From Sulfitobacter guttiformis (GTDB lineage Bacteria; Pseudomonadota; Alphaproteobacteria; Rhodobacterales; Rhodobacteraceae), in contig NZ_RAQK01000002.1 of assembly GCF_003610455.1 (NCBI RefSeq), forward strand, positions 186,001-250,000: DNA of 64,000 nt. Reading direction: 5' to 3'. Each line of letters begins with the position of its first letter. Positions within the stretch are counted from its first letter, which is position 1. Below are positions 1-64,000 of this stretch, piece by piece. Under the pieces are notes generated by a model that was given only the letters and a program-made list of their open reading frames with translations, searched no databases and was not told the DNA's origin. Both the position numbers and the translations under genes were made by a program.

Positions 1-488
1 AAACTGACATGGAGGATCTGGCACGGGGCTTTCGAGGAACCCGTGGGCGCGTCCTGATCCGCGAGAGTGTGAACGTTCAAGCTGCGGGCGGTCCTGCACC
101 TGCGCAAGACTGGAAGGCCAGCGACGTGACGCCGGATCTATCCAAAGCAATGACCCGCGAGACATGGGCCGCGTCGAGATCCAGCATCGAAATGGCGTTC
201 GGGGTTCTCCCCGGTCTGAGCAATCCCGTCACCACCGGGCCGATGGTGCGAGAGGCTCAACGCCACCTTGCACAATGGGGGCTTATGCCGATTGCCGCGA
301 TGATCGGGCAAGAGGCATCGGAGAAGTTAGGCCAGCCTGTCCAACTGGACGTGATGAGGCCGCTACAGGCGTTTGACGCAGGCGGACGGGCGCGGGCGCT
401 TGGGGCCATTATCAAGGCACTTGGCGAGGCGAAGGAACTGGGCGTCGACCCGGAACAGGCACTGAAAATCGTAGATTGGAAGGAATGA
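1..488 (+). CDS. Phage portal protein, C-terminal part (cut by window edge)
   Basis: The reading frame is open to the left edge, so this is the 3' end of a longer gene; the ATG at 9 is probably internal. The visible residues include 'IEMAFGVLPGLSNP' followed by 'GPMVREAQRHLAQW' and a helix around 'QEASEKLG', an arrangement I associate with the C-terminal helices of HK97-type portal proteins, the ring through which DNA enters the phage head. No motif proves this; the call rests on pattern memory and on the phage-like context (integrase and Arc-type regulators to the right). It overlaps or abuts the next small gene, whose ribosome binding site lies in its last codons. Confidence 0.55.
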   Translation, partial: TDMEDLARGFRGTRGRVLIRESVNVQAAGGPAPAQDWKASDVTPDLSKAMTRETWAASRSSIEMAFGVLPGLSNPVTTGPMVREAQRHLAQWGLMPIAAMIGQEASEKLGQPVQLDVMRPLQAFDAGGRARALGAIIKALGEAKELGVDPEQALKIVDWKE

Positions 489-490
489 AC

Positions 491-781
491 ATGGATATCG
501 AAATCACGGGCCTGTCGCGGGTAGTTGATCCAAAGCCGAACAAAAAGGAGGATACGATCATCGCTTTCTTTGATTGCACGATCGGGCCTGTCGCGCTGCG
601 GGGTTGCGCTCTGACAATTCGCAAGTGTGGCTTTGTGACGATCTGGGAGCCAAAAATTGCAGACGGGCACAAACAACGATCTGTTTATATCAATGACCGG
701 GATCTAAAGGGCGAGATCGTGGTCGCGGCGCAAGCGGCGTTCGAGGCTATGGGCGGCGCAAAGAGCAGGGCGTCCCGTTAG
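491..781 (+). CDS. Small hypothetical protein, faintly SpoVG-like
   Basis: A 96-residue protein starting MDIEITGLSR. I chose ATG 491 because GGAAGG lies about seven bases upstream, inside the end of the portal gene; TTG 476 and ATG 485 are alternatives. The strand order 'IIAFFDCTIGPVALRGCAL' then a basic/aromatic stretch then a C-terminal helix resembles the small SpoVG-like nucleic-acid-binding proteins of some phages, but the similarity is weak and I would not name it. It is coupled to the portal-like gene and probably belongs to the same phage transcript. Confidence 0.6.
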   Translation: MDIEITGLSRVVDPKPNKKEDTIIAFFDCTIGPVALRGCALTIRKCGFVTIWEPKIADGHKQRSVYINDRDLKGEIVVAAQAAFEAMGGAKSRASR

Positions 782-790
782 CGGGCTGTC

Positions 791-1111
791 TTAGTAGATG
801 GCTAGTAGATCATCGCGAACATTGTAATCTTCTCCCGTAACTACTCCGCTGTACCGATTCCTTACAATGGCTCCAAAGCCGTTCTGTGAGTCCACGGGTC
901 CGCTAAAGTTAAAATAGCAATCACCAATACGGATCAATTCTCCGCCCGATGGGAATGAAGCTGTTGAGGGCGATTTCAATTTCGCGGCAACGGCCTGCTC
1001 CATAATGCTTCGGGCCTTGCCCTCAAAGCAATCTGGAACTGCTTGCATGTATATGATTGCAGCCGCGACAACAGCCGATGCGCCCATAACCGAATAACCC
1101 ACAATCTTCAT
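791..1111 (-). CDS. Small membrane-anchored or exported hypothetical protein
   Basis: A 106-residue protein with an N-terminal hydrophobic segment (residues 5-25, VGYSVMGASAVVAAAIIYM) that may be an uncleaved signal or a membrane anchor. The rest contains 'KSPSTASFP' and 'SQNGFGA', a pairing I recall from small phage- and island-associated proteins of unknown role. ATG 1111 is preceded by CGGAG at a suitable distance. It is transcribed against the neighbouring phage genes. Two Cys residues (in 'PDCFEG' and 'GDCYF') lie in the presumed outer part and could form a disulfide. Confidence 0.55.
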   Translation of the reverse strand: MKIVGYSVMGASAVVAAAIIYMQAVPDCFEGKARSIMEQAVAAKLKSPSTASFPSGGELIRIGDCYFNFSGPVDSQNGFGAIVRNRYSGVVTGEDYNVRDDLLAIY

Positions 1112-1349
1112 TCACAAACTCCGTTGGTTCGCGCTCAGGCTAGGGCGCAACCTGCAATCGTACAAGGACGCAAGCACATGCAATCTGGCTTGCCACCCCG
1201 CTTTGCAATCTCTGGCACCCCAAACTAGCACAGTTTGCACCCCCCGAAATTACTCAACATAACACCCGAATTACGCGAGATCCGGCAGGTTCCGGGCGGG
1301 CGACCACCTTTAATTCCCTATCAAATTCCCCGGTAATGGGGTTACTGGC

Positions 1350-1664
1350 CTATTTCTTTGCAAGGCGAAAGTCACGTTTGACCGCTTCAATATCCTCTTT
1401 CAGGTTGTCGAGAATTTTTAAAGTACTGTGTAAATGGTCGCCTTTTAATCCGTTATCTTCCGAGAGGATAGCGAGCGATAAATTTAGCAGAGTATCTTCC
1501 AGAATTTTTTCATGGAAGTTGTCAGGATATTCTTTCTCAAGAGTAGAAATTATCTCTGCGTTCATGCTGCGATTGTTTGCGTCTGCTGTTGCTTTGATTC
1601 TGTCGCGCATACCGTCTGGCAAGCGGAGCATAAATTTATCAGAAAGCTGTCGGTTTTCATCCAT
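1350..1664 (-). CDS. Arc-family ribbon-helix-helix DNA-binding protein
   Basis: A 104-residue protein beginning MDENRQLSDKF. 'KFMLRLPDGMRDRIKATADANNRSMNAEIISTLE' (split here by description only) is the Arc/MetJ-type ribbon-helix-helix: a beta strand followed by two helices with the typical 'NRSMNAEI' turn. A longer C-terminal region, probably helical, could serve oligomerisation. ATG 1664 is preferred over TTG 1673. It is divergent from a second ribbon-helix-helix gene, and operator-like repeats lie between and over its start, so autoregulation is likely. Probably a regulator of the phage-derived element. Confidence 0.75.
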   Translation of the reverse strand: MDENRQLSDKFMLRLPDGMRDRIKATADANNRSMNAEIISTLEKEYPDNFHEKILEDTLLNLSLAILSEDNGLKGDHLHSTLKILDNLKEDIEAVKRDFRLAKK

Positions 1665-1736
1665 AGTGTCCAATGGCCATAATTTTCTACTTGACGCAAT
1701 AGTGTCCTTTGGACATATATTGTCATATGGACCTAT
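1663..1736. promoter_or_regulatory. Three operator-like repeats between divergent RHH genes
   Basis: Three related partial palindromes follow the pattern ATAnTGTCC-nn-TGGaCATa: copy 1 at 1663-1682 (ATAGTGTCCAATGGCCATAA), copy 2 at 1699-1718 (ATAGTGTCCTTTGGACATAT, the best palindrome) and copy 3 at 1717-1736 (ATATTGTCATATGGACCTAT). Copy 1 overlaps the start codon of the leftward gene. A TTGACG at 1691-1696 with a possible -10 near 1714-1719 would be the rightward promoter and is covered by copy 2. This layout fits Arc/Mnt-type repressor binding. Confidence 0.6.
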
Positions 1737-1747
1737 CGGAGATTGAA

Positions 1748-1900
1748 ATGACCACCCGGAAACCTTTGCAGCTACGTCTGCCCCCTGACCAAAAGGACTG
1801 GATAGCCGCGCAGGCGGCGGCGAACGTATCCAGCCAGAACAGCGAGATCATCCGCGCGATCCGCGAACGGATGGAACGCGTCGTGGGTGATGCTAAATAA
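1748..1900 (+). CDS. Small Arc-like ribbon-helix-helix protein
   Basis: A 50-residue protein, MTTRKPLQLRLPPDQKDW..., almost entirely one ribbon-helix-helix: the strand 'PLQLRLPP' and two helices ending 'SEIIRAIRERMERV'. GGAG at 1738-1741 sits six bases before ATG 1748, which is why I reject the longer form from 1709. Its stop overlaps the next start by one base (TAATG), so the two are translated together and lead into the integrase. Likely role: transcriptional regulator or excisionase-like factor of the element. Confidence 0.7.
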   Translation: MTTRKPLQLRLPPDQKDWIAAQAAANVSSQNSEIIRAIRERMERVVGDAK

Positions 1901-2070
1901 TGAGCAACCCGCGCGCCACCTTCAAGCAAGTTGACGTCACCCGCGCCGCTAAGGGCGCGCTGGCGGCGGGCTTGCCTGTGGAGCGCGTGGAGATCTGCCG
2001 CGATGGCAAGATCATTATTTTTGTGCAGCAGGGTGTTGCGACTTCTCAGAATGATTGGGACCGCCCGTGA
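1900..2070 (+). CDS. Small protein coupled to the integrase
   Basis: A 56-residue frame, MSNPRATFKQVDVTRAAKGA..., which starts on the last base of the preceding gene's stop and ends with a GTGA overlap into the integrase. The motif 'VTRAAKGALAAGLPVERVEI' then 'DGKIIIFV' resembles short proteins I have seen upstream of tyrosine integrases in Rhodobacteraceae: a helix and a strand around 'rdGkIiv'. Function unknown; because excisionases are small and lie beside integrases, that is one possibility, but there is no recognisable winged-helix pattern. Confidence 0.6.
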   Translation: MSNPRATFKQVDVTRAAKGALAAGLPVERVEICRDGKIIIFVQQGVATSQNDWDRP

Positions 2071-3194
2071 AAAAGAAGTCTGACAAATATCCACACGCAA
2101 AAACCTACCGTGACCGCCACGGCAAAGCGCGCTGGAGATACCGGGTTAAAGGCTTCACTGCGGAACTCGGCACCGACTTTGATAGTGACGAATTCAAGCG
2201 CCGTTATCAGGCGGCTGAGGACGGCACAAAGGCCAAGGGACAGATTGGGGCAGGGCGCACGTTGCCCGGCTCTTTCGATGATCTGGTGGCGCACTTCTAC
2301 AAGCTGCACTTTCCAACAATTCAGGAAAACACCCGCGCCGATTACCGGAGCGTTATTGAGCCCCTGCGGATCAAGCACGGCAACAAGCGCGTGTCCCACC
2401 TCAAAGTAAAGCATGTGATGGGGATCAAGGCTGACTTGCACCTGACACCTGTGCAGGCAAACAAGACGCTCAAACGCCTATCTCAGATGATGGACCTCGC
2501 CGTCCAGATGGAATGGGTCGCTGCTAATCCGGTGAAGGGCGTGAAGAAATACGCCACCGAAACCGAAGGCTATCACACTTGGGACGAAGGCGAGATCGAG
2601 CAGTTTTACCGCGTCCATAAGATCGGCACCCCTGCGCATATGTGCATGACGTTGATGCTCTACACGGCAGCGGCAAAGGTGGATGCGGTGAAGTTGGGAC
2701 CGTCCAATGTGAAGGGTGGAAGGGTTCAATACAGACGCCAGAAAACGAGCAAGAACCCTTCCGGCGTTCTGGTAGATCTGCCGATGCACCCGAAGCTGAT
2801 CGAGGCTATCGAGGCCACCCCGGTCACCTTCACCTACTTAGAGACGCGCCAAGGCAAAGCGAGATCCCGCAAGGGCTTAGGAACGTCCATGCGCAAATGG
2901 TGCGACAAGGCGGGCTTGCCCCTTTGCTCATCGCATGGACTGCGCAAGGCGATCTGTCGACGGATTGCTGAGGCGGGCGGCACACCATTCGAGGTGATGG
3001 CCGTTAGCGGTCACGTCACTCTGTCGATGGCTCAAGAATACTGCAAAATGTTTGGCCGTCGCGGTCTTGCCGACTCGGCTTTTGCGCGGATGGGCGGCAC
3101 AGAAACAGAACAAAACTTGACGAACCACCCCGCAAGGTTCGTCAGAAATTCAACTAACCAGCGGAAAAAAAGGAGAATAAGTGATGTTTGGTAG
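2067..3194 (+). CDS. int: Tyrosine-type site-specific integrase
   Basis: A 375-residue phage-type integrase from GTG 2067 (GTGA overlap with the gene before). The N-terminal part (about 80-160) is the SAM-like core-binding domain; the catalytic part has 'HGLRK' (His-x-x-Arg), 'SGHVT' (His) and 'AQEYCK' (nucleophile Tyr). The first catalytic motif, normally T-G-x-R, reads 'YTAAAKVDAVKLG', with no Arg and a Lys one position on, so activity is open to question. The last codon (TGG) and the stop (TAG, 3192-3194) are read on the strand opposite the CCA end of the tRNA-Ile gene, which marks that tRNA as the likely attachment site. Confidence 0.88.
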   Translation: MKKKSDKYPHAKTYRDRHGKARWRYRVKGFTAELGTDFDSDEFKRRYQAAEDGTKAKGQIGAGRTLPGSFDDLVAHFYKLHFPTIQENTRADYRSVIEPLRIKHGNKRVSHLKVKHVMGIKADLHLTPVQANKTLKRLSQMMDLAVQMEWVAANPVKGVKKYATETEGYHTWDEGEIEQFYRVHKIGTPAHMCMTLMLYTAAAKVDAVKLGPSNVKGGRVQYRRQKTSKNPSGVLVDLPMHPKLIEAIEATPVTFTYLETRQGKARSRKGLGTSMRKWCDKAGLPLCSSHGLRKAICRRIAEAGGTPFEVMAVSGHVTLSMAQEYCKMFGRRGLADSAFARMGGTETEQNLTNHPARFVRNSTNQRKKRRISDVW

Positions 3195-3265
3195 GCCCGG
3201 CAGGACTTGAACCCGCAACCAAAGCGTTATGAGCGCTCTGCTCTAACCAGTTGAGCTACAGGCCC
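3189..3265 (-). tRNA. tRNA-Ile (CAT anticodon, probably lysidine type)
   Basis: Read on the minus strand, a seven-pair acceptor stem (GGGCCTG with CGGGCCT, two G-U pairs), a D arm 'GCTCAACTGGTTAGAGC', an anticodon arm with loop CTCATAA (anticodon CAT), a T arm 'GCGGGTTCAAGTCCTGC' and an encoded CCA give a complete cloverleaf. CAT could be elongator Met or the Ile2 isoacceptor modified by TilS; the 'GCGCTCATAACGCTTTGG' region resembles Ile2 tRNAs more closely. The 3' end overlaps the integrase stop codon, so this copy has been rebuilt by the element's attachment sequence. Confidence 0.9.
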
Positions 3266-3379
3266 GCCGTGGTGATGGGTATTGCGCAAGAGCGCCTTCG
3301 TCAAGGGTTTGCGTTGCGACCCGCGCTGATATGATTTAGGTCGCAGTGCAACGGAATTTTCTGCCAGAGGCATGCAATC

Positions 3380-4426
3380 ATGAACGAACGTCAAAAAGGG
3401 ATCACTTACGCAGAGGCGGGTGTTGATATTGATGCGGGCAACGCACTGGTCGAGCGAATCAAACCTGCGGCAAAACGGACGATGCGGCCGGGTGTGATGT
3501 CGGGCCTTGGCGGGTTCGGGGCTTTGTTCGATCTAAAGGCGGCAGGCTATGTCGATCCGGTACTGGTCGCGGCCACAGATGGTGTCGGCACCAAGCTGCG
3601 CATAGCGATTGACACAGGTAATGTTGACGGCGTCGGGATTGATCTGGTGGCAATGTGTGTAAACGATCTGGTCTGCCAAGGCGCGGAACCTTTGTTCTTT
3701 CTTGATTACTTCGCGACCGGCAAACTTGATTTGGAAACCGCTACACGGGTCATCGACGGCATTGCGCGCGGCTGTGAAATGTCGGGCTGTGCGCTGATCG
3801 GGGGCGAGACCGCCGAGATGCCCGGAATGTATCCCGAAGGGGATTTCGACCTCGCCGGTTTCAGCGTTGGCGCAATGGAGCGAGGCGCGACACTGCCTTC
3901 GGGCGTGACAGCAGGCGATGTCCTGTTGGGGATGGCCAGTGATGGCGTGCATTCCAACGGCTACAGCCTTGTGCGGGTGATCGTAGAGCATTCCGGCCTC
4001 CAGTGGGATGACCCTTGCCCATGGGATGCGGGCACGCTGGGAGAGGTTTTGCTTCAACCCACCCGCCTTTATGTAAAGCCGGCACTTGCGGCGTCCCGCG
4101 CCGGTCTGGTTCACGCCTTGGCTCATATTACCGGTGGTGGCCTGACGGAAAACCTGCCGCGGGTTCTTCCCGAGGGACTTGGTGCTAAAATCAATCTCGA
4201 CACCTGGGACTTGCCTCCGGTTTTCCGTTGGCTGACAGCACATGGCGGCATGGACGAGGAAGAACTGCTCAAGACCTATAACTCAGGCATTGGTATGATA
4301 ATGGTTGTGCCCGCCGATAAGGCGGAAGAGGCAATGAAAATGCTTGGTGATATGGGCGAGACAGTCTTCAACATCGGCACCGTGGTCGCGGATGAAGGTG
4401 TTTCCTACGAGGGCAACCTCGTCTGA
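3380..4426 (+). CDS. purM: Phosphoribosylformylglycinamidine cyclo-ligase
   Basis: A 348-residue AIR synthetase that closes the imidazole ring in de novo purine synthesis (FGAM plus ATP to AIR). Characteristic stretches: '[19 protein letters not shown]' at the start, 'GGFGALFDL', 'ATDGVGTKL' (ATP/substrate site), '[11 protein letters not shown]', and '[16 protein letters not shown]'. Length is normal. It starts at ATG 3380 with AGAGG upstream, and its TGA overlaps the ATG of purN (ATGA), giving a two-gene operon. It is the first core gene beyond the tRNA-Ile attachment site. Confidence 0.97.
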
Positions 4427-5022
4427 TGACGCGGGTCGCGATGTTTATCTCGGGCGGCGGCTCTAATATGGTGGCTCTCCTTGATGATATGGCACGCGGC
4501 AGCCATGCCGGAATGCCTTGTGTAGTGCTCGCCAATAACGCGACTGCCGCAGGGCTCGCAAAGGCCGCAGGGCGCGGTGTAGCGACAATCGTTGTCGATC
4601 ACCGTCCCTTCGCTGGTGATCGCGTGGCCTTTGAGACTGCAATCACACAGGCGCTTGCGCCGTTCGCCCCCGACCTGATCTGCCTTGCCGGATTTATGCG
4701 CGTCCTGACTGGTGGCTTTATCAACCAGTGGACGGGGCGAATGATCAACATCCACCCCTCGCTTCTGCCTAAATACAAAGGGTTGCACACCCATGCGCGC
4801 GCCCTTGAGGCAGGTGATAGCATGCATGGCTGTACTGTGCATGAAGTGACTGCGGCGCTGGACGATGGCCCGATACTTGGTCAGGCACAGGTGCCTGTTC
4901 TACCGGATGACACAGCCGACACACTCAGCAGACGTGTGTTAGAACAAGAGCATCGCCTTTATCCTGCTGTGCTGCGCAGGTTCGTAACCGGTGACCGGAC
5001 ACCATTGATTTTGACCAGCTGA
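4426..5022 (+). CDS. purN: Phosphoribosylglycinamide formyltransferase
   Basis: A 198-residue GAR transformylase using 10-formyl-tetrahydrofolate, the third step of purine synthesis. 'FISGGGSNM' is the phosphate-binding loop, 'NIHPSLLPKYKG' holds the catalytic His, and 'DDGPILGQA' the catalytic Asp. The start overlaps the stop of purM by four bases, so translation is coupled. Length and order purM-purN are typical of alphaproteobacteria. Confidence 0.97.
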   Translation: MTRVAMFISGGGSNMVALLDDMARGSHAGMPCVVLANNATAAGLAKAAGRGVATIVVDHRPFAGDRVAFETAITQALAPFAPDLICLAGFMRVLTGGFINQWTGRMINIHPSLLPKYKGLHTHARALEAGDSMHGCTVHEVTAALDDGPILGQAQVPVLPDDTADTLSRRVLEQEHRLYPAVLRRFVTGDRTPLILTS

Positions 5023-5095
5023 GATTTTGCAAAGCTTGCTGGTCAATCCCTGCGCTATTCTGTACCGCTAGGGTAGCTTCAAGGATATTTACTCA

Positions 5096-6253
5096 ATGCG
5101 CACCATTACCACCACCCAAGAGCTGGCCGAGTATTGCGGTCAGGCAGCCAACCACCCCTACATCACCGTCGATACAGAGTTCCTGCGGGAGCGGACGTAT
5201 TACTCCAAACTGTGCTTGATACAGCTGGCAATGCCGGGGACGGATGACAGTGGTGCGGTGCTTGTTGATCCGCTGGTTGAGGGGTTGTCGCTGGAGCCGC
5301 TTTACGAACTGTTTCGCAACACATCGGTGGTCAAGGTTTTTCACGCGGCCCGACAGGACCTCGAGATTTTTTATGTCGATGCGCAGGTATTCCCCGAGCC
5401 CCTGTTTGATACCCAAGTAGCAGCAATGGTTTGCGGCTTCGGCGAGCAGGTGGGCTATGAGACGCTGGTGCGAAAAATTGCACGCGAGGGCGTCGATAAA
5501 ACCTCACGGTTTACCGATTGGTCGCGCCGCCCGCTGACGGATGCACAAAAAACCTATGCGCTGGCAGATGTGACGCATCTGCGGCAGGTTTATGAGTTTC
5601 TGGCAGCCAAACTCGAAGAGACGGGGCGACATAAATGGGTCGAGGAAGAGCTTGAAGTGCTCACAAATCCCGACACCTATATTACCGAGCCGCGGGACGC
5701 TTGGAAGCGGATTAAAACACGCACCAGCTCGGCACGTTTTCTGGGCATCGTGCGCGAACTTGCCGCCTTTCGGGAGGCATTCGCCCAAGAGCGCAACATC
5801 CCGCGTAACCGCGTCTATAAAGATGATGCCATGGTTGAGCTTGCCTCCAATAAACCCAAGAACCATGAAGAGTTAGGCCGCGCACGCCTGCTGTTGCGCG
5901 AGGCGCGCAAAGGCGAGATCGCTGACGGTATCCTCAAAGCGGTTGCAGCAGGGCTCGCGTGTTCCAATGACGATCTGCCCCAGCCTGACCGCAGCCGCGA
6001 AAAGCTGCAAGTAAACCCCGCACTGGCCGATTTGTTGCGGGTACTGCTCAAAGCAAAAACTGAAAGCGCCAGTGTCGCGGCAAAACTGATTGCATCGGCG
6101 GCTGATCTGGATGCAATTGCGGCAGGTGCGCGCGATGTACAGGCGATGCGCGGTTGGCGTCTTGAGGTATTCGGAAATGACGCAAAAGCCCTTTGCGAGG
6201 GTAAAATTGCTCTGACCGCCATAGGCAATGACGTGAAAGTTGTTCGGGTTTAA
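5096..6253 (+). CDS. rnd: Ribonuclease D
   Basis: A 385-residue 3'-5' exoribonuclease that trims tRNA precursors and other stable RNA ends. The DEDD exonuclease domain is clear: 'TVDTEFLRE' (D, E), 'VFHAARQDLEIF' (D) and 'DVTHLRQVYEFL' in motif III. One or two HRDC domains follow, for example around 'REAFAQERNIPRNRVYKDDAMVEL' (shown in part). It has its own 73-base upstream gap after purN and converges with the lipoprotein gene to its right. Confidence 0.95.
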   Translation: MRTITTTQELAEYCGQAANHPYITVDTEFLRERTYYSKLCLIQLAMPGTDDSGAVLVDPLVEGLSLEPLYELFRNTSVVKVFHAARQDLEIFYVDAQVFPEPLFDTQVAAMVCGFGEQVGYETLVRKIAREGVDKTSRFTDWSRRPLTDAQKTYALADVTHLRQVYEFLAAKLEETGRHKWVEEELEVLTNPDTYITEPRDAWKRIKTRTSSARFLGIVRELAAFREAFAQERNIPRNRVYKDDAMVELASNKPKNHEELGRARLLLREARKGEIADGILKAVAAGLACSNDDLPQPDRSREKLQVNPALADLLRVLLKAKTESASVAAKLIASAADLDAIAAGARDVQAMRGWRLEVFGNDAKALCEGKIALTAIGNDVKVVRV

Positions 6254-6307
6254 GCCTGCGCAACTTTTTACAACGCTACTACCGCTCAAGTGTCAGGGCA
6301 GGGCGCC

Positions 6308-6826
6308 TTAGCGGCGGGAAGTGCGCGCATTTTTAAGGCCTTCTACGCGGATCGTTGTCACACCAAGGAGTGTTTGTTCAGTCACTTTGCGCGCTGCGGT
6401 AACTTCGCGGCTTGGCGGTGTGCCGGTTGCCGTATTGCGGTTGGGTAGCACCCCTTCAAGGCGATACGTCAACACACCATCAACAGGCGTTTCATCTTCG
6501 ATCGCAGGCGTAAGTTGAACCGAGTAAATTCCCTGTCGGGCCGCAAGGCCTGTGGCACGCACAATCGCCCCACCTGATACGCGCTCGACCGTCAGATCGG
6601 TGATCTCGTCAAAAGGCTTGCCGATATAAAGCTCTTCCTCGACGGCGCGGCGTGCGAACAGACCACCCTGCGTCGGGATCAGAGGATTTTGGGTTCCGGC
6701 ATCGGAAACCGGTCCTGAGGTGGAGCGGCCGAACCAGTTCGTCGGATTGAGCGCGCTGTCGCGAACATATCCGCATGCGCCAAGCCCCAATGAGGCAACC
6801 ATAACAACTGTGAGGGAAATGCGCAT
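6308..6826 (-). CDS. Putative lipoprotein of unknown function
   Basis: A 172-residue protein with a lipoprotein signal: MRIS, hydrophobic core 'LTVVMVASLGLG' and lipobox LGAC with Cys18. The mature part has 'GGLFARRAVEEELYIGKPFDEITDLTVERV' (in part) and 'YSVQLTP', suggesting beta structure in the periplasm. I recognise it as a protein type common in roseobacters but cannot assign a role. It is divergent from sufE, sharing a roughly 130-base promoter region, and convergent with rnd. Confidence 0.8.
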   Translation of the reverse strand: MRISLTVVMVASLGLGACGYVRDSALNPTNWFGRSTSGPVSDAGTQNPLIPTQGGLFARRAVEEELYIGKPFDEITDLTVERVSGGAIVRATGLAARQGIYSVQLTPAIEDETPVDGVLTYRLEGVLPNRNTATGTPPSREVTAARKVTEQTLLGVTTIRVEGLKNARTSRR

Positions 6827-6956
6827 AGAACCTGCCGTGTAATAGTGCTGTTTTACCTTGCCTATCCCATCCTTGCGCGGTTGGGAAGGGGCGGGGCTGG
6901 ACCTTCGGGCAACTAAGCCCTACCTCAAGCATAAAGGTGATAACAAGGAGCCCGTC

Positions 6957-7367
6957 ATGGCCACAGCGCAATTTGAAGAGCTTGTCGAAGATTTTGACTT
7001 TCTGGACGACTGGGAAGACCGATACCGCCATGTGATTGATCAGGGCAAGGCGATGGAGGCGCTTCCCGAAGCGCTGCGGGTGCCTGCGCTCAAGGTCGAC
7101 GGTTGCGCCAGTCAGGTCTGGCTACATGCGGAAATGAAAGGGGGCACTTTGCATTTCGACGGCGCGTCGGATGCGATGATCGTTTCGGGACTGATTGCGC
7201 TTTTGCGCACGCTTTATAACGGTTTAACGCCAGAGCAGGTGCTGGCAGTGGATGCCCGGATGGAAATGGGACGTTTGGGTCTCAACGACCACCTATCTGC
7301 ACAGCGCTCGAATGGCCTTACGGCAATGATCGAGCGGGTGCGCGAGACTGCGCAAAAGTCCATTTAG
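6957..7367 (+). CDS. sufE: SufE-type cysteine desulfuration protein
   Basis: A 136-residue sulfur acceptor for the cysteine desulfurase SufS; it passes persulfide sulfur to the Suf scaffold for Fe-S cluster assembly. 'DWEDRYRHVIDQGK', 'KVDGCASQVWL' (the sulfur-accepting Cys) and 'GLNDHLSAQRSNGL' are family signatures. ATG 6957 has AAGGAG at the right distance, so an upstream in-frame ATG at 6858 is rejected. The last four bases overlap the end of the convergent DUF1638 gene. Confidence 0.95.
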   Translation: MATAQFEELVEDFDFLDDWEDRYRHVIDQGKAMEALPEALRVPALKVDGCASQVWLHAEMKGGTLHFDGASDAMIVSGLIALLRTLYNGLTPEQVLAVDARMEMGRLGLNDHLSAQRSNGLTAMIERVRETAQKSI

Positions 7368-7999
7368 AGGAGCTTCAGCGATTTCTCCAGATCACCGTAG
7401 CCGGTGAAGCGCCGCTCGAACGAGAGGCCGAGGCGTGCGGCGCAATCTGCCGCCTTTGCGGTGAGTGCGGGATCATCGGTTTGTGCCTGATAGACCAGCT
7501 TTTCATAATTGCCGAAATACATATCGCGCAGTTGCGGATGGCGGTCGAGGCCCATGGGTTTGATGATGAAGGCATCGAACTGGCGGACCAAAAAGTCGGT
7601 GAGGTAAAAGGTGGTGATCTCGTCGCCGGTGATTTTCGAGAAACGATCATTGCCTTCGAAAAAGCTGTAGCAGTGAGGACCTTCTATCATCTGGACACCC
7701 AGCTCGGCGCAGGCTGCCTGCAGATGGCCACCCGTTCCGCAATCAGCATAGGCCACAAAAATATTGTCATAATCGCTGCGATGTTTGGCAACGCTGTTAC
7801 GTACGGCATCAGTGATTTTATCGGGGTAGAGGTGGTAGTTTGCGGGCAGGCAAGTCAGATCAATGTGCGCCCAGCCATTCGCTTCCTTGAGGTCGATAAT
7901 CTCACGGGCTAGTGCACCACAGGCAATTACCAGCACTTTTCCCTTTGAAACGCTCAGCGGCAGGCCTTCCTGGGTAAGTTGGGTGTCGGTGAAATTCAT
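7364..7999 (-). CDS. DUF1638 family protein
   Basis: A 211-residue protein: 'VLVIACGALAREI', 'CLPANYHLYPDKI', 'VAYADCGTGGHL' and 'EGPHCYSFFEGN' are the conserved blocks of DUF1638. The several Cys and His residues in these blocks could bind metal. The family has no proven function that I know; it is often found with corrinoid methyltransferase genes, as here, where the corrinoid protein and a homocysteine methyltransferase lie just upstream on the same strand. Its ATG overlaps the stop of the 51-residue membrane protein gene (ATGA). Confidence 0.85.
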   Translation of the reverse strand: MNFTDTQLTQEGLPLSVSKGKVLVIACGALAREIIDLKEANGWAHIDLTCLPANYHLYPDKITDAVRNSVAKHRSDYDNIFVAYADCGTGGHLQAACAELGVQMIEGPHCYSFFEGNDRFSKITGDEITTFYLTDFLVRQFDAFIIKPMGLDRHPQLRDMYFGNYEKLVYQAQTDDPALTAKAADCAARLGLSFERRFTGYGDLEKSLKLL

Positions 8000-8151
8000 T
8001 TGCGGACACGGTTCAGGAAAATTGTCGCGATCATGAAAACCGGCAACGCCAGGACGAAAGCATCAGGTCCGAAAACCGATACTAGCCAGGCGGTAAGCCC
8101 TCCTGCAGCAATGACAGCCAAAAGCATCAATACATATATTCCGCGCGGCAT
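7996..8151 (-). CDS. 51-residue membrane protein coupled to DUF1638
   Basis: A short frame, MPRGIYVLMLLAVIAAGG..., with two predicted membrane helices (about residues 6-26 and 31-45) and a basic end NRVRK. AAGGAG lies at 8158-8163; ATG 8151 has the better spacing, while ATG 8157 would abut it. The stop overlaps the DUF1638 start by four bases, so the two are translated together. Function unknown. The coupling suggests it anchors or works with the DUF1638 protein at the membrane. Confidence 0.7.
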   Translation of the reverse strand: MPRGIYVLMLLAVIAAGGLTAWLVSVFGPDAFVLALPVFMIATIFLNRVRK

Positions 8152-8266
8152 CAGCATCTCCTTATAGAGTCAAGATAGGGTGACTCCGAGTGTCTTGAAA
8201 GAGCCACCCGGTCAATGACATCGGGATATGATCGCGATTGAAGCTAAAGTGCCTGTTCTAGAATAA

Positions 8267-8278
8267 TTTAGCGCTAAA
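8267..8278. promoter_or_regulatory. 12-bp perfect palindrome upstream of DUF1638 pair
   Basis: TTTAGCGCTAAA is a perfect palindrome located about 115 bases before the 51-residue membrane protein gene, between it and the terminator of the corrinoid gene. It may be an operator for the DUF1638 transcript. No regulator is known to me for this exact sequence. Confidence 0.3.
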
Positions 8279-8330
8279 GATCATGAGCCCAAGCGGGATT
8301 CAGGATCAGCAGTGCACCGCTATGTCATCA

Positions 8331-8359
8331 AAAAAACCGCGCCGGATTAGCGGCGCGGT
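8331..8359 (-). terminator. Rho-independent terminator of the corrinoid gene
   Basis: On the minus strand ACCGCGCCG, a six-base loop and CGGCGCGGT form a perfect nine-pair stem followed by a run of six to seven U. It lies 29 bases past the stop of the corrinoid protein gene, so the DUF1638 pair is probably a separate transcript or read-through product. Confidence 0.85.
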
Positions 8360-8387
8360 CTGTGGATTTTGCGCTCAGTCAGCGGCG

Positions 8388-9086
8388 TTAGGCGTTGGCG
8401 CTGTTGTGCTTACGGCCGACCCACTCTTTTGCGGTCTCGACCGCAACAGCCGCGTCACGGCAATATGCGTCAGCACCGATGGCCCTGCCGAACTCTTCGT
8501 TAAGCGGCGCGCCACCGACCAGCACGATATAATCATCGCGTATGCCTTGCTCTACCATCGTGTCGATCACGACCTTCATGTAAGGCATTGTCGTGGTCAG
8601 AAGGGCAGACATGCCAAGAATGTCGGGGCCTTCTTTTTCCATCGCTTCAAGGTAGACTTCGACAGAATTGTTAATGCCAAGATCAACAACTTCGAAACCT
8701 GCACCTTCCATCATCATACCGACAAGGTTCTTACCGATGTCGTGAATATCGCCTTTTACCGTCCCTATGACCATTTTGCCGACACGCGGCGCACCGGTTT
8801 CAGCCAGAAGCGGCTTGAGAATAAACATACCGCCCTTCATGGCGTTTGCGGCCAGCAGCACTTCGGGAACGAACAGGATACCGTCGCGGAAATCTGCACC
8901 AACAATAGTCATGCCACCCACAAGCGCCTTTGTCAGCACATCGTAGGGCGCCCAGCCGCGAGCGATCAGGATATTGACCGCCTCTTCAATCTCTTCTTTC
9001 AGACCATCGTAAAGGTCGTCGAACATCTGTTGAACAAGTTCGTCGTCGTCGAGGTCAGCAAGGATGATTTCAGCTTCGTCAGACAT
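8388..9086 (-). CDS. B12-binding corrinoid protein (methyltransferase type)
   Basis: A 232-residue two-domain corrinoid protein. Residues about 1-90 are the helical cap domain ('NILIARGWAPYDVLTKALVGGM'-like, described in part); then 'KGDIHDIGKNLVG' carries the D-x-H-x-x-G motif whose His ligates cobalt, followed by 'SALLTTTMPYMK' and 'VGGAPLNEEF'. It carries methyl groups between a donor and an acceptor protein. The next gene upstream is a homocysteine S-methyltransferase, so the pair probably forms part of a split B12-dependent methionine synthase; the folate-binding and reactivation parts are not in this window. AAGGA precedes ATG 9086. Confidence 0.9.
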   Translation of the reverse strand: MSDEAEIILADLDDDELVQQMFDDLYDGLKEEIEEAVNILIARGWAPYDVLTKALVGGMTIVGADFRDGILFVPEVLLAANAMKGGMFILKPLLAETGAPRVGKMVIGTVKGDIHDIGKNLVGMMMEGAGFEVVDLGINNSVEVYLEAMEKEGPDILGMSALLTTTMPYMKVVIDTMVEQGIRDDYIVLVGGAPLNEEFGRAIGADAYCRDAAVAVETAKEWVGRKHNSANA

Positions 9087-9227
9087 GTCGTTTCCTTCTC
9101 AACGCGGGCGTCATGGCCGCGGCTTTTGCCAGTTTTGCCAGACACCTGTAAAAATACTAAAGCAATTGCGACCAGACAGGCGCAAAGCGCGACTCTGCTG
9201 GCCGGAACTGCGCTTCGGATTGTCGCC

Positions 9228-10241
9228 TCAGCTGCGGCGGCGACCCTTGCGGGCGGCGCGGACAGGTGCATTGCCATCGGTGCCATCACTCTCGGATGAG
9301 AATGGACCAAGGGCGGAGGTGATCTGCTCCAGCTCCGGTTTTTCACCTTTTGGCCGGCTATCTAGGGCATCGCGCATCCGCTCAAGGTGCGCTGGCATGG
9401 TTCCGCAGCAGCCGCCGATGATCTGCGCGCCGCAATTGCGCGCCATCACGGCATAGGTCGCCATCAGCTCTGGCGTGCCATCATAATGAATATGGCCCTC
9501 CACGTATTTGGGGATGCCTGCGTTGCCCTTGGCAATGATCGGGCGCTTTGGTTCTTTGGCGGAAAACCCCAGCACGGTGCGCAAAAGATCTGAAGCTCCC
9601 GTGCCACAATTGGCCCCGAAAGCGTCGGGCGCATTTTCTAGGCCCTCAACCATTTCGGCCATCGCGGCAGAGGTCATGCCCATCATCGTACGGCCCGCTG
9701 TGTCAAAACTCATTGTCCCAACCCAAGGCAAACCGGCGAGGGCAAAGCCTTCGGCGGCGGCGCGGTACTCTTCTGGCGCGGAAATCGTCTCCAGCCAGCC
9801 GATGTCGGCGCCCCCCGCCTTGAGCCCGTCCGCAGTCTCGTGAAACATCTCGACCGCACTGGCGTGCGACAGGCCGCCCACAGGTTCCATGATCTCGCCG
9901 GTTGGTCCGACCGAACCTGCAACGATTACCTTGCGACCAGCAGTATCGGCGACTTCGCGGGCCAGCTCTGCCGAGACGCGGCTCAGTTCGTGGGCGCGAT
10001 TTTGCGCTTTGTGCAGCTTGAGGCGTGATGCATTGGCCCCGAAACTGTTGGTCAGAAAGACGTCCGACCCTGCATTCACCGCACCGCGGTATAGTGTCAG
10101 GATCTTGTCAGGGGCATCTGTGTTCCAGAATTCCGGAGGCTCACCAGACTCAAGGCCCATGTTGAACAGGTTTGTACCCGTTGCGCCGTCGGCCAGCAAA
10201 ACGCCCTTTTCGGCCAGTAGATCAAGAAGGGGGTTGGTCAT
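9228..10241 (-). CDS. bmt: Homocysteine S-methyltransferase (split MetH or betaine type)
   Basis: A 337-residue TIM-barrel methyltransferase that gives homocysteine a methyl group to form methionine. 'LLADGATGTNLF' opens the barrel, 'GANCGTGASD' gives the first zinc Cys and 'IGGCCGTMPAHLERM' the other two. The protein is close to what databases call betaine-homocysteine methyltransferase, but the corrinoid protein just downstream suggests the donor is methyl-cobalamin. I chose ATG 10241 (MTNPLLDLLAEKG); a longer form to 10319 has no family support. It is divergent from purC. Confidence 0.85.
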   Translation of the reverse strand: MTNPLLDLLAEKGVLLADGATGTNLFNMGLESGEPPEFWNTDAPDKILTLYRGAVNAGSDVFLTNSFGANASRLKLHKAQNRAHELSRVSAELAREVADTAGRKVIVAGSVGPTGEIMEPVGGLSHASAVEMFHETADGLKAGGADIGWLETISAPEEYRAAAEGFALAGLPWVGTMSFDTAGRTMMGMTSAAMAEMVEGLENAPDAFGANCGTGASDLLRTVLGFSAKEPKRPIIAKGNAGIPKYVEGHIHYDGTPELMATYAVMARNCGAQIIGGCCGTMPAHLERMRDALDSRPKGEKPELEQITSALGPFSSESDGTDGNAPVRAARKGRRRS

Positions 10242-10491
10242 GGCAAAAGGCTCCGGTGTGAGGGACTCCCTGCAAGGCGGGAGGCTTTTGTTTCTTCCAT
10301 AGGGCGCTGCATGAGGCAAGCCGCATAATCTTCACCATGGTTATGAATTGTCCGCATGTGCCGAGCCGTCGCAGCGTTCCGCACCCGCGCACGGGACGCC
10401 TGCATGCTTGCAGCACCCAGTTCTCTACACTAAGAGGGAGACAAAAGGGCAGCGGGACTCCCCCGTGCCTCTCAAAATACAGGGGACGCCC

Positions 10492-11253
10492 ATGGCCCGC
10501 CGCAAGAAAATATACGAAGGCAAAGCAAAGATCCTCTATGAAGGCCCCGAGCCTGGTACGATCGTGCAGTACTTCAAAGACGATGCAACCGCATTCAATG
10601 CCGAGAAAAAAGCTGTGATCGACGGAAAAGGAGTGCTTAACAACCGTCTGTCCGAGTATTTCATGACTGGTCTGAACCAGATCGGCGTGCCGACGCATTT
10701 CATCAAAAGCCTGAACATGCGCGAACAACTGGTCCGTCAGGTCGAGATTATTCCGCTCGAGATTATCGTGCGCAATTACGCGGCAGGTACCATGTCAAAG
10801 CGTCTTGGCATCGATGAGGGCACACAGTTGCCGCGCCCGATTGTAGAATATTGCTACAAAGACGATTCTCTGGGTGACCCGCTCGTAAGTGAAGAACATA
10901 TTGCAGCGTTCGGATGGGCCAGCCAGCAGGATATGGACGACATTCTGAGCCTCGCTTTAAGGGTGAACGACTTTATGTCGGGTGTGATGTACGGCGTTGG
11001 CATCAAGCTGGTGGATTTCAAGATTGAGGTCGGCCGTGTCTATGACGGTGAATTCCAGCGTCTGATCGTGGCAGATGAAATTTCGCCTGACAGTTGCCGG
11101 TTGTGGGATATGGAAACGGGCCAGAAGCTGGATAAGGATGTATTCCGCCGGGATCTGGGATCGCTCACCGATGCCTACACGGAAGTGGCACGGCGGTTGG
11201 GTGTAATGCCCAAGACGTCCACTCCGATTACAAAACCCACGTTGATCAACTGA
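10492..11253 (+). CDS. purC: SAICAR synthetase
   Basis: A 253-residue phosphoribosylaminoimidazole-succinocarboxamide synthase, joining CAIR and aspartate in purine synthesis. '[11 protein letters not shown]', '[13 protein letters not shown]', '[17 protein letters not shown]' and 'VDFKIEVGR' are classic. The start at ATG 10492 ([11 protein letters not shown]) has AGGGG upstream; the frame is open further left but without family sequence. It heads a purC-purS-purQ run with short gaps. Confidence 0.97.
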
Positions 11254-11304
11254 CGCGCGCGTCGGATTGAGCTTAATTGGAAAAATGAAGAAGAGGGTCG
11301 CGGC

Positions 11305-11535
11305 ATGAAAGCACGTGTGCATGTGATGTTGAAAACGGGTGTATTGGATCCTCAGGGCGAGGCAGTGCGCCACGCGCTGGGGGCCATGGGATTTGACGGT
11401 GTGCAAGCTGTGCGTCAGGGTAAGGTGATCGAGCTTGATCTGGCAGAAGGCGCGACCCGCGCTGACGTAGAGCAGATGTGCGAGAAACTGCTAGCGAACA
11501 CTGTTATCGAGAGCTACTCGGTGGAGTTGGCTTGA
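11305..11535 (+). CDS. purS: FGAM synthase subunit PurS
   Basis: A 76-residue subunit of the three-part formylglycinamidine ribonucleotide synthase; it bridges PurL and PurQ. '[15 protein letters not shown]' and '[11 protein letters not shown]' fit the family, as does the length. Its TGA overlaps the ATG of purQ, coupling the two. Confidence 0.96.
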
Positions 11536-12203
11536 TGCGCGCAGCGGTTGTTGTTTTCCCCGGGTCCAACTGTGACCGCGATCTGGCGGTTGCATTCCAG
11601 CAGGCGGGTGCTGATGTTACTATGGTCTGGCACAAGGACAGTGACCTACCTGCCAACATTGATATTGTTGGTATTCCGGGGGGGTTTTCATACGGTGATT
11701 ATCTCCGCTGTGGGGCGATTGCTGCCAACTCGCCGATTTGTAAATCTGTTGCGGCTCATGCGGCCCGCGGCGGTTATGTCATGGGCGTGTGCAACGGATT
11801 TCAGGTGTTGACGGAAACCGGACTTTTGCCCGGTGCACTGCTGCGCAATGCCGGGCTCAAATATATCTGCAAGACTGTGGGTTTGAAGGTCGAGACATCT
11901 GCATCCGATTTCACAGCAGGTTATGCCGTCGGTGAAGTGATCAATATTCCTATTGCGCATCACGATGGCAATTACTTTGCCGATGCGCAAACGATTGAGA
12001 CGCTCAAAGGCGAAGATCGCATTGCATTCACCTATATCAAAAACCCTAACGGCGCTCAGGCAGATATTGCCGGCATACTGTCAGAAAACCGCCGCGTACT
12101 GGGGATGATGCCCCACCCCGAGCGCGCAGCCGACGCAAACCACGGCGGCACTGACGGAGTGGCGCTCTTCCGCGCATTGGCCGGCGCGCTGACCACAGCC
12201 TGA
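11535..12203 (+). CDS. purQ: FGAM synthase glutaminase subunit PurQ
   Basis: A 222-residue class I glutamine amidotransferase that supplies ammonia to PurL. '[10 protein letters not shown]', '[10 protein letters not shown]', the nucleophile Cys in 'GVCNGFQVL' and the His/Glu pair in 'MMPHPERA' are all present. ATG 11535 sits in the stop of purS (TGATG), so I reject the in-frame ATG-less extension from 11478. purL is not in the window. Confidence 0.97.
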
Positions 12204-12238
12204 CTTGAGCGTGCGCCACCCTGTGGTAGGGTGTTTTC

Positions 12239-14008
12239 ATGAGTGATAGCACCAGCGCAACTAATCCGTCTTGGCAACCCGCCGCGATAAGCTGGCGGGT
12301 GCGTATTGCGCTGTTTATCATGCTGATCTTTGCGATCGTCGTTATATCTGTCACCAATCGGTTACTGACCGACCGTTTTACAGAAAGCACCCGCAGCAGG
12401 GCAGAGCTGCGCATCGCTCTTTATGGCGGTAACCTGCTTGCCGAACTGCGTCAGAATGCGATTGTGCCACAGTTGCTGGGACGCGATCCAACATTGATCG
12501 CAGCACTCGAGACCGCCGATTATTCGCTTTCCACCCAGCGCCTGATTTCTTTCGTCGAAGAGATTGGCGCTGCCTCGCTCATGTTGCTGGACATGGACGG
12601 GCGCACGGTTGCCGCGACAGATCGCAACCGTTTGGGCGCCGCACACCGCGCCGAGCCTTATTTCGTCGATGCTATCCGCTCGAATGCCACAATCTTCAGT
12701 ACAATCCTCCAAGAGACGGGCGGTTACCGGTTCTTCTATTCCCGGCGCATCCAGAATGGTGGCACAACAGTCGGGGTTATCGCGGTAGAGGTTGACCTCA
12801 AAAAGTTCGAGCGGGCATGGGCTGGCATATCGGACGCCGTTATCGTGACCAACAGCACCGGCGAGATCATACTCGCGACAGAGCCGCGCTGGCGGGGCAA
12901 TACCGAGCTTGAGGCGTTGGCAAACCAGACGCCGCAAAGCGCGATAGAGCGCGCGATTCAGGCCACAGCCGACTGGACTGCACTGCCCCCTGATGCCTAT
13001 TTGCAGGGCGAAGCTGTGATGCGCCTTGAGACACGGGTTAATTTCCGTGGATGGCGGATGATCAGCTACACCACATATGCCTCCGTGCGTGAGCGTGTGA
13101 ACGGTGTGCTCGCCCTCGAAGTAATGGGTTTTGCGATTCTCCTCGCACTGACATTTTATTTTTTAAGCCGCCGCACTGCCGGCCGTGCCGCGATTTTCCA
13201 GCGTGAGTCGGCAGAGCTTCGCGCATTGAACGCCGCCCTCCAGCGCGAAATCGCCGAGCGCAAACGTATGCAGGAGACGCTGGCCGTAGCCGAGCAGACC
13301 CTTGAGCAGTCGAGCAAATTGGCCGCATTGGGCGAAATGTCGGCAGCGGTTAGCCACGAATTGAACCAGCCACTGGCGGCGATGAAGACATATCTCGCTG
13401 GTGCGCGCCTGTTGCTGCGCCGCAACCGTCCGGAGGAGGCCCTGTCTTCCTTCCAGCGGATCGACGATCTGATCGAGCGTATGGGCGCCATCACAAGGCA
13501 GCTCAAATCCTATGCCCGTAAGGGGCAGGAGGTGTTTTCACCCGTCAATATGGCCGATGCGCTGGCTTCGAGCCTCAGCATGATGGAGCCGCAGTTGCGA
13601 CAGCGGCAGGTTCAGATTGCGCGGATATTGCCCGAGGAGCCTGTCTATACTCTCGGGGACCGCATGCGTATCGAACAGGTTTTGGTGAACCTCTTGCGAA
13701 ATGCCCTCGACGCTACCAAGTCTGAGAGACACCCTAAGGTCGAGATCATTTTGAGCGCAGGCGAAACCGCAACCCTGACGGTGCGCGACAACGGTCCCGG
13801 GATTGAGGACTTGGATGCGCTCTTCGAGCCATTCTATACAACAAAACAACCAGGAGACGGTGTGGGCCTCGGCCTCGCTATCTCCTCGGGGATCGTCAGC
13901 GATCTGGGCGGGCGTCTGATGGCGCGCAACGGCCAGAACGGCGGGGCGGTGTTCGAGATGCAATTGCCAATCTATGACGGCACAAAACTGACAAAGGCGG
14001 CGGAGTAA
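12239..14008 (+). CDS. dctB: DctB-like sensor histidine kinase
   Basis: A 589-residue membrane kinase. A first membrane helix at about 20-42 and a second at about 290-308 enclose a periplasmic double-Cache-type sensor domain ('LLDMDGRTVAATDRNRLG', 'GVIAVEVDLKKFE'). A coiled coil leads to the H-box 'SHELNQPLAAM', N-box 'LVNLLRNALDA', and 'DNGPGIEDL' / 'GVGLGLAIS' ATP-binding boxes. This is the DctB architecture for sensing C4-dicarboxylates, though no dct transporter genes are nearby. It is followed after three bases by its response regulator. Confidence 0.88.
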   Translation: MSDSTSATNPSWQPAAISWRVRIALFIMLIFAIVVISVTNRLLTDRFTESTRSRAELRIALYGGNLLAELRQNAIVPQLLGRDPTLIAALETADYSLSTQRLISFVEEIGAASLMLLDMDGRTVAATDRNRLGAAHRAEPYFVDAIRSNATIFSTILQETGGYRFFYSRRIQNGGTTVGVIAVEVDLKKFERAWAGISDAVIVTNSTGEIILATEPRWRGNTELEALANQTPQSAIERAIQATADWTALPPDAYLQGEAVMRLETRVNFRGWRMISYTTYASVRERVNGVLALEVMGFAILLALTFYFLSRRTAGRAAIFQRESAELRALNAALQREIAERKRMQETLAVAEQTLEQSSKLAALGEMSAAVSHELNQPLAAMKTYLAGARLLLRRNRPEEALSSFQRIDDLIERMGAITRQLKSYARKGQEVFSPVNMADALASSLSMMEPQLRQRQVQIARILPEEPVYTLGDRMRIEQVLVNLLRNALDATKSERHPKVEIILSAGETATLTVRDNGPGIEDLDALFEPFYTTKQPGDGVGLGLAISSGIVSDLGGRLMARNGQNGGAVFEMQLPIYDGTKLTKAAE

Positions 14009-14011
14009 AAT

Positions 14012-15346
14012 ATGGCACAGGCGATGAAAATTGCGATTGTCGATGATGAACAGGACATGCGTCAGTCCATCAGCCAGTGGCTTGCCCTGTCGGGCTATGA
14101 CACAGAAACATTTGCCAGTGCTGAGGATGCTCTCAAGGTGCTGGGGCCGGAGTACCCGGGCATTGTCATTTCTGACATCAAAATGCCGGGGATGGACGGC
14201 ATGCAGTTTTTGAAAAAGCTGATGGGGAGCGATTCCGCCTTGCCGGTAATCATGATCACGGGCCACGGTGATGTGCCCATGGCCGTCGAGGCCATGCGCG
14301 TTGGTGCGTTTGATTTTCTGGAAAAGCCTTTCAACCCTGACCGCATGAGCGAACTGGCCAAGAAAGCCACTGCAACGCGCCGTCTGGTGATGGACAACCG
14401 CCTTTTGCGCCGCGAGTTGTCGGATGGTGGCCAGCTTATGAAAAAGCTGATCGGCCAAAGCCCCGTGATGGAGCGTCTTCGCGAGGATATACTTGATTTG
14501 GGGCAAGCCGACGGTCACGTCCTGATCGACGGTGAAACCGGAACCGGCAAGACCCTTGTGGCCCATGCGCTGCATGCCGTTGGCAGCCGCGCCGGCAAGA
14601 AATTTGTTCTGGTCAGTGCCTCGGCCTTTGAGGAGGATGCGCTCAGTAAGCGCCTGTTCGGACCGATGCAGCCTGAGGACGCCATTTTACCAGCGATGGA
14701 AGAGGCACGCGGCGGGACGCTGGTGCTTGAGGATGTGGAGGCGCTGAGCGAGACATTGCAGGCGCGGTTGCTGTCGGTGATCAACGAGCAGGGAACACCT
14801 GCCGAAACGCGCATCGTCGCCATCTCGAACCTGCAAGAGGCGGGGCGTACTTCGGAAGATGTATTGCGGTCCGACCTGTTTTACCGTCTGGCAGCCCTGC
14901 GTATCACTGTGCCCCCTTTGCGCCAGCGCGGCGAGGATATCCTGACGCTGTTCACTCGTCTGAGTGACCAGTTCGCCGATGAATACGGCTGTGACGCGCC
15001 TCAGGTGACAGCGCAGGAAGCTGCACAGCTGTTGCAGGCCCCATGGCCAGGGAACGTGCGCCAGTTGATCAATGTGGCCGAGCGGGCGGTGCTTCAGTCC
15101 CGACGCGGATCCGGAACGATAGCCTCCCTCCTGATGAGCGAGCATGACGAAATGCAACCTGTTATGACCACAGAAGGCAAGCCGCTCAAGGAATATGTCG
15201 AGGCGTTCGAGCGAATGCTCATTGATAACACAATGCGTCGGCACAAAGGATCTATTGCGTCAGTGATGGACGAATTGTGCCTGCCGCGCAGGACGCTGAA
15301 CGAGAAGATGGCGAAATACCAGCTGTCGCGCTCCGACTATCTGTAA
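14012..15346 (+). CDS. dctD: DctD-like response regulator lacking GAFTGA loop
   Basis: A 444-residue regulator with a receiver domain (phosphoacceptor Asp55 in 'VISDIKMPG'), an AAA+ domain (Walker A 'GETGTGKT', about 174-181) and a Fis-type HTH ('SVMDELCLPRRTLNEKM'). It is odd: after 'LSKRLFG' the region that should hold the GAFTGA sigma-54 contact loop is shortened to 'PMQPEDAILPAMEEARGG', and Walker B reads LVLEDVE instead of LFLDEI. It therefore probably does not work with sigma-54 in the usual way, as is known for the NtrC of Rhodobacter capsulatus. It follows dctB by three bases and ends before a strong terminator. Confidence 0.88.
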   Translation: MAQAMKIAIVDDEQDMRQSISQWLALSGYDTETFASAEDALKVLGPEYPGIVISDIKMPGMDGMQFLKKLMGSDSALPVIMITGHGDVPMAVEAMRVGAFDFLEKPFNPDRMSELAKKATATRRLVMDNRLLRRELSDGGQLMKKLIGQSPVMERLREDILDLGQADGHVLIDGETGTGKTLVAHALHAVGSRAGKKFVLVSASAFEEDALSKRLFGPMQPEDAILPAMEEARGGTLVLEDVEALSETLQARLLSVINEQGTPAETRIVAISNLQEAGRTSEDVLRSDLFYRLAALRITVPPLRQRGEDILTLFTRLSDQFADEYGCDAPQVTAQEAAQLLQAPWPGNVRQLINVAERAVLQSRRGSGTIASLLMSEHDEMQPVMTTEGKPLKEYVEAFERMLIDNTMRRHKGSIASVMDELCLPRRTLNEKMAKYQLSRSDYL

Positions 15347-15365
15347 TGCGAGGTTCGGAAGTTAG

Positions 15366-15398
15366 AAAAAAGGGGCGCAGTGATGCGTCCCTTTTTTT
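15366..15398. terminator. Bidirectional terminator after dctBD
   Basis: Six A, GGGGCGCA, a GTGA loop, TGCGTCCC and seven T form a stem (one G-U pair) that works on both strands: it ends dctBD on the plus strand and the small lipoprotein gene on the minus strand. Confidence 0.85.
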
Positions 15399-15430
15399 CT
15401 GGTCTAAATGCTGAGGCCGGACTGACCTGA

Positions 15431-15751
15431 TTAATCGTCGGCCGGATCGACCGGACCTGTGCCGCCTATTTTATACATTTGCAGTGCCGTGCCTTCGTCA
15501 TCCGTGCGGCACATCCAGCGCTCCTGAAGTGCAGGCACATCAATGATATATTGGTTAACCTCGACAATCGGCAGCGTCGTGTTGAGCTGGGAAGACGATC
15601 CTGTCTGGGTGTTGACCGCAGAGATGCAGGTCCGGTTGGCCCTTGCGTCGCGGCGCACATCAGGATCGGTATCGAACTCTGCCGGATCGCAGGCCGCAAG
15701 CGCAAGGGTTGCCACGCAAAGGATGAGGGCAGGGCGCGTGAAATTTCGCAT
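15431..15751 (-). CDS. Small putative lipoprotein
   Basis: A 106-residue protein with a lipoprotein signal: MRNFTRPALILCVATLALAAC, lipobox LAAC with Cys21 (given here as short description). The mature part contains two further Cys residues ('NRTCISAVN' and 'RWMCRTDDEG') that may form a disulfide in the periplasm. AGGAG precedes ATG 15751 at six bases, so a longer frame to 15790 is rejected. I do not recognise the family. It converges on dctBD through a shared terminator. Confidence 0.75.
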   Translation of the reverse strand: MRNFTRPALILCVATLALAACDPAEFDTDPDVRRDARANRTCISAVNTQTGSSSQLNTTLPIVEVNQYIIDVPALQERWMCRTDDEGTALQMYKIGGTGPVDPADD

Positions 15752-16326
15752 ATTGTCTCCTAAAATGCACCAAGTGGGGCGGATGCCCAAGTATTTTCGC
15801 CTCAGATCCTACGCGCAATTACACAGAGCGGCAACAACCTGTCTGGCCTAATGCGCCAGCATAACGGGCACCAAACTTTGCTTTGCGGGCGAATTGCTTC
15901 CATTTGATGTGATTGCCCATTGTGTTTGTGCGCTGCCTGCTCTTATTTAGGGGGATGGGCCTGTCAGGTGAAAAGTCTGGCAATCACGGTCCAATGAAGA
16001 ATTTCGCTGGGGCCACGGGCGCATGCCTGTACGCACCAGACCGATCGTGCCGGAAACGGCAACGCAGACGCTGCTGGATGTTGATGGCCCAAGTGCCGGA
16101 GATGACACAGTTTTTAATGGATGCGCGGCGCAACTTGCAAAAGCAGGTTGAGAGTCCCGCATCGGAGAAGAACCGCGATGACGCGCGCAAGAACTGAATA
16201 CAGTAACGGGAGCGGCCCCATGGGCAGCACCGCTGTGCCGTCACAAATCGCCCTGACAAGACACTTGACGTACCGTGCAGCACCCCCCGGGAGGCCGTCA
16301 CGTCCGCGCCCGTGCAAAAGAGTAAA
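15752..16326. other. Long region between lipoprotein gene and rne
   Basis: About 575 bases without a convincing gene. A 94-codon frame at 15913-16197 has no ribosome binding site or family resemblance. The part nearest rne contains several GC-rich inverted repeats (for example CAGC-ACC-GCTG near 16228) and a TTGACG at 16265. The simplest reading is a long rne leader, which in other bacteria is used for feedback control of RNase E, but this is inference. Confidence 0.4.
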
Positions 16327-19182
16327 ATGCCTAAAAAGATGCTTATCGATGCCTCCCACGCGGAAGAAACCCGCGTTGTTGTGGTTGATGGAAACAAAGT
16401 CGAAGAATTCGATTTCGAATCTGAAAACAAACGCCAGCTAGCCGGCAATATCTACCTCGCAAAAGTGACGCGTGTTGAACCGTCGCTTCAAGCGGCATTC
16501 GTGGATTATGGTGGCAATCGCCACGGCTTTCTTGCGTTTTCTGAAATCCACCCGGATTATTACCAGATCCCTGTCGCAGACCGTGAGGCGCTGCTGGCAG
16601 AAGAGCGGGCCTATGCCAAAGCGCAAGCCGCCAAGGAAGAAGACGACGACGAACAGCCAAAACGCCGGTCCCGTTCGCGCACGCGCAAACCTCGGGCCGA
16701 AGATACAGTTACGGACGATGCCAAGACCTCAACCGAGATCGAGGGCATGGAGACTGTCGATCTGGACGAGGACGAGGACGAGGTACAGGTATCCGAAGGC
16801 GAGGGATCCTCGCCAATGGAGCGGGTCAAGGAAACGCCCGTTGATACACCTGATGACTCCGACGAAGGTGACACTACAGAGAACGGTGCCGATGCATCCG
16901 ACAAGGATGACGAAATCGAATCTGTTGCTGAAGAAGACGACAGCGAGGACATCCGCCCCGTGCGCAAGCCTCGCGCCCGCCGGTATAAAATTCAGGAAGT
17001 CATCAAAGTCCGTCAAATCCTGCTTGTTCAGGTCGTCAAAGAAGAGCGCGGCAACAAGGGTGCTGCCCTTACTACCTATCTGTCACTGGCGGGCCGCTAC
17101 TGCGTTTTGATGCCGAACACGGCGCGTGGTGGTGGCATCTCCCGCAAGATTACAAATGCTCCCGACCGAAAGAAGCTCAAAGAAATCGCGCAAGAGATCG
17201 AGGTACCACAAGGTGCTGGTCTTATTGTGCGCACTGCAGGGGCCAAGCGGACCAAGGCCGAGATCAAGCGCGATTACGAATACCTCCAGCGTATGTGGGA
17301 GCAAATCCGCGAGCTGACGTTGAAATCAATTGCCCCTTCGAAGATCTACGAGGAAGGCGACCTGATAAAACGATCGATTCGCGACCTTTATAACCGCGAC
17401 ATTGACGAGGTGTTTGTGGAGGGTGAGCGCGGCTACCGCATCGCAAAAGACTTCATGAAAATGATCATGCCGTCCCACGCCAAAAACGTGAAGCGCTATG
17501 ACGAAGGTCTTCCGCTGTTTGCGCGCTATCAAGTCGAGGCCTACCTCGCGGGGATGTTCAACCCGACAGTTCAACTGCCCTCGGGCGGTTACATTGTGAT
17601 CGACACCACAGAGGCACTTGTTGCAGTCGACGTAAACTCCGGTCGCGCCACAAAAGAAGGCAGCATCGAGCAGACAGCGTTGAAAACCAATCTTGAGGCT
17701 GCCGCCGAGGTAGCCCGTCAGTTGCGTTTGCGTGACCTTGCCGGCCTGATCGTCATCGACTTCATCGACATGGATGAGCGTCGCAATAACGCGGCAGTTG
17801 AAAAGCTGATCAAAGACAAGCTCAAGACCGATCGCGCGCGCATCCAGATCGGGCGCATCTCCGGTTTTGGTCTGATGGAAATGTCGCGCCAGCGCCTGCG
17901 CCCCGGCATGATCGAGGCAACAACCCAGCCATGCCACGCCTGTCATGGTACGGGTCTGATCCGCTCTGACGACAACCTTGCGCTATCAATCCTGCGCACC
18001 ATCGAGGAGGAAGGCACACGCAGCCGCTCCCGCGAGGTTCTGATCAAGGCGCCGGTCGGCATCGCTAACTTCCTGATGAATCAGAAGCGCGAACATATCG
18101 CAGGCATCGAGGCCCGTTACGGCCTGAGCGTGCGGATAGAGGGTGAGCCCCATTTGGTCAGTCCTGATTTCTCGATGGAGAAGTTCAAGACAGCTACACG
18201 TGTTGTGAACCAGTCGGCGCATATCAACTCGGTTGATACCACACTAATGGACCAGATCGACGAGGCAGATGCTGCCGAAGCTGATGCCGCGGAAGCCGCT
18301 GCGATTGCCGCAGAAGCCGCGCAAACGTCAGAAGCAGCCGCAGCGCCTGCAGAAACCACAACCCCAGAAACACCCGAGGATGGCGAGGCAAAGCCAAAGC
18401 GTAAGCGCCGGCGTCGTCGTCGCAGCCGTGGCGGTCGTTCAGAAACGGACGAAAACGGAACCGGCGACAGCAGTTCGGATGAAAACGGCGCAGACGCAAG
18501 CAAGGCTGACGGCAACGCAGAAGCGGCTAGCGCCGACGCAGAGGGCTCTGTTGCACAAGCGGAAGAGCAATCCACCGCGCCAGATGCGGATGTAAAGCCG
18601 AAGCCACGAAGCCGTTCGCGTAGCCGCAAGCCAAAAGAGGCCCCTGCAGAAGTAGCCGTCGATGCGAAGGCAACTGAAGCGCCTGCTGCCGATCCACAGG
18701 TCAGCACAGAAGCTGCGCCAGAGGCAGAGGAGAAGCCAAAGCCCAAGCGGACACGTGCACCACGCAAGCCTAAAGCGGCCCCCGCCGCCGACGCTGAGGT
18801 GTCAGGGGAGCCGGCGGCGGACACACCCGCACCAGCGGCAGCTACCGAGGAAAAGCCAAAGCGAACCCGCGCGCCGCGCAAACCCAAGGTAGCAAAGGTC
18901 GCGCCAGAGGCGGAAGCTCCGTCGGCACAGGCAGAGGTTCAACAGCCCGAGACTGCAGTCAAAGCAACACCCGAGCCTTTGGCGGAGGTCGCACCAGAGC
19001 CGGTTGCCAAAGACGAGCCAGCAGCGGAACCAAAGGTGGCCCCAGTGCCTGAAGCTGCACCGGTGACTGAAGACGCGCCAGAGGCGGCCTCGCCTTCAAA
19101 GTCCGAAGCTGAAGTAGAAGCTGAAGTAGAAGCAGAGCCAAAGCCGCGACGCAAAGGCTGGTGGTCTTTGGGCAGCCGCTAA
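16327..19182 (+). CDS. rne: Ribonuclease E
   Basis: A 951-residue endoribonuclease that initiates mRNA decay and processes rRNA and tRNA. It opens 'MPKKMLIDASHAEETRVVVV'. The S1 domain is split by an acidic insert of roughly 130 residues (about 105-230, rich in D/E with an 'RRSRSRTRKPR' patch), then resumes at 'RYKIQEVIKV'. 'TALVAVDVNSGR' and 'VIDFIDMDER' are the DNase I-like catalytic blocks with the metal-binding Asp residues, and 'CHACHGTG' is the zinc link of the dimer. From about 640 on the protein is disordered and Ala/Glu/Lys-rich, with repeated 'KRTRAPRKPK' basic modules that probably bind RNA or degradosome partners. It is followed by a terminator. Confidence 0.95.
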   Translation: MPKKMLIDASHAEETRVVVVDGNKVEEFDFESENKRQLAGNIYLAKVTRVEPSLQAAFVDYGGNRHGFLAFSEIHPDYYQIPVADREALLAEERAYAKAQAAKEEDDDEQPKRRSRSRTRKPRAEDTVTDDAKTSTEIEGMETVDLDEDEDEVQVSEGEGSSPMERVKETPVDTPDDSDEGDTTENGADASDKDDEIESVAEEDDSEDIRPVRKPRARRYKIQEVIKVRQILLVQVVKEERGNKGAALTTYLSLAGRYCVLMPNTARGGGISRKITNAPDRKKLKEIAQEIEVPQGAGLIVRTAGAKRTKAEIKRDYEYLQRMWEQIRELTLKSIAPSKIYEEGDLIKRSIRDLYNRDIDEVFVEGERGYRIAKDFMKMIMPSHAKNVKRYDEGLPLFARYQVEAYLAGMFNPTVQLPSGGYIVIDTTEALVAVDVNSGRATKEGSIEQTALKTNLEAAAEVARQLRLRDLAGLIVIDFIDMDERRNNAAVEKLIKDKLKTDRARIQIGRISGFGLMEMSRQRLRPGMIEATTQPCHACHGTGLIRSDDNLALSILRTIEEEGTRSRSREVLIKAPVGIANFLMNQKREHIAGIEARYGLSVRIEGEPHLVSPDFSMEKFKTATRVVNQSAHINSVDTTLMDQIDEADAAEADAAEAAAIAAEAAQTSEAAAAPAETTTPETPEDGEAKPKRKRRRRRRSRGGRSETDENGTGDSSSDENGADASKADGNAEAASADAEGSVAQAEEQSTAPDADVKPKPRSRSRSRKPKEAPAEVAVDAKATEAPAADPQVSTEAAPEAEEKPKPKRTRAPRKPKAAPAADAEVSGEPAADTPAPAAATEEKPKRTRAPRKPKVAKVAPEAEAPSAQAEVQQPETAVKATPEPLAEVAPEPVAKDEPAAEPKVAPVPEAAPVTEDAPEAASPSKSEAEVEAEVEAEPKPRRKGWWSLGSR

Positions 19183-19207
19183 CTATTAGCGACTAAGTCA
19201 ATAATGC

Positions 19208-19236
19208 AAAAAGGCAGGCTGCAAAGCCTGCCTTTT
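19208..19236. terminator. Terminator between rne and tusA
   Basis: AAAAA, GGCAGGCT, loop GCAA, AGCCTGCC, TTTT: a perfect eight-pair stem with A and T runs on both sides, so it serves the convergent rne and tusA genes. Confidence 0.85.
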
Positions 19237-19257
19237 CTACATTCGTGCGCAAGAATT

Positions 19258-19485
19258 CTAGCCGGATTTTTCAATGAGGTAGATTTGCACCCCGTCAACT
19301 TCCGTTGTTTCAATCAGCGTGTGACCTGCCTCGTTGCAAAAATGCGGCACGTCAATGACAGCTGCTGGGTCGTCGGCACGCAGGCGCAATTGCTCGCCCG
19401 CTGCAATCGTTTGCAGACGTTTGCGCGCCTTTAGAACGGGTAGGGGGCAAAGCAGCCCCGTGGCATCAAGATCATGTATCATCAT
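19258..19485 (-). CDS. tusA: TusA-type sulfur carrier protein
   Basis: A 75-residue protein, MMIHDLDATGLLCPLPVLKA...: the 'GLLCPLPVLK' block with the active Cys-Pro-x-Pro is the TusA/SirA signature. These proteins relay persulfide sulfur, for example for tRNA 2-thiouridine or cofactor synthesis. 'ADDPAAVIDVPHFC' and 'GHTLIE' complete the fold. The first or second Met may start it. It is divergent from ccdA, another thiol-redox gene, with about 90 bases between. Confidence 0.9.
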   Translation of the reverse strand: MMIHDLDATGLLCPLPVLKARKRLQTIAAGEQLRLRADDPAAVIDVPHFCNEAGHTLIETTEVDGVQIYLIEKSG

Positions 19486-19578
19486 GCGACATGATTTAGG
19501 TCGGATGTTACAATCTGTCCACAACCTTGTGACGCGCTGGCACGTGACGGGATCACACGCAGAGTATACCAGTGAAGC

Positions 19579-20331
19579 ATGTTTGGAATCGATCTTATAG
19601 ACGCAAGTCTGCTGCCCGCCATGACCATCGCCTTGTTGGCGGGGATCGTAAGTTTTCTGTCGCCTTGTGTGCTACCGATTGTGCCACCCTATCTGGCCTA
19701 TATGAGCGGGGTGAGCTTGAACGATATGGGCTCGGAGCGCTCTGCCCGCCGCCGTGCAATTATTGCGGCGTTGTTTTTTGTGATGGGGCTCAGCACGGTG
19801 TTCCTGATCCTCGGGTTTACCGCCTCTGCCTTCGGCGCGTTTTTCCTCCAGAACCAGATTCTATTTAGCCAGATCTCGGGCGTTGTGGTGATTATCTTCG
19901 GCATTCACTTTCTGGGCATCTACCGGATCTCGTTTCTCGACCGCGAGGCGCGGCTCGAGGCGGGAGACAAGGGCGGGTCGTCCTTTGGTGCCTACGTGCT
20001 GGGCCTTGCTTTCGCGTTTGGCTGGACGCCTTGCATCGGGCCGCAACTGGGGGCGATCCTGTCACTTGCCGCATCCGAGGCGTCTGTGACGCGGGGCACG
20101 CTTTTGTTGGGGATTTATGCGCTTGGTTTGGGAATTCCTTTTCTGCTGGCAGCGATGTTCATGACACGCGCCGTGGGTGTAATGAACAAACTCAAAAAGC
20201 ATATGAAAACAATCGAGCGTTGTATGGGTGTGTTGCTACTGATCGTAGGGATCGCAATGCTGACTGGGGCCTTTTCGACGTTCAGTTTTTGGCTACTCGA
20301 AAACTTTCCCGCTTTGGGCAGTCTGGGGTAA
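19579..20331 (+). CDS. ccdA: CcdA-type cytochrome c biogenesis membrane protein
   Basis: A 250-residue protein with six membrane segments, carrying electrons across the inner membrane to keep periplasmic thiols reduced for cytochrome c maturation. The two redox Cys lie in 'FLSPCVLPIVPPYLAYMSG' and 'FGWTPCIGPQLGAIL', the pseudo-symmetric CcdA/DsbD hallmark. Length fits the short CcdA form with no extra domains. The start ATG 19579 is followed by a typical hydrophilic MFGIDLID. Confidence 0.93.
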   Translation: MFGIDLIDASLLPAMTIALLAGIVSFLSPCVLPIVPPYLAYMSGVSLNDMGSERSARRRAIIAALFFVMGLSTVFLILGFTASAFGAFFLQNQILFSQISGVVVIIFGIHFLGIYRISFLDREARLEAGDKGGSSFGAYVLGLAFAFGWTPCIGPQLGAILSLAASEASVTRGTLLLGIYALGLGIPFLLAAMFMTRAVGVMNKLKKHMKTIERCMGVLLLIVGIAMLTGAFSTFSFWLLENFPALGSLG

Positions 20332-20402
20332 GGCAAAAGCCTTACTTTGGCCGGAAACCCGCGTTAGCATAGGGTAACCCAAAACAAGGCCCCGAGCGAG
20401 CA

Positions 20403-21638
20403 ATGCCAGCCCCCGCGCACACTTCCGATACGCCCGTTCGCAAACGGGCTGTGTTCTATATTCCTGGCTATGATCCCATTCATCCGCGCCGCTACCGCGA
20501 GCTTTACCGAACTGAATCTGCCACTCAGGCCACAATATCGGGTTATTCCATAACGCTTAGTGCACGGCGCCGCGGCCCGCGCTATGGCTGGGATGTGGCG
20601 GCACAGATCGGTGGTGCGGATATAGAGGCCTCGGTCGAAGTGCTGGTCTGGTCGGACATCGTGCGGGGCAGCATGGACACCTCGATTCCCGCGACCTATG
20701 CACAACTGCTGCGTACTGCATGGGTCTACATAGGTAGTGGCGCGCTGTGGCGATTGATGCGCCTGCGCAAAGGGCCGGTGATTGCCGCGCTCTACCCTGT
20801 CGGAATGCTATTGGTGCAACTTGCTCTGGCTGTCGGACTGGCGGTCGCACTGTACAGTGCTTTGGCCCTTGCGGCGGATTTGTGGGTATTGCGACTGTTT
20901 TGTGGTATTCTGGCCGGACTGGTGGGATGGCAATTGCTGAAATGGTTCAAAGCCAAAGATGCAAAATTTTTTGCATACTACCTTATGCATGATTACGCAT
21001 ATGGCGCTGCCACACGGGGCGCCAATACCCCTGCGCTGGAGGCGCGAATAACCGAATTTGGCGATGCTATTGCGCAGGCCCTTCTCGGCGATGTCGATGA
21101 GGTACTGGTTGTCGGTCATTCATCGGGGGCGCATCTGGGCGTGTCGGTTCTGGCCGATCTGATCCGTGGCGGGCGGGTTCCGGCGCGAGGACCCGCGCTG
21201 GGGTTTCTCAGCCTCGGACAGGTGGTACCGATGGTGTCGTTTCTGGAAGGCGCGCACCGTCTGCGCGCTGATCTTGCTTATCTGAGCGCAAGCAATGCTC
21301 TGACGTGGGTGGATGTAACCGCACCGGGGGACGGCTGCGCCTTTGCCTTGTGTGATCCGGTCTCGGTGAGTGGTGTTGCGCCAACGAACAAGCGCTGGCC
21401 TTTAGTGTTCTCGGCGGCATTCACGCAATCGCTCAGCCCTGCGCGGTGGAAGGCGCTTCGCTGGCGCTTCTTCAGGCTGCATTTCCAGTATATGTGCGCT
21501 TTCGACGCGCCGCGTGATTATGACTATTTCCAGATCACCGCCGGTCCCATGACGCTGGCAGCGCGCTACGGCGATCGCCCGCCCTCGAAATCCCGCATCG
21601 AAACGCCGGTTAACAAATTCACGGATCTTGTTCCATGA
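20403..21638 (+). CDS. Membrane protein with alpha/beta-hydrolase motif
   Basis: A 411-residue protein. An N-terminal soluble part precedes a hydrophobic region at about 120-175 with two or three membrane segments. After it, 'VLVVGHSSGAHLGVSVL' contains the G-x-S-x-G nucleophile elbow of alpha/beta hydrolases, so a membrane-bound esterase or lipase is possible; I do not see an unambiguous Asp/His pair. It carries the ATGA overlap into the P450 gene, implying joint expression, perhaps in lipid or xenobiotic oxidation. Function otherwise unknown. Confidence 0.75.
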   Translation: MPAPAHTSDTPVRKRAVFYIPGYDPIHPRRYRELYRTESATQATISGYSITLSARRRGPRYGWDVAAQIGGADIEASVEVLVWSDIVRGSMDTSIPATYAQLLRTAWVYIGSGALWRLMRLRKGPVIAALYPVGMLLVQLALAVGLAVALYSALALAADLWVLRLFCGILAGLVGWQLLKWFKAKDAKFFAYYLMHDYAYGAATRGANTPALEARITEFGDAIAQALLGDVDEVLVVGHSSGAHLGVSVLADLIRGGRVPARGPALGFLSLGQVVPMVSFLEGAHRLRADLAYLSASNALTWVDVTAPGDGCAFALCDPVSVSGVAPTNKRWPLVFSAAFTQSLSPARWKALRWRFFRLHFQYMCAFDAPRDYDYFQITAGPMTLAARYGDRPPSKSRIETPVNKFTDLVP

Positions 21639-23002
21639 CGGTGCCACCCACGATCCTGCCCCCCAAACCCGTGCCGCGCCCGGACAAAGTATCTCTCTGG
21701 CGCTATGCAAAGCTGTTTCGCGCGGATCTGTTATCAGCACAGCCTGCGCGCCTTTATCGGGCGTGGATGGCTGAATTCCGCACGCCTTTTTTCCGCAGCT
21801 ATCTGATCAACCAACCGGATCTGATCGCACGTGTCCTAAAGGACCGGCCCGATGACTTCCCTAAATCCACCCGCGTTAACGAAGGGCTGCGGCCTTTGTT
21901 GGGTAATTCGGTATTTGTGACCAATGGCGATACGTGGAAACGACAGCGCCGCATCATTGACCCCGCCTTTGAGGGCGGACGACTGCGCGTTACATTCCCC
22001 GCTATGTGGGAGGCGGCTGAGGCAGCCGCTGCACGTTTGGCCACAAGGACGGGGCGAGAAATCGATATCGAGCCCGAGACAAGCCACGTCGCCGCTGATG
22101 TAATATTTCGCACATTGTTCTCCCTCCCAATCGAGCACCATCTGGCACGTGAGACGTTCGAGGCCTTCCACAGCTACCAACGCAGCCAGCCGATCCTCAA
22201 CCTTGCAGCGCTTGTGCCGCTGCCGCATTGGATGCCACGTCTTTTTCGCCGTGAGACGACGCGAAGTGCCGCGCGGATCCGGTCGCTGATAACCCGATTG
22301 ACCAAGGAGCGGGCCCGCGAAATTGCTGCGGGTACCGCGCCTGACGACCTTGCGACAAAAATCATGACGACAGCGGATCCCCTTTCCGGCGAGACGTTTA
22401 CCACCGATGAAATGGTTGATCAGGTTGCTATTTTTTTCCTCGCCGGTCATGAAACCAGTGCCTCGACGCTCGCTTGGGCGCTCTATTTGGTGGCGTTATA
22501 CCCGGAGTGGCAGGAGAAACTGGCCGAAGAGGCGAAGGCCATCGACGCTTGCGATTTCGGTGTGATGGCCAAATTGCGTCTGAGCCGCGATGTGTTTCGT
22601 GAAACTCTTCGTCTCTATCCACCTGTGCCGATGATGGTCCGTGAAAATGCCTGTCCGGAAGTTATGCGCGAACGGACCGTTGACGCGGGCTCCCAACTTG
22701 TCATCAGCCCGTGGCATCTGCACCGGCATACGCGGCTTTGGGACAATCCTGACGCGTTCGATCCCGCACGTTGGCATACACCGAACGGCAAGAACTGCCA
22801 GCGCGAGGCATTCATCCCTTTCAGCGCAGGTGCGCGCGTGTGTCCCGGTGCAGGGTTTGCAATGATCGAAGGGCCGTTGATCCTCAGCAGGATTTTGCGC
22901 GATTATCACCTGACAGCAGGCCCCGTACCTGTCCCGGTGGCGCATCTTACCGTCCGGGCAAAAGACGGCATTCGCCTGACCCTGACACGGCGGACACAAT
23001 AA
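21635..23002 (+). CDS. Cytochrome P450
   Basis: A 455-residue soluble P450 mono-oxygenase. 'LAGHETSASTLAWALY' is the I-helix oxygen-activating region, 'ETLRLYPPVP' the E-x-x-R motif, and 'FIPFSAGARVCPGAGFA' the haem loop with the Cys thiolate. No membrane anchor is evident. It starts inside the stop of the hydrolase-like gene (ATGA). The substrate cannot be read from the sequence; the 'GHETSAS' and 'RLYPP' forms are closer to the CYP4/CYP102-like fatty-acid group than to actinobacterial types, but that is only an impression. No ferredoxin gene is nearby. Confidence 0.95.
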   Translation: MTVPPTILPPKPVPRPDKVSLWRYAKLFRADLLSAQPARLYRAWMAEFRTPFFRSYLINQPDLIARVLKDRPDDFPKSTRVNEGLRPLLGNSVFVTNGDTWKRQRRIIDPAFEGGRLRVTFPAMWEAAEAAAARLATRTGREIDIEPETSHVAADVIFRTLFSLPIEHHLARETFEAFHSYQRSQPILNLAALVPLPHWMPRLFRRETTRSAARIRSLITRLTKERAREIAAGTAPDDLATKIMTTADPLSGETFTTDEMVDQVAIFFLAGHETSASTLAWALYLVALYPEWQEKLAEEAKAIDACDFGVMAKLRLSRDVFRETLRLYPPVPMMVRENACPEVMRERTVDAGSQLVISPWHLHRHTRLWDNPDAFDPARWHTPNGKNCQREAFIPFSAGARVCPGAGFAMIEGPLILSRILRDYHLTAGPVPVPVAHLTVRAKDGIRLTLTRRTQ

Positions 23003-23084
23003 CTCCGCCAAAGCATCTGGCGCTGCCCCCAAAGACCCATTAGAACGATCAAAACGCAATTCACAGCAGATAAAGGCAGATTTC

Positions 23085-23978
23085 ATGGCCCAAAAAGACG
23101 CACAACGCACCCGCATGGCAACCGCTTCCGGCTTTATCGCTGCACTGGACCAATCAGGTGGCTCCACGCCAAAGGCACTTGCGCAATACGGTGTCGAACC
23201 TGCGGATTATTCCGGAGATACCGCGATGTATGCCGCCGTTCACGCCATGCGCAGCCGTATAATTTTGGCCGATGATTTCACCGCTGAAAAAGTGCTGGGC
23301 GCCATCCTGTTTGAGCGGACAATGGACAGCGACATTAACGGAAAACCCACTGCGCAACTCTTGTGGGAGGATCGCGGCGTGGTACCTTTTCTTAAGATTG
23401 ACAAAGGCTTGGCAGACGAAGCTGATGGCGTTCAGCTTCTAAAGCCGATGCCAGAACTCGATGCGCTGTTAGAAAAAGCTAACGAAAAAGGCATTTTTGG
23501 CACCAAAGAACGCTCGCTGATTTTGGAGGCAAATGCGAATGGTATCGCCGCCGTTGTGGCCCAACAATTCGACATCGCGCGTCAGGTCGCGGCGGCTGGG
23601 CTGGTCCCGATCGTTGAGCCGGAGGTACACATCGATAGCGCCACTAAGGCCGAAGCTGAAACCATTCTGGCCGGTGAGATTATGAACCATTTGAACGACT
23701 TGCCAGGCGATGTTGACGTGATACTTAAGCTCACAATTCCGACAAAGGCCGGTCTTTACGATGAAGCTGCTGATCATCCGCGCGTGCTGCGGGTGGTGGC
23801 GCTCTCGGGAGGATACTCTACCGATGTCGCCTGCGACCTGCTGGCTGGAAATCACAAGATGATCGCGAGCTTTAGCCGCGCACTAGCCGAAGGCTTGAGC
23901 GTGAAAATGTCGGATGAAGAATTCAACACGGCCTTGAGCGCGAATATCAGTAAGATTTACAACGCTTCTGTCGCATAA
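23085..23978 (+). CDS. fba: Fructose-bisphosphate aldolase, class I
   Basis: A 297-residue Schiff-base aldolase of the type named fructose bisphosphate aldolase class I in bacteria; it cleaves fructose-1,6-bisphosphate in glycolysis and forms it in gluconeogenesis. 'IAALDQSGGSTPKAL' at the start, 'DKGLADEADG', 'PIVEPEVHID' and 'VILKLTIPTK' (probable Schiff-base Lys) are the markers. It ends 13 bases before a bidirectional terminator and is a single-gene unit. Confidence 0.93.
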   Translation: MAQKDAQRTRMATASGFIAALDQSGGSTPKALAQYGVEPADYSGDTAMYAAVHAMRSRIILADDFTAEKVLGAILFERTMDSDINGKPTAQLLWEDRGVVPFLKIDKGLADEADGVQLLKPMPELDALLEKANEKGIFGTKERSLILEANANGIAAVVAQQFDIARQVAAAGLVPIVEPEVHIDSATKAEAETILAGEIMNHLNDLPGDVDVILKLTIPTKAGLYDEAADHPRVLRVVALSGGYSTDVACDLLAGNHKMIASFSRALAEGLSVKMSDEEFNTALSANISKIYNASVA

Positions 23979-23990
23979 GGGCCGGATGTC

Positions 23991-24020
23991 AAAGGTTGAA
24001 AACTGTGTTTTTCAACCTTT
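23991..24020. terminator. Bidirectional terminator overlapping the RHH stop
   Basis: AAAGGTTGAAAA, loop CTGTG, TTTTTCAACCTTT form a twelve-pair stem. It ends fba on the plus strand, while on the minus strand the stop codon of the ribbon-helix-helix gene (24012-24014) is part of the hairpin itself. Confidence 0.8.
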
Positions 24021-24239
24021 GATATCTGCTTTTATAGACCTGAGCACGTAAACACGGATAGCTGAGGCAAGACCGCTATCCATGCCGCGCTCAGCATCAA
24101 TCTCGGCCACTAAGGCATTGATAGGAGTTTCTTTTTGTCGAGCGATGGCGCGCAATTCAATCCAGAAATCCGTTTCGAGCGAGATAGAAGTGCGGTGCCC
24201 GTGCAAGGTGACCGAATGCTTGACGGGCCGCGCTGTCAT
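24012..24239 (-). CDS. Ribbon-helix-helix domain protein
   Basis: A 75-residue protein, [21 protein letters not shown]..., of the ribbon-helix-helix domain family found in nearly all Rhodobacterales: strand 'HSVTLHGHRTSISL', then helices with 'EFWIELRAIA'-like spacing ('TDFWIELRAIARQKETPINALVAEID' in part). Presumed DNA-binding, target unknown. It is the last of three genes (fumC, DUF4169, this one) linked by ATGA overlaps, and its stop lies in a terminator stem. Confidence 0.85.
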   Translation of the reverse strand: MTARPVKHSVTLHGHRTSISLETDFWIELRAIARQKETPINALVAEIDAERGMDSGLASAIRVYVLRSIKADIKG

Positions 24240-24412
24240 GTTTCGCGCTTGTGCGCTTCCAGATTGCGGGAAATCTGCTCGGCACGCGCTTTCAGCGCAT
24301 CTTTTTGCGCTCTCGACTGGCCAAATTTCACTGTGTTCTGATCCGCTTGCGATTTACGAGCAGAGCGATCACGGTCTTTTCGCGCCTTGTTCAGGCTAAG
24401 GGGGCTACTCAT
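24236..24412 (-). CDS. DUF4169 family protein
   Basis: A 58-residue, very basic protein, [20 protein letters not shown]..., with '[10 protein letters not shown]' and '[17 protein letters not shown]', the two conserved blocks of DUF4169. It overlaps fumC upstream and the ribbon-helix-helix gene downstream by four bases each. No function known; the charge and helical character would suit nucleic-acid or protein binding. Too short for many gene callers but supported by the two overlaps. Confidence 0.85.
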
Positions 24413-25800
24413 TTTGGTCCGATCATATTCTCTGGCCGCACAACGCGGTCGAATGTCTCTTCGTCGACAAATCCCAGAGCAATCGCTTCTTGCTTGAGGG
24501 TTGTGCCGTTTTTATGGGCTGTCTTCGCAACTTTTGTAGCGTTATCATAACCGATTTCGGGCGCCAGCGCTGTCACCAGCATCAGGGACTCGCGCATCAG
24601 TTTCTCGATACGGACTGGATCAGCCTTCAGGTCAGCGACCAGATTGTCGGTAAATGCCGATGCGGCATCGCCCAAAAGCTGCATGGATTGCAGGACGTTA
24701 TAAGCCATCATTGGCTTATAGACGTTCAACTCGAAGTGGCCCTGCGAGCCGGCAAAACCGACAGCTGCGTCATTGCCGAAAACATGCGCGCAGACTTGGG
24801 TCAGCGCTTCACACTGAGTCGGGTTGACCTTGCCCGGCATGATTGACGATCCAGGCTCATTCTCTGGTAGGATTAATTCTCCCAGCCCGCAGCGTGGACC
24901 CGAGCCGAGCAGGCGGATGTCATTCGCAATTTTAAAGAGCGATGCGGCGACCGTCTTCAGATGACCGGAAATTTCTACCATCGCATCATGTGCGGCCAGC
25001 GCCTCGAACTTGTTCGGTGCGGTGATGAAGGGCAGGCCGGAGATGCGCGCCATATTGGCGGCAACCGTGGTGTCCCAGCCAACTTTTGTATTGAGACCAG
25101 TGCCGACAGCTGTGCCGCCTTGGGCCAACTCGTAAATCCGGCCAAGGCCGTCCTCAACGCGGCGGATCGCCATTGCCACTTGATGCGTATAGCCGGAGAA
25201 TTCCTGCGACAACGTCAGCGGAGTTGCATCTTGCGTGTGGGTGCGGCCAATCTTGATTATGCCCTCGAATTCCTCAACCTTGCTTTGCAAAGCCGCATGC
25301 AGCTTGCGTAGACCCGGCAGCAGCACATCATGCGCTGTGCGTGCGGTCGCAATATGCATCGCGGTTGGGAAGGTATCGTTGGATGACTGGCCCATATTGC
25401 AGTGGTCATTGGGGTGTACTGGATCTTTTGATCCAATTACGCCGCCCAAAATTTCAATAGCGCGGTTTGCAATAACTTCGTTCGCGTTCATGTTGGACTG
25501 CGTGCCCGAGCCGGTTTGCCAGACCACCAAAGGGAAGTTATCGTCAAACTTGCCAGCGACCACTTCGGCTGCGGCCTCGACAATTGCATCGCCCAGTTTT
25601 TTATCCAGTGATCCCTGCGCCATGTTAGCCTCGGCGCAGGCCTGCTTGATTACGCCAAGGGCGCGCACGATAGCAATTGGCTGCTTTTCCCAGCCAATGG
25701 GAAAGTTGATGATCGAGCGCTGGGTCTGTGCGCCCCAGTATTTATCGGCAGGCACTTCCAATGGGCCAAAGCTGTCGGTCTCGGTACGGGTATCGGCCAT
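24409..25800 (-). CDS. fumC: Fumarase, class II
   Basis: A 463-residue iron-independent fumarate hydratase of the citric acid cycle. '[10 protein letters not shown]', '[10 protein letters not shown]', '[18 protein letters not shown]', '[13 protein letters not shown]' and the signature '[16 protein letters not shown]' with the catalytic Ser loop are all present. Full length. The last codons overlap the DUF4169 start (ATGA), so it heads a three-gene operon. Confidence 0.97.
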
Positions 25801-25870
25801 GCGCGGCGCTCCTCTGGGTATTATGATATCGTTGCGCGATCTCTAGCGGCTGACGTGGCGCTACGCCAGT

Positions 25871-26356
25871 TCAAGACTTGCGAAAACTGTCGAGAGAAAC
25901 GACTTCAGCAGCTTTCGGGGCGGCTTCCTCGACTTCGAGTTCGGATTCGTGTGTCTGGGTGAGTGAGTTTTTGTCCGCTTTGGGCTTTGCTTTAGCGTCC
26001 TCGTCTTTTTGCTCGAACCGCAAGCCAAATTCGACGGACGGATCAACAAAGGTGCGGATCGCATCATAGGGCACGTAAAGCGGTTCTGGCGCATCGCCAA
26101 AATTCAGCGTGATCGAGAAGCCGTCATCGGTCACTTCCAGCCCTTCATACCAGTGCTGCATAACAACCGTCATCTCATCAGGGTAGCGGTCTGACAGCCA
26201 GTCGGCCAGTTCTGCATCGGGGTGGGAGGTATCAAACGTTATGAAAAAATGATGCGCGCCGGGCAATCCATTCGCTGCAACATCCTGTAGGACATTGCGG
26301 ATCAGGCTGCGCATGGCGTCATGCATGAGGTTGCCATAGTCGATGGTGCGGCTCAT
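25871..26356 (-). CDS. sspB: SspB-type ClpXP adaptor
   Basis: A 161-residue protein of the alphaproteobacterial SspB family, which delivers ssrA-tagged and other proteins to ClpXP. 'YGNLMHDAMRSLIRNVLQ' opens the fold, 'GAHHFFITFDTSHP' and 'MTVVMQHWYEGLEV' follow, and a flexible acidic linker ends in the ClpX-binding tail 'EVVSLDSFRKS'. The tmRNA gene that makes such tags lies about 2.3 kb further on. Upstream of fumC with a 70-base gap, so possibly on the same transcript. Confidence 0.92.
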   Translation of the reverse strand: MSRTIDYGNLMHDAMRSLIRNVLQDVAANGLPGAHHFFITFDTSHPDAELADWLSDRYPDEMTVVMQHWYEGLEVTDDGFSITLNFGDAPEPLYVPYDAIRTFVDPSVEFGLRFEQKDEDAKAKPKADKNSLTQTHESELEVEEAAPKAAEVVSLDSFRKS

Positions 26357-26425
26357 GTCATATCCCTCAGGTGTTGCTGTTGAACACTATCATAGGCGAT
26401 TCCGGTCGGGATAAAAGGGGCGACC

Positions 26426-27673
26426 TTAGAACAGTCCAAACCCGAGCGCGGTAAATGCCATCACAGCCATCGTGCGGACAAAACCAACGCCAAATCCCAG
26501 CATCATCAAAGCGGCAAGAGCGGTAAGCACAGCGGCGAGGGGATCGAAGCTGTGCCAGACAGGAACGGGTAGGGCCAGAAGCGCCGCACGACCCACATCG
26601 GCGAACAGAACATGCAGCGCAAACCAGAGTGTCAGGTTGGCGATAACGCCGACTACCGCTGCTGTAATCGCCTGCAATCCCGCAGACAGCCGCGGCTGTG
26701 CGCTGAGCCGTTCAAGATAAGGACCAGCAAGAAATATCCATAAAAAACAGGGGGTAAAGGTCACCCAAAGCGTCAAGAGCCCTGCTGCAATTGCCCCCGG
26801 CAGACCCGATTGCGCGAAACCTGCCAGCAAGGCCACAAATTCTGTCACCAGAATGAGCGGTCCAGGTGTCGTTTCGGCTAAGCCCAGCGCGTCAATCATC
26901 TGTTCTGTTGTGATCCAGCCCAGATCGCTGACCACCCTTTGGGTCATGTACCCCAACACCGCATAGGCACCGCCAAAAGTAACGATCGCAAGCTTTGAGA
27001 AAAACAGGCCCAGCTGAAGCAGGAACGTATTCCCCAAGGCCCAGACAATGATCAGCGGCGCAGCCCAGAGGGTGGACCAGAGCGCAATCACCCGTACTGG
27101 ATGGGCGTTGACTGGTGAGGGTGATTTCGCCGGAGTAGGGACGGGCACCGCACGCCACATCCCCCACAGGCCTGCCGCAATAATGATCAACGGGAAGGGC
27201 AGACCAAAAACAAACAATCCAAGTAGCGAGAATGTGGCGAGGAGCCACCCTTGCGCACCGAATAACGCTTTTTTCGCCACCTTTTTCAGCGCTTGGAAAA
27301 CCACAACAATGACTGCTGCCTTGATCCCAAGAAAAGCGGCCTGCACCAGTGGCAGTTGCCCGTATTGCGCATAAAAAAGCGCCAGTATCGCGATTACCGC
27401 AGCACCGGGCACCACGAATAACAGCCCCGCCAGCAAACCACCCGCAGTCCCGCGCATGCGCCAGCCTGCATAAGTAGCCAGTTGCATGGCTTCCGGACCG
27501 GGCAGCAGCATGCAAAGGCTGAGTGCCCTCAAATATGCCTGTTCTGACAGCCAACTGCGGGTTTCAACCAGCTCGCGGTGCATGAGAGCGATCTGCGCGG
27601 CTGGTCCGCCAAACGACAACAGACCAATGCGGCCGAAAACGCGCGTCATTTCGCGCCAGTCAGGCGCATTCAT
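26426..27673 (-). CDS. chrA: Chromate transporter ChrA
   Basis: A 415-residue membrane protein of the CHR family, which exports chromate. It has the two homologous halves of the long form: 'GLLSFGGPAAQIALMHRE' near the N-terminus and 'AIVTFGGAYAVLGYMTQ' in the middle, with about ten membrane segments. Its start overlaps the stop of the chrB-like gene (ATGA-type overlap of four bases), so the two are one operon. Confidence 0.93.
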   Translation of the reverse strand: MNAPDWREMTRVFGRIGLLSFGGPAAQIALMHRELVETRSWLSEQAYLRALSLCMLLPGPEAMQLATYAGWRMRGTAGGLLAGLLFVVPGAAVIAILALFYAQYGQLPLVQAAFLGIKAAVIVVVFQALKKVAKKALFGAQGWLLATFSLLGLFVFGLPFPLIIIAAGLWGMWRAVPVPTPAKSPSPVNAHPVRVIALWSTLWAAPLIIVWALGNTFLLQLGLFFSKLAIVTFGGAYAVLGYMTQRVVSDLGWITTEQMIDALGLAETTPGPLILVTEFVALLAGFAQSGLPGAIAAGLLTLWVTFTPCFLWIFLAGPYLERLSAQPRLSAGLQAITAAVVGVIANLTLWFALHVLFADVGRAALLALPVPVWHSFDPLAAVLTALAALMMLGFGVGFVRTMAVMAFTALGFGLF

Positions 27674-28485
27674 GTTTTAAGTGCCGCAGGCCAGTCGTGG
27701 CCTTCGTCCTGCCCATCGCGCGCCCAGCGATATAGAGCATCATAAAGCGCAAGCCCCGCCACGAGTTGCTCGTCGTCGGAGCGGTATTGCCGAGACAGTC
27801 CTACTGACAGCGCGAGCAGGCCCGCAGCTTCAGGGGAAAGATCGTGGCGGTTTGTATCGGCGGCACGGATAACTGTGGCAACATGTTCAAGCGCGGGCGT
27901 CTTTAATCCGAATTCCGTCAACATCGTATCAAAGGTGCATCGATCCTCGCGGTGTGACCAAAAAACATCCTCCACATCAAAGGGTGTCGCGCCATACCGC
28001 GCCGCGACACCTTGCACTTCCGCAGGCGAGACGAACAAAAAACGCGCCTGTGCATCGACAAAGCGGCGGATCAGCCACGGACAAGCGATGCGGTCGATTT
28101 TCGGGCGGTGCCGCGTCACCCAAAGGGTGTTTCCGCCGAGTTTATCTGGCACGATGCCCGCAGGTATACGCGGCGCGCCCGCATGATCGCGCCAGCCATA
28201 GTTCCCGCCCTGAAGGTATTCGGCTGTCAGCCCCTCGCTGCGCAGCAATGCGGCCATGCCTTGCGATAGCTTGATGCCCTTCTGGCAGACAATAACACTC
28301 GGGCGCCCGGCGATGCGCTCTCTCAGTCCGTGTGGATCGGTGTGTGAGTGCCGGAACGAACCGGGGATTAGAAACGGGTCAGCCTCAAAGTCGGGATCGA
28401 CGGAAATATCCGCGATTACGGGCGCATCGGGCAAGCCGATCAGGCGGAGTAGTTGAGGTACAGTAATTTCATTGGGGGCAGCCAT
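27670..28485 (-). CDS. chrB: ChrB-like chromate resistance protein with rhodanese domain
   Basis: A 271-residue fusion. Residues about 1-105 are a rhodanese-like domain with Cys in 'SVIVCQKGIKLSQGMA'; from about 125 ('LWVTRHRPKIDRIACPWLIRRF') it is the ChrB C-terminal domain with 'RIACPWLI' and a distal His-rich part ('FDVEDVFWSHREDRCTF'). ChrB proteins regulate or assist chromate export. I chose ATG 28485 because GGAAGG lies nine bases upstream; ATG 28494 directly abuts it. Immediately upstream of chrA and coupled to it. Confidence 0.88.
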   Translation of the reverse strand: MAAPNEITVPQLLRLIGLPDAPVIADISVDPDFEADPFLIPGSFRHSHTDPHGLRERIAGRPSVIVCQKGIKLSQGMAALLRSEGLTAEYLQGGNYGWRDHAGAPRIPAGIVPDKLGGNTLWVTRHRPKIDRIACPWLIRRFVDAQARFLFVSPAEVQGVAARYGATPFDVEDVFWSHREDRCTFDTMLTEFGLKTPALEHVATVIRAADTNRHDLSPEAAGLLALSVGLSRQYRSDDEQLVAGLALYDALYRWARDGQDEGHDWPAALKT

Positions 28486-28619
28486 GGCATGCATCCTTCC
28501 TTCGTTGGAAAAATGCGAACATCTGGCTAGCGCCTCACGGGGCGTTCGCAGATTGATCCCCATAAGGTTACGTCGCACGTCGTAAAGTACTGGTCAATCG
28601 TGAAGGTTGTCAGCGAGGG

Positions 28620-28940
28620 ACAAATTTGGGGGAGTAAAGTGCCGGATTCTGTTGCCAGGCTCCGGCGGGCCCCGCCTTACGTCGCTAAACGCAAGGACTT
28701 AGGTTTCAATAGTTCCGGTCGCTTACGCGGCCATCGCCATTGGAGCACGATTGTCATTTGCAATTGTACATTTTACGCCGATAACGGTGGCAGTCAGCCG
28801 AGATAAAGCAATACCCCTTTAGACGTTCGTCGATCCTATTTCGACCCCATGATCCGCAAATGACGGATGTTTGGTGGAGTCGCCGGGTACCGCCCCCGGG
28901 TCCGAACCGCTTATTACGAGCGCGTTTATATCCATAGTCC
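28620..28940 (-). ncRNA. ssrA: Circularly permuted (two-piece) tmRNA
   Basis: Read on the minus strand: the acceptor half comes first and ends '...GGCGACTCCACCA' at 28872, then a short loop (28849-28871, with a small hairpin), then the coding half starts 'GGGGTCGAAATAGGATCGAC' at 28848. GGGGTCG pairs with CGACTCC to give the seven-pair acceptor stem across the two pieces. The tag reading frame at 28761-28723 encodes ANDNRAPMAMAA and a TAA. This is the permuted alphaproteobacterial tmRNA, which rescues stalled ribosomes; SspB (above) helps degrade the tagged products. The outer ends are approximate. Confidence 0.92.
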
Positions 28941-28987
28941 CGAAGGACATTAGTAAGGTAGTGCCAAGCCGCGCAGAGTTCAAGAGG

Positions 28988-29341
28988 CTAGAGGTTGATC
29001 GAGAGCGCAATCACGGCCACCGACAGTTCGGACGCGAAGAAAATCCATTTCAACCTTGTCCGACCGTCCAACAACAATGACGTGGCGCGACCTAATGCAC
29101 CTCCACCCCAAATAAAACCGATCATGGCAAAGGCGACAGGGGTTGCCAGAATGAGCGCTCCCAAACCAGACATCACAAAAAGGGCACCAGAGGCGGCGCG
29201 TATCTCGGATTTTCCCATCGTGGAGCCGCTATCGGTTAGATCGACTTTTGACATGGTGAAATCGGGGAACAGCCACCCCGCCATGCCAAAACCGATGCTT
29301 AGAAGGGCCAGCGCCCAGTTGACGAGTGTGACAATCTCCAT
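28988..29341 (-). CDS. Small membrane protein (DUF4345-like)
   Basis: A 117-residue protein with four membrane segments (about 2-22, 50-70, 73-93 and 100-116), starting MEIVTLVNWALALLS. The layout, a short loop 'FTMSKVDLTDSGSTMGKSEIRA' and 'GWLFPDF', resembles DUF4345-type proteins. GGAGC lies six bases before ATG 29341, so I reject the longer frame from 29410. It lies between ssrA and the GntR regulator on the same strand. No function known. Confidence 0.65.
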   Translation of the reverse strand: MEIVTLVNWALALLSIGFGMAGWLFPDFTMSKVDLTDSGSTMGKSEIRAASGALFVMSGLGALILATPVAFAMIGFIWGGGALGRATSLLLDGRTRLKWIFFASELSVAVIALSINL

Positions 29342-29413
29342 GAGATGCTCCAGATTAGCCGCCACGTCGCGGCGTTGATCGCTTGTGTGATGGCTTAACG
29401 CCTCCAGCAACGA

Positions 29414-30163
29414 CTATGTTTCCGCTACATCGCCCCTGCCGGCTGATATTTTTTCGAAAAGCCCGCGCGCCAGCGTTTGTGTTTCAACCTCCAGCGCCAT
29501 GAGGCCATCACTCACGGCGATACCGTCCCGCGCCTCCACGGCTCGGGCGATTTCGACGTGTAGTGCGACAATACGTGCGCGGTCACGGGCAGAGAAGGTG
29601 ATCATATTCATCAAGGGCTGCATCGCCTCGACCGCCCCGGCCAACTGGTAAGACAGGACCGGATTATCTGCCCCGTCGACCAACGCGCGGTGGAATGCCA
29701 CATCCGAGGCGCAAAATGCCTCGTCTGTCAGGCCCGGCTGGCTTTGGCGGTGGATCTCTGCGCGCATGGCGGCCAGTAAGTCAGCGCTGCACCTTTTAGC
29801 GCTCAAGTCGGCACAGGAGCGCTCCAGCGCAAAGCGAGCCTCGCAAGCGGTCTCGAAACTCACATCATTCATCGACAGCAAAAGGGTGGAGGTGGTGATT
29901 TGCTGTGCGTAAGCCTCCTGAAAGCTGAGGCGATTGACAAATGCTCCCCCCGTCGCACCGCGCTGTGTCCGTATCAGCGATTGCGCCGCCAACCGTTTGA
30001 GCGCCTCGCGTACCGTGGGCCGCGATACCGAAAACTGATCGGCAAGCTCGGCCTCCGAGGGCAGGCGTGCATCAACAATCAGCCGACCCGAAATAATCTC
30101 GTCGCGTATGGCTGAGGCGATCTGCGCCGAAAGGTCGGAAGTGCTTTTGGGATCAATTTTCAT
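29414..30163 (-). CDS. GntR/FadR-family regulator of the DMSP genes
   Basis: A 249-residue regulator. Residues about 10-75 are the winged HTH ('LPSEAELADQFSVSRPTVREALKRL'-type, in part), and the rest is an FCD ligand domain with the metal-site pattern 'D..FH.ALV' ('SDVAFHRALVDGADNPVL'). It is divergent from the DUF2182-DUF1326-dinB-dmdA genes and the gap contains a perfect inverted repeat that fits its own binding site. GntR regulators next to dmdA are known to respond to DMSP breakdown products in roseobacters; the exact ligand here is inference. Confidence 0.88.
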   Translation of the reverse strand: MKIDPKSTSDLSAQIASAIRDEIISGRLIVDARLPSEAELADQFSVSRPTVREALKRLAAQSLIRTQRGATGGAFVNRLSFQEAYAQQITTSTLLLSMNDVSFETACEARFALERSCADLSAKRCSADLLAAMRAEIHRQSQPGLTDEAFCASDVAFHRALVDGADNPVLSYQLAGAVEAMQPLMNMITFSARDRARIVALHVEIARAVEARDGIAVSDGLMALEVETQTLARGLFEKISAGRGDVAET

Positions 30164-30207
30164 ATGTCAGACAATTACTATTTGGCAAAACTCTAATTGT
30201 CTGACAT
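30164..30207. promoter_or_regulatory. Inverted-repeat operator for the GntR regulator
   Basis: ATGTCAGACAATTA (30164-30177) and TAATTGTCTGACAT (30194-30207) are perfect 14-base inverted repeats with a 16-base gap. Each arm holds a shorter palindrome TGTCnGACA, typical of FCD-type GntR sites, so two dimers could bind side by side. The left arm touches the regulator's start codon, predicting autorepression; the right arm lies just upstream of the DUF2182 gene. Confidence 0.75.
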
Positions 30208-30264
30208 TAAATTTGCAACGGAAGACTCACCTTCGAGGTCTGCCATGCGAGGGAGACGCAAAAC

Positions 30265-31047
30265 GTGCCACACCTTTTACGATCCACGCTCTGGTTGGCC
30301 TTTTTCGGGCTGATCCTTGTGTCGTGGTGGATGATGGTGAGCATGAGCACTTCCATGGGCCTTGATGTGCTGGGGAGGCCTGATGCTATGGCCGAGATGA
30401 TGCGCCGTATGGACCCGCGGATGGACATGAAAATGCCAATGGCCGAATTCGGCCCGCTGGTGGCGATGTGGGCTGCGATGATGGCGGCAATGATGTTACC
30501 GACACTTGTGCCGACGCTGCGCGCCTATGAAGACCTGATGGTGAGTGCCAACGGCACGCGGGCCGGATGGCTCGGCGTGATCGCAGGATATTTCCTCGTT
30601 TGGGTGGTTTTTGCAGTCGTGCTGGCAGGCGTACAGTTGGCCCTGCTGTTTGGCGGCGTGATCGACATGCTGGGGATCGTCACCTCGCGCTGGTTTGCTG
30701 CTGCATTACTTATTGCGGTTGGCCTCTACCAGTTCACCCGCGCCAAAGAGGTGTGCCACGGTGTGTGTCACAGCCCGTCAATCTATTTTCTGGGTCATTG
30801 GCGCACGGGATTTGCAGGGGGGGTCTACATGGGGCTTGGCCTCGGGGCATTTTGCGTCGGATGCTGTTGGGGTTTTATGGCGCTGGGATTTGCGGGCGGT
30901 GTGATGAACCTTGCGTGGATGGGGCTTGCCACATTTTTCATGGTGCTGGAAAAATTACCGCAAATTGGACATTATCTTACAAAACCAATGGGTGTTGGCC
31001 TGATCCTCGGCGCGGGTGTCGTGGCGGGCTGGCCGCAAATTTCTTAG
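30265..31047 (+). CDS. DUF2182 integral membrane protein
   Basis: A 260-residue protein with six or seven membrane segments. A periplasmic loop near the start is strikingly Met-rich ('MAEMMRRMDPRMDMKMPM'), and 'WAAMMAAMMLPTLVP', 'KEVCHGVCHSP' and 'GLGAFCVGCCWGFMAL' add more Met and Cys. The family is described as predicted metal-binding; the residues would suit copper. It is the first gene after the GntR operator and is followed by DUF1326, a pairing common in genomes. Confidence 0.88.
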   Translation: MPHLLRSTLWLAFFGLILVSWWMMVSMSTSMGLDVLGRPDAMAEMMRRMDPRMDMKMPMAEFGPLVAMWAAMMAAMMLPTLVPTLRAYEDLMVSANGTRAGWLGVIAGYFLVWVVFAVVLAGVQLALLFGGVIDMLGIVTSRWFAAALLIAVGLYQFTRAKEVCHGVCHSPSIYFLGHWRTGFAGGVYMGLGLGAFCVGCCWGFMALGFAGGVMNLAWMGLATFFMVLEKLPQIGHYLTKPMGVGLILGAGVVAGWPQIS

Positions 31048-31065
31048 ATATCTCGGGAGGATATA

Positions 31066-31698
31066 ATGGGTAACAGAGAAATGACGCCGGCAAACTGGGC
31101 GATTAAGGGCGAACTGTTTTTGAACTGCTCGTGCGAGTTGTTTTGCCCCTGTGTGGTCAGCCTTGGCGCACATCCACCCACCGAAGGGCACTGCCATGCA
31201 TGGATGGCCATTGCCATTGATGAGGGCAATTACGAGGGCGAAGACCTCAGCGGTTTGAACGTTGGCCTGCTTGTCGATATTCCTGGCCGCATGGGCGAAG
31301 GCAACTGGCGCGTCGGCGCCTATGTCGACGAGCGGGCGAATGACACTGCCTATAACGGGCTGTTGCAGATCTTCTCGGGCGCGGCGGGTGGAACAACGGG
31401 CCTGTTTACCATGCTGGTTTCCGAAATCATCGGTGCGGAGCGTGCGCCGGTCGAAATCATCCGGGACGGTAAAAAGCGCGCGATCAAAATCGGCCGCAAG
31501 ATCAGTGGCGAAATCGAGATGATCGAAGGCGCCAAGCCGGACCACCCGGTGATGATCAGCAACTCTAAATACTGGATGGGGCCCGATATCATCGCCGCCA
31601 TCGGCATTAAATCCAAAGTGCGCGACTATGGCCGGGTTTGGGATTTTGGCGGCAAATCAGCCGAGATCTGCCCCATCGACTGGAGGGGCGCTGCGTGA
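31066..31698 (+). CDS. DUF1326 family protein
   Basis: A 210-residue soluble protein. 'LNCSCELFCPCVVSL' is the C-x-C-x4-C-x-C block of DUF1326, followed by 'TEGHCHAWMAI', which gives a likely metal site. GGGAGG lies upstream of ATG 31066. Its stop overlaps the GTG of the next gene (GTGA). DUF1326 and DUF2182 proteins usually occur as neighbours and are presumed to work together, perhaps in metal handling; no function is proven. Confidence 0.88.
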   Translation: MGNREMTPANWAIKGELFLNCSCELFCPCVVSLGAHPPTEGHCHAWMAIAIDEGNYEGEDLSGLNVGLLVDIPGRMGEGNWRVGAYVDERANDTAYNGLLQIFSGAAGGTTGLFTMLVSEIIGAERAPVEIIRDGKKRAIKIGRKISGEIEMIEGAKPDHPVMISNSKYWMGPDIIAAIGIKSKVRDYGRVWDFGGKSAEICPIDWRGAA

Positions 31699-32204
31699 TC
31701 GCCAAAGAGTATGTTTTGCAAATGGCACGCTATAACGCGTGGCAAAACAGCCAGTTGCGCAAGGTCGTAAAACAAATGGACGAGGCGGATCTGACAGCGG
31801 ATCGCGGAGCGCCCTTTGGCTCCATATTCGGGACGATGAACCACATTTTGTGGAGCGATATGAACTGGATGGGCCACTGGTGCAGTGATGTACCCTCACC
31901 TGCGGTACCAAAGGCCGCAAGTGCGACATTGACCCCCACCTATGGCGTGTGGGACGCAGAGCGGTTCCGCCTTGACGGGCGCATTTGTATTTGGGCGCAA
32001 ACCCTTTCGAACGTGGATCTGCAAGGGATGCAAAGCTGCTCTTCGGGCGAAAACAAACAACAGATCTCCCGTTCCGTCGGGGTCTGTGTGACGGATATGT
32101 TCAACAGTCAAACCTATCATCGTGGGCAGATCAGCCAGATGCTCTCGGGCGCTGGAATCACACTACCTGTGTCGGATCTGATGTTTTTACCGGAGGACGC
32201 CTGA
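31695..32204 (+). CDS. DinB-fold protein
   Basis: A 169-residue four-helix protein of the DinB/YfiT superfamily, starting GTG 31695 (VIAKEYVLQMARYNAWQN). The three metal His of the fold are suggested by 'NAWQNSQL' region, 'FGTMNHILWSD' and 'QTYHRGQISQML'. DinB proteins act as metal-dependent thiol transferases, hydrolases or are of unknown role. It overlaps DUF1326 (GTGA) and dmdA (TGATG), so the three are translated as a coupled set. The role in DMSP metabolism, if any, is unknown. Confidence 0.82.
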   Translation: MIAKEYVLQMARYNAWQNSQLRKVVKQMDEADLTADRGAPFGSIFGTMNHILWSDMNWMGHWCSDVPSPAVPKAASATLTPTYGVWDAERFRLDGRICIWAQTLSNVDLQGMQSCSSGENKQQISRSVGVCVTDMFNSQTYHRGQISQMLSGAGITLPVSDLMFLPEDA

Positions 32205-33307
32205 TGGCGCTTATTTCCCAAACGCGGCGCCTGCGCCGCACTCCCTTTTCCGAGGGCGTAGAGGCGGCAGGCGTGTCGGCCTATACGGTCTATAACAGGA
32301 TGCTTCTGCCTACCGTCTTCAAAAGCGTTGAGGAGGATTACCACCACCTCAAATCGGCAGTTCAGATCTGGGATGTGGCCTGCGAGCGGCAGGTCGAATT
32401 GCGCGGTCCCGATGCGGCGCGCCTTATGCAAATGCTGACCCCGCGGGATTTGCGTGGGATGCTGCCGGGGCGCTGCTATTACATCCCGATCGTGGATGAG
32501 ACTGGCGGTATGCTGAACGATCCGGTTTGCCTCAAACTGGCAGAGGATCGCTGGTGGATCTCCATCGCAGACAGTGATTTGCTGCTTTGGGTAAAAGGGA
32601 TCGCCAATGGCTACCGCCTTGACGTTCTAGTGGACGAACCGGACGTCAGCCCCTTGGGCGTGCAGGGTCCGAAGGCAGACGATTTGATGGCCCGTGTGTT
32701 CGGGGATGCCGTGCGCGATGTACGGTTTTTCCGCTTTGGCATGTTCGATTTTCAGGGCCGTTCGATGGCAGTGGCGCGCTCGGGATACTCGAAACAGGGC
32801 GGCTTCGAAATTTATGTGGACGGCACCGAGATGGGCATGCCGCTGTGGAACGCGCTGATGGAGGCCGGTAAGGATCTGGACGTGCGCGCAGGTTGCCCGA
32901 ACGGGATTGAGCGGATCGAGAGCGGCCTGCTCAGCTATGGCAATGACATGACTGATGACAACACCCCCCACGAATGCGGATTGGGTAAGTTTTGCGATAC
33001 CCAAACGGCGATTGGTTGTATCGGGCGCGATGCCTTGCTACGCGTCGCAAAAGAGGGCCCTGTGCAGCAGATCCGCGCGATCGATATCGCCGGTCCGAAG
33101 GTGCCGGGATGTAACCGTGTGTGGCCGCTTATGGCGGGTGACAAACAGGTGGGGCAGGTGACCTCTGCTGCGTGGTCACCTGATTTCAACACGAACGTCG
33201 CTATCGGCATGGTGCGTATGACACATTGGGACGATGGCACAGCACTTAGGGTGGAAACACCTGAAGGCCCCCGCGATGTGACAGTGCGTGAGGCCTTTTG
33301 GGCCTGA
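32204..33307 (+). CDS. dmdA: DMSP demethylase DmdA
   Basis: A 367-residue GcvT-fold enzyme that moves a methyl group from dimethylsulfoniopropionate to tetrahydrofolate, giving methylmercaptopropionate. 'RRTPFSEGVEAAGVSAYTVYN' opens the protein and 'VYNRMLLPT', 'QIWDVACERQVEL', 'GRSMAVARSGYSKQGGFE' and 'GLGKFCD' match DmdA rather than the glycine-cleavage GcvT. It starts in the stop of the DinB gene. Its neighbours (GntR regulator, acuI, a BCCT transporter) support the assignment. Confidence 0.92.
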   Translation: MALISQTRRLRRTPFSEGVEAAGVSAYTVYNRMLLPTVFKSVEEDYHHLKSAVQIWDVACERQVELRGPDAARLMQMLTPRDLRGMLPGRCYYIPIVDETGGMLNDPVCLKLAEDRWWISIADSDLLLWVKGIANGYRLDVLVDEPDVSPLGVQGPKADDLMARVFGDAVRDVRFFRFGMFDFQGRSMAVARSGYSKQGGFEIYVDGTEMGMPLWNALMEAGKDLDVRAGCPNGIERIESGLLSYGNDMTDDNTPHECGLGKFCDTQTAIGCIGRDALLRVAKEGPVQQIRAIDIAGPKVPGCNRVWPLMAGDKQVGQVTSAAWSPDFNTNVAIGMVRMTHWDDGTALRVETPEGPRDVTVREAFWA

Positions 33308-33334
33308 GCCGCGAAAGACTGCCGGACCCGGGCC

Positions 33335-33357
33335 AGCTCCGGACACCGGAGCTTTTG
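33335..33357 (+). terminator. Hairpin between dmdA and acuI
   Basis: AGCTCCGG-ACA-CCGGAGCT is a perfect eight-pair stem followed by TTTT. The U run is short, so it may only partly stop transcription and so lower acuI relative to dmdA, or protect the upstream mRNA. A second palindrome, GGGGGATCCCCC (33383-33394), directly precedes the acuI ribosome binding site. Confidence 0.55.
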
Positions 33358-33408
33358 GAAGATGAAGAACTAAAGAGTAATTGGGGGATCCCCCGGAAGG
33401 AAAACGAT

Positions 33409-34395
33409 ATGTTCGATGCAATGATTGTGACCAAGGATGATGAGGGTAAGACCTCAGCCGCGCTGACGCAGATTTCTGTAGATGACCTGCCCGAAGGCGA
33501 GGTTCTGGTAGCGGTGGAATACACCACTGTGAATTACAAGGACGGTCTATGCATGAGCCCCGGCGGCGGCGGATTGGTCCGGAACTACCCTCACGTGCCG
33601 GGCATCGATTTCTCGGGCACGGTAGAGGCATCGTCGGATGCGCGCTACAAAGCCGGGGATAAGGTCGTGCTTACGGGTTGGCGTGTCGGTGAGGCGCATT
33701 GGGGCGGTTATGCACAAAAGGCACGGGTAAAGGCCGATTGGCTGGTGCCGCTGCCGGCGGGGATTGATGCGCGGCAGGCCATGGCGGTTGGTACCGCCGG
33801 TTTCACCTCTATGCTGTCGGTGATGGCGCTGGAGGATCACGGCATCAAATCGGGGCCTGTTCTGGTAACAGGCGCGGCAGGCGGTGTAGGTTCTGTTGCT
33901 GTGGCGATCCTTGCCGCATTGGGGCATGAGGTGGCCGGTGTAACCGGACGGCCCGAAACGGCCGATTATCTGAAATCACTCGGAGCGACCCAGATTGTGG
34001 CACGCGAAGAAATCAACGAAACGGTCAAACGCCCTTTGGAAGGCGAGACATGGGGCGGCTGCATAGATGCAGTAGGCGGTGCTATGCTGGCGCGTGTGCT
34101 GGGACAGATGCAATACGGGGCCTCGGTGGCTGCTGTGGGTCTGGCCGGTGGTGCAGGTCTTCCTGCGACAGTCATTCCATTCCTGCTGCGCGGTGTGAAC
34201 CTGTTGGGGATTGATTCAGTTATGCAGCCCTATGATAACCGTCTTCGCGCGTGGGAGCGGATTGCAAAAGATCTGCCCATGGACAAGCTGGAATCCATGA
34301 TTGTACCGGCTAAGATGTCGGATCTGCCCAAACTGACCGCAGATATCCTGACCGGCCAGGTGAAGGGCCGCGTTGTGGTCGACGTAAACGCTTAA
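33409..34395 (+). CDS. acuI: Acryloyl-CoA reductase AcuI
   Basis: A 328-residue zinc-less medium-chain dehydrogenase that reduces toxic acryloyl-CoA, made from DMSP, to propionyl-CoA with NADPH. 'VNYKDGLCMSPGGGGLVRNYPHVPG' (in part), 'VVLTGWRVGEAHWGGYAQ', 'VTGAAGGVGSVAVAIL' (NADPH loop) and 'NLLGIDSVMQP' are typical of AcuI. GGAAGG sits before ATG 33409. It follows dmdA by 100 bases with a hairpin between them, the usual roseobacter order. Confidence 0.93.
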   Translation: MFDAMIVTKDDEGKTSAALTQISVDDLPEGEVLVAVEYTTVNYKDGLCMSPGGGGLVRNYPHVPGIDFSGTVEASSDARYKAGDKVVLTGWRVGEAHWGGYAQKARVKADWLVPLPAGIDARQAMAVGTAGFTSMLSVMALEDHGIKSGPVLVTGAAGGVGSVAVAILAALGHEVAGVTGRPETADYLKSLGATQIVAREEINETVKRPLEGETWGGCIDAVGGAMLARVLGQMQYGASVAAVGLAGGAGLPATVIPFLLRGVNLLGIDSVMQPYDNRLRAWERIAKDLPMDKLESMIVPAKMSDLPKLTADILTGQVKGRVVVDVNA

Positions 34396-34787
34396 TCAAT
34401 GCGTGATGCCCTGTCCCCTGCGGCCCGCTCTTCCAGAGTGGCACAGGGGCAGGGCACAGACATACGCGTCCCCTTTACCAATAGGGAACAACCGCTGAAT
34501 TCTGTCCTATGCGAGAATTCGCGCGTGGACAAAGTGTCCTGCCCCCATCATACGTCCGGTCTTTAAATCATGGAGGGGGAGGCGCCTTGTCTCCTGGCGC
34601 CCGTTATCTTTGCACTGTGGAAAATCGCTTTTGCGATGCTGGGCTGTTGGATGACCGCGAGCGCCCGCTCTGAGGTTTCAGCGACAGGCCCGGCACGGTT
34701 AAAATCAACCAAAATCGCTAGAATATAGTAGTATTGTTGCCTCGAGCGCTTAGCATAGAGGCAATTAACAAAAGTGAGGATAATAAA
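34396..34787. other. Region between acuI and the BCCT gene
   Basis: About 390 bases with no convincing gene. It contains two GAATTC sites around 34497-34518 and AT-rich stretches near 34720 (TAGAATATAGTAG) that could be the -10 region of the BCCT promoter, with the mRNA leader ending in GTGAGGATAATAAA before ATG 34788. Confidence 0.35.
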
Positions 34788-36470
34788 ATGGCGCTTAAGC
34801 CACCCCTGATGGATCTTCCCATCGCAACCGCTGAAAAAGGTTTTTACCGCGGCTTTAGCATCGATGTTACAATCGCCAGTAAAGTCATCATCTCGGCCAT
34901 TGTAGTCTGGGCAATTTTCTGGCCGACACAATCCGGATCTGTCCTTAATGGTCTGAATTCCTTTATTCTGGCGAACTTCGCGGCATGGTATATCTATTGT
35001 GTGGCTTTCTTTATCCTTGTTTGTCTGGGGCTGGCATTATGGCCTACGGCGGGGCGGATGAATCTTGGACTTGAGGGTGACAAACCTGAGTTCACTAACT
35101 TCTCGTGGTTTTCCATGATGTTCGGCGCTGGTATCGGTGTCGGCATGCTGACTTGGGCGGTGGCCGAGCCTGTGTCCCATTTCGCATCCAATCCCGAAAC
35201 CATTCAGGGGCTGTCGACCGGTGGCGACGCTGACAACGTGCGCAATGCTTACAAATGGTCGTTTTTGCACTGGGGCTTTGGGGCTTGGGCCTGTTATGCG
35301 GTCTGTGGCCTGTCATTGGCGTTTTTCAGCTATCGCCGCGGGCTGCCGCTCACCATCCGGTCTGGGTTGACGCCGCTTTTCGGCACGGCTCTTTCCGGGG
35401 TTCTTGGCACAGTCATTGATATCGTCGCGGTGGTCGCAACGATCCTTGGTGTGGCTCAGACCCTTGGCTTTGGTGTGGACCAGTTTGTTGCGGGTCTCAC
35501 GCGCATCGGAATTGGCGGTTTGACGGATGATACAGGGGGCGCTTCGACCTTCGGCATTATCGTAGCGCTGCTGATCATCATGGGCGCTTCCACGCTGTCG
35601 GCATTGTCTGGGGTCGGCAAGGGGATCAAATGGTTGTCAAACATCAATATGGTGCTGTCGATTATCCTCCTGAGCTTCTTCATTATCTTCGGCGCCACAT
35701 GGTTCGGATTTAATGCGATGTTCGTTGGCCTTTGGGATTATGTCACCGCCCTTCCTGGTATGAGTTTTAATGTCTTCAAATCAGATGGGGTCGAGGGCTC
35801 TGAGGCCTTCTTGCTCGCACAATGGCAGGGCTGGTGGCCGGTGTTCTACTGGGCATGGTGGATTGCGTTCGCACCCTTTGTCGGGCTGTTCCTTGCACGC
35901 ATCTCGCGTGGGCGCACAATCCGCGAATTCGTACTGGGTGCGCTGATTGTCCCTGCGCTGATGTGTTTTGTATGGTTCGCTTGGGCCGGTGGCACTGCCA
36001 TTGATCTTGAGTTGAACGGCGGCGCGAACGGTGTCATTTTTGACGCGGCCAATGGCGACAAGATTTTTGCCATGACCGAATTCATGCTCGCCCCGATTAA
36101 TGTCTGGCTGGCGTGGGGCATGGCGCTGCTGATTGTGGTTTTGCTGATGACGTTCCTTGTGACCTCGGCTGACTCAGCTGTGCTGATTGTGAACACGATC
36201 AATGCGGCAGGTGACGAAGGACCAAAGTCGCGTCCGCACATCCTGTTCTGGGGCGCTGCTCTGGGCCTTGTGGTTGCGGGCCTGCTGATCTCGGGCGGCA
36301 CATCCGCAATCCAGACCGCGATGGTTATCGGTGCTTTGCCCTTCAGCCTTGTGATGGTGCTTATGTGTGTCTCCTTGATCAAGGCGATCTACAATGACGG
36401 TCGCCGCGAAGCCGCAGGTGTTGCCACACTGACCGATCCTGACGAGGCATTCGTAGCACCAGCGGAATAA
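34788..36470 (+). CDS. BCCT-family transporter (betaine/DMSP type)
   Basis: A 560-residue transporter with twelve membrane segments. 'FTNFSWFSMMFGAGIGVGMLTWAVAEP' (in part) and 'WWPVFYWAWWIAFAPFVGLF' followed by 'ARISRGRTIREF' are the BCCT signatures, including the aromatic box that binds quaternary ammonium or sulfonium groups. Close to the DMSP genes, so DMSP is a likely substrate, with glycine betaine, choline or carnitine as alternatives. ATG 34788 follows a GAGG; an upstream TTG at 34734 is rejected. Ends in a strong terminator. Confidence 0.92.
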   Translation: MALKPPLMDLPIATAEKGFYRGFSIDVTIASKVIISAIVVWAIFWPTQSGSVLNGLNSFILANFAAWYIYCVAFFILVCLGLALWPTAGRMNLGLEGDKPEFTNFSWFSMMFGAGIGVGMLTWAVAEPVSHFASNPETIQGLSTGGDADNVRNAYKWSFLHWGFGAWACYAVCGLSLAFFSYRRGLPLTIRSGLTPLFGTALSGVLGTVIDIVAVVATILGVAQTLGFGVDQFVAGLTRIGIGGLTDDTGGASTFGIIVALLIIMGASTLSALSGVGKGIKWLSNINMVLSIILLSFFIIFGATWFGFNAMFVGLWDYVTALPGMSFNVFKSDGVEGSEAFLLAQWQGWWPVFYWAWWIAFAPFVGLFLARISRGRTIREFVLGALIVPALMCFVWFAWAGGTAIDLELNGGANGVIFDAANGDKIFAMTEFMLAPINVWLAWGMALLIVVLLMTFLVTSADSAVLIVNTINAAGDEGPKSRPHILFWGAALGLVVAGLLISGGTSAIQTAMVIGALPFSLVMVLMCVSLIKAIYNDGRREAAGVATLTDPDEAFVAPAE

Positions 36471-36502
36471 TCCGCACAGAAGCCGCGTTACACAAACAAT
36501 CA

Positions 36503-36533
36503 AAGCCCCGAAGTTTATGCTTCGGGGCTTTTT
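36503..36533 (+). terminator. Terminator after the BCCT gene
   Basis: AAGCCCCGAAG, loop TTTATG, CTTCGGGGCTT and further T form a perfect eleven-pair stem ending in a T run, 33 bases after the stop codon. Confidence 0.9.
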
Positions 36534-36572
36534 GCATTTGACGCGGAGGCGCGGTTCGGGGAACGTAGGGCT

Positions 36573-37796
36573 ATGAAATTAGACATCGAATTTGTGCGCA
36601 GCCAGTTTCCCGCATTCGGGGAGCCAGAGCTGCAAGGGCAGGCGTTCTTCGAGAATGCAGGCGGCTCCTATACCTGCGGGGCAGTCATTGACCGCCTCAC
36701 GCGTTTCTACACCCAGCGTAAGGTGCAGCCCTATGCACCCTACGCTGCCAGTACGGTTGGCGGGCAGGAAATGGACGAGGCGCGCACCCGCATGTCGGCA
36801 CTTCTGGGCGTGGAACCAGACGAGTTGTCTTTTGGCCCCTCGACCTCGCAAAATGTTTACGTACTGGCACAGGCCTTTGGTCAGTTGCTTGAGCCGGGCG
36901 AAGCGATTGTTGTTACCAATCAGGACCATGAGGCAAACACCGGTCCGTGGCGCAGGCTGGCCGAGCGGGGAATAGAGATCCGCGAGTGGAAGATCGACCC
37001 CGAAACCGGCCATCTGGATCCGGCAGCCCTTGAGGACTTGCTCGACGAAAAAGTGCGCTTGGTCTGCTTTCCGCATTGCTCGAACGTGGTGGGGGAAGTG
37101 AACCCGGTGACCGAAATCACGGCACTGGCCCATGCGGCGGGCGCATTTGTCTGTGTAGATGGCGTATCTTATGCGCCGCATGGATTTGTCGATGTGGGCG
37201 CGCTGGGGGCCGATATCTACATGTTTTCGGCCTACAAAACCTACGGTCCCCATCAGGGTTTGATGGTTGTACGCCGTGCGTTGGCGACACTGTTACCTAA
37301 TCAGGGCCACTATTTTAACGAAGGTAGCCTCTACAAACGGTTTACCCCTGCTGGACCGGACCATGCACAGGTGGCTGCATGCGCAGGTATGGCCGATTAC
37401 ATCGACGCGGTTTACGCCCATCATGGGGGCGGCACCGCAGATGCGGCCGGGCGCGGTGTGGTCGTGCATGACCTGATGCGCGATCATGAAACAGTTTTGT
37501 TGCAACAACTTCTGGATGCGGTGAAATCCCGAAATTCCGTGCGCCTGATCGGCTCTAGCCGTGCGCAGGGGCGTGCCCCGACGGTTGCGCTTGCCCTCAA
37601 CAGGGCAGGTGAAAGCGTAGCGCGTGAATTAGCCGAAAAAGGGATCATGGCGGGGGGCGGAGATTTTTACGCCATTCGTGCATTGCAGGCCATGGGCGTC
37701 GATGCGGAAAAAGGCGTTTTGCGCCTCAGCTTCACCCATTATACAAATCAGGCCGAATTAGATCAGCTTTTGAACGCTCTTGACGATGTTTTGTGA
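36573..37796 (+). CDS. Aminotransferase class V, cysteine desulfurase-like
   Basis: A 407-residue PLP enzyme. 'FENAGGSY' opens the fold, 'SFGPSTSQNVY' binds the cofactor phosphate, 'TNQDHEANTGPWRRL' and 'CVDGVSYAPHG' (Asp for the pyridine ring) follow, and the Schiff-base Lys is in 'FSAYKTYGPHQG'. This is the subfamily annotated as cysteine desulfurase-like, VC1184 family; substrate unproven. The conserved desulfurase Cys is not evident near the C-terminus, so it may be a different lyase or aminotransferase. It lies before the photolyase gene in the same direction. Confidence 0.85.
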   Translation: MKLDIEFVRSQFPAFGEPELQGQAFFENAGGSYTCGAVIDRLTRFYTQRKVQPYAPYAASTVGGQEMDEARTRMSALLGVEPDELSFGPSTSQNVYVLAQAFGQLLEPGEAIVVTNQDHEANTGPWRRLAERGIEIREWKIDPETGHLDPAALEDLLDEKVRLVCFPHCSNVVGEVNPVTEITALAHAAGAFVCVDGVSYAPHGFVDVGALGADIYMFSAYKTYGPHQGLMVVRRALATLLPNQGHYFNEGSLYKRFTPAGPDHAQVAACAGMADYIDAVYAHHGGGTADAAGRGVVVHDLMRDHETVLLQQLLDAVKSRNSVRLIGSSRAQGRAPTVALALNRAGESVARELAEKGIMAGGGDFYAIRALQAMGVDAEKGVLRLSFTHYTNQAELDQLLNALDDVL

Positions 37797-37854
37797 AACC
37801 TTTGCCTTGAACCGCCCGTGGCTGACCTAAGTCCAGACGGGACTACAAACAAAG

Positions 37855-39288
37855 GTGGACCTGTTGAGCGAGACTTCTCCTATATTGATATGGCTTCGCC
37901 GTGACCTGCGGCTGAGCGATCATCCCGCACTTCATGCGGCCTGCCAAAGCGGCCGGCCAGTTATTCCTGTGTTCATCCTTGATGCGCAATACGATGCCCT
38001 CGCAGCAGCGCCCAAGTTCCGCTTGGGTCTGGGGCTTGAGCATCACGGCGCAGCGTTGGAGGAAAAGGGCAGCCGTCTAATCCTGCGCCGCAATCAGAGC
38101 GCACTGGACGCCCTGCGCGAACTCATCGAACAGACAGGCGCAAAATCCGTTTACTGGACACGCCAATATGATCCGCAGGCGGTTGCGCGCGACAGCGATG
38201 TAAAGTCTGCCCTTAAGGATGAGGGGATCGAAGCCAAGTCTTTTGGCGGCCATTTGATGTTCGAGCCGTGGACAGTAGAGACCAAAACTGGCGGGTACTA
38301 CAAAGTGTACACCCCTTTCTGGCGCAGCGTGAAGGACCGCGATGTGGAGGCGCCATTGGCAGCGCCCGCAAAGATAACAGCGCCCGAAAGCTGGCCCGCC
38401 TCTGACCTGCTGGCCGATTGGAATATGGGCGCAGCCATGAAACGTGGCGCTGATGTGGTGCGTCCGTTTGTTCAGCTTGGAGAGAAGGCCGCACAATCGC
38501 GGCTCGGCGCGTTTCTGGCCCATAAGGTTGCAGACTACGACACCACCCGCGACCTGCCGGGCGTTGATGGAACTTCATGCTTGAGCGAAAATCTGGCTTT
38601 GGGCGAAATCAGCCCGAACCAGTGTTGGCATGCAGGCCAACGCGCCCTTCATGAAGGAAAATCCGGCGCCGAGACATTTCTGAAGGAGCTGGTCTGGCGC
38701 GAGTTCGCATATCATCTTATGCATCACACCCCCCGCATTCTTGACCGCAACTGGCGCGAGGAATGGGAGGATTTTGACTGGAACGAGGACGAGCGCCGCG
38801 CCGAGGTAAAGGCGTGGAAACAGGGCCGCACGGGTATTCCCTTTGTAGATGCGGCCATGCGCGAGATGTACGTTACTGGCCGCATGCACAACCGCGGCCG
38901 CATGATCGTGGCCAGCTATTTGACCAAACATCTGCTGTGCCACTGGCGTATCGGGCAAAAATGGTTCGAGGAGTGTCTGATCGATTGGGACCCCGCCAGC
39001 AATGCGATGGGCTGGCAATGGTCTGCAGGGTCCGGTCCTGATGCGACGCCGTATTTCCGTGTTTTTAATCCGGTGACCCAGCTCGATAAATTCGACAAAA
39101 AGCGCGATTATGCAGACCGCTGGATCGCCGAAGGGCACCGCAACCCACACAGTGATGCCTTGTCGTTTTACGAGGCAATCCCGCGCCAATGGAATATGAC
39201 CGCACAGGATTCATACCCCGCACCGGTCGTGGATGTTTCAGACGGACGCAAGCGGGCCCTTAGCGCTTATGAAAACAGAGGTTTTTAG
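37855..39288 (+). CDS. phrB: Deoxyribodipyrimidine photolyase
   Basis: A 477-residue class I CPD photolyase that uses blue light and FAD to reverse pyrimidine dimers. 'LIWLRRDLRLSDHPAL' is the N-terminal antenna domain, 'FLKELVWREFAYHLMHHTP', 'GIPFVDAAMREMYVTGRMHNRGRM' (in part) and 'WDPASNAMGWQWSAGSGPDA' the FAD domain. The start is uncertain: GTG 37855 or TTG 37864, the latter with AGGTGG at a better distance. A light-related gene (BLUF) occurs far downstream, but there is no link in the sequence. Confidence 0.95.
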   Translation: MDLLSETSPILIWLRRDLRLSDHPALHAACQSGRPVIPVFILDAQYDALAAAPKFRLGLGLEHHGAALEEKGSRLILRRNQSALDALRELIEQTGAKSVYWTRQYDPQAVARDSDVKSALKDEGIEAKSFGGHLMFEPWTVETKTGGYYKVYTPFWRSVKDRDVEAPLAAPAKITAPESWPASDLLADWNMGAAMKRGADVVRPFVQLGEKAAQSRLGAFLAHKVADYDTTRDLPGVDGTSCLSENLALGEISPNQCWHAGQRALHEGKSGAETFLKELVWREFAYHLMHHTPRILDRNWREEWEDFDWNEDERRAEVKAWKQGRTGIPFVDAAMREMYVTGRMHNRGRMIVASYLTKHLLCHWRIGQKWFEECLIDWDPASNAMGWQWSAGSGPDATPYFRVFNPVTQLDKFDKKRDYADRWIAEGHRNPHSDALSFYEAIPRQWNMTAQDSYPAPVVDVSDGRKRALSAYENRGF

Positions 39289-39350
39289 GTGTTTCACATC
39301 TCTGCAATCTTAAATAAATTAACGAATAATCCGACGGGTAGGGACACTTG

Positions 39351-40559
39351 ATGATTTTAACGACCACGGAAGCGCAGAACGGTCTGCCACGATATTTCGC
39401 GCGCGTTATGGGTATGGCGAGTTCGCTCCGGTATGGACGTATTGATTTCATCCTGCCCGACGGGCGCCATTTCCGCGCCGAGGGCCCTAATCCCGGGCCG
39501 GTCGCAGAATTGCACGTGCACAACAAGGACCTTTTTGCGCGTCTTATCCGCGAAGGCGATCTGGGATTTTGCGACGCCTATCTTGATGGTTGGTGGAGCA
39601 CTCCTGATTTGCAGGCTTTCATGGATTTCATTCACGCTGACAACGAAGACATCTATGACGGGTTTCCCGGCATGGGACTGGTGCGCCGCTACGAGCAATT
39701 ACGCTTCTGGCTTCAGCGTAACTCTAAGGATCAGGCCCGCAAGAATATTTCCTACCACTACGATCTGGGGAATGATTTTTACGGTCTTTGGCTTGATGAA
39801 ACCATGAGCTATTCAAGTGCGATTTTTGCCGATCCTCAAGAGAGCATGGAAGCCGCACAAATCGCCAAGTACAAGTCGATGGTCGACGAGATGGGTGTGA
39901 GTGCGGGCGATCATGTTCTTGAAATTGGCTGTGGTTGGGGTGGCTTTGCCGAATATGCCGCAGCCGAGCGCGGATTAAAGGTGACCTGCCTCACCATCTC
40001 GGAGGAGCAGTTTAACTATGCGGTGGACCGCATTGAAAAAGCTGGGCTTTCCGATATGGTGACGTTCAAGCTTCAGGATTACAGGGATGAAAAGGGTCTG
40101 TATGACGGGATCGCCAGCATCGAAATGTTCGAGGCAGTAGGCGAGCAATACTGGCCAGTTTATTTCGAAACTGTGCGCGAGCGCCTCAAACCCGGCAAAA
40201 CGGCCACTTTCCAGATCATTACGGTGGCCCATCGCCGCTGGAAGGTTTACAAACGTGGTGTTGATTTCATTCAAAAATACATTTTTCCGGGCGGTATGTT
40301 ACCCAGCCCGATCGTTTTGCGCGAGCAGATCGAAAAAGCGGGCCTTGCGGTAGAGAACTCAATTGAGTTCGGAAAAAGCTATGACATCACATTGCGCCGC
40401 TGGCATGAGACATTCAATGATAAGTGGGAGCAAATAGCAGAGATGGGATTTGATGAGCGTTTCAAGCGCATGTGGAATTTTTACCTCACTTCGTGCGCTG
40501 CTACATTTGACAGTGGAAATTGTGACGTAACCCAGATTACGGTGCGCAAACCGGGATAG
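39351..40559 (+). CDS. cfa: Cyclopropane-fatty-acid synthase-type methyltransferase
   Basis: A 402-residue SAM-dependent enzyme of the cyclopropane-fatty-acyl-phospholipid synthase family. 'YHYDLGNDFYGLWLDETMSYSSA' (in part), 'VLEIGCGWGGFAEYAA' (SAM site), 'LTISEEQFNYA' and 'IEMFEAVGEQYW' are the conserved blocks, with the active-site carbonate pocket implied. It methylates unsaturated phospholipid chains at the membrane; in this group related enzymes also make other modified acyl chains. ATG 39351 is preceded by TTG 39348 in frame. Confidence 0.93.
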   Translation: MILTTTEAQNGLPRYFARVMGMASSLRYGRIDFILPDGRHFRAEGPNPGPVAELHVHNKDLFARLIREGDLGFCDAYLDGWWSTPDLQAFMDFIHADNEDIYDGFPGMGLVRRYEQLRFWLQRNSKDQARKNISYHYDLGNDFYGLWLDETMSYSSAIFADPQESMEAAQIAKYKSMVDEMGVSAGDHVLEIGCGWGGFAEYAAAERGLKVTCLTISEEQFNYAVDRIEKAGLSDMVTFKLQDYRDEKGLYDGIASIEMFEAVGEQYWPVYFETVRERLKPGKTATFQIITVAHRRWKVYKRGVDFIQKYIFPGGMLPSPIVLREQIEKAGLAVENSIEFGKSYDITLRRWHETFNDKWEQIAEMGFDERFKRMWNFYLTSCAATFDSGNCDVTQITVRKPG

Positions 40560-40589
40560 TGCCGGTGTTCGGGATCTGAGGAGCCGCAA

Positions 40590-41030
40590 ATGCCCACAGC
40601 TGCACGACTTGTTGCTGCGATATTGCTTGCCATTCTAGCATGGATTTTATCCGATATTGTCAGACCGCTTCTGCCCGAAGGGACCCAGTTCGGGCGCTTT
40701 AACTACGTCAATGCCTTCATCGGCATCTGCGTCGGCTGGACCGTGATAGGCAGCCGTGTAGGCCGCGGTTTCGTATCCGCGATTAACAACGGGGTGACTG
40801 GCACTGCTGTTTTGATCCTTTGGGCCTTGTTTTTCCACGGCTGTGTGGAAATGTTCCGCCTTGCCATGCGTAACCGCTTCGATGGTCCTATGGAGGCGCT
40901 GACCAGTATCTTTCTCATCGGGTCTGAGTTCGGTGTGATGATCGCCACACCAACATTTTTCGGTGCTGCTTTTGCTGGCGCTTTGGTGGTTGGCCTTGCA
41001 GCAGATGCCGCAGCAAGACGATGGCGCTAG
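40590..41030 (+). CDS. trgA: Tellurite-resistance membrane protein TrgA
   Basis: A 146-residue protein with four membrane segments, starting MPTAARLVAAILLAILAWIL (first segment). 'FGRFNYVNAFIGICVGW' and 'FDGPMEALTSIF' are typical of TrgA from the Rhodobacter sphaeroides trgAB locus, which gives tellurite resistance when present in several copies. GAGGAG precedes ATG 40590. trgB and cysK follow in the same order as in that organism. Confidence 0.9.
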   Translation: MPTAARLVAAILLAILAWILSDIVRPLLPEGTQFGRFNYVNAFIGICVGWTVIGSRVGRGFVSAINNGVTGTAVLILWALFFHGCVEMFRLAMRNRFDGPMEALTSIFLIGSEFGVMIATPTFFGAAFAGALVVGLAADAAARRWR

Positions 41031-41033
41031 GAC

Positions 41034-42140
41034 GTGATTACAGCGCTTTTCTTTTATGGCACTCTTCGGCACGCGCCGCTGTTGGAGATTGTGCTGGGGC
41101 GGTCCATATCTCCCGCTGATCTGGTAGGCGCTACATTGGAGAACTTTGCAGCCTATGCCGTTGCGGAAGGGCCATTTCCAATGATTGTGGCGTCGTCAGG
41201 TGAGGTGGCCGAGGGACTTTTGGCCACCGGCCTGACGCAGGAAGATATTGCGCGCCTTGATTACTACGAAGGCGGTTTCAATTATGATCTGAGGGAGGTT
41301 GTGCTGGCGCACGGGCAGGCGGCGCAGGTTTATGTCTGCGCGCCAGACCGCTGGACCGCTCAGGAGCCATGGGATTTCACGGCTTGGGCCGATAAATGGG
41401 CTTCGATGTCGTGCCACGCGGCAGTGGAGGTGATGGGGCATTACGGCAATCTTGACCGCGATACCGTAGCGCGCATGTTCCCGCAGATACGCGCGCGGGC
41501 GTGGTCAAAGGTGCTTGGAGCGCGATATTGCGCAGTGCAGGACGTGTTCGCGGGCAAACTCGAAGTTGTTAAACAAGTCCGTGCTTATACCGGCTATTTC
41601 GCGGTAGACGAGCTGAGCCTGCGTCACGAGCGGTTTGACGGCACCATGTCGCAGGTGCTGGAGCGGTCATATTTTATCGCCGGTGATGCGGCCCTTGTGC
41701 TACCCTATGATCCGGTGCGGGACAGGGTTTTGGTAGTCGAGCAGATGCGTATGGCGCCGATTGGCCGCGACGACCCTGAAATCTGGCACCTTGAGCCAAT
41801 CGCTGGTCGCGTAGACCCTGGCGAAATGCCAGAGCAGACCGCGCTGCGCGAGGCGCAGGAGGAGGCAGGCCTTGAGCTGGACCGCCTCGAAGCGGTCGCG
41901 CGCGGCTATCCCAGCCCGGGCGATTCAACGGGATATTATCATATCTTTGTAGGTCTTACCGATCTGCCCGATGGCACCGCATGTATCGGCGGCCTCGAGA
42001 CAGAGGCTGAAAATATCCGTTCACGCCTGATTTCATTCACGGATTTCCTCGCCATGGCCGAGCGCCAGGCGCTGGCCAACACGCCACTGGCGCTTCTTGC
42101 CTATTGGCTGGCCCACCACCGAAGCAGGTTGAGGTCCTGA
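41034..42140 (+). CDS. trgB: TrgB: cyclotransferase-NUDIX fusion
   Basis: A 368-residue two-domain protein starting at GTG 41034. Residues about 1-130 are a gamma-glutamylcyclotransferase-like fold ('FFYGTLRHAPLL', 'RLDYYEGGFNYD'); from about 215 it is a NUDIX hydrolase ('LEPIAGRVDPGEMPEQTALREAQEEAGLEL' region, described in part: the G-x5-E-x7-R-E-x2-E-E pattern is intact). The NUDIX part resembles ADP-ribose pyrophosphatases. It lies in the trgA-trgB-cysK locus linked to tellurite resistance. Confidence 0.9.
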   Translation: MITALFFYGTLRHAPLLEIVLGRSISPADLVGATLENFAAYAVAEGPFPMIVASSGEVAEGLLATGLTQEDIARLDYYEGGFNYDLREVVLAHGQAAQVYVCAPDRWTAQEPWDFTAWADKWASMSCHAAVEVMGHYGNLDRDTVARMFPQIRARAWSKVLGARYCAVQDVFAGKLEVVKQVRAYTGYFAVDELSLRHERFDGTMSQVLERSYFIAGDAALVLPYDPVRDRVLVVEQMRMAPIGRDDPEIWHLEPIAGRVDPGEMPEQTALREAQEEAGLELDRLEAVARGYPSPGDSTGYYHIFVGLTDLPDGTACIGGLETEAENIRSRLISFTDFLAMAERQALANTPLALLAYWLAHHRSRLRS

Positions 42141-42184
42141 GGCCAGAGCGATAGATATGTACCTGACAATAGTGAGGGCATAAA

Positions 42185-43219
42185 ATGCATATAGCGCGCG
42201 ATCTGGAACATGCAGTGGGCAACACCCCCCTGATAAAATTGCGCGCAGCGAGCGCGCTCACAGGATGTGAAATCTACGGCAAGGCGGAGTTTTTGAACCC
42301 CGGACAGTCAGTCAAAGACCGCGCCGCCCTGTATATTATCCGCGATGCCATTGCGCGCGGGGATCTCAAGCCCGGCGGCACAATCGTCGAAGGCACGGCT
42401 GGCAACACTGGCATCGGGCTGGCGCTGGTTGGTGCCTCAATGGGGTTCAAATCCGTGATCGTCATCCCCGAGACGCAATCGGAAGAGAAAAAGCAGATGC
42501 TCCGCCTTGCAGGCGCCGAGTTGGTGCAGGTGCCTGCTGCGCCATACCGAAACCCGAATAATTTTGTGCGCTACTCCGAACGGTTGGCCAAAGAACTGGC
42601 CCGTACAACAAACGAAGGTGTAATCTGGGCAAACCAGTTCGACAATGTGGCGAACCGCCAAGCCCACATCGAGACAACAGGCCCTGAAATCTGGGCTCAG
42701 ACCGACGGCAAAGTCGATGGCTTTATCTGTGCAGTTGGATCGGGCGGTACGTTGGCCGGTACGGCCATGGCGCTCCAGCCCAAGGGGGTGAAAATCGGTA
42801 TTGCAGATCCTGACGGTGCAGCACTTTTCAGTTACTATACGACCGGCGAACTTGCGATTGAGGGCGGCTCGATCGCCGAAGGTATCGGGCAGGTGCGCAT
42901 TACCAAAAACCTTGAAGGTTTCACCCCTGATTTCGCCTATAATATCTCCGATGCCGAGGCATTGCCGCTTGTCTTTGACATGCTTGAGCATGAGGGACTA
43001 TGCCTAGGAGCCTCGTCTGGTGTGAATATCGCGGGTGCAATACGGATGGCGCGCGAGATGGGCCCAGGCCATACCATCGTGACCATCCTTTGTGACTACG
43101 GCACACGCTACCAGTCCAAGCTGTTCAATCCTGTGTTCCTGCGCGAAAAAGGCCTTCCTGTTCCGGAATGGCTGGAACGGGCACCGGCAGATATTCCATC
43201 GGTCTTCGAGGACGTATGA
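42185..43219 (+). CDS. cysK: Cysteine synthase
   Basis: A 344-residue PLP enzyme forming cysteine from O-acetylserine and sulfide. 'NTPLIKL', the PLP Lys in 'PGQSVKDRAALYI', 'EGTAGNTGIGLALVG' and 'GSGGTLAGTAMAL' are clear. It is slightly longer than the usual 310-320 residues, of the type often called cysteine synthase A in this group. cysK beside trgAB is the arrangement reported in Rhodobacter sphaeroides. Its stop overlaps the MscS-type gene start by four bases (ATGA, 43216-43219). Confidence 0.95.
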   Translation: MHIARDLEHAVGNTPLIKLRAASALTGCEIYGKAEFLNPGQSVKDRAALYIIRDAIARGDLKPGGTIVEGTAGNTGIGLALVGASMGFKSVIVIPETQSEEKKQMLRLAGAELVQVPAAPYRNPNNFVRYSERLAKELARTTNEGVIWANQFDNVANRQAHIETTGPEIWAQTDGKVDGFICAVGSGGTLAGTAMALQPKGVKIGIADPDGAALFSYYTTGELAIEGGSIAEGIGQVRITKNLEGFTPDFAYNISDAEALPLVFDMLEHEGLCLGASSGVNIAGAIRMAREMGPGHTIVTILCDYGTRYQSKLFNPVFLREKGLPVPEWLERAPADIPSVFEDV

Positions 43220-45636
43220 TCTGGCGTCTGCCGCAGGTAATGGTGCGTTTTTTTGCACTGCTAGGCATGCTGGTGCTTTGTGCAGGCGCGGTTTTTGCAC
43301 AGGATGTGCCCGGTGTCGACATGACCGGCTGGCGTGCTATTGCGGACCGTGCAGAAGCGGCGGTTGATGATCCGCAAACTGCCAATGAGGCGCTGGAGGC
43401 CTTTCGCGGTCAGCTGGCGCAGTTCCGTGAGCAGTTCAACGAAGCCCGCGGTGTTAACGCAACCCGAATAGCAAGTTTACGTGACCAGATTTCGCTGTTG
43501 GGTAGTCCTTCCGTTGAGGGTGACGCAGCGCCAGAAGCCGCAGATATTGCGGCCAAACGAACCGAGTTGGAGGAGCAGCTTGCTGTTCTGCTGACCCCTG
43601 TGCAGGTGGCCGACAGTGCCTATACCCGTGCCGACGGGCTGGTTGGCGAGATCGACACAATTGTGCGCAGCCGGCAGGCCGAAGAACTGTTGGTCATGGT
43701 CGAGAGCCCGCTCAATCCCGTCCATTGGCCTGTGGCCTTCGAGGCGCTTCGCACCGCCGTATCAAAGCTGTGGAGCACGGTCGGACCGGAGCAAGCCGCC
43801 GAGCGGCGCACCGAATTATTGCGTAAACTGCCGCTGATCGCGCTGTGGACACTAGCGGGCCTTGGGCTGATCCTGCGGGGCAGCCATTGGACCAAAATGA
43901 TCATCACAAAGCTGGGCAAACGTGGCACCCGCGGTGTCGGTGTGTGGCGGTTCGTGGCCTCGCTTTTACGTATCGTATTTCCGTTGTTCGGGCTTACACT
44001 GCTAAGCTATGCAGCCCGCAGCACAGGATATCTGGGGGAGCGGGGAGACCAGCTCGTGGTGCTGATCCCTGTTCTTGGCGGGTTCATGCTCGGGTTTCGC
44101 TGGGTGGCTGAACAGGTGTTTGCCCGCGACGACGATATCGCCCTACTGGAGCTAAGCGCACGGGACCGTAGCGATGCACGGTTTCTGGTCAGTGGTATCA
44201 CACTCCTCATTATTACCAACACGTTGCTGTTGCGCATTGTCATACTCGACGGCGGCAGCAGTCTGACCAAAACGGTTGTGAGCTTTCCGTTCACAGTGCT
44301 TATCTCCTATGGCATTTACCGGATCGGCCGGTTGCTGCGCCACTACGGAAAACAGGTTGTGCGCGAGGAGAAGGAGGAAGATGACATCACCCGCGCCAGT
44401 ACATTGGGCAGGCTGGTGCGCAGCCTCGGTACCATCGCGGTTCTTGTGGCCATTGTCGCACCGCTCCTACAGGCGATGGGCTACTATAATGCCTCTGAAT
44501 TTGTTCTTCAGCCAACAGTGCTGACACTGGTGATTTTGGGCCTTGTGCTGGCACTCCAACGGTTTAGCGCGGATGTTTATGGCGCCATCACAGGGCAGGG
44601 CATCCAAGCGCGCGAATTGCTTCTGCCAATTTTCTTTGGTTTGGTGCTGCTGCTGCTGGCGGTACCGTTTCTGGCGTTGGTCTGGGGCGCGCGGGTCTCT
44701 GATCTGACCGAAGTATGGGCGGCCTTCAGGCGCGGCTTTGCGATCGGAAATTCGCGCATATCCCCCACCGACTTCCTGACCTTTGCACTTATTTTTGCCC
44801 TCGGGTATTTTGGTACGCGGTTGGCACAGGGCGCGCTTAAAACCAATGTACTGCCCAAAACCAACATCGACAAAGGCGGCCAGAACGCAATCGTCTCTGG
44901 CCTCGGGTATGTGGGTATTTTTCTGGCCGCGCTGGCCGCAATCACGGGCGCTGGGATCGACCTGAGCTCTCTTGCCATTGTCGCCGGTGCTCTGTCGGTC
45001 GGTATCGGCTTTGGCCTGCAAAATATCGTCTCGAATTTTGTCTCCGGCATTATCCTGTTGATCGAGCGGCCCATTTCCGAGGGCGACTGGATCGAGGTGA
45101 CTGGCGGGCAGATGGGATTTGTGCGCGATATTTCGGTACGCTCCACACGGATCGAGACCTTTGACAAAACAGATGTCATCGTTCCCAACGCGGATCTGGT
45201 CAGCGGTACAGTCATAAACTACACCCGTGGCAACACCTTAGGGCGGGTAATTATTTCGGTTGGCGTCGCCTATGGTACAGACACGCGAAAGGTCGAGGAA
45301 ATTCTGACCGAAATCGCAAATGCTCAGCCTATGGCACTTGCAAATCCTGCCGTTCAGGTGCTGTTTCTGAACTTCGGTGCCTCTTCTTTGGACTTTGAGA
45401 TCCGGATTTTCCTGCGCGATGTAACATGGCTGAATATCGTGAAAAACGATGTTAATCATGCGATTGCGAAACGTTTCGCCGAAGAAGGTATCGAGATACC
45501 GTTCCCGCAACAAGACATCTGGCTGCGTAACCCCGAAACGCTGAGGGCAAGCGCGCCACAGGACTCGAATTTGGGCAGGACCGTCAATCTTTATGGCGGC
45601 GCCGCGGCCACACCACAAAATGAGGGCGATCAATGA
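43216..45636 (+). CDS. MscS-family mechanosensitive channel with signal peptide
   Basis: An 806-residue protein of the DUF3772/MscK-like large MscS type. Signal peptide at 1-33 ('RFFALLGMLVLCAGAVFA'), a helical periplasmic domain to about 180, several membrane segments, then the MscS pore: 'IVAGALSVGIGFGLQNIVSN' and 'IILLIERPISEGDWIEV', with the beta domain after it. It protects the cell on hypo-osmotic shock. The start is chosen at ATG 43216 in the ATGA overlap with cysK; it overlaps alaX by four bases as well. Confidence 0.93.
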   Translation: MIWRLPQVMVRFFALLGMLVLCAGAVFAQDVPGVDMTGWRAIADRAEAAVDDPQTANEALEAFRGQLAQFREQFNEARGVNATRIASLRDQISLLGSPSVEGDAAPEAADIAAKRTELEEQLAVLLTPVQVADSAYTRADGLVGEIDTIVRSRQAEELLVMVESPLNPVHWPVAFEALRTAVSKLWSTVGPEQAAERRTELLRKLPLIALWTLAGLGLILRGSHWTKMIITKLGKRGTRGVGVWRFVASLLRIVFPLFGLTLLSYAARSTGYLGERGDQLVVLIPVLGGFMLGFRWVAEQVFARDDDIALLELSARDRSDARFLVSGITLLIITNTLLLRIVILDGGSSLTKTVVSFPFTVLISYGIYRIGRLLRHYGKQVVREEKEEDDITRASTLGRLVRSLGTIAVLVAIVAPLLQAMGYYNASEFVLQPTVLTLVILGLVLALQRFSADVYGAITGQGIQARELLLPIFFGLVLLLLAVPFLALVWGARVSDLTEVWAAFRRGFAIGNSRISPTDFLTFALIFALGYFGTRLAQGALKTNVLPKTNIDKGGQNAIVSGLGYVGIFLAALAAITGAGIDLSSLAIVAGALSVGIGFGLQNIVSNFVSGIILLIERPISEGDWIEVTGGQMGFVRDISVRSTRIETFDKTDVIVPNADLVSGTVINYTRGNTLGRVIISVGVAYGTDTRKVEEILTEIANAQPMALANPAVQVLFLNFGASSLDFEIRIFLRDVTWLNIVKNDVNHAIAKRFAEEGIEIPFPQQDIWLRNPETLRASAPQDSNLGRTVNLYGGAAATPQNEGDQ

Positions 45637-46352
45637 CGATAATGCTGTTCCGCGATGATCCATATATGCGCGAGGCAAATGGCCGTGTTCTTGCCCATAC
45701 CGAGGAGGGCGGGATCATTCTGGATGCCAGCGTCTTCTACCCCACTGGCGGAGGCCAGCCCGGTGATAGCGGCACGCTGGAATGGGACGCAAAGCGGATG
45801 GTGATTGCAACAGCCGTGAAAGGTGAGGGCGAGACTATCGTCCTTGTGCCCTCAGAACCTGTGGCCCTGCCGCCCATTGGCTGCCACATCGTTCAGCATC
45901 TGGACTGGGACCGTAGGCACAAACACATGCGAATTCACACAGCCCTGCATCTGCTGTCTGTGGCGGTTCCGTTCGCAGTCAGCGGCGGCGCTATATCCGC
46001 CACGCATGGCAGGCTTGATTTCAACATGCCCGACGCGCCCGAAGATCGCGAAGCCCTTGAGCAATCGCTCAATGCCTTCATCGAGCGTGACGCCCGGGTG
46101 AGTGATGGCTGGATTACCGAGGCTGAACTGGACGCAGCGCCGGAGCTGGTCAAGACGATGGCTGTAAAACCACCCCGTGGCACCGGAGACATTCGTTTGG
46201 TTCGGATCGGCGAGGAAGACGACTGGATCGATTTGCAGCCCTGCGGCGGCACCCATGTTGCTCGCACTGGAGAGATCGGTGCGCTACGCCTTGGAAAAAT
46301 AGAGAAAAAGGGCAAGTTGAACCGCCGGATCTATCTTCATCTCGACAGTTAG
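45633..46352 (+). CDS. alaX: Alanyl-tRNA editing protein AlaX
   Basis: A 239-residue free-standing editing protein that removes wrongly attached Ser or Gly from tRNA-Ala. The metal site is formed by 'RIHTALHLL' (H-x3-H) and 'QPCGGTHVA' (C-x3-H), and '[13 protein letters not shown]' is the N-terminal signature. It overlaps the MscS gene start/stop (ATGA) and is followed by tRNA-Ser(GGA), with 70 bases between. Confidence 0.94.
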
Positions 46353-46422
46353 ATGTTTGTCTAGGGTGTTGCGCATTTCGGGCTTGCGCACACGCGCCAT
46401 CCCTTGATAAGACGCCTTCAAC

Positions 46423-46512
46423 GGACAGGTGGCCGAGTGGTCGAAGGCGCACGCCTGGAAAGTGTGTAGGCGGGAGACCGTCTCCAGGGTTCGAATCCCT
46501 GTCTGTCCGCCA
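46423..46512 (+). tRNA. tRNA-Ser (GGA)
   Basis: A 90-base class II tRNA: acceptor GGACAGG with TCTGTCC, D arm 'GGCCGAGTGGTCGAAGGC', anticodon loop CTGGAAA giving GGA (reads UCC/UCU), a long variable arm 'TGTGTAGGCGGGAGACCGTC', T arm 'CAGGGTTCGAATCCCTG' and encoded CCA. The following 14 kb looks like an island, and tRNA-Ser genes are common insertion sites. Confidence 0.96.
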
Positions 46513-47942
46513 ACTATCCCCTTATCTCGGAATTATGCCGCATTTCGCTTTGTCTGACTACGCAGCAGCGGGCGGCTAGCGATGAATTCCCTGTTTTTCT
46601 GAAGCAGGGAATAAAGTCATTCGGAACAGGGCGAATAAAATCTGAGCATCGGTGATAGCCGAGATGTGCGCCTGTTCATGCCCGCACATGGGCATCTTGC
46701 TGCAGATCAAGTATTCAGGGTAAGGTCGGGCGGTTGCGCTCCGCCAGGTGGTGTTTCTGTATTAGGGTGAGAGAAATAAAAACAGGTATTCGTTGCCGTT
46801 CACGGCTCAGTCCACAACGATTCAACCAGCATCGCCACCTCTACAGCCGAGCAAATTTCAAGGTTAACCGTACCGCTGCTGTGACTGAGAGGTGCGGCCT
46901 CTACGCAGCCTAAAAGATTGAAATCTCTTGAGAACAAAGACTATTTCGATTTGGTCTGGCAGCACCTGCAAAGCTGTTTTCAACAGCGACAGCAAACCAC
47001 CCCGTCTCAACAGCGATCTTGCGCGAAAACGAGCCGCAGGTATGCTTTGGATCATTTTGCACCTGACGCATGCGGAATTCCGGATTGCTGGTGTAGCCAG
47101 TTTGATAAAAGGCAATCTTGGCAGCGTGAAATCAAGGACATGTGTCTTGCTTGGTTTCGATGTCGACGCCTCACCACAGCCTGCGAAGTTAACAGCCCTG
47201 TTCAACATGTTCACAACCGCAACATTTTGGTGCTGCACACAATCATGCTCATAGCGGCGATGACCTGTGTTTTGACGCAGCGCAGGCCCGATCAACTCAG
47301 CCGTAACGCTCTGCCTCAGTTGCTTATTAATCTTTTGAGAAGATCAAGCATCCAGCACGGTGCCCACCAGTTGCTCCAGCTTTGATCCGAAAGCGTTGCC
47401 GCCAATTTGTGTGGCCGCCTGCAGATTCAAGATGATCACGATGGCAGTCACCTTCCGGTCAGTGCAATCTGTTTGGACGAGGGAGTTGTACTTCCATTGT
47501 TCACGTGTCCAGTTTCCTGTCTTTAACTCAGGCGGGCGGGCAAAATTAAACACCCAATTACTAATGGTTTGGATGCGCATAGGCGCTCATTGAGGTATCG
47601 GAAGACGCGTTTTAGGCAGATAATGATTTACAAGTCAGGTTCGAGTTAATCAGGCGCATGTTGGAGCAATATGCTGTGGGAAAGGCAGCGGAGTAAGTTA
47701 CCAGAGTTTCTCAGGAGAGTTCTTTTAAATTTGATCATCGGCAAATTTGGAAATCGGCACGATCGGCTCAAAGTTGCCGTTAAGACGTGCAGTTTTACGC
47801 TGTGGTAGTAGTCCGCATCTCGGACATTCGTTGCGACCGGCAAATCAGGGTTTGGATTAGCGTACGACGAAAGTACCCCAAGCCAAGACAAGACTAAGTT
47901 GCCTCTAAGGCAGGCTTTACGTCATGCGAGGCGTGCGCGCCC
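46513..47942. other. Gene-poor region after tRNA-Ser
   Basis: About 1,430 bases without a gene I can support, more AT-rich to the eye than the core genes. Weak frames exist, such as 46864-47295 (minus) and 46928-47254 (plus), overlapping on opposite strands without ribosome binding sites or family resemblance, and a 78-codon frame at 47344-47580 (minus). They may be decayed genes. This fits the left part of a genomic island. Confidence 0.5.
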
Positions 47943-48968
47943 TTATCCGCAGAGGCGGTTCAGGAGGTCGAGATTGCGAAGCAGCCGATCTTTGGACGCT
48001 CCGCCTTCGGCACGAAGTTCTGAAATCAGGACCTCTTCCAGTGCGGACACGTTCTCTGCGGCGATGGCAAAGATGTCATCTTCGGATGCCACGGTGCGCA
48101 GACCCGGCTTGCGCGGTGCGTCGTCCAAGGTGGTGCCCAACCGGTTCTCGACCCATTTCAATTCGTCGCGGTTTGCCTCAATAACCGGGTCAGTGAGCGA
48201 GGGGTCAAAGGCCAGCTTGCCGGTCCCAATCTGGGCGACCTTGTTGACGAAGGCCATGTTCCTGCCGCTCATTCGGGTACTACCGTCTACAGGCTCGTTA
48301 TTGAGAATGCGCTGGGTGTAAAGCAAACAAAAAGCCTCAAGCGAGAGACCCTCGTTGGCGCGCACATAATCGGTTTTTGGGAGGTCAAGCCCGGCGGTGT
48401 CGAAGAAATCGGTCAATACGTCATTGTCTTTGAGCGCGGCAATGTCGAATTTCTTCAGCAGCACGTTCTCGCGTCCGAATACTGTGTCAAGTTTATGGAT
48501 CGCATTGCGGTAAGGCGGAAAATGGAACTTCAGCTTCTTCGGGTTACGCTTGATCATCTCCTGCATCGCACTGGTCATGAAGCCAACCGGTGGGCGGACA
48601 TAGAGAATGACCTGAATCTCGTCGCAATATGCGGCATAGAAATCACGCAGCCTCTGCACTGCTGGGAGAGGAGAAGTCACCAACCGCTCGGCCGAAAAGA
48701 CGGTGGTATGATATGCAGGATCAGTAAGATTTTGGCGCAGGGTATCTTCGGTCTTGGCCTTGCGTTGCAGAACCTCGGGAGCGCCGGGGGCGAATTTCGA
48801 CAGGCCTGGCGGAACACCACCCTCGAACAGTAATACCATCAAGCCGTTTTGGCCACCACCGGGGCCACTATCAGGAACGTAAACGCCCTTGGGCGCGTTG
48901 CTTTGCAGGGTCATCTGGATCGACGTGGTGCCTGTCTTGTGCATGCCTGCATGAATAACCGCGCGCAT
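47943..48968 (-). CDS. Sulfotransferase-like protein
   Basis: A 341-residue protein whose start, MRAVIHAGMHKTGTTSIQ, is the phosphosulfate-binding loop pattern of the sulfotransferase/P-loop family; 'VILYVRPPVGFMTSAMQEM' resembles the 3'-phosphate-binding Arg block. I therefore call it sulfotransferase-like, transferring sulfate from PAPS to an unknown acceptor. AAGGAG precedes ATG 48968 at six bases, so the frame beyond it is rejected. It may be cargo of the island or may serve the biosynthetic genes further right, from which it is separated by about 500 bases. Confidence 0.7.
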   Translation of the reverse strand: MRAVIHAGMHKTGTTSIQMTLQSNAPKGVYVPDSGPGGGQNGLMVLLFEGGVPPGLSKFAPGAPEVLQRKAKTEDTLRQNLTDPAYHTTVFSAERLVTSPLPAVQRLRDFYAAYCDEIQVILYVRPPVGFMTSAMQEMIKRNPKKLKFHFPPYRNAIHKLDTVFGRENVLLKKFDIAALKDNDVLTDFFDTAGLDLPKTDYVRANEGLSLEAFCLLYTQRILNNEPVDGSTRMSGRNMAFVNKVAQIGTGKLAFDPSLTDPVIEANRDELKWVENRLGTTLDDAPRKPGLRTVASEDDIFAIAAENVSALEEVLISELRAEGGASKDRLLRNLDLLNRLCG

Positions 48969-49492
48969 CGTCCACTCCTTCGACAATTCCTATTTTTGGC
49001 TAGTAGGCCATAGGTCCACTTCGGTCAAGGGGATCGGGCGGCGCCAGTGGTTGCGCTCTGTTCATACGTGCAACACGCTTCTTCTTTTGCACTGAATAAG
49101 ATGACAATCCGAATACCAATGCGGATTTCACGACACGATCCTTGAATTTTCTGCAAAAGTGCAAATAACCTTGATCCGCCCTGAACGCAGAAATGTGATA
49201 GTGCAGAAATTGCGCATATTTAGTCTCCCATCACGGCCATTATGTCCGAACCGGACATTCGGTGTGAGGTCAGATGCCGTGTTGTGGGCTCTCCGAAGCG
49301 TAACTTCACTCCGGTTGCGGCATTGTGCCGTGTAAGAATATCAAAATAAGGGCACGCCGATCATGCATTACTATAAAATTAAGCATAAAATCTATTAAAG
49401 CAGGGGATCAATTAAAAATGACTGCTTACTCTCGTCGAGCGCAAGCAGTCGTGTTTTAGAGGAAGCGGAAAAACATTGCCCCCAAATAACTT
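48969..49492. promoter_or_regulatory. Intergenic region with a 17-bp palindrome
   Basis: About 520 bases between the sulfotransferase-like gene and the repeat peptide. No gene is evident. ATGTCCG-AAC-CGGACAT at 49242-49258 is a perfect inverted repeat with seven-base arms, the size expected of a regulator dimer site, including some LuxR-type boxes. An AT-rich stretch around 49370-49420 has no clear promoter. Confidence 0.45.
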
Positions 49493-49663
49493 TTAGATGG
49501 GCTCAGGTACGCCGACTTTAGCTGAACGTGCAGCTTCTGATCCGCGAAGCATCAGCAGTTTTGAACGGATGGGCGCGTCAGGCTCTGGGGGAAAGCCGAC
49601 TTTGGGGGAGCGTGCAGCTTCTGAACCTTTCAGAGCTAGAAGTTTAGAAATATCAATCTTCAT
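49493..49663 (-). CDS. 56-residue tandem-module peptide (candidate precursor)
   Basis: MKIDI followed by two modules, SKLLALKGSEAARSPKVG... and SKLLMLRGSEAARSAKVG..., ending PEPI. The modules match at 17 of 22 or more positions. Compared codon by codon, nine differences are silent and only about four change the residue, mostly mildly, which shows that this strand and frame are under selection. An opposite-strand frame over the same bases has no ribosome binding site. Precedent: RiPP precursors are short, repeated and lie beside their enzymes. The peptide is 66 bases from the divergent thioesterase gene. I do not recognise its family; a small structural or signalling protein is an alternative. 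A TTG at 49678 could extend it by five residues. Confidence 0.7.
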   Translation of the reverse strand: MKIDISKLLALKGSEAARSPKVGFPPEPDAPIRSKLLMLRGSEAARSAKVGVPEPI

Positions 49664-49729
49664 CTTTACGTTTTCCAATTAAGCTGGTCTTTTGATTTTG
49701 TGTGAGAACTCTAGGAAGAACAAGCACCT

Positions 49730-50404
49730 ATGTCTAGTCATGATCCAATCCTTCCGCAGCAAAAATTGATGGCCTCTTGGGACGGGCGGGCTGTTGATGA
49801 GCGCGGTATTCTGCGAATTTTGAACGAGAACGGCACCCGTTCTCCGCTGTTTTGGATCTTCAACGGCGCACCAGAACCTGCGCGTCTGGCGAAGTGTTTG
49901 GGCGATGATCAGCCTTTGATCTACTCTCGGTCTTCCCATTTGCTAGTTCGGCCCGGCGATGACCCGATGGATATACGTAATATTCTGGCACGGTATTTGG
50001 CATGCGAATTGTGTCAGCATTTTCCCGAAGCAAGCTTTGATATCGGTACCAGTTGTCAGGGTAGCACGATAGCAATGGCGGTTTGCAACCTGTTGCGAGA
50101 GGCTGGAAAAGGCGTGGGGCATCTTTGCCTGATCAATTGTTCATTGCCGGAAATCGTCACGGATCGTCCCGCGCTTTTAGTTTATGGCGACCAAGACACG
50201 GCGAGTAATCCGTTTCATAAGGATCCCGTTGGCGCAGGCAAGCGTGCAAAATCAGCATTCTCGGAATATGAGAAGTATATGGTTCGGGCTGAACATGGCC
50301 AATTCTATTCTGAAGGCACAGTCGAAATGCTCATCGATCGCTTTTACGCTTTCAGATCGCGCGTGGCTGGTTCGGGGGAGGCCAAGAGGGCTTTGACAGC
50401 GTAG
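49730..50404 (+). CDS. Thioesterase-like alpha/beta hydrolase with Cys nucleophile
   Basis: A 224-residue protein of the type II or releasing thioesterase fold. The nucleophile elbow reads 'DIGTSCQGSTIAMAV', so Cys109 takes the place of the usual Ser; 'LLVYGDQDTASNP' supplies the Asp and 'VRAEHGQFYSEG' the His. Cys in this position is known in thioesterases that close strained rings such as beta-lactones. It would release or cyclise an acyl or peptidyl group from the carrier protein encoded next door. Its last 61 bases overlap the end of the carrier-protein gene on the other strand. The ribosome binding site is poor (AGGAAG 13 bases upstream), so the start is uncertain. Confidence 0.72.
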   Translation: MSSHDPILPQQKLMASWDGRAVDERGILRILNENGTRSPLFWIFNGAPEPARLAKCLGDDQPLIYSRSSHLLVRPGDDPMDIRNILARYLACELCQHFPEASFDIGTSCQGSTIAMAVCNLLREAGKGVGHLCLINCSLPEIVTDRPALLVYGDQDTASNPFHKDPVGAGKRAKSAFSEYEKYMVRAEHGQFYSEGTVEMLIDRFYAFRSRVAGSGEAKRALTA

Positions 50405-50622
50405 GCAAGCTCTTCGACGGTTGGGTGATACAGCACGCTCGAAGGATGAATTTCCGTATTAAATCTCGCTTCCAAAGATACACACAAACCAGCCACTGCG
50501 AGTGAATCCCCACCAAGTTCGAAAAAGTCGCTTTGACGATTAATTGCTACATCGGGAAAACATTCCTGAAATGCAACAATGACCTGTTCAATGATGTGAT
50601 CAAAAGTCGACAAAGTCACCAC
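50344..50622 (-). CDS. Acyl/peptidyl carrier protein
   Basis: A 92-residue free-standing carrier protein. 'SDFFELGGDSLAVAGL' is the phosphopantetheine attachment motif with Ser40, in the GGDS form typical of NRPS-type and some small-molecule carriers. It starts at GTG 50622 (or GTG 50619) within the end of the ligase gene, so the two are coupled. The ligase probably loads it. Its 3' end overlaps the convergent thioesterase gene by 61 bases. Confidence 0.88.
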   Translation of the reverse strand: MVTLSTFDHIIEQVIVAFQECFPDVAINRQSDFFELGGDSLAVAGLCVSLEARFNTEIHPSSVLYHPTVEELAYAVKALLASPEPATRDLKA

Positions 50623-52060
50623 CCATCTCAGTTAAATTGTTTTTCAGAATACGCAGAGAAATCTTGTTCGAAGATGTGCGCGGGAGATGAGTGCTTATCA
50701 TGATTTGGTCAGGTCGGCGGTAGGAGGATATTGCCGACCTGATCGTTGCCCTCAGATCTGTGGCATCTGTTCGGGATTCGACTGCCAAGAAAATCAAATC
50801 ATCTGCAGAGCCGTCGGCCAGAGTTGTAAACGCTATGCAATCCCGAACACCATTTAGCTTTTTAACATCCTGCTCCAGATCTGAAAGGTTTACATTGATG
50901 GAATTCCGGCAGGCAATTTGTGCGGATCGGCCAGCGATGAACAAGTAGCCATCCGCGTCGATCCAACCCATGTCACCTGTATCGATAAGGGCCGCACCTT
51001 CCCGCCAATCAGGTCGGGCAATAATATGGCCAACTTCACCTGTCGGTTGCATGTGGCCATTGTCATCTTCGATCCTGACTGTGATCTCGGGAAAGGGTTT
51101 GCCCACTGAGTTTGGTTTTTCGATTATATCCTTTCCGGACAAAAGAGAGACAGCCCCCACACCCGACATCGAATACATATTCCGAACACCGGGCGTCAAA
51201 ACCCTATAAGCTTTTGCTAAAGTTTCGGGTGAAATAGGCCCCCCGATTGAGGACATAGTTTTGATATGTGGGTATGCGTGCTGGGTATCTGTTGCACAGT
51301 CTTCGCCGTGAAAATCCAGCAAATCCCCTATGATTACAGGAGGTAGACCGATGACCTTAATGTTTGGCCTGCAAAGGGCTTGATGAAGATCTGTGGTCCT
51401 AAAGAATAATGGGAGGCTTAGTAGGTATTGGCCTTGCATCAAAGTCTTGATCCATTGCGACAGTACCGCTCCGAAGGCAAGGCTCCCCACGCTGATGGTC
51501 GGTAATGCGATTGAGTTGTTCAAAAGTCTTCCGGCGGTCACCAATCCATCAATGAACGACGCATGGGTGATGGATCTATAACGTGGTAATCCAGTTGTTC
51601 CTGACGAGGACAGGATCAATGCGTTGTTATTGTGTGAACCTTCCGCGAACTGCAGATTGATGTCGCAATCATGAATTGAATCACGAGAGGGCAAAAGCCC
51701 GAAACCCCCACGACGCGCAAAGCTCGGTGAGTCTGTATAGATTGCGTTGATCCCCGCGTTTACACGCGCGGTTGTGATTTCCTCTATCGTCTGGCGTGGA
51801 TCAAGAAAAAGCACTTGGGCTTCTATCGACCAAAGAGCGATCATGGCCTCCACACCTCTCACGCGATCAACGCAGATCAATGCAATTGCAGATTTGGACG
51901 GAATGTTTTCTTTATTAAAGAAATCGGCAAGATGTTGCGCGGAGCCCGCTATATCGCCCCGTGAGAAAACTTTGCCAGCTTGCTCGATACAAAAAGCGTC
52001 AGGATCAGAGCAGGCCTGTTTTAAAATGTTAGAGCCGATATGGTGCTCATTAAATTGCAT
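50600..52060 (-). CDS. AMP-forming ligase (NRPS A-domain-like)
   Basis: A 486-residue adenylate-forming enzyme: A3 'LILSSSGTTGLPR' (about 149-161), A5 'NMYSMSGVGAVS', A7 'IDTGDMGWIDADGYLF' and A10 'LPRTSSNKISLR' with the catalytic Lys. It would activate an amino or carboxylic acid as the adenylate and load the carrier protein next door; the substrate cannot be read with confidence. It overlaps the HExxH gene upstream by 11 bases and the carrier gene downstream by 23. The ATG at 52060 is preferred over TTG 52063. Confidence 0.9.
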   Translation of the reverse strand: MQFNEHHIGSNILKQACSDPDAFCIEQAGKVFSRGDIAGSAQHLADFFNKENIPSKSAIALICVDRVRGVEAMIALWSIEAQVLFLDPRQTIEEITTARVNAGINAIYTDSPSFARRGGFGLLPSRDSIHDCDINLQFAEGSHNNNALILSSSGTTGLPRYRSITHASFIDGLVTAGRLLNNSIALPTISVGSLAFGAVLSQWIKTLMQGQYLLSLPLFFRTTDLHQALCRPNIKVIGLPPVIIGDLLDFHGEDCATDTQHAYPHIKTMSSIGGPISPETLAKAYRVLTPGVRNMYSMSGVGAVSLLSGKDIIEKPNSVGKPFPEITVRIEDDNGHMQPTGEVGHIIARPDWREGAALIDTGDMGWIDADGYLFIAGRSAQIACRNSINVNLSDLEQDVKKLNGVRDCIAFTTLADGSADDLIFLAVESRTDATDLRATIRSAISSYRRPDQIMISTHLPRTSSNKISLRILKNNLTEMGGDFVDF

Positions 52061-53108
52061 CAACGGCGCCTTTAGAGTTCGAAAAAAGAATACTGCCGAG
52101 GTCCGTCAACTTAGCATGCTCGGCCACTGTATCTTCGCAGTCCCGAAACGCCCTGATTGCGCGGGTCTGATGCTCGCGTAATTCTTCTGACCAAGTCGGT
52201 CGGTTGGGGGAGTTGAGGACTGCCTGTGCGGCAACTGCCATTCTTGCCGACACCCACATCGCGTGAAAAATTCCCTCCATCGGGCGAGGCTGTTTGCGCA
52301 AAGGAGATGTGAAACTGGCACTTGCATCATTCAATACGATTTCATCGTCTAAGTGATAGACAAACATCTGTTGATGGGAGCTTTCGTGGACAAGAGACAT
52401 TAATGTTCTTGGCAGATCTTTGAGCCCCAAGGGATTGATGAGCACAGCGCCGAAAGCATCAAATACCGAAGCCCCTCCAAAAAGCTGCTGAGCGTCAGTA
52501 TCGGCGACTGCAAAATAGATCTGATTGGTGAGCAATTGCAGCTCTTCCATCCAATCCGGTGCAGTTTGACCAAGTGTTTCCAACGCTTCGGTCACCAGCA
52601 GTTTGCATTGCTCGGTAACTTCGCTTGCAGGGGCGACGAGACTTGTTGTTAGCCCGAGATCATCAGCAAATGCGTATTTTAGTAGATAAACGTCATCGGG
52701 ATGCAGGAGGTCTCCGGCCAACGGCTGCACAGAGAACTGATCTGGCTGGCCAGTGCTACGGTTTGCTATGTCTTTTAGAATTTCGAGGGCTTTAGGGACA
52801 TCTGTTGTGTTTTCACTTAAAGCGGCTTTCAGCAAAACACCGTGAAGTGCAAAAATAACCGCATTCGGAAATGCTCTGCCTCCCACTATCAGATCATTGA
52901 GTGCTTGATCCGTAATCGGCGGGGTAAACCTGGGGCCAAACACATCGAAGACCAGGTGTTTCAGTGATTCCAGTAGTTTGAGACGAATTCTGCCTCGTGT
53001 GTCGAAGATGTATTGGGGATTGGGCAAGAAGTAATTTTGCATGATGTCGCGAATGTCACTTTGATGAAAACCACTGTGCGTCAGTGAAGTTTTGCGAACC
53101 GGCGGCAA
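52050..53108 (-). CDS. HExxH-motif protein, peptide beta-hydroxylase-like
   Basis: A 352-residue protein (from TTG 53108; ATG 53042, MQNYFLPNPQ, is a possible start, and neither has a clear ribosome binding site). 'SLVHESSHQQMF' (about 238-249) is the HExxH block and 'SPLRKQPRPMEGIFHAMWV' (about 268-286) the second conserved block. This pairing matches the family annotated as aKG-HExxH peptide beta-hydroxylases, Fe(II)/2-oxoglutarate enzymes that hydroxylate ribosomal peptides; earlier entries called it an HExxH putative peptide-modification protein. I know no other typical context. It lies at the head of the minus-strand operon, upstream of ligase and carrier. Its substrate could be the tandem-module peptide. 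Confidence 0.8.
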   Translation of the reverse strand: MPPVRKTSLTHSGFHQSDIRDIMQNYFLPNPQYIFDTRGRIRLKLLESLKHLVFDVFGPRFTPPITDQALNDLIVGGRAFPNAVIFALHGVLLKAALSENTTDVPKALEILKDIANRSTGQPDQFSVQPLAGDLLHPDDVYLLKYAFADDLGLTTSLVAPASEVTEQCKLLVTEALETLGQTAPDWMEELQLLTNQIYFAVADTDAQQLFGGASVFDAFGAVLINPLGLKDLPRTLMSLVHESSHQQMFVYHLDDEIVLNDASASFTSPLRKQPRPMEGIFHAMWVSARMAVAAQAVLNSPNRPTWSEELREHQTRAIRAFRDCEDTVAEHAKLTDLGSILFSNSKGAVDAI

Positions 53109-53812
53109 CTTAACCGCAGAGAGAGTTTAACCTATCAGATTAGCCTGAATATGCGGCTTACTGGTGGAGATGCAAGTGGCTCAGAAGTCCGCTTTGCGCA
53201 TCGTTACTAACCCTGACTTAAGTCAGGCGGTCCATGTCACTTTGGAAACTAAGCGCTGCGGATCATGATTGAAAGCCGCGGGCCTTTGCATGCAATTTTG
53301 AGCATCATGATGCGATCGAATAAGAGTTTGCAGGGCGCAAAGCCTGCAGAACAGCATCCTGTTGGATTGTTGCGTTCCAATCCGTGATCTCAAAACGCAA
53401 ATCTAAGCCTAGTTAATCTCTAGAACCACAAAAATATCGTGAGAGTCTGAACAACGTCCCGCCGTTGAATATTTACTATGGACGGGCAAAACCATTTTAA
53501 AACAAATGAATAGGATCAACCGGAAGACCCCCAATGTACATTCCGTTCGAGATGCCCGTTAATTGATTTCATATTTACAGAAAGAATTAGACGTGGGTGG
53601 CTTTTATTGGGCACCTCGCTGGGCAGCTTGGCATCGCCAAGTTGAACCAATGACGGCCTGTTCAGGCATATGGTCAACACGCCGGTTGCGTTCTTATTGC
53701 ATGAATTACAATAGTCGTGGTTCTCCATGCGGGCATAGGCCAAACAACGATTGGGGTTCTGAAAAGTCGAGAGCCAGACAGTCAAATACGAGATGACATT
53801 TTTTAGGTTGCT
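53109..53812. promoter_or_regulatory. Intergenic region with a 16-bp palindrome
   Basis: About 700 bases between the HExxH gene and the UvrA paralogue. CCTGACTTAAGTCAGG at 53212-53227 is a perfect 16-base palindrome about 105 bases upstream of the HExxH start and could be an operator for the biosynthetic operon. A possible -35/-10 pair lies around 53140-53175 on the minus strand. Weak opposite-strand frames between 53516 and 53796 are not supported. Confidence 0.5.
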
Positions 53813-56296
53813 CTATAACGATTCTGCCATCGGAAACAGAAACGGTGCGGTCTTGCTGTTGGTGGAGCGAGACACTTCTGCAGGGGGGCCTTGAGCCACG
53901 ACCTTGCCGCCATCGTCGCCCGCACCGGGGCCGATATCAACGAGCCAGTCACTTTTCCGGGCCACAAGCATATTGTGCTCGACCATTATGACGGAATTAC
54001 CAGTATCAACCAGTCGATCAAGCTGCGCCAACAGCAGTGTCACATCCGCAGGATGGAGGCCTGTTGTCGGTTCGTCCAGAACATAAAGCGTGTCGCTGCG
54101 CTGTGCGCGCTGCAGTTCCGTTGCCAGTTTGATCCGCTGTGCCTCGCCACCCGATAATTCCGTCGCCGGCTGGCCAAGGCGTAGATAGCCGAGGCCGACC
54201 TCACGCAATGCCGCAAGTGCGCGCCCGATTGCGGGTTCATCGGCGAAAAAGTCGTGCGCTCGCTCTACCGTCAAATCGAGGACTTCTGCGATTGTCTTTT
54301 CGCGATAGCAGATTTCGAGTGTTTTATCATTGTAGCGCTGCCCGCGACATACGGGACAGAGGGCATAAACACTGGGCAGAAACAGCAGTTCGACGCTTAC
54401 AAAACCGGCACCTTCGCAGTTCGGGCAACGGCCCTTGGCAACGTTGAATGAAAAACGCCCAACGTCATAGCGCCTTGCACGCGCTTCTGCTGTTGCGGCA
54501 AATAGCTTGCGCACATGATCGAACAGGCCGGTATAGGTCGCCAGATTTGATCGTGGCGTGCGGCCAATGGGTTTCTGATCCACCACGACCAAGCGCCGTA
54601 TATGTTGCATACCATCGACGATATGCCCGCCGGTAGGGGTGTCCAATTCCTGTTCCAGCAGTGCCGGTTCGTCCTCGGACGTATCGACTTGTGGCTTCTG
54701 GCCCAGGGCTTCACTGACGAATGCAACCAGCGCCTGACTGACGAGGCTGGACTTACCCGAGCCCGACACGCCCGTTACGGTGGCCAGAACGCCTAGTGGC
54801 AGGTCAATATTGACCCCGTGCAGGTTGTTCCGCGTTACACCTGCCAGACGCAGCCAGCCTTTCGGCTCTCGCGGTTTACGGTCGCTGGCAAGGGTGCGCT
54901 CAAACAGATGCCGCGCGGTGTGGGAGGTTGCGACCTCTCGCAGGCCAGCCAGTGCGCCATTGTAGACGACCTTGCCGCCTTTGGTGCCAGCGTCCGGTCC
55001 AATGTCCACGATCCAGTCGGCGTGGCGGATGACATTTACGTCATGCTCTACCACGAACAGTGAGTTACCGGCGTTTTTCAGATCATCCAGCGCTTCAAGC
55101 AAGGCCTGAGTATCAGAGGGATGCAGCCCTGCGGACGGTTCGTCAAGTACATAGACGACGCCGAAAAGCTGCGACCGGATCTGCGTGGCCAGCCGCAAGC
55201 GCTGCAATTCCCCCGGTGACAAACTGGCTGTGTTGCGTTCCAGCGATAGGTAGCCAAGGCCAAGACGGGTCAGCGCTGAAACGCGGGCCAGAATGTCACG
55301 GGTAATGCGTTGCGCCACGATCGCTTTTTCGGGATTGCTATCATTCGCTACGGGTTCCCTATTCGCCGCCTTATGCAATAGCGCGCCAAGATCGCGCAGT
55401 GTCAGACGAGAGATCTCGCCGATATCAAGTCCTTCGAAAGTAACCGACAACGACTCGCGCTTCAGCTTTTTGCCATCACACGCCGGACAGACGGAAACGT
55501 CCATGAATTGTGAGACACGCTTTTTGGTGCGGGCGCTTTGCGTTGTGGCAAAGGATTTCAACACATAGTTTTGTGCACTGGTGAAGGTGCCCATATAGGT
55601 TGGCGAACGACCCTCTTCACGCGCTCTGCGGGTTTCCTCCGGTGTCATCCGAGCATAGACAGCTACCTCTGGGGTATCATCCGTAAACAGGATCCAATCG
55701 CGGGTGTCGCGTGGCAAATCCTTCCACGGTATGTCGATGTCATGCCCCAGAGAAATCAGAATATCGCGCAGGTTCTGCCCGCCCCAGGCCGGGGGCCACC
55801 CAGCGACCGCACCATTGCGGATTGTTTTAGTTGGGTCAGGGACGAGGAGGTCTTCCGTCACGTCAAACACGCGCCCGATGCCGTGGCAGCGCGGGCAGGC
55901 GCCGTCTGGCGTGTTGGGCGAAAATGCATCCGCGTAGAGGATCGACTGCCCTTTGGGGTACTCGCCAGCGCGGGAATACAGCATCCTCAAACCGTTAGAT
56001 ATTGTCGTGACACTGCCGACTGACGACCGGGCCGATGCGGTTCCCCTCTGCTGCTGCAAGGCGACGGCAGGCGGAAGGCCGTCAATGCTGTCGACGTCGG
56101 GTTCGCCCACTTGGTCGATCAACCGACGCGCATACGGGGAGACTGAATCCAGAAACCGCCGCTGGGCCTCTGCGAAAAGTGTGCCAAAGGCCAGAGACGA
56201 CTTACCTGAGCCCGAAATTCCGGTGAAGACGACCAGCGCATTGCGGGGCACGTCAATGTCAACGTCCTTAAGGTTGTGAACACGCGCACCCCGCAC
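53813..56296 (-). CDS. UvrA paralogue lacking the UvrB-binding domain
   Basis: An 827-residue ABC-type DNA-damage protein. Two Walker A blocks ('GISGSGKSSLAFGTLF', 'GVSGSGKSSLVSQAL'), two signature motifs ('SLSPGELQRLRLA', 'ELSGGEAQRIKLA') and Zn motifs ('CPRCHGIG', 'CPACDGKK', 'CPNCEGAGF', 'CPVCRGQRY') are present. After 'LRMLYSRAGEYP' the sequence passes straight to 'ILYADAFSPNTPDGACPRC', so the usual UvrB-binding insert is missing. Such class III proteins occur as self-resistance factors with DNA-damaging antibiotics (for example DrrC). The start is uncertain: GTG 56296 has open frame upstream without another start codon. It lies between the peptide genes and the FAD oxidoreductase, on the same strand. 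Confidence 0.88.
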   Translation of the reverse strand: MRGARVHNLKDVDIDVPRNALVVFTGISGSGKSSLAFGTLFAEAQRRFLDSVSPYARRLIDQVGEPDVDSIDGLPPAVALQQQRGTASARSSVGSVTTISNGLRMLYSRAGEYPKGQSILYADAFSPNTPDGACPRCHGIGRVFDVTEDLLVPDPTKTIRNGAVAGWPPAWGGQNLRDILISLGHDIDIPWKDLPRDTRDWILFTDDTPEVAVYARMTPEETRRAREEGRSPTYMGTFTSAQNYVLKSFATTQSARTKKRVSQFMDVSVCPACDGKKLKRESLSVTFEGLDIGEISRLTLRDLGALLHKAANREPVANDSNPEKAIVAQRITRDILARVSALTRLGLGYLSLERNTASLSPGELQRLRLATQIRSQLFGVVYVLDEPSAGLHPSDTQALLEALDDLKNAGNSLFVVEHDVNVIRHADWIVDIGPDAGTKGGKVVYNGALAGLREVATSHTARHLFERTLASDRKPREPKGWLRLAGVTRNNLHGVNIDLPLGVLATVTGVSGSGKSSLVSQALVAFVSEALGQKPQVDTSEDEPALLEQELDTPTGGHIVDGMQHIRRLVVVDQKPIGRTPRSNLATYTGLFDHVRKLFAATAEARARRYDVGRFSFNVAKGRCPNCEGAGFVSVELLFLPSVYALCPVCRGQRYNDKTLEICYREKTIAEVLDLTVERAHDFFADEPAIGRALAALREVGLGYLRLGQPATELSGGEAQRIKLATELQRAQRSDTLYVLDEPTTGLHPADVTLLLAQLDRLVDTGNSVIMVEHNMLVARKSDWLVDIGPGAGDDGGKVVAQGPPAEVSRSTNSKTAPFLFPMAESL

Positions 56297-56686
56297 CTGA
56301 ACGCAGTTTTCACGACCAACTGAAACGGTTTCGCTTTTTGTTAGGGCGATCTGAAGACCTCTTTTACTGCATTGGTTATCGGTAAAACCTTAAATATTGA
56401 CCTTCGGATACCACAACGCACCGGGATTGAAACACCCGCTAAATGTGATGAGGATATCCGGAATTCCGACCTAAACGGATTCCGCGAACACATCTATGCA
56501 AGAGATACCCAACCGGAAGAGTAGGGAAGCAAGATAGGGGTTCCGTGTTGGGAGTAGCCGTGAATAGGGAAGATTGATACGAAAGCTGCGAGGCAATTCC
56601 GTGCCCTGTTTCAGGACGCTTGCAGGTAGCTGGCAGGTGAGAATAACGAGGCTTTCCACTGCTGGTATTTCTCTACCATATTAGTA
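56297..56686. other. Region between FAD oxidoreductase and UvrA paralogue
   Basis: About 390 bases. A 62-codon frame at 56471-56659 on the minus strand has no ribosome binding site and no family resemblance. I see no convincing promoter, although the UvrA-like gene needs one here unless it is read from the FAD gene. Confidence 0.35.
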
Positions 56687-58285
56687 CTACGCCACGCGCG
56701 GTATAGCGGCGCTCACCTCCAAATGAAGAAGAATGTCATCGACAGCAACCTTTGAAAGTGCAGCGCAATTTGCCAATCCCTGCGCGAAAGGGTTTACCGA
56801 GAGGATCTGTGGCATTGCCAAACAGTAGACCCGCGAAGTTGAAGCCGTTGCCAATGGCAGTCGATACGGCGCCGATATACCGATCATATTCTTAGGGAGT
56901 TGCGCCGATAGTGTCGCAAATTTCAGGTCTTTAAGCGATGCAGATGGCTGTCCACGAGCATCTACTATCACATCGAAGCACTGAATGCCGTCGACTGTAT
57001 CAACTGCAACCGCATCTTTTTCACGCGAAAACTTGCCCCCCTCCTGTGTGGCCACAAGATCGAGGACGCCTGCATCATAAAGTGCAAGTACCCGCTCGAC
57101 TGAAATATGGGGGATGGCCGCATAGCAATCGCCAAAAACTGGAGCCAGATGGTCGTGGAATGTTTTCATGTCCTCTTCATTCAAATGGTCGAGGAGGGGT
57201 TCGAAATTCTCATGCCCATGAAGCAGGGTGCAGCGATATCCTTGTGTTGTCCGATCGTCGAACGTCTGGACCGCAACTTTGAGAGATTCGCGCAAAGCTC
57301 TCAGTCCACCGAGTTCTTTGCGTTGTTTTACATAAGCAGCACAGAAGCCCTCAATTGAATCTGCTTGCGATCCCAGAGCGGAAAAATATGCGGGGTCGGT
57401 TGCCCGAAGTTCTTTCACCAAAAGGGCAAACACACGCGCGAGGAGATCATCTGAACCTTTTTCAATTTCCAGCCTGACAGCTTCAGGCGTGATGTGTGTA
57501 AGTGGCTCAAACGGGTAGGGGTAAAAGAAATCAGGCTCCGGCATAATCTCATTGCGCGAGATCATGGTGATCTTCAGGTCTTCTGCCCCGTCAGCGACAA
57601 ACCACGAGGTCCGGCCGTTACTCTCATGGAACTCGCCATGCGCCAGACCCAACGCGACAAGTACATCAATCGCGGACAGAGAAGACCCCAAGATCCCGAT
57701 GCGTTTTGGCGAAAGTTGCGTCACATTGCTGTAGGGCCATGGAGAAACAAGTTCTACGCCATCAATTTTCGGTACCGATGGCCAGTCATGACCTGTGGCG
57801 ATGATTATATCATCGAATGCCAGTTTGAAATGACCATCGTTGTTGGCCCCGATGCAATGAACCGCAGTATCATTTGGTTCAATATCGTTCACGCGATGGC
57901 CTGTAAGAACCGTAATGCTGTGTGCCCCATCACGGCCTTTGGCGCAGAGGGCATAGAACTCTGCCTGAAGATACTCACCCAACAGAACGCGCGGATAGAA
58001 AGAGCGGCTATTTATATCCTCCTGCGCCAACCCCCAGCGGTGTAGAAAGGAATCCGGTTGATCCTTAAGCCAGAATGCAAGTCGCTGGGTGTAGATCGGG
58101 ATCTCCTTGCTGAACGCATTGCAGTACATCTCATCTGCATTAATGCCAGCACGGTAAGGCATGCCACACCCCGCCACAGCATCAGCCTCGAATATCGTGA
58201 TGCTAAGAGGGGTTTGGCTGGTTATCAATTGGCGCAGAGAATAGCCTGCCATTGGTCCTGAGCCGATAATGCCAATGCGACGCAT
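56687..58285 (-). CDS. FAD/NAD(P)-binding oxidoreductase
   Basis: A 532-residue flavoprotein. It opens 'MRRIGIIGSGPMAGYSLRQL', a dinucleotide-binding fold, with the block 'EADAVAGCGMPYRAG' and 'DEMYCNAF' as in the FAD-NAD(P)-binding (NAD_binding_9) proteins; a second nucleotide site is at 'KRIGILGSSLSAIDVLVALG'. It probably uses NAD(P)H with flavin to oxidise or hydroxylate an unknown substrate. Its place next to the UvrA paralogue and near the peptide genes, on the same strand, suggests but does not prove membership of the cluster. Confidence 0.8.
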   Translation of the reverse strand: MRRIGIIGSGPMAGYSLRQLITSQTPLSITIFEADAVAGCGMPYRAGINADEMYCNAFSKEIPIYTQRLAFWLKDQPDSFLHRWGLAQEDINSRSFYPRVLLGEYLQAEFYALCAKGRDGAHSITVLTGHRVNDIEPNDTAVHCIGANNDGHFKLAFDDIIIATGHDWPSVPKIDGVELVSPWPYSNVTQLSPKRIGILGSSLSAIDVLVALGLAHGEFHESNGRTSWFVADGAEDLKITMISRNEIMPEPDFFYPYPFEPLTHITPEAVRLEIEKGSDDLLARVFALLVKELRATDPAYFSALGSQADSIEGFCAAYVKQRKELGGLRALRESLKVAVQTFDDRTTQGYRCTLLHGHENFEPLLDHLNEEDMKTFHDHLAPVFGDCYAAIPHISVERVLALYDAGVLDLVATQEGGKFSREKDAVAVDTVDGIQCFDVIVDARGQPSASLKDLKFATLSAQLPKNMIGISAPYRLPLATASTSRVYCLAMPQILSVNPFAQGLANCAALSKVAVDDILLHLEVSAAIPRVA

Positions 58286-58603
58286 GACTATTTCCCTTAT
58301 TGAAGACCGTACATCTCTGCGACTTTACATAACTTTCAAACGTCATAATGGTGCTTAAAGTTCCATGGTGCACCGCTAGAAAATATCATTTTGGTTAGGG
58401 GGCGGTAAGAAACCATGTCACCGGTAAATCTTTACCAAGTCAGTTCTATGAGCAGAGAACCTTGTCCCCGCATTAGCTTAACGCATGCCCGTTTCAATTT
58501 CTTCGCTCGAACTGCTGGGAGCGTGCCGCCATGATATGATATGGAACCAAGTCCTCGTCCAGATGTTGGTCCTTTGAATACGTAAGATAAAAGGAACATT
58601 GAC
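58286..58603. other. Divergent region before the DUF892 gene
   Basis: About 320 bases between two divergent genes. AT-rich, with no gene. The final part has AAAAGGAACATTGAC before ATG 58604, which contains the ribosome binding site for the DUF892 gene; the upstream promoter is not clear. Confidence 0.35.
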
Positions 58604-59098
58604 ATGGCTATTGGCTCTCTCAAAGACGTCTATCTCGACCAGCTCCAAGACTTGTGGAGTGCAAACAAACAATCACTTGATGTTGTAAACGAGCTCGGTT
58701 CCGCAGCTACCGACAAAGAGCTGTCCAAGGCATTGATCGCGGGAGCCAACGGCATCAGCGACGGCATGGAGAAGGTTGCAGAGATCTGCAGCAAGCATGA
58801 CATCGACCCGACTGGATCCCACTGCCACGGCATGCAGGGTTTGGTAAAAGAAGCTCGCGCGCACGGTTTGGAAGAGACTTTTACAGATGATGATGCCCGC
58901 GATGCAATGATCATAACACAATATCAGCGCATGGTTCATTACGCTTTGGCAGGCTATGGCTGTCTTGTCGCATTTGCTAACCGTCTGGGCGAAGACGGGG
59001 ACGGTGCAATCCTTCAGGACTGTCTGGACAGCACATATAATGGCGACCGTACCATGACTGCGATTGCGACCGGACAAGTTAACAAAGCCGCAGTGTAA
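58604..59098 (+). CDS. DUF892 (YciF-type) ferritin-like stress protein
   Basis: A 164-residue four-helix protein beginning 'LKDVYLDQLQDLWSANKQ', the DUF892/YciE-YciF pattern. It contains helical carboxylate and His residues ('GSHCHGMQGLVKEA') and 'MVHYALAGYGCL', a possible di-iron or metal site. Members are induced by osmotic or oxidative stress and are common on islands; function not proven. AAGGA precedes the start. Single gene. Confidence 0.88.
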   Translation: MAIGSLKDVYLDQLQDLWSANKQSLDVVNELGSAATDKELSKALIAGANGISDGMEKVAEICSKHDIDPTGSHCHGMQGLVKEARAHGLEETFTDDDARDAMIITQYQRMVHYALAGYGCLVAFANRLGEDGDGAILQDCLDSTYNGDRTMTAIATGQVNKAAV

Positions 59099-59770
59099 GT
59101 TTTTTGTTGCAGTACGACACTGCTTAGCCGGTGAATGAAGGCCCGACGCTGATATGCGCTCGGGTCTTCATATTTATACTACGGGAAAAATGGTAACAGG
59201 CCCTATGTAAAAGCTTATTTTGGAACCTGTCATAGTGTACGTTCATCAATTTGTCTGAAAATCCGACTGCGGAACTTACGAGATTAGAAATCAGCGCTGG
59301 TGAGAACCTTAGTTGGCTCAGAGTTAAAGTGTCTGAAACAGCAGTCTGATGTAGTGAGCAGTTGCAGCGAGTGAGACTCGCTATCACACGATCGAAGGCT
59401 TTTTGATAATGCGGCATTTGTTTAATTTCCGTCCCACACACTCCACCCAGCTTTACGGCGGTTACGGACATGGTTGCGTCCAAAGTAGTTGGTCAAAGCC
59501 GCGGATTATAGTCGGCCGCATGTTTTGAGTTATAATTTTTAATGAAGCTGACGCCAAATTTGGCAAGGCTGAAATAGATAATACGGATCAAAGATCACAG
59601 CTTACCGGGATGGTTCGGATCAACTTACTGCCCGAGCGAGAATTCAAAACGATCATAAGCGGGAAGGGGTGGTACCTCGGCGAAATCCCCATCTAATCGA
59701 GGGTTTGGTCAGTTAACTAGGGACTGTTAACCTCCTAGAATTAAAGGACCTTTACGTAGGATCATCTGCC
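59099..59770. other. Region between DUF892 and BLUF genes
   Basis: About 670 bases. A 119-codon frame at 59124-59483 (minus) has no ribosome binding site or recognisable family. I see no clear RNA gene or terminator for the DUF892 gene other than weak stems near 59110-59170. Confidence 0.35.
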
Positions 59771-60193
59771 CTATGCATCCGGCAAAACACCCTGTTCCAT
59801 CTGATCTGCAAGTGCTTCAAAAACCCGCATAATTTCTGCGGGTGTCGTCCTATTCAGAATGTCGTCGGCAATTTCCGCCTCTGACCAGATCACGGTTTTG
59901 GCCGGATCATGGAGCATTGCCCACTGTCCGAACATCCGGTCTGCCACGGATTCAGACAAGAGTATTTTCATGCCCACGTGCCGGTCATCACGGCCGATCC
60001 GCTGAGCGGCAGCCTGTACTTTGTCACTCGGTCCCTCAAGAAGTTGAAGATAGATATCGTGCCTGCAAATCAGTGCGCCGGTAATACCGTCTCGCAAATT
60101 ATGCTTACGCGCATCCAAAAGGATACCGCTGAGCGATGGCATATCGTACCCGAAAGGTTGCGAGACATAGATCAGTCTGATGAGGTCGATTAT
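59771..60193 (-). CDS. BLUF-domain blue-light sensor, non-ATG start
   Basis: A short one-domain BLUF photoreceptor (about 140 residues). 'IDLIRLIYVSQPFGYDMPSL' carries the flavin-contacting Tyr, 'DGITGALICRHDIYLQLLEG' the Gln, and 'DRMFGQWAMLHDP' the Trp/Met pair, so the photocycle set is complete. The first ATG in frame (60142) lies after the Tyr strand and would delete it. GGAGG at 60200-60204 points instead to ATA 60193 or ATC 60196, and no ATG, GTG or TTG lies between the upstream stop (60209-60211) and the Tyr. No output domain follows, so it would act through a partner protein. Confidence 0.85.
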   Translation of the reverse strand: MIDLIRLIYVSQPFGYDMPSLSGILLDARKHNLRDGITGALICRHDIYLQLLEGPSDKVQAAAQRIGRDDRHVGMKILLSESVADRMFGQWAMLHDPAKTVIWSEAEIADDILNRTTPAEIMRVFEALADQMEQGVLPDA

Positions 60194-60318
60194 GATATTC
60201 CTCCGTTTTCAAAGCTGCAAAATGAGTGCAGTGCGCGCTAGGACCGTGCCTCTAAAACATTAGGTTGTTCCGCGACAGGAGTCTTGGCACATTTTGAAGC
60301 ACCTTAACGATTTTAACG

Positions 60319-60350
60319 AAAAAACCGCACATCCATCAAAGGATGTGCGG
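60319..60350 (-). terminator. Terminator after icd
   Basis: On the minus strand CCGCACATCC, loop TTTGAT, GGATGTGCGG form a perfect ten-pair stem followed by six U, 26 bases past the icd stop. Confidence 0.9.
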
Positions 60351-60375
60351 CCTAGAACGTTCAATTCGGATTTAA

Positions 60376-62565
<2,190 letters not shown>

Positions 62566-62743
62566 GGGAGGCCCCTTTTAAAGTGATTTTGCAAATTATC
62601 TACCGGATGCCTTGCGGGGCGTCGATAGCATACCGCAGTATACATCCGTTTGGGGCGCGTATACGCGAAGGTTTTTGTTCAATTCGCCATGGTAGCAGCC
62701 GACACTAGATGGCTTTGCTATAAATTTCTATGGGACATAAAAA

Positions 62744-62763
62744 AAGCGCCGGGTAAGGCGCTT
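62744..62763 (-). terminator. Terminator after the DUF882 gene
   Basis: On the minus strand AAGCGCC, loop TTACCC, GGCGCTT is a seven-pair stem followed by a run of U (A on the plus strand from 62739). Confidence 0.8.
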
Positions 62764-62796
62764 GATTTGAGATGATGGTCATGGGGCAGGGATGTT

Positions 62797-63366
62797 TTAT
62801 GCGCCCCAAGTGCGTACTGTGCCGCAATCCATATGGACAAAATTTGATCCAGAGTATTGCCCGACACCGCCACCACGACATACAGCAGCTGCTTTTGCGA
62901 CCTGTCTTACAGACCGGCTATCGAGGCGCAAGTCTGCAGCCTGTCCACGAAGGTGAAGGGAGTTCTTTGCAACACCACCGGAACGGGAGCGCAGCATCGC
63001 ATTGGTTTTTGGACTGCGGTAACCAGAGAGCAGCATATAGGGCTCATTGACCTCGAGAAGATTATGCGCTGCTGCCATAATATCGACTGTGCGCAAGTCC
63101 ATGTTAACGGTGTCGTTGGTCCGCCAGTCGCGCATGAAATAATTCACTTCTTTAACCGCATCGCCAATATATTGGCCTTCGATCCAGTAAATCATGTCAA
63201 TCCGCTCGCCGGTACGGCCAGAATACATTTTTATTCTGCGAATATCACCTGCGCCGCGCAGGAAACCTGCTGCATTCGCGAAAGTGGGTGCGGCGGTTAC
63301 TGCTGTTGCTGCAAATGCGCCCAGAAGGCCGCGTCTTGTCATACCGTTCGAGAGTTTGCTTGTCAT
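62797..63366 (-). CDS. DUF882/YcbK-type peptidase M15-like protein
   Basis: A 189-residue exported protein. The N-terminus 'MTRRGLLGAFAATAV' (within MTSKLSNGMTRRG) is a Tat-type signal with twin Arg and an Ala-rich core to about residue 33. The rest shows 'SGYRSPKTNAML', 'NSLHLRGQAADLRL' and 'NFVHMDCG', the His/Asp zinc pattern of the M15/VanY-like DUF882 family, which act on peptidoglycan stem peptides. Next to the L,D-transpeptidase-like gene, which also acts on cell wall, but divergent from it. Confidence 0.9.
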   Translation of the reverse strand: MTSKLSNGMTRRGLLGAFAATAVTAAPTFANAAGFLRGAGDIRRIKMYSGRTGERIDMIYWIEGQYIGDAVKEVNYFMRDWRTNDTVNMDLRTVDIMAAAHNLLEVNEPYMLLSGYRSPKTNAMLRSRSGGVAKNSLHLRGQAADLRLDSRSVRQVAKAAAVCRGGGVGQYSGSNFVHMDCGTVRTWGA

Positions 63367-63728
63367 ACTGTCTGTCCCGTTTCTTGCCCGACTGGATTTC
63401 TTCCCGGCCGTGGCGTGCCTGTGGATCTGCCAATGTGCGCGCGATGTTACACGTGCCTTTTTTTCATCTCCCCAGATGCCCTAACTCTATTGCATAGCAA
63501 AAAATTGGAACCAAGTGATGAATCCGTTAGTTGTGAAATAGGGGGAATTTTAGGCAAGTTCTTGCGCATATGAATTCTCAGCAGGTGCCAGCATCCGCGT
63601 CTGATGTGCTTTTGGCACCAAATTACCGATATTATGAATAATATCGCAATTGTGAGTGGACTAACCCGCACTCTTTGCCGAAAAGAACACTGGATAAAAG
63701 GAAGAAAAGTCTTTCCGGGGATACACTT
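63367..63728. promoter_or_regulatory. Divergent promoter region of the cell-wall genes
   Basis: About 360 bases between the DUF882 gene and the L,D-transpeptidase gene, AT-rich, with no ORF I support. The region must contain both promoters; I cannot point to the boxes with confidence. Confidence 0.4.
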
Positions 63729-64000
63729 ATGTTGCTACGTCTGCCTAAATTCTACGCACCGCGCACAGCCGCGACATCCGCTGCCATGGCGCTTTTTCTC
63801 GGCGTACTGTTTATCGCGCCTGCCCTACCACTGAGCGCGGAAGTTACGACTGCTTTTAAACAGGCCGTGGCTGAAACAGGATCGCGTGACGCAGACATCG
63901 CAAAATTTTACCGCGAACAAAATTTTGAAGGCGTGTGGACCGGCGCGGGCGAACTACATCAGGCGCGCCGCGCGGCCTTGCTCGATGCGCTGCGCCACGC
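63729..64000 (+). CDS. L,D-transpeptidase-like protein (YcbB type), 5' part
   Basis: The first 90 residues, MLLRLPKFYAP..., with a signal peptide ('ALFLGVLFIAPALPLSA'), run to the window edge. 'DIAKFYREQNFEGVWTG' matches the N-terminal part of YcbB/DUF882-linked L,D-transpeptidases, which crosslink peptidoglycan. The transpeptidase domain itself is outside the window, so the call rests on this segment and on the DUF882 neighbour. Confidence 0.7.
   Translation, partial: MLLRLPKFYAPRTAATSAAMALFLGVLFIAPALPLSAEVTTAFKQAVAETGSRDADIAKFYREQNFEGVWTGAGELHQARRAALLDALRH

Follow-up and report, generated by a model that had tools for sequence, protein, structure and literature searches.

A 3.6-kb locus in the window (the whole 64,000-nucleotide stretch of Sulfitobacter guttiformis DNA that was analysed) may represent an undescribed RiPP family, in which an HExxH protein would hydroxylate a short precursor peptide, and a ligase, a carrier protein and a thioesterase would acylate its core, probably at an invariant Lys; we give this reading a probability of about 0.4. 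In the proposed mechanism, the leader (M-K-[IL]-D-x-x-K-L-L-x-L) would guide the enzymes to two cores of the form [AP]-K-[VI]-G-x(0-3)-E, and the HExxH enzyme, as an Fe(II)/2-oxoglutarate oxygenase, would hydroxylate a core residue. The ligase would turn a carboxylic acid into its adenylate and attach the acyl group to the carrier's phosphopantetheine. From there the group would pass to Cys109 of the thioesterase-like protein, which would not hydrolyse it but transfer it to the core as an amide or an ester, most likely at the invariant Lys (K21, K49) through its side-chain amine. We infer the hydroxylation site, the acid, the acceptor, the order of the steps, the product and its role, and the same holds for the chemistry of the preliminary description (hydroxylation, thioester formation, transfer or cyclisation).

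All five features that had been described for the locus were found by profiles and motifs. The precursor peptide (49493..49663, minus strand) was placed by a leave-one-out profile and by a 20-row alignment, which sets its start at ATG 49663 and its length at 56 aa; the earlier extent was 49493-49678. A leader-like MKIDISKLL is followed by two modules, read directly and also matched as profile domains 1 and 2: module 1 (SKLLALKGSEAARSPKVGFPPEP; 49580..49648, minus strand; 57.7 bits), with core residues K21 and E27, and module 2 (SKLLMLRGSEAARSAKVGVPEP; 49499..49564, minus strand; 39.0 bits), with K49 and E54. When the 1791 open stretches of the window were searched with a profile built without it, the peptide was found at E=1.4e-28, while the next frame scored 0.22, and therefore it is not a chance match. 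The stand-alone thioesterase-like alpha/beta hydrolase (49730..50404, plus strand; Cys109 nucleophile, His189) is encoded convergently with, and shares its last 61 bases (50344-50404) with, the gene of the free-standing carrier protein (50344..50622, minus strand; PF00550, 45.9 bits; GGDS). The AMP-forming ligase (50600..52063, likely start ATG 52060; minus strand; PF00501, 99 bits) and the aKG-HExxH-type peptide beta-hydroxylase (52050..53042, minus strand; 330 aa) complete the set. The coordinates bear out both overlaps reported in the preliminary description, 11 bases between the HExxH and ligase genes (with ATG at 52060) and 23 bases between the ligase and carrier genes.

The four enzymes occur together in 19 distinct cassettes, the window included, in three arrangements and in Paracoccaceae/Roseobacteraceae-type genomes, a count that is possibly incomplete as the scan requires one of two exact patterns. 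The short peptide is present in all 18 cassettes whose flank is on the contig. Of 394 family genomes, six have the peptide, and the cassette-type HExxH gene is in those same six; up to 20 first-look candidates per genome were scored for the peptide and up to five in the companion search, the peptides of all six positives were rows of the profile and score by construction, and no other genome had a peptide above noise (0.0118). The link between the parts, previously drawn from co-location, is thus backed by recurrence and by co-occurrence, and a short gene-encoded precursor adjoins and is co-inherited with its modifying enzymes, as in RiPP systems. Distant HExxH genes were also seen in two more genomes (G581 and G608). 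A Celeribacter locus was given no weight either way: a start resembling the peptide (E=4.4e-7) precedes a stretch with a disrupted frame and the broken remains of an HExxH gene. The viral contigs searched held no relative, and the plasmids with HExxH gave four distant matches, of which the one in Pantoea is no cassette.

M1, K7, L9, L11 and K21 are invariant in the 20 alignment rows, and the leader pattern is present in 19 of the 20 peptides, with a tail variable in sequence and length. By the alignment, the peptide joins a conserved recognition sequence, a leader of putative extent, to a more variable core, as in RiPP precursors. NCBIfam returned no family for 21 peptides at E 5. The two-module peptide noted earlier is true of the window and not general: among 65 distinct peptides including that of the window, 58 have one module, six have two and one has three, and two modules in one gene are found among the cassettes only in the window and in one other (L017, Shimia haliotis DSM 28453). 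It had been proposed that enzymes found together with no repeat peptide nearby would speak against the cluster. Taken literally, this is the situation in most cassettes, with a single module in 16/18, whereas the peptide itself is there in 18/18.

The enzymes are also conserved in their motifs. HExxH and the GGDS of the carrier are kept in 19/19 cassettes, and the nucleophile of the thioesterase is Cys instead of Ser in 18/18. The window thioesterase (motif GTSCQG) scores 26.2 bits with PF00975, 0.2 below the cut-off, and has the TE-type alpha/beta hydrolase fold of that family with nucleophile and His, near the folds of the surfactin and SulM thioesterases. The NRPS thioesterases SulM and ObiF have a Cys nucleophile as well; unlike these, the cassette protein is a stand-alone one of 224 aa beside a ribosomal peptide. 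The pocket of the ligase is atypical, as the A4 Asp is missing and the A5 Glu is absent in the window. Where 2vsq has its FD motif, the aligned residue is G, S or P in 19/19, and activation of alpha-amino acids was rejected on this ground; lacking the A-domain Asp235 for the alpha-amine, the ligase is not an amino-acid-activating NRPS module.

A Lys and a Glu stand out in the core. The profile search gave 46 further relatives in the protein database, and with these Glu stands 1-4 residues after [ASPTV]K[VIA][GS] in 73/73 cores, where the profile used for the 47 database peptides itself holds K[VI]G and E columns; in the peptides read from the cassettes the count is 23/23. Shuffling the tails in place, which treats related peptides as independent, gave a mean of 45.8 and a maximum of 57 over 2000, and the looser K.[GS] after residue 14 is followed by Glu at 74/83 sites, the nine misses being leader-type or tail Lys. 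The precursors of other HExxH loci carry K-x-G cores behind a related leader (LDxxKLLGF). In 16/16 of these precursors K-x-G comes after the leader, a descriptive figure for nearness since the leader pattern was written after seeing examples; because K21 is also invariant in the cassette alignment, Lys is the shared feature. In contrast, Glu follows only 3/44 of their K-x-G sites (D or E, 11/44). HExxH is common to both sets, and therefore Glu goes with the ligase-carrier-thioesterase type or with this HExxH clade.

An external acyl donor leaves this obligatory Glu unexplained, which counts against the acylation that we prefer. In the same RiPP family, the ligase might instead act on the core itself and adenylate its Glu (E27, E54) at the gamma-carboxylate; the Glu-thioester would sit on the carrier, and the Cys thioesterase would close it on Lys (K21, K49). 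The hydroxylated product would then hold a Lys-Glu isopeptide, and NRPS-type enzymes would have made a graspetide-like ring. We regard this as possible yet unlikely. The obligatory Glu with floating spacing is in its favour, together with the thioesterase fold; however, the distance between Lys and Glu ranges from 3 to 6, and the acid is mostly absent from the other HExxH precursors. We know of no AMP-forming ligase of this superfamily that acts on peptide side chains. A precedent for the bond is corallotide, in which an ATP-grasp enzyme makes a KxxxD isopeptide and CorC (PF13640) hydroxylates the Lys once it is bonded (PMC13097080). Corallotide and other graspetides share with the cassette the repeated cores of Lys plus acid and the pairing of a bond-forming enzyme with a 2OG oxygenase, whereas the cassette has carrier-based enzymes, no ATP-grasp or ATP-grasp-like match and HExxH in place of PF13640, and a ring is hypothetical here.

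The partners of the other HExxH genes bear on the same question. One of two partner protein types, one of them ATP-grasp and the other weakly similar to it, was found in 15/18 other HExxH loci and 0/19 cassettes, with profiles built from 5/11 type-1 and 3/4 type-2 loci themselves. In three loci (L029, L033 and L069) the alternative partner is an ATP-grasp protein by Pfam, which favours a Lys-Glu bond. However, the commoner type 1 (11/15 loci) appears only weakly ATP-grasp-like, with a best PDB match, C-terminal and to D-Ala-D-Ala ligases, at E=0.011 and 13.5 bits in a separate search, and the type-1 and type-2 profiles did not match each other in hhalign. Accordingly, it is not firm that both partners make acyl bonds, and the odds of the Lys-Glu bond are lowered. 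Neither partner profile matched in the 19 cassette loci, with curated models applied to the named window genes, and by these two profiles the clusters lack the ATP-grasp synthetase of graspetides. The ligase-carrier-thioesterase trio thus stands where sister HExxH systems have another partner, which for some of them, at the least, is an ATP-grasp ligase.

Fusions indicate that the trio acts together. In L065, ligase, carrier and thioesterase form one 841-aa protein directly after the HExxH gene; upstream lies a peptide frame that holds two repeats, with Glu after the core Lys in 2/2. The cassette-peptide profile does not support homology of this peptide to those of the cassettes (best match E=1, at another place), and the two are joined by the leader pattern alone. 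In P0079 a similar fusion also carries a PF13640 2OG oxygenase, the family of CorC, which suits the Lys-Glu bond; against it, the ligase domains of P0078 and P0079 score best with fatty acyl-AMP ligases, far under the cut-off. P0243, a single truncated metagenome protein, was given no weight. The NRPS-like proteins P0078, L104 (Methylomagnum) and L106 (Gemmobacter) resemble the trio in their domains, with GGNC[QK]G as the thioesterase motif, but are fused, and no HExxH gene was found among the annotated or scanned neighbours of L104 and L106. It is rather improbable that the locus makes two products, with the HExxH protein hydroxylating the peptide while the trio makes a separate acid derivative or the thioesterase cleans the carrier. 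The fusions argue against it, as do the one-strand order thioesterase-peptide-HExxH-ligase-carrier in five cassettes, the shared 6/394 genomes and the Cys nucleophile.

The HExxH protein scores 85.4 bits with TIGR04267 (cut-off 40) and carries HESSH; its start by homologues is ATG 53042 (MQNYFLP), instead of TTG 53108. The cassette proteins form a clade with tree support of 100/99, which L065 joins on a long branch. HExxH is a zincin motif, and the protein could be read as a metalloprotease that matures the peptide. Its fold is that of the HExxH domain of ChlBH (8s5f), a hydroxylase, and this reading was rejected as very improbable; by profile and fold the protein is an aKG-HExxH peptide hydroxylase, which would hydroxylate the precursor. 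PflC shows leader-less proteolysis besides hydroxylation (PMC12636437), a point for a protease. Hydroxylation of RiPP precursors by characterised relatives is on Asp and His, on Gln, or on Pro (PMC12636437, PMC13060819).

The tRNA-Ser(GGA) gene (46423..46512, plus strand; ARAGORN), outside the machine, marks the border of the variable region in which the cassette lies: likeness to four genomes of the same genus stops beside it, at 46510-46571, and the region has a lower G+C. A sulfotransferase (47943-48986) was rejected as a member, with no relative at E 1e-3 in the cassette loci, and so was a UvrA-like gene (53813-56296), with none at E 1e-3 in those searched except L057 and L068. The short matches in these two look like generic ABC ATPase similarity. 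Beyond the four enzymes, no gene was common to most of L014-L033, whose flanks are annotated in part, and therefore no protease or transporter was assigned to the cassette. Although such a region beside a tRNA gene could gather unrelated genes, chance neighbourhood was rejected as next to impossible by the 19 distinct cassettes, the co-occurrence in 6/394 genomes and the leave-one-out E value.

Returning to acylation of a hydroxylated core, no named class to match the combination came up in the literature searched, where titles and abstract openings gave no description of the gene set. The aKG-HExxH RiPP systems (ChlBH, BpmH, PflC/PosC, nitrilobacillin) share, as far as the sources consulted go, the TIGR04267/8s5f family and a short precursor adjoining the enzyme. 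In PMC12636437, in which neither "carrier protein" nor "thioesterase" occurs, the Pfl precursor has an NHLP-type leader, and the other Pfl enzymes are GNAT and MNIO-nitroreductase, in contrast to the ligase, carrier and thioesterase here. It was argued there that the absence of a conserved Lys speaks against Lys acylation, whereas two Lys are invariant in the cassette peptides. Goadvionins, lipoavitides, selidamides and nostolysamides are ribosomal peptides that bear an acyl group, on ornithine in selidamides and on the Lys side chain in nostolysamides (PMC13060382); for the cassette this is a proposal. The same source describes GNAT acyltransferases for RiPP lipopeptides (NpuN with acyl-CoA), where the cassette has a ligase, a single carrier and a Cys thioesterase.

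If our reading is true, carrier-protein chemistry would decorate or close ribosomal peptides without a GNAT or ATP-grasp enzyme, and RiPP and non-ribosomal logic would be joined in a unit of four enzymes and 3.6 kb, compact enough for reconstruction. If instead the internal Lys-Glu bond is true, assembly-line enzymes would replace the graspetide synthetase, and the swaps of parts (ATP-grasp or other partner against the trio, HExxH against PF13640) would make one modular superfamily that hydroxylates and links the Lys. The leader and core rules (LDxxKLL, K-x-G, and Glu with the carrier type) may help to find the precursors of the wider HExxH family, many of which are small frames.

The 3.6-kb cassette of the window lies to the right of a tRNA-Ser gene and encodes a short peptide (-), a Cys-nucleophile thioesterase (+), a carrier (-), an AMP-forming ligase (-) and an HExxH protein of the peptide beta-hydroxylase type (-). 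Each enzyme named for this locus in the preliminary description was confirmed by a profile match. From the homologues, the HExxH gene starts at 53042 and the peptide gene at 49663. The peptide, MKIDISKLLALKGSEAARSPKVGFPPEPDAPIRSKLLMLRGSEAARSAKVGVPEPI, has a leader-like beginning followed by two modules, and it matched a profile built without it at 95 bits (E=1.4e-28), the runner-up among the 1791 open stretches of the window reaching 0.22. A 61-aa open frame antisense to the peptide gene (49497-49682, +) is most likely a by-product of the composition of that gene.

A pattern scan with the HExxH alignment over 84,980 species genomes matched 41 stretches, 20 of which encoded a relative, and the ligase, carrier and thioesterase adjoined this relative in 16 of the 20 loci. 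The other four were L029, L030 and L033, which have another partner, and the broken L032. In L032 (Celeribacter, 2278-2697), a peptide-like module opens a frame resembling a surface protein, adjoining the HExxH remnant. Genome searches added L055 and L057, and found L031 again, now with its peptide, as L056. After repeat copies (L003, L004, L051-L054 and L058) were dropped, the four enzymes were found adjoining in 19 distinct cassettes, the window included, and the peptide in all 18 whose flank is on the contig (that of L014 stops within the thioesterase gene, and L014 is outside this count). The proposed link of the five genes was therefore borne out by their recurrence together. In twelve cassettes HExxH, ligase and carrier face a convergent thioesterase gene; the carrier gene of L024 and L026 lies on the thioesterase strand; and five (L027, L028, L055, L056 and L057) have the single-strand order thioesterase-peptide-HExxH-ligase-carrier. 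Each of L015, L024 and L057 carries a second peptide gene. The single closely related pair, L018/L019, had a dN/dS of about 0.2 in all four enzymes, and its peptides differed by only three changes, two synonymous and one not.

For co-occurrence, a single draw of 394 family genomes was searched. The peptide profile gave eight matches in six genomes (E 5.5e-16 to 3.3e-9), followed by a gap to 0.0118, and the cassette-type HExxH (E 4.1e-86 or better) was found in the same six. Because the peptides of these six genomes were rows of the searching profile, the new information is the absence of the peptide from the other genomes. Ten more genomes have distant HExxH genes only (E 3.6e-54 or weaker), and in these the peptide profile gave nothing above noise (0.0118). 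In the protein database, the profile found 47 short proteins, the window's own among them. A single metagenome protein, P0243 (94 aa, 2.6-kb contig), has a cassette-type peptide in frame with a stretch resembling, by eye, an HExxH N-terminus.

The left side of the window is shared with four genomes of the genus as far as the tRNA-Ser(GGA) gene (46423-46512), the likeness ending at 46510-46571 and the sequences diverging beyond; the cassette therefore sits in a variable region. The G+C content there is about 0.48-0.51, below the 0.54-0.59 of the 42.0-46.5 kb stretch, although low values recur at 56.5-60 kb. No second copy of the tRNA-Ser 3' end was found in the window at up to 3 mismatches. A UvrA-like gene (53813-56296), whose protein was matched by nothing at E 1e-200 in 16 further genomes of this genus, was rejected as a cassette member.

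At 15 of 18 other HExxH loci (exceptions L063, L108 and L065), one or other of two conserved partner types is encoded, and neither occurs in any of the 19 cassettes. The type 2 partner (L029, L030, L033 and L069) is an ATP-grasp protein, the three tested passing or reaching a Pfam cut-off. The type 1 partner (L059-L062, L064, L066-L068, L070, L008 and L047) is ATP-grasp-like by a weak C-terminal match only, and the two types do not align with each other. The ligase-carrier-thioesterase trio thus occupies the place held by another partner in other HExxH systems.

Among the exceptions, L065 has an HExxH gene followed by an overlapping gene for an 841-aa ligase-carrier-thioesterase fusion, whose thioesterase likewise has Cys (GVCQGG); upstream is a 69-aa frame in which the repeat LGRLFSKRGxVE occurs twice. 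In the HExxH tree, L065 is sister of the cassette clade (support 95/91), on a long branch. Two further proteins, P0078 (Methylococcaceae MAG) and P0079 (metagenome), have the order ligase-carrier-thioesterase (GGNCQG)-Ig-like, and P0079, but not P0078, ends with a PF13640 2OG oxygenase, so that an oxygenase of another family has been joined to such a trio. The ligase, carrier and thioesterase are one machine. A Methylomagnum ishizawai plasmid (L104, NZ_AP019785.1) encodes an NRPS with a GGNCQG thioesterase, with sulfotransferase-like and repeat parts by eye; its neighbours include a radical SAM-like protein, a TauD dioxygenase and an acyl carrier protein.

Small frames with the leader [LIV][DEN]xx[KR][LMI][LYF]G[FY] were found within 2 kb of HExxH in 12 of 17 loci scanned; this pattern, composed after examples had been seen, had 16 matches in 260 kb, all near HExxH. 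K-x-G follows the leader in all 16 precursors (46 sites). The cassette leader, M-K-L-D-x-x-K-L-L, resembles it except for the last two letters (19/20 by a loose pattern). A candidate wider precursor family (L059-L064, L066, L067, L069, L070 and L033) has LDxxKLLGF leaders and Lys-rich K-x-G repeats, its genes adjoining HExxH and mostly another conserved partner. Examples are L064, GAKMGAKDGVKMGNKVGLKAGAK; L067, with three LLG-K-TG/IG-SKV repeats; and L062, a row of five peptides.

In 65 distinct cassette-type peptides, Glu stands 1-4 residues past [ASPTV]K[VIA][GS] in 73 of 73 cores, as compared with a mean of 45.8 and a maximum of 57 in 2000 in-place shuffles of the tails. The same was seen in 23/23 cores of 21 peptide genes read directly from cassettes, and in 2/2 of L065. 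In the other precursors, Glu follows only 3 of 44 K-x-G sites (Asp or Glu, 11/44). Lys is thus present in all HExxH systems seen, and the Glu tracks either the trio or this HExxH clade. The Glu calls for a function, and it may be a hydroxylation site, a recognition point or itself the acid that gets activated.

The last of these roles belongs to the second of two remaining readings, in which the ligase would act on the Glu of the core, activating it for the thioesterase to close onto Lys. Corallotide (PMC13097080) offers a precedent for a 2OG oxygenase paired with an isopeptide between Lys and an acid. However, most other HExxH precursors lack the acid, and AMP-forming ligases are generally known to act on free acids. 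For these two reasons, transfer of an outside acid to Lys is modestly favoured over internal Glu-Lys closure: the outside acid would be loaded onto the carrier, and the Cys thioesterase would then move it to the core Lys.

The preliminary description could match the combination to no named class, and in agreement with this, no description of a ligase-carrier-thioesterase trio accompanying an HExxH enzyme was found in the titles and abstract openings of the literature searched, which is no proof of absence as subscription papers lay mostly outside it; the combination is also absent from the portions of text consulted of PMC12636437, PMC13060819, PMC13060382 and PMC13097080. The bond-forming chemistry is an unproven proposal, while the cassette itself is classed with the RiPPs, a known kind.
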